From: Thermoplasmatota archaeon
GTDB taxonomy: Archaea; Thermoplasmatota; E2; DHVEG-1
Direction of reading: 5' to 3'
NCBI GenBank assembly: GCA_030615845.1
Contig: JAUWYM010000058.1
Location: 1-6,028 of the forward strand
DNA length: 6,028 nucleotides
The position numbers were made by a program, and so were the translations under genes. A model generated the notes under the pieces. It ran no database searches, had not been told where the DNA came from, and worked only from the letters and a program-made list of their open reading frames with translations. Positions 1-6,028 of the stretch are shown here, in pieces. How positions within the stretch are numbered: position 1 is the stretch's first letter; the number at the start of each line of letters is the position of its first letter.

Positions 1-975
1 AAAGGAAATCTTGATGTTGAACAAGAAAGAAGTGAAATATTTGAAATAAATAACCTGACAGAATCACTTAATAGAGTCATGACGAGCTTAAAACTAGCGA
101 TACAAAAGGTGGGAGTAAAAAAAGGAGAGATATTCGAAGAAACACTAAAAGCAAAAGAAGTAGCTGAAGAAAAATACCGAGATCTGTTAAAAAATATTGA
201 TGATTGGGCATGGGAGACTGATGCAAAAGGTGTGTATATTGCTTGCTCTGCAAAGGTTGCCGAAACATTAGGATATACGCCAGAAGAGGTTATAGGTAAA
301 TCTGTTTTTGAACTCATGCCTTCTGAAGAAGCAAAAAAAACTGAAGCAGTATTTAAAGATGCCCGTGAAAAGCAGGGGCCGATACATAAACTTGAGAATT
401 ATTATATTCATAAAGATGGGAGCAAGGTGTGCATCTTTACTAATGCTGTTCCCGTATTTGATGGAGAGGGTGGTTTTCGAGGATACCGCGGGATACATAA
501 AGATATCACCACTCATGTTCAATCAGAGCAAAAAATTGAAGAGTTAATTATAAAAAATAAGAGACTTCGGGAGATGAGAATAAAAGCCCCACATGTTTTC
601 GATGAATTAGATGGTATCGAAGAAAAACTTACAGATGCAGAAGATAACTTAGAGGAAAAGCGGTCTGAGGATGAATTTGATTATATGTTTCTTTTTGATG
701 AAAAGGCAAATATTGTTGACTGTAGTGAAAATATTGATAAGAAACTTGGTTATAAAAAAGACGAGATGCTGTTGTTCAATCTCGCAGATTTTGATTTAAT
801 AGAAAATAAAGATGACATCGAAGAGAAAATAAAGCAAATTAAAAAACACGGGAGTGTTCGTTTAAAGACTATCCATAAAAGGAAAAATGGCTCTTCAGTT
901 CTCGTTACCGAAAATATTGAGTATCTAAAAGATAAACATATGTTTAGATGTACTGTAAAAAAGGATTCTTGCTAA
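1..975 (+). CDS. HAMP-PAS-PAS sensor protein, 3' part (5' end outside window)
   Basis: The reading frame is open from base 1, so this is the C-terminal 324 residues of a longer protein; the ATG at 79 is internal. Residues 1-35 look like the second half of a HAMP linker (GNLDVE, then LTESLNRVMTSLKLAI), which normally follows a transmembrane helix, so the missing part should hold membrane segments and perhaps an extracellular sensor. Residues about 58-171 are a PAS domain with PAC tail (DDWAWETDAKGVY, LGYTPEEVIGKS, HKDG, RGYRGIHKDIT). Residues about 176-221 are a charged probable coiled coil. Residues about 225-319 form a second, more divergent PAS (FLFDEKANIVDCSENI, LGYKKDEM, HKRKNGSS). The protein stops right after this PAS, with no histidine-kinase, cyclase or methyl-accepting segment. 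Known of the families: PAS domains bind small ligands or cofactors and mediate signalling, while HAMP relays signals across membranes. Ligand and partner are unknown. An ATG start at 79 would give 298 residues but would split the HAMP helix. Confidence 0.88.
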   Translation, partial: KGNLDVEQERSEIFEINNLTESLNRVMTSLKLAIQKVGVKKGEIFEETLKAKEVAEEKYRDLLKNIDDWAWETDAKGVYIACSAKVAETLGYTPEEVIGKSVFELMPSEEAKKTEAVFKDAREKQGPIHKLENYYIHKDGSKVCIFTNAVPVFDGEGGFRGYRGIHKDITTHVQSEQKIEELIIKNKRLREMRIKAPHVFDELDGIEEKLTDAEDNLEEKRSEDEFDYMFLFDEKANIVDCSENIDKKLGYKKDEMLLFNLADFDLIENKDDIEEKIKQIKKHGSVRLKTIHKRKNGSSVLVTENIEYLKDKHMFRCTVKKDSC

Positions 976-976
976 T

Positions 977-992
977 AAAGACGCTCTTTTTT
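977..992 (+). terminator. Short hairpin plus T-tract after the sensor gene
   Basis: AAAGA (977-981) pairs with TCTTT (985-989) across a 3-base loop, and the T-run continues to 992, starting just after the TAA stop. Archaeal polymerases often terminate at T-rich tracts, so this is a plausible end for the sensor transcript. The stem is only five base pairs and weak. Confidence 0.4.
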
Positions 993-993
993 A

Positions 994-1002
994 ACATATA
1001 AT
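994..1002 (+). promoter_or_regulatory. Possible TATA box for the aminotransferase gene
   Basis: ACATATAAT lies about 65 bases before the preferred start at 1065. With the usual archaeal spacing of roughly 25 bases, transcription would start near 1020-1028. No convincing BRE is seen directly upstream, so the match is tentative in an A+T-rich spacer. Confidence 0.3.
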
Positions 1003-1045
1003 TTTACTTTTGAATAACCATCAACTATTTATGTAAAATTTCTAT

Positions 1046-1050
1046 GAGGG
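1046..1050 (+). promoter_or_regulatory. Shine-Dalgarno-like GAGGG bearing on the aminotransferase start
   Basis: GAGGG lies inside the longest possible reading frame, just after ATG 1044, so it argues against that ATG. It is 5 bases before TTG 1056 and 14 before ATG 1065. Homology favours 1065, while spacing favours 1056. Confidence 0.4.
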
Positions 1051-1064
1051 ATTATTTGATTTCT

Positions 1065-2273
1065 ATGATAAAAGCATCAAAACGTTCACAAGGTGTTTCC
1101 TATGCCATACGCGACGTAGTTCTTCCTGCAAAGAAATTAGAAAAAAAAGGTATCCACGTTCTACATCTCAACATTGGCGATCCAAACAAATATGATTTTG
1201 ACACGCCGCAGCATATGAAAGATGCTCTCTTTCAAGCTGCAAATGAAGGACATAATGGTTATGCTCCTTCAGAAGGCTATTTAGAATTAAGAAATACAAT
1301 TGTTGAACGGGAACATAAGAGAAATAATGTTACCTATGTTCCTGATGATATTTGTATTACAACAGGCGTTACTGAATCCCTTCAGATACTTCTCAATGCA
1401 TCACTTGACTCTTCAGATGAGCTTTTGATACCTGGTCCAACCTATCCACAATATACACTCATTACACGTTTTAATAACGCTGAACCAGTTGCATACCGGT
1501 GTATCGAAGAAGACGGATGGCAGCCGGATGTAGAAGATATTCGGAAGAAGATATCAAAACGTACGAAAGGAATAGTTCTTATTAATCCAAATAATCCGAC
1601 AGGGGCGTTATACTCAAAAAAGGTTATAAAAAATATTCTTGATATCGCAGGTGAATATGGAATTCCTGTAATCTCTGATGAAATTTATGATGATATCACC
1701 TTTGATGGGAAACAATATGCAACAGCATCTCTCGCTAATGATGTACCTGTTATAACGTTTAATGGTTTTTCCAAAGTCTATCTTGTCCCAGGATGGCGAG
1801 TGGGCTATATTTTATTTCATCATTCAGGCGAGCTTGATGAGATACATGATGCGTTTATGCGTATTGCACGTTCACGATTATGTGCAAATTCTGTTTGCCA
1901 ACGTGCTTGTATTGAGGCGTTAAAAGGTCCACAGGACCATATTGAAACGATGAATCAAAAACTACGGAAACGGCGTGATTTCGCATATAAACGACTCAAC
2001 GAAATTGAGGGTATTTCGACTGCAAAACCAGATGGTGCATTTTACATATTTCCAAAAATTGAGGCGATGGAAAAAGATCTTTGGACGGAGGATAAAGAGT
2101 TTGTTTTGGATCTATTGCATGAAACACATGTTTTGGTTGTTCATGGATCCGGTTTTTGCTCTACCTATGGTAAAAATCACTTTAGAGCAGTTATCCTCCC
2201 GCAACTGGAAACATTGGAGAAGGCATTTGATAAACTGGAACAATTTATGAACAAAAAACTCAAAACAAAATAG
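1065..2273 (+). CDS. Alanine aminotransferase (class I PLP, archaeal AlaAT type)
   Basis: Cytosolic PLP enzyme expected to transfer the amino group between alanine and 2-oxoglutarate (pyruvate and glutamate). At 402 residues it has the usual class I length. Visible landmarks (numbered from ATG 1065): substrate/N-terminal segment LNIGDP at 35-40; NPNNPTG at 174-180; SDEIYDD at 204-210, with the Asp and Tyr that contact PLP; the PLP Schiff-base Lys237 in FNGFSKVY; GWRVGY at 243-248, with phosphate-binding Arg245; and HFRAVILP at 372-379, with Arg374 for the substrate carboxylate. From memory, the order and wording of segments (IKASKR, YAIRDVVLPA, KPDGAFYIFPKIE, HVLVVHGSGF) closely follow Pyrococcus furiosus AlaAT, which begins at the equivalent of Met 1065; this favours 1065 over the upstream ATG at 1044. 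GAGGG at 1046-1050 is 14 bases from ATG 1065 and 5 bases from an in-frame TTG at 1056, so the start is not settled. Flanking T-tracts suggest a single-gene unit. Substrate preference is inferred; a broader or different aminotransferase specificity is possible. Confidence 0.9.
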   Translation: MIKASKRSQGVSYAIRDVVLPAKKLEKKGIHVLHLNIGDPNKYDFDTPQHMKDALFQAANEGHNGYAPSEGYLELRNTIVEREHKRNNVTYVPDDICITTGVTESLQILLNASLDSSDELLIPGPTYPQYTLITRFNNAEPVAYRCIEEDGWQPDVEDIRKKISKRTKGIVLINPNNPTGALYSKKVIKNILDIAGEYGIPVISDEIYDDITFDGKQYATASLANDVPVITFNGFSKVYLVPGWRVGYILFHHSGELDEIHDAFMRIARSRLCANSVCQRACIEALKGPQDHIETMNQKLRKRRDFAYKRLNEIEGISTAKPDGAFYIFPKIEAMEKDLWTEDKEFVLDLLHETHVLVVHGSGFCSTYGKNHFRAVILPQLETLEKAFDKLEQFMNKKLKTK

Positions 2274-2321
2274 TTTCCCAATCCCTTTTAATTGTGTAAT
2301 TCAAAAACTTTATCAAAATTG

Positions 2322-2342
2322 TCCCTTTTTGACTTAATTTTT
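2322..2342 (+). terminator. T-rich tract after the aminotransferase gene
   Basis: Two runs of five T (2326-2330 and 2338-2342) lie 50-70 bases after the stop at 2273, preceded by another four-T run at 2286-2289. No strong hairpin is visible. Such tracts are typical of archaeal termination, and the next gene has its own TATA-like box right after them. Confidence 0.4.
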
Positions 2343-2350
2343 GAATAATA

Positions 2351-2358
2351 ATATAAAT
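2351..2358 (+). promoter_or_regulatory. TATA-like box for the 73-residue protein gene
   Basis: ATATAAAT is a good archaeal TATA-like match 33 bases before ATG 2391. Transcription starting about 25 bases downstream would begin near 2376-2382, giving a very short leader carrying the GAGGT ribosome site at or near its 5' end. Confidence 0.45.
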
Positions 2359-2379
2359 CAATAAGACATTATACTTTTT

Positions 2380-2384
2380 GAGGT
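2380..2384 (+). promoter_or_regulatory. Shine-Dalgarno site fixing the start at ATG 2391
   Basis: GAGGT is six bases before ATG 2391. An in-frame TTG at 2385 directly abuts this site and has no spacer, so ATG 2391 is the better start. Confidence 0.6.
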
Positions 2385-2390
2385 TTGACG

Positions 2391-2612
2391 ATGGAAAAAG
2401 AAGAGACACGTGTAGTTGAAAAACTGCAATTAGATGAATATAAATCTATGGAAACACGACTTTATGGAGAATTGATTAAATCCTGTCGAAGGTATAGCAA
2501 TAAATTAAGCATTATCTCTATTGTTGGGATTCTTGACCTTGTAAAACAAGAACTTATGGATTTAGACAAGGAAAATTTACGATTTATGAGAGGAGACGCC
2601 CCCGAAGAATGA
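2391..2612 (+). CDS. Small acidic protein of unknown function (73 aa)
   Basis: I do not recognise this protein. It is 73 residues, rich in Glu, Lys, Leu and Asp, and reads as mostly helical: residues about 1-35 are charged and amphipathic, 37-51 are a more hydrophobic helix (KLSIISIVGILDLVK), and 52-73 are charged with an acidic end (APEE). The hydrophobic stretch is short and interrupted by Gly and charged residues, so a membrane segment is unlikely. There is one cysteine (Cys32), no CxxC pair, and no clear helix-turn-helix. Support for a real gene is an ATG with GAGGT at six bases, a TATA-like box 33 bases upstream, and a hairpin plus T-tract at its end. It appears to be a one-gene unit between the aminotransferase and the next operon. 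A small regulator or a protein-interaction partner are possibilities, with no evidence for either. Confidence 0.65.
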   Translation: MEKEETRVVEKLQLDEYKSMETRLYGELIKSCRRYSNKLSIISIVGILDLVKQELMDLDKENLRFMRGDAPEE

Positions 2613-2639
2613 ATAGATCTCTCATTCATTAAAATTTTT
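2608..2639 (+). terminator. Hairpin and T-tract at the end of the 73-residue gene
   Basis: AATGAAT (2608-2614) and ATTCATT (2624-2630) are perfect 7-base complements around a 9-base loop, followed by AAAATTTTT ending at 2639 and another five-T run at 2649-2653. The TGA stop at 2610-2612 sits inside the left arm. The stem is nearly all A/T, so it is weak, but position and T-tracts fit a terminator. Confidence 0.45.
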
Positions 2640-2652
2640 ACAAACTCATTTT

Positions 2653-2685
2653 TCATTTCAAAGAAAGATATGTCGGGTGAAATGA
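2653..2685 (+). repeat. Inverted repeat upstream of the 424-residue gene operon
   Basis: TCATTTCA (2653-2660) and TGAAATGA (2678-2685) are perfect 8-base complements with a 17-base loop. It overlaps a second short dyad, TGTC (2671-2674) with GACA (2684-2687). Both lie about 40-70 bases upstream of the TATA-like box at 2725, a place where an operator could sit; they could also be chance in A+T-rich DNA or part of the preceding terminator zone. Confidence 0.35.
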
Positions 2686-2724
2686 CAATCATGTAGGCAT
2701 TAAGAAATAGAAAAACAAACATTA

Positions 2725-2730
2725 TTTATA
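2725..2730 (+). promoter_or_regulatory. TATA-like box for the operon starting at 2792
   Basis: TTTATA, preceded by purine-rich sequence (GAAAAACAAAC) that could act as a BRE, lies about 65 bases before the GTG start. Transcription would start near 2750-2755, leaving a leader of roughly 40 bases with a strong ribosome site at its end. Confidence 0.4.
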
Positions 2731-2778
2731 GCGTTGTTTTATTTGCCCCTTCGTAACCAAAAAAATGTAATTATTGAG

Positions 2779-2783
2779 GGAGG
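2779..2783 (+). promoter_or_regulatory. Strong Shine-Dalgarno site fixing GTG 2792 as start
   Basis: GGAGG, within GAGGGAGG at 2776-2783, is eight bases before GTG 2792. The longer frame from TTG 2774 would place this site inside the coding sequence and leaves that TTG with no ribosome site, so GTG 2792 is preferred. Confidence 0.75.
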
Positions 2784-2791
2784 AATTATAC

Positions 2792-4066
2792 GTGTCTAAG
2801 GATATACGAAGCAAATTAATTGTAGAAAATAAAAGACTTGATGAGATAAACACTTTTTTGATGGATCCTAAAAACAAACTAGTCAATGACCTTTTGGCAG
2901 TAGTTGAAAAATATGGTGGACCTGAGGAAATAAACAGAAAAGCTAGAGAAGCAGGCAAGGTAGAAAATCTTATGAACCGGTTAAAGGAGAAAAACTCTCC
3001 CTATGTGAAAGATTTGGAATGGCTGATAGAGCAGAGAGACAATGGTACATTCATTACTGTCGGCAAATACCGTAGGAAGATTTTAGGCGATAAAACTGAA
3101 AAAACGAAATTTAACGAAGATTTTGCAGTCACTTTAGAAATAAGTGCATGTCAGTATTTTCCGTTCTTTATGACCCAAGCACGTCAGGCGGTAGAGAAAA
3201 AAGAATTGATGCCAGGTCGTTATATTCGAGTACGATGCATGAAGGAGCAGGAGGAAGACAATGATCTTTTAGCAATGAGTGCAGCTATGCAAATCATTGG
3301 AGCGAGTTGGTGTGAAACACTTGACACGCGAGGTACCGATGGGTCTAACGTCCATCTCGGCGGCCCAGAAACAATAACCGGCTATTTCGGAGGAGTAGGT
3401 CAACCAAACGATCACCCAATTCAATGGGTGGACGAATTCCTTTATTATTATACAAACTATGGTGTAAAGGAGGTATTGAACATTAATCCTGGTACCATAC
3501 TCTTAGGATATATGATGCATAAACTGGGGATAGATATAGAATTCAAGATTTCCGTTTACATGGGAAATGATAACTCCTATGCCGTGTTTTGGACGCTTAT
3601 GGCTGCCCGAATGTTTTCAAGAGAAGACGGTTCCACTTCACTTATTGGATTTAATTTCTCCAACTCCGTGAACAACGCAACTATTGAATTCAGCAGTGAC
3701 ATCAGAAAATCTCTCGGCCTTGAGGATTTTGTTAGATTCGAACATCATATTTTTGAGACATGGAAGAGCATTGTCATCCAGCCGTATGATAGAAGAGACG
3801 AGCTTTTAGAGGTTGCCTCAAAAGTAAAGAACATCAGCGCCAAACATGAAGGTGGGGAAATTTCCGTGGAGCAGAAACGAAAGCATCCCTCTGATATCCT
3901 TGAATATTTCCTGCTTAAGAAAGATATAGATGAGAAAGGACTAATGCCTGCTCTCACTCAAAACTACTTAGATAAGCATGAGACGCTAAACAACACAGCT
4001 AAGGCGCTAACCGAAGGGGGTTTGACGTTTATTGCCGCACCAAAACTACATCACAGAGGGGCATAG
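2792..4066 (+). CDS. Conserved-looking protein of unknown function, probable TIM-barrel enzyme (424 aa)
   Basis: I do not recognise this family. The protein is soluble, with no signal peptide or membrane helix. Residues 1-110 are charged and helical. From about 143 the predicted order alternates strand and helix: GRYIRVRC, helix 155-170, SWCETLDTRG, helix 209-224, KEVLNINPG, helix 235-246, FKISVYMG, helix 262-276, TSLIGFNFS, helix 295-309, FVRFEHHIFE, KNISAKHEGG, helix 367-377, and LTFIAAPKLHH near the end. By eye this fits a (beta/alpha)8 barrel. Polar residues at strand ends that could form an active site include Glu175, Asp178, Asp183, His188, Asp260, Asn288, Glu317, His318, His319, His352 and His420-421. 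A glycine-rich stretch TGYFGGVGQPNDHP (196-209) may be a loop over the site. It is the first gene of an operon, two bases from homoserine dehydrogenase, so a role in the same pathway is inferred. A cofactor-dependent lyase, aldolase or mutase is possible but unproven. The frame from TTG 2774 would add six residues. Confidence 0.85.
   Translation: MSKDIRSKLIVENKRLDEINTFLMDPKNKLVNDLLAVVEKYGGPEEINRKAREAGKVENLMNRLKEKNSPYVKDLEWLIEQRDNGTFITVGKYRRKILGDKTEKTKFNEDFAVTLEISACQYFPFFMTQARQAVEKKELMPGRYIRVRCMKEQEEDNDLLAMSAAMQIIGASWCETLDTRGTDGSNVHLGGPETITGYFGGVGQPNDHPIQWVDEFLYYYTNYGVKEVLNINPGTILLGYMMHKLGIDIEFKISVYMGNDNSYAVFWTLMAARMFSREDGSTSLIGFNFSNSVNNATIEFSSDIRKSLGLEDFVRFEHHIFETWKSIVIQPYDRRDELLEVASKVKNISAKHEGGEISVEQKRKHPSDILEYFLLKKDIDEKGLMPALTQNYLDKHETLNNTAKALTEGGLTFIAAPKLHHRGA
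4056..4061 (+). promoter_or_regulatory. Ribosome site for homoserine dehydrogenase inside the upstream gene
   Basis: GAGGGG lies in the last codons of the 424-residue gene and is seven bases before ATG 4069. The two genes are separated by only two bases, which suggests translational coupling. Confidence 0.6.
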
Positions 4067-4068
4067 GT

Positions 4069-5130
4069 ATGCACTTTAAAATAGCGTTTATCGGTTTTGG
4101 AACCGTAGGTCAAGGTCTCACGGAAATACTTTTGGAAAAAAAAGACATGCTTGTAGAAAAATACGACTTCCACTATAAAATAGTAGCTATTTCCGACATT
4201 ATGAAAGGAGCTGTTTATGATGAAAACGGTCTTGACGTGAAAAAAATACTTGATCTGGTAAAAACAGGGAAAAAACTGGATAGATATCCAAATGGTGTCA
4301 AGGGGATGGATAGTACGGCTACTATCAAGGAAACCAATGCTGATACGATTGTGGAGGTTACCTTTACTGATGTCAAAACAGGGGAACCCGCCCTTACACA
4401 CATTAAAGCTGCCCTTGATGCCGGAAAAAATGTAGTGTCTACCAATAAGGGCCCGGTAGTGAAGCAGGCTGTGGAACTTTTAGATATGGCAGCAAAAAAT
4501 AACGTACATTATGGATTTGAGGGTGTCGTACTTGCCGGTACTCCTGCATTGAATCTCGCCAGATACACCCTCGCAGGAAACAAGATCACTGGTTTCAAAG
4601 GCATATTGAATGGTACCACCAACTACATCCTCACCCGAATGGAGGAAGGCATGTCGTATGATGATGCACTAAAAAAGGCACAAGACCTTGGATATGCTGA
4701 AGCTGATCCAACTGGAGATGTGGAGGGTTTTGATGCTCTTGGGAAGGTAGTCATTTTATCCAATGTTGTACTGGGAAAGAATCTGTCGTGGAAAGATGTC
4801 GAAAGACAAGGAATTACTGAAATTACGAGAGAAGATGTTGAGAAAGCAAAGGCTGAAGGAAAACGATGGAAGCTCATAGGGAGCGCAGAGGTCCAGTCAG
4901 ACGATTCTGTGAAGGCAAAGGTTTGGCCGGAAAAGCTGTCGCTCAGTGATCCTCTTGCTGGTGTTTGCGATGCTATCAACGCATTAACATACTATACCGA
5001 TGAATTAGGTCCAGTAACTATCATTGGTCCTGGTGCTGGCCGTAGGGAAACTGGTTTTTCGCTGCTTATTGATCTTTTGGAGATAAACCGAAAATCAACT
5101 GAAAAAACTGTTATTAAGAAGGTAGCCTAA
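4069..5130 (+). CDS. hom: Homoserine dehydrogenase, single-domain without ACT
   Basis: Catalyses NAD(P)-linked reduction of L-aspartate 4-semialdehyde to L-homoserine, the branch step to threonine and methionine. At 353 residues it has the nucleotide-binding domain GFGTVGQG at 9-16; STNKGP at 124-129, with catalytic Lys127; NGTTNYIL at 181-188; YAEADPT at 209-215; and the acidic/lysine set Glu211, Asp217, Asp222, Lys226, which matches the yeast enzyme's key residues Glu208, Asp214, Asp219 and Lys223. GPGAGRRETGF (320-330) is a variant of the family's GRGAG segment near the C-terminus. There is no aspartokinase fusion and no C-terminal ACT domain, so feedback inhibition by threonine through ACT is not expected. 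The gene starts two bases after the 424-residue gene and is 26 bases before the aldehyde oxidoreductase. The usual partners aspartokinase, semialdehyde dehydrogenase, homoserine kinase and threonine synthase are not in the window. All catalytic residues are present, so an active enzyme is likely; a related semialdehyde substrate cannot be excluded. Confidence 0.93.
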   Translation: MHFKIAFIGFGTVGQGLTEILLEKKDMLVEKYDFHYKIVAISDIMKGAVYDENGLDVKKILDLVKTGKKLDRYPNGVKGMDSTATIKETNADTIVEVTFTDVKTGEPALTHIKAALDAGKNVVSTNKGPVVKQAVELLDMAAKNNVHYGFEGVVLAGTPALNLARYTLAGNKITGFKGILNGTTNYILTRMEEGMSYDDALKKAQDLGYAEADPTGDVEGFDALGKVVILSNVVLGKNLSWKDVERQGITEITREDVEKAKAEGKRWKLIGSAEVQSDDSVKAKVWPEKLSLSDPLAGVCDAINALTYYTDELGPVTIIGPGAGRRETGFSLLIDLLEINRKSTEKTVIKKVA

Positions 5131-5141
5131 CATCTATCAAT

Positions 5142-5150
5142 AGGGAAGGT
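5142..5150 (+). promoter_or_regulatory. Ribosome site for the aldehyde oxidoreductase gene
   Basis: AGGGAAGGT lies six bases before ATG 5157. An in-frame TTG at 5154 immediately precedes the ATG, but the ATG has the better spacing. No promoter or terminator is seen in the 26-base gap, which supports cotranscription. Confidence 0.5.
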
Positions 5151-5156
5151 AATTTG

Positions 5157-6028
5157 ATGAGTGGTGGATACACAGGAAAAATGCTGAGTATCGATCTAAA
5201 AACTCATTCTACAACAGTAGAAAAAACAGATATGGATGATGCAGAAAAATTCATTGGAGCAAAAGGACTTGGAGCTAAAATTCTCCTCGAGAGACTTCCA
5301 AAAGGAACAGATCCTCTAGCACCAGAGAATATCTTGATGTTTACAACGGGACCTCTTACTGGCACTAAAGCACAGACCTCTGGCCGGGGGACAGTAGTTA
5401 CAAAATCTCCTCAGACAAATCTTTTCTTGGACTCTCATTTCGGTGGAAGCTTTGCTGTAGAAATAAAGAAGGCAGGCTGGGATTTCATCATATTCAACGG
5501 GCGATCTGACTCTCCAATTTACGTTGTTATAAAAGACGATTCAGTTGAGTTTAAAGACGCCTCTGCAGTATGGGGAAAAGAATGCCTTAAGACTCATAAT
5601 TGGCTACAAAAGACTGAAGGAAAAGTAAAAACTGCTGTTATCGGACCGGCTGGAGAGAATCTTGTAAAGTTTTCAGCCATCACTGTGGATGGCCATCGTC
5701 ATGCAGGAAGAGGCGGGTCAGGAGCAGTTATGGGTTCTAAACATCTCAAAGCTATAGCAATTACTGGAAGTGGAAAAATACCCTTGCATGATTCTGAAGG
5801 ATTCAATACTAAGGCTAAAGAGGTACTGAAAAAGATTCAGGAAAACAATTTTGTCCCTATACGAAGGAAATTTGGGACCCCATATTGGGTTAAACCGGTA
5901 AATGACTGGGGATTTATTCCAACGATGAACTATCAGGAGGGTAATTTTGAATATGGTGATGAAATCAATGCCGAGACCATGCAGAAGAGAATTGTGGACG
6001 GTTCTGGGGCTTGTTGGAATTGCGTTAT
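5157..6028 (+). CDS. Aldehyde:ferredoxin oxidoreductase, tungsten type, N-terminal part (cut by window end)
   Basis: Oxidises aldehydes to carboxylic acids with ferredoxin as electron acceptor, using a tungsten bis-pterin cofactor and one [4Fe-4S] cluster. The first 290 codons are present and open to the right edge; the family usually runs to about 600 residues. Landmarks: GPLTGT at 65-70; SGRGTVVTKSP at 75-85; SHFGG at 93-97; IGPAGENLVKFSAI at 162-175; and DGHRHAGRGGSGAVMGSKH within 178-196, the pterin-binding segment. Cys286 and Cys289 in ACWNC correspond, from memory, to Cys288 and Cys291 of Pyrococcus furiosus AOR, the first two cluster ligands; the other two lie beyond the edge. The family also includes formaldehyde, glyceraldehyde-3-phosphate and WOR4/WOR5 members, and the substrate cannot be read from this half. 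It sits 26 bases after homoserine dehydrogenase in the same direction, so it is probably in the same operon. Confidence 0.93.
   Translation, partial: MSGGYTGKMLSIDLKTHSTTVEKTDMDDAEKFIGAKGLGAKILLERLPKGTDPLAPENILMFTTGPLTGTKAQTSGRGTVVTKSPQTNLFLDSHFGGSFAVEIKKAGWDFIIFNGRSDSPIYVVIKDDSVEFKDASAVWGKECLKTHNWLQKTEGKVKTAVIGPAGENLVKFSAITVDGHRHAGRGGSGAVMGSKHLKAIAITGSGKIPLHDSEGFNTKAKEVLKKIQENNFVPIRRKFGTPYWVKPVNDWGFIPTMNYQEGNFEYGDEINAETMQKRIVDGSGACWNCV

Follow-up and report, generated by a model that had tools for sequence, protein, structure and literature searches.

The window, the whole stretch of 6,028 nucleotides from a Thermoplasmatota archaeon that was analysed, contains the gene of a 424-aa protein together with those of an AlaT-like aminotransferase, a homoserine dehydrogenase (HSD), and an aldehyde:ferredoxin oxidoreductase (AOR). 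The features are listed below by their positions in the window.

1–975 (+): PAS-domain protein
1044–2273 (+): AlaT-like aminotransferase, located 5' of the 424-aa gene (PRK08363 over cut-off)
2391–2612 (+): 73-aa ORF without Pfam match
2776–2783 (+): ribosome-binding site GAGGGAGG, 8 bases 5' of the GTG start, read from the sequence
2792–4066 (+): 424-aa protein, predicted homoserine-forming enzyme; GTG start, TAG stop
2792–3127 (+): N-terminal helical domain, residues 1–112 (predicted structure, conservation)
3128–4030 (+): predicted TIM barrel, residues 113–413 (model, Foldseek/VIA matches, invariant residues)
3326–3400 (+): loop after strand 3, residues 179–203 (model, conservation)
4069–5130 (+): HSD (family scores; motif GYAEADPTGDVEGFDALGK at 4690–4746)
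5157–6028 (+): AOR, 5' part, with the ATG at 5157; the window ends inside the gene

The intergenic gap between the 424-aa gene and the HSD ATG at 4069 is two bases, which confirms the gene arrangement given in the preliminary description. An alternative TTG start is located 18 bases 5' of the GTG and would yield a protein of 430 aa, but GTG 2792 is favoured by the position of GAGGGAGG and by where most of the aligned close homologues begin. In L051, a close relative, a counterpart of the 73-aa ORF likewise precedes the gene. Pyrrolysine was considered in the relatives L027 and L028, and the flagged in-frame TAG proved to be the gene's own terminal stop (L028; L072 is the contig of L027). The downstream HSD exceeds the family cut-offs (PF00742, E 8.1e-59; NCBIfam PRK06270, 429.5 bits against a cut-off of 373), and the catalytic motif GY[AS]E[AE]DP..D..G.D...K is found in 25 of 28 clustered HSDs. 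The AOR matches the Pfam family AFOR_N with an E-value of 3.4e-76.

The predicted structure of the 424-aa protein (pLDDT 89.8, pTM 0.90) is composed of a TIM barrel behind a helical N-terminal domain. In this model, eight strands within residues 113–352, each followed by a helix, alternate and close the barrel, and the Foldseek and VIA matches of the model are TIM barrels. The barrel-like fold proposed earlier from the sequence thus agrees with both the model and its structural matches. The barrel harbors the invariant residues E116, R143, R148, E152, D178, K252, D260, R315, E317, H319, K351, H352, and E353. The N-terminal domain (residues 1–112) is the least conserved part, with three invariant columns out of 79; modelled alone, it had no Foldseek match, which is no proof of a new fold. 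The loop at residues 179–203 is undefined in the model, yet conservation is highest there, with 21 invariant columns at residues 176–206, and it is likely a ligand or cofactor loop. No radical-type or PLP cofactor site was recognised in the 424-aa protein. Metal TIM barrels, the 3-keto-5-aminohexanoate cleavage enzyme among them, share 7–12% identity with it, which is level with many other barrels, and belong to no common family with it.

The protein had been described as belonging to no known family, and the searches bear this out. Nothing exceeded the curated cut-offs of Pfam (top score 14.5 bits against 26.8) or NCBIfam (12.7 bits against 49.3), a single-query search of PDB sequences gave nothing better than E 0.47, and a profile of 61 relatives found no match in the PDB. 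In the protein search, relatives fall into at least 8,000 protein clusters at E ≤ 0.001, and the best 120 of these cover 95–100% of the query. The 424-aa protein family is real, widespread, and unassigned. Within the phylum of the window, 35 of the 292 sampled genomes are carriers. A scan of named genome contigs located at least 562 encoding stretches, from which 80 loci with 63–89% identity were retained. Their archaeal carriers are Thermoplasmata, Undinarchaeales, Bathyarchaeota, Loki- and Heimdallarchaeota, and their bacterial carriers include Caldiserica, Bipolaricaulota, Anaerolineae and other Chloroflexi, Deltaproteobacteria, Spirochaetales, and Firmicutes, among others. A further relative (57%) is encoded on the plasmid CP087967.1 of the cultured betaproteobacterium Polaromonas sp. 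P1-6 (L171:15001–16272), which offers a handle for genetics. In the Polaromonas branch N230, N232, and N259 are replaced, and the neighbours also differ, being an FAD oxidoreductase, a DapA retaining its Arg, a TRAP transporter, an Fe-ADH, and an aldehyde dehydrogenase. These differences suggest that the family may comprise at least two activities, the second possibly represented by this branch.

Gene neighbourhoods were compared in two sets of loci, which overlap in genomes and are not independent. The phylum sample contains 30 loci from 30 of the 35 carrier genomes, after exclusion of the window's locus and of four that are fragmentary. HSD is directly next to the gene in 28 of the 30 loci (it is absent from L047 and L050), so chance does not explain the pairing. 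It is followed by AOR in 24 loci and by an aldehyde dehydrogenase in three (L021, a partial sequence; L046; L048), and a further AlaT-like aminotransferase gene then comes next in many of the loci with enough DNA. In the 80 named loci, neighbours on both strands were counted up to three genes away. HSD was found in 27 of them, AOR or aldehyde dehydrogenase in 25, the AlaT-like aminotransferase in 25, PanB in 15, and a DHDPS–Fae fusion in eight; 27 loci have no partner and one more has FTHFS only. Within three genes, HSD never occurs together with PanB or DHDPS–Fae in the 80 loci. The partners lie at most 500 bases from the gene for 15 of 15 PanB, 8 of 9 DHDPS–Fae, and 24 of 28 HSD genes. The Pfam calls for PanB, DHDPS–Fae, and aldehyde dehydrogenase were made on one representative each and extended by clustering. 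Constant travel with hom and an AOR-family gene, which the preliminary description proposed to check, is thus largely seen in the phylum sample but not among the named loci, where only 27 of 80 have HSD, many bacteria pair the gene with PanB, and several archaea pair it with DHDPS–Fae.

The position of AOR is occupied by an aldehyde dehydrogenase in L021, L046, L048, L069 (which shares its record with L046), and L126, and is thus filled by two unrelated aldehyde-oxidising families. PanB is mostly located immediately upstream of the gene, with gaps of about 10–20 bases in ten loci, and the order AsnC regulator–PanB–gene–AlaT-like aminotransferase is found in four (L092, L110, L124, and L130). 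A search of 24 sources for riboswitch or T-box hints to the substrate found only tRNAs and one cobalamin riboswitch (L110), which lies downstream of the gene at a distance of about 5 kb and not ahead of its operon.

Several other genes recur nearby. A gene of a thiamine-binding protein (PF01910) is found by the operon in Thermoplasmata (L053, L055–L058, L061–L064, L066, L083, and L100), and in the same loci the operon is adjoined by genes resembling pyruvate:ferredoxin oxidoreductase subunits (one scanned, PF01558). In the Ardenticatenales/Anaerolineales loci L090, L091, L093, and L096, the next gene encodes a CooC-like ATPase (PF01656 for L096), and three of these loci then continue with a gene resembling fumarase (PF05681 for L093). 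An Fe-ADH is a neighbour in L108. A TRAP transporter DctM gene lies immediately 5' of the gene at L127:6496–7830 (+), and a TRAP transporter is also near the Polaromonas gene; it could import the substrate.

The PanB neighbour matches PF02548 with E 8.7e-107 (L124), and the metal-binding GDS motif, together with KLEG, is present in all 15 members. The DHDPS–Fae partner combines an aldolase of the DHDPS family with a formaldehyde-activating enzyme in one fusion protein (PF00701 and PF08714; L119:6351–7832, −), with relatives in L074, L088, L097, L117, L121, L122, L125, and L129. The Arg of the YNxPxRTx motif, which we take to be Arg138 of E. coli DHDPS, is present in the reference DHDPS structures 2yxg and 3pud. 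In the DHDPS part of the fusion it is replaced by Cys in seven of the nine members, the remaining two being unreadable, and these seven thus lack the Arg expected of a true DHDPS. Judged from its domains and motif, the fusion looks like a 4-hydroxy-2-oxobutanoate (HOB) aldolase passing formaldehyde to methanopterin. HOB aldolase and HOB aminotransferase activities are recorded for E. coli enzymes (PMC8879981).

The biosynthesis survey covered 13 HSD-operon genomes, namely 12 Thermoplasmatota picked for completeness from 28, and G315; in each gene search, all 14 control genomes were positive. The operon HSD is the sole HSD in all 13 genomes. Aspartokinase over cut-off is found in one (G172; G006 has a weak partial match), threonine synthase over cut-off also in one (G088, barely), and a semialdehyde dehydrogenase domain, which is present in ArgC also, in two (G172 and G094). 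A sole HSD in genomes that mostly lack these three enzymes is very likely catabolic, converting homoserine via aspartate semialdehyde to aspartate. The biosynthetic route from aspartate to threonine (LysC, Asd, HSD, ThrB, and ThrC) has HSD and its substrates in common with the operon, whereas the 13 HSD-operon genomes are nearly devoid of LysC, the Asd domain, and ThrC, and the operon has AOR or aldehyde dehydrogenase in addition. The pattern is not universal, as the Caldiserica G323 and G324 (AOR by the gene, and HSD too in G323) possess threonine synthase. In PanB-type genomes (15 PanB loci), threonine synthase over cut-off is present in 11 of 14, and the 424-aa protein is therefore not needed for making threonine there. 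The DHDPS–Fae archaea have threonine synthase in four of five, but no HSD in the three searched (G311, G312, and G313), which makes both the source of homoserine and the direction of flux less certain in these organisms.

The HSD set and the PanB/DHDPS–Fae set meet at homoserine, so the 424-aa protein common to both would most likely be the enzyme that forms it. Homoserine as the product, read from the neighbourhoods, is moderately probable. The catabolic direction commands good confidence, given that an aldehyde dehydrogenase can take the place of AOR, that LysC and Asd are missing, and that most PanB-type genomes have threonine synthase. A step on aspartate semialdehyde, homoserine, or a related aldehyde had been suggested before; the link to homoserine stands, but aspartate semialdehyde is not favoured, since the PanB and DHDPS–Fae contexts point to the metabolite shared by both partner sets. 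Threonine is an isomer of homoserine and hence its simplest source. Chosen on chemistry and abundance alone, it is proposed tentatively as the substrate.

In the proposed pathway, the 424-aa TIM-barrel protein would form homoserine by isomerisation of threonine. In the window operon, HSD would oxidise homoserine to aspartate semialdehyde, which AOR, or aldehyde dehydrogenase in some relatives, would oxidise to aspartate, and aspartate would be transaminated to oxaloacetate. At the PanB and DHDPS–Fae loci, homoserine would instead be transaminated to HOB, and HOB split into pyruvate and a C1 unit carried on tetrahydrofolate (PanB) or tetrahydromethanopterin (Fae). The reading as a whole, in which the protein makes homoserine, probably from threonine, and the neighbouring enzymes degrade it, is possible and is put forward with reserve; the 27 of 80 loci without partners and the differing Polaromonas neighbours count against it. 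The narrower idea of a threonine–homoserine mutase without a recognised B12 subunit, serving as the gateway of a widespread natural route from threonine to aspartate or to pyruvate and activated C1 units, is somewhat doubtful.

Such a mutase route would be the natural counterpart, in reverse, of the synthetic homoserine cycle, which likewise links pyruvate, C1, HOB, and homoserine via an aldolase and an aminotransferase (PMC8879981). The differences from the cycle are that the gene sets with PanB or DHDPS–Fae are natural and likely run towards pyruvate and C1, and that the predicted source of homoserine is the 424-aa protein. According to a review (PMC8473912), the first step of anaerobic threonine breakdown is dehydration to 2-oxobutyrate; that route starts from the same amino acid, but uses a PLP enzyme and does not lead to homoserine. 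Among the titles and opening lines of abstracts in the open-licence literature, no description of the pathway or of a threonine–homoserine isomerase was recognised.

The family of at least 8,000 clusters accompanies what seems to be a pathway of amino-acid degradation in sediment archaea (Thermoplasmatota, Bathyarchaeota, and Asgard) and many bacteria. If the protein makes homoserine, HSD would have a catabolic role, PanB and DHDPS–Fae would have a natural role in freeing C1 units from homoserine, and HSD would be misread as a marker of threonine/methionine synthesis in genomes of these lineages. If homoserine derives from threonine, the route would be an amino-acid degradation new to description, and the threonine-to-homoserine isomerase a new reaction useful in C1 biotechnology.

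The possibility of a different precursor in place of threonine has to be taken seriously. Homoserine may be released from another aminocarboxypropyl donor, such as methionine, S-methylmethionine, or an O- or N-substituted homoserine, through hydrolytic or lytic cleavage that needs no radical cofactor. Such a source is as compatible with the full set of neighbours as threonine is, and also agrees with the six carriers without B12 markers, and the invariant His, Asp, and Glu residues could hold a metal. We nevertheless regard it as unlikely, as the inspected loci contain no recurrent gene nearby for handling sulfur or another group, and hydrolysis of a thioether is energetically uphill and therefore unfavourable.

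The protein may also have another function, with its neighbours linked indirectly through common regulation, or through a different aldehyde or 2-oxoacid. The 27 loci without any of the partners fit this explanation, as do neighbours such as the CooC-like ATPase and fumarase (L090, L091, L093, and L096), the Fe-ADH (L108), and the TRAP transporter (L127). It is made improbable by the convergence of three partner sets from distant lineages on one metabolite, and by the close spacing of PanB, DHDPS–Fae, and HSD to the gene. A reversed flow, with homoserine as the substrate of, for example, threonine synthesis without ThrB and ThrC, and itself derived from aspartate (AOR and HSD) or from pyruvate and C1 (PanB/DHDPS–Fae and aminotransferase), would suit the reversibility in principle of every neighbour, the lack of threonine synthase over cut-off in most HSD-operon genomes, and the DHDPS–Fae archaea without HSD (G311–G313), but is very improbable given the replacement of AOR by an oxidising aldehyde dehydrogenase, the missing aspartokinase and semialdehyde dehydrogenase, and the threonine synthase in most PanB-type and DHDPS–Fae genomes.

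Returning to isomerisation of threonine as the preferred reading, a hydroxyl or glycyl shift calls for radical-type or PLP chemistry. One mechanism, rather than a rival function, is that of a carbon-skeleton mutase which depends on coenzyme B12 and resembles glutamate mutase: a glycyl migration would convert threonine to homoserine, just as it converts 3-methylaspartate to glutamate in that enzyme. The idea stems from the VIA matches, among which glutamate mutase is the only one also covering the N-terminal helices. Like the large subunit of glutamate mutase (MutE/GlmE, PF06368), the 424-aa protein has, in its predicted structure, a barrel preceded by helices, and the proposed reaction is analogous. 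Families not in the VIA list, such as diol dehydratase or ethanolamine ammonia-lyase, are not excluded by that absence. In contrast to the structural likeness, no profile similarity was found, hhalign against four GlmE sequences giving a probability of 0.2% with shallow profiles (Neff about 2).

A further difference from the glutamate mutase system lies in the genomes of two carriers. A B12-binding domain (PF02310) is present in 16 of 18 carriers, and the required partner was not found in two, the incomplete MAGs G303 and G309; such counts cannot show B12 bound without a separate domain. Six of 22 carriers, mostly incomplete MAGs, are without the adenosyltransferases PF01923 and PF02572 and without NrdJ (TIGR02504); among the three of these that were checked, G303 and G309 also have no B12-binding domain, and G312 has one. 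The Thermoplasmatota carriers G132 and G044 possess NrdJ, a ribonucleotide reductase of the AdoCbl type, but neither of the two adenosyltransferase families, so the absence of adenosyltransferases alone proves little. Taken together, these sequence-based tests of B12 dependence give no support for a B12 mutase, and we consider this mechanism highly doubtful. In the genome of L088 (Lokiarchaeota), a 585-aa ORF at L133:526–2280 (+) matches methylaspartate mutase E weakly (29.1 bits against a cut-off of 26.6), and its front part resembles a B12-binding domain by eye.
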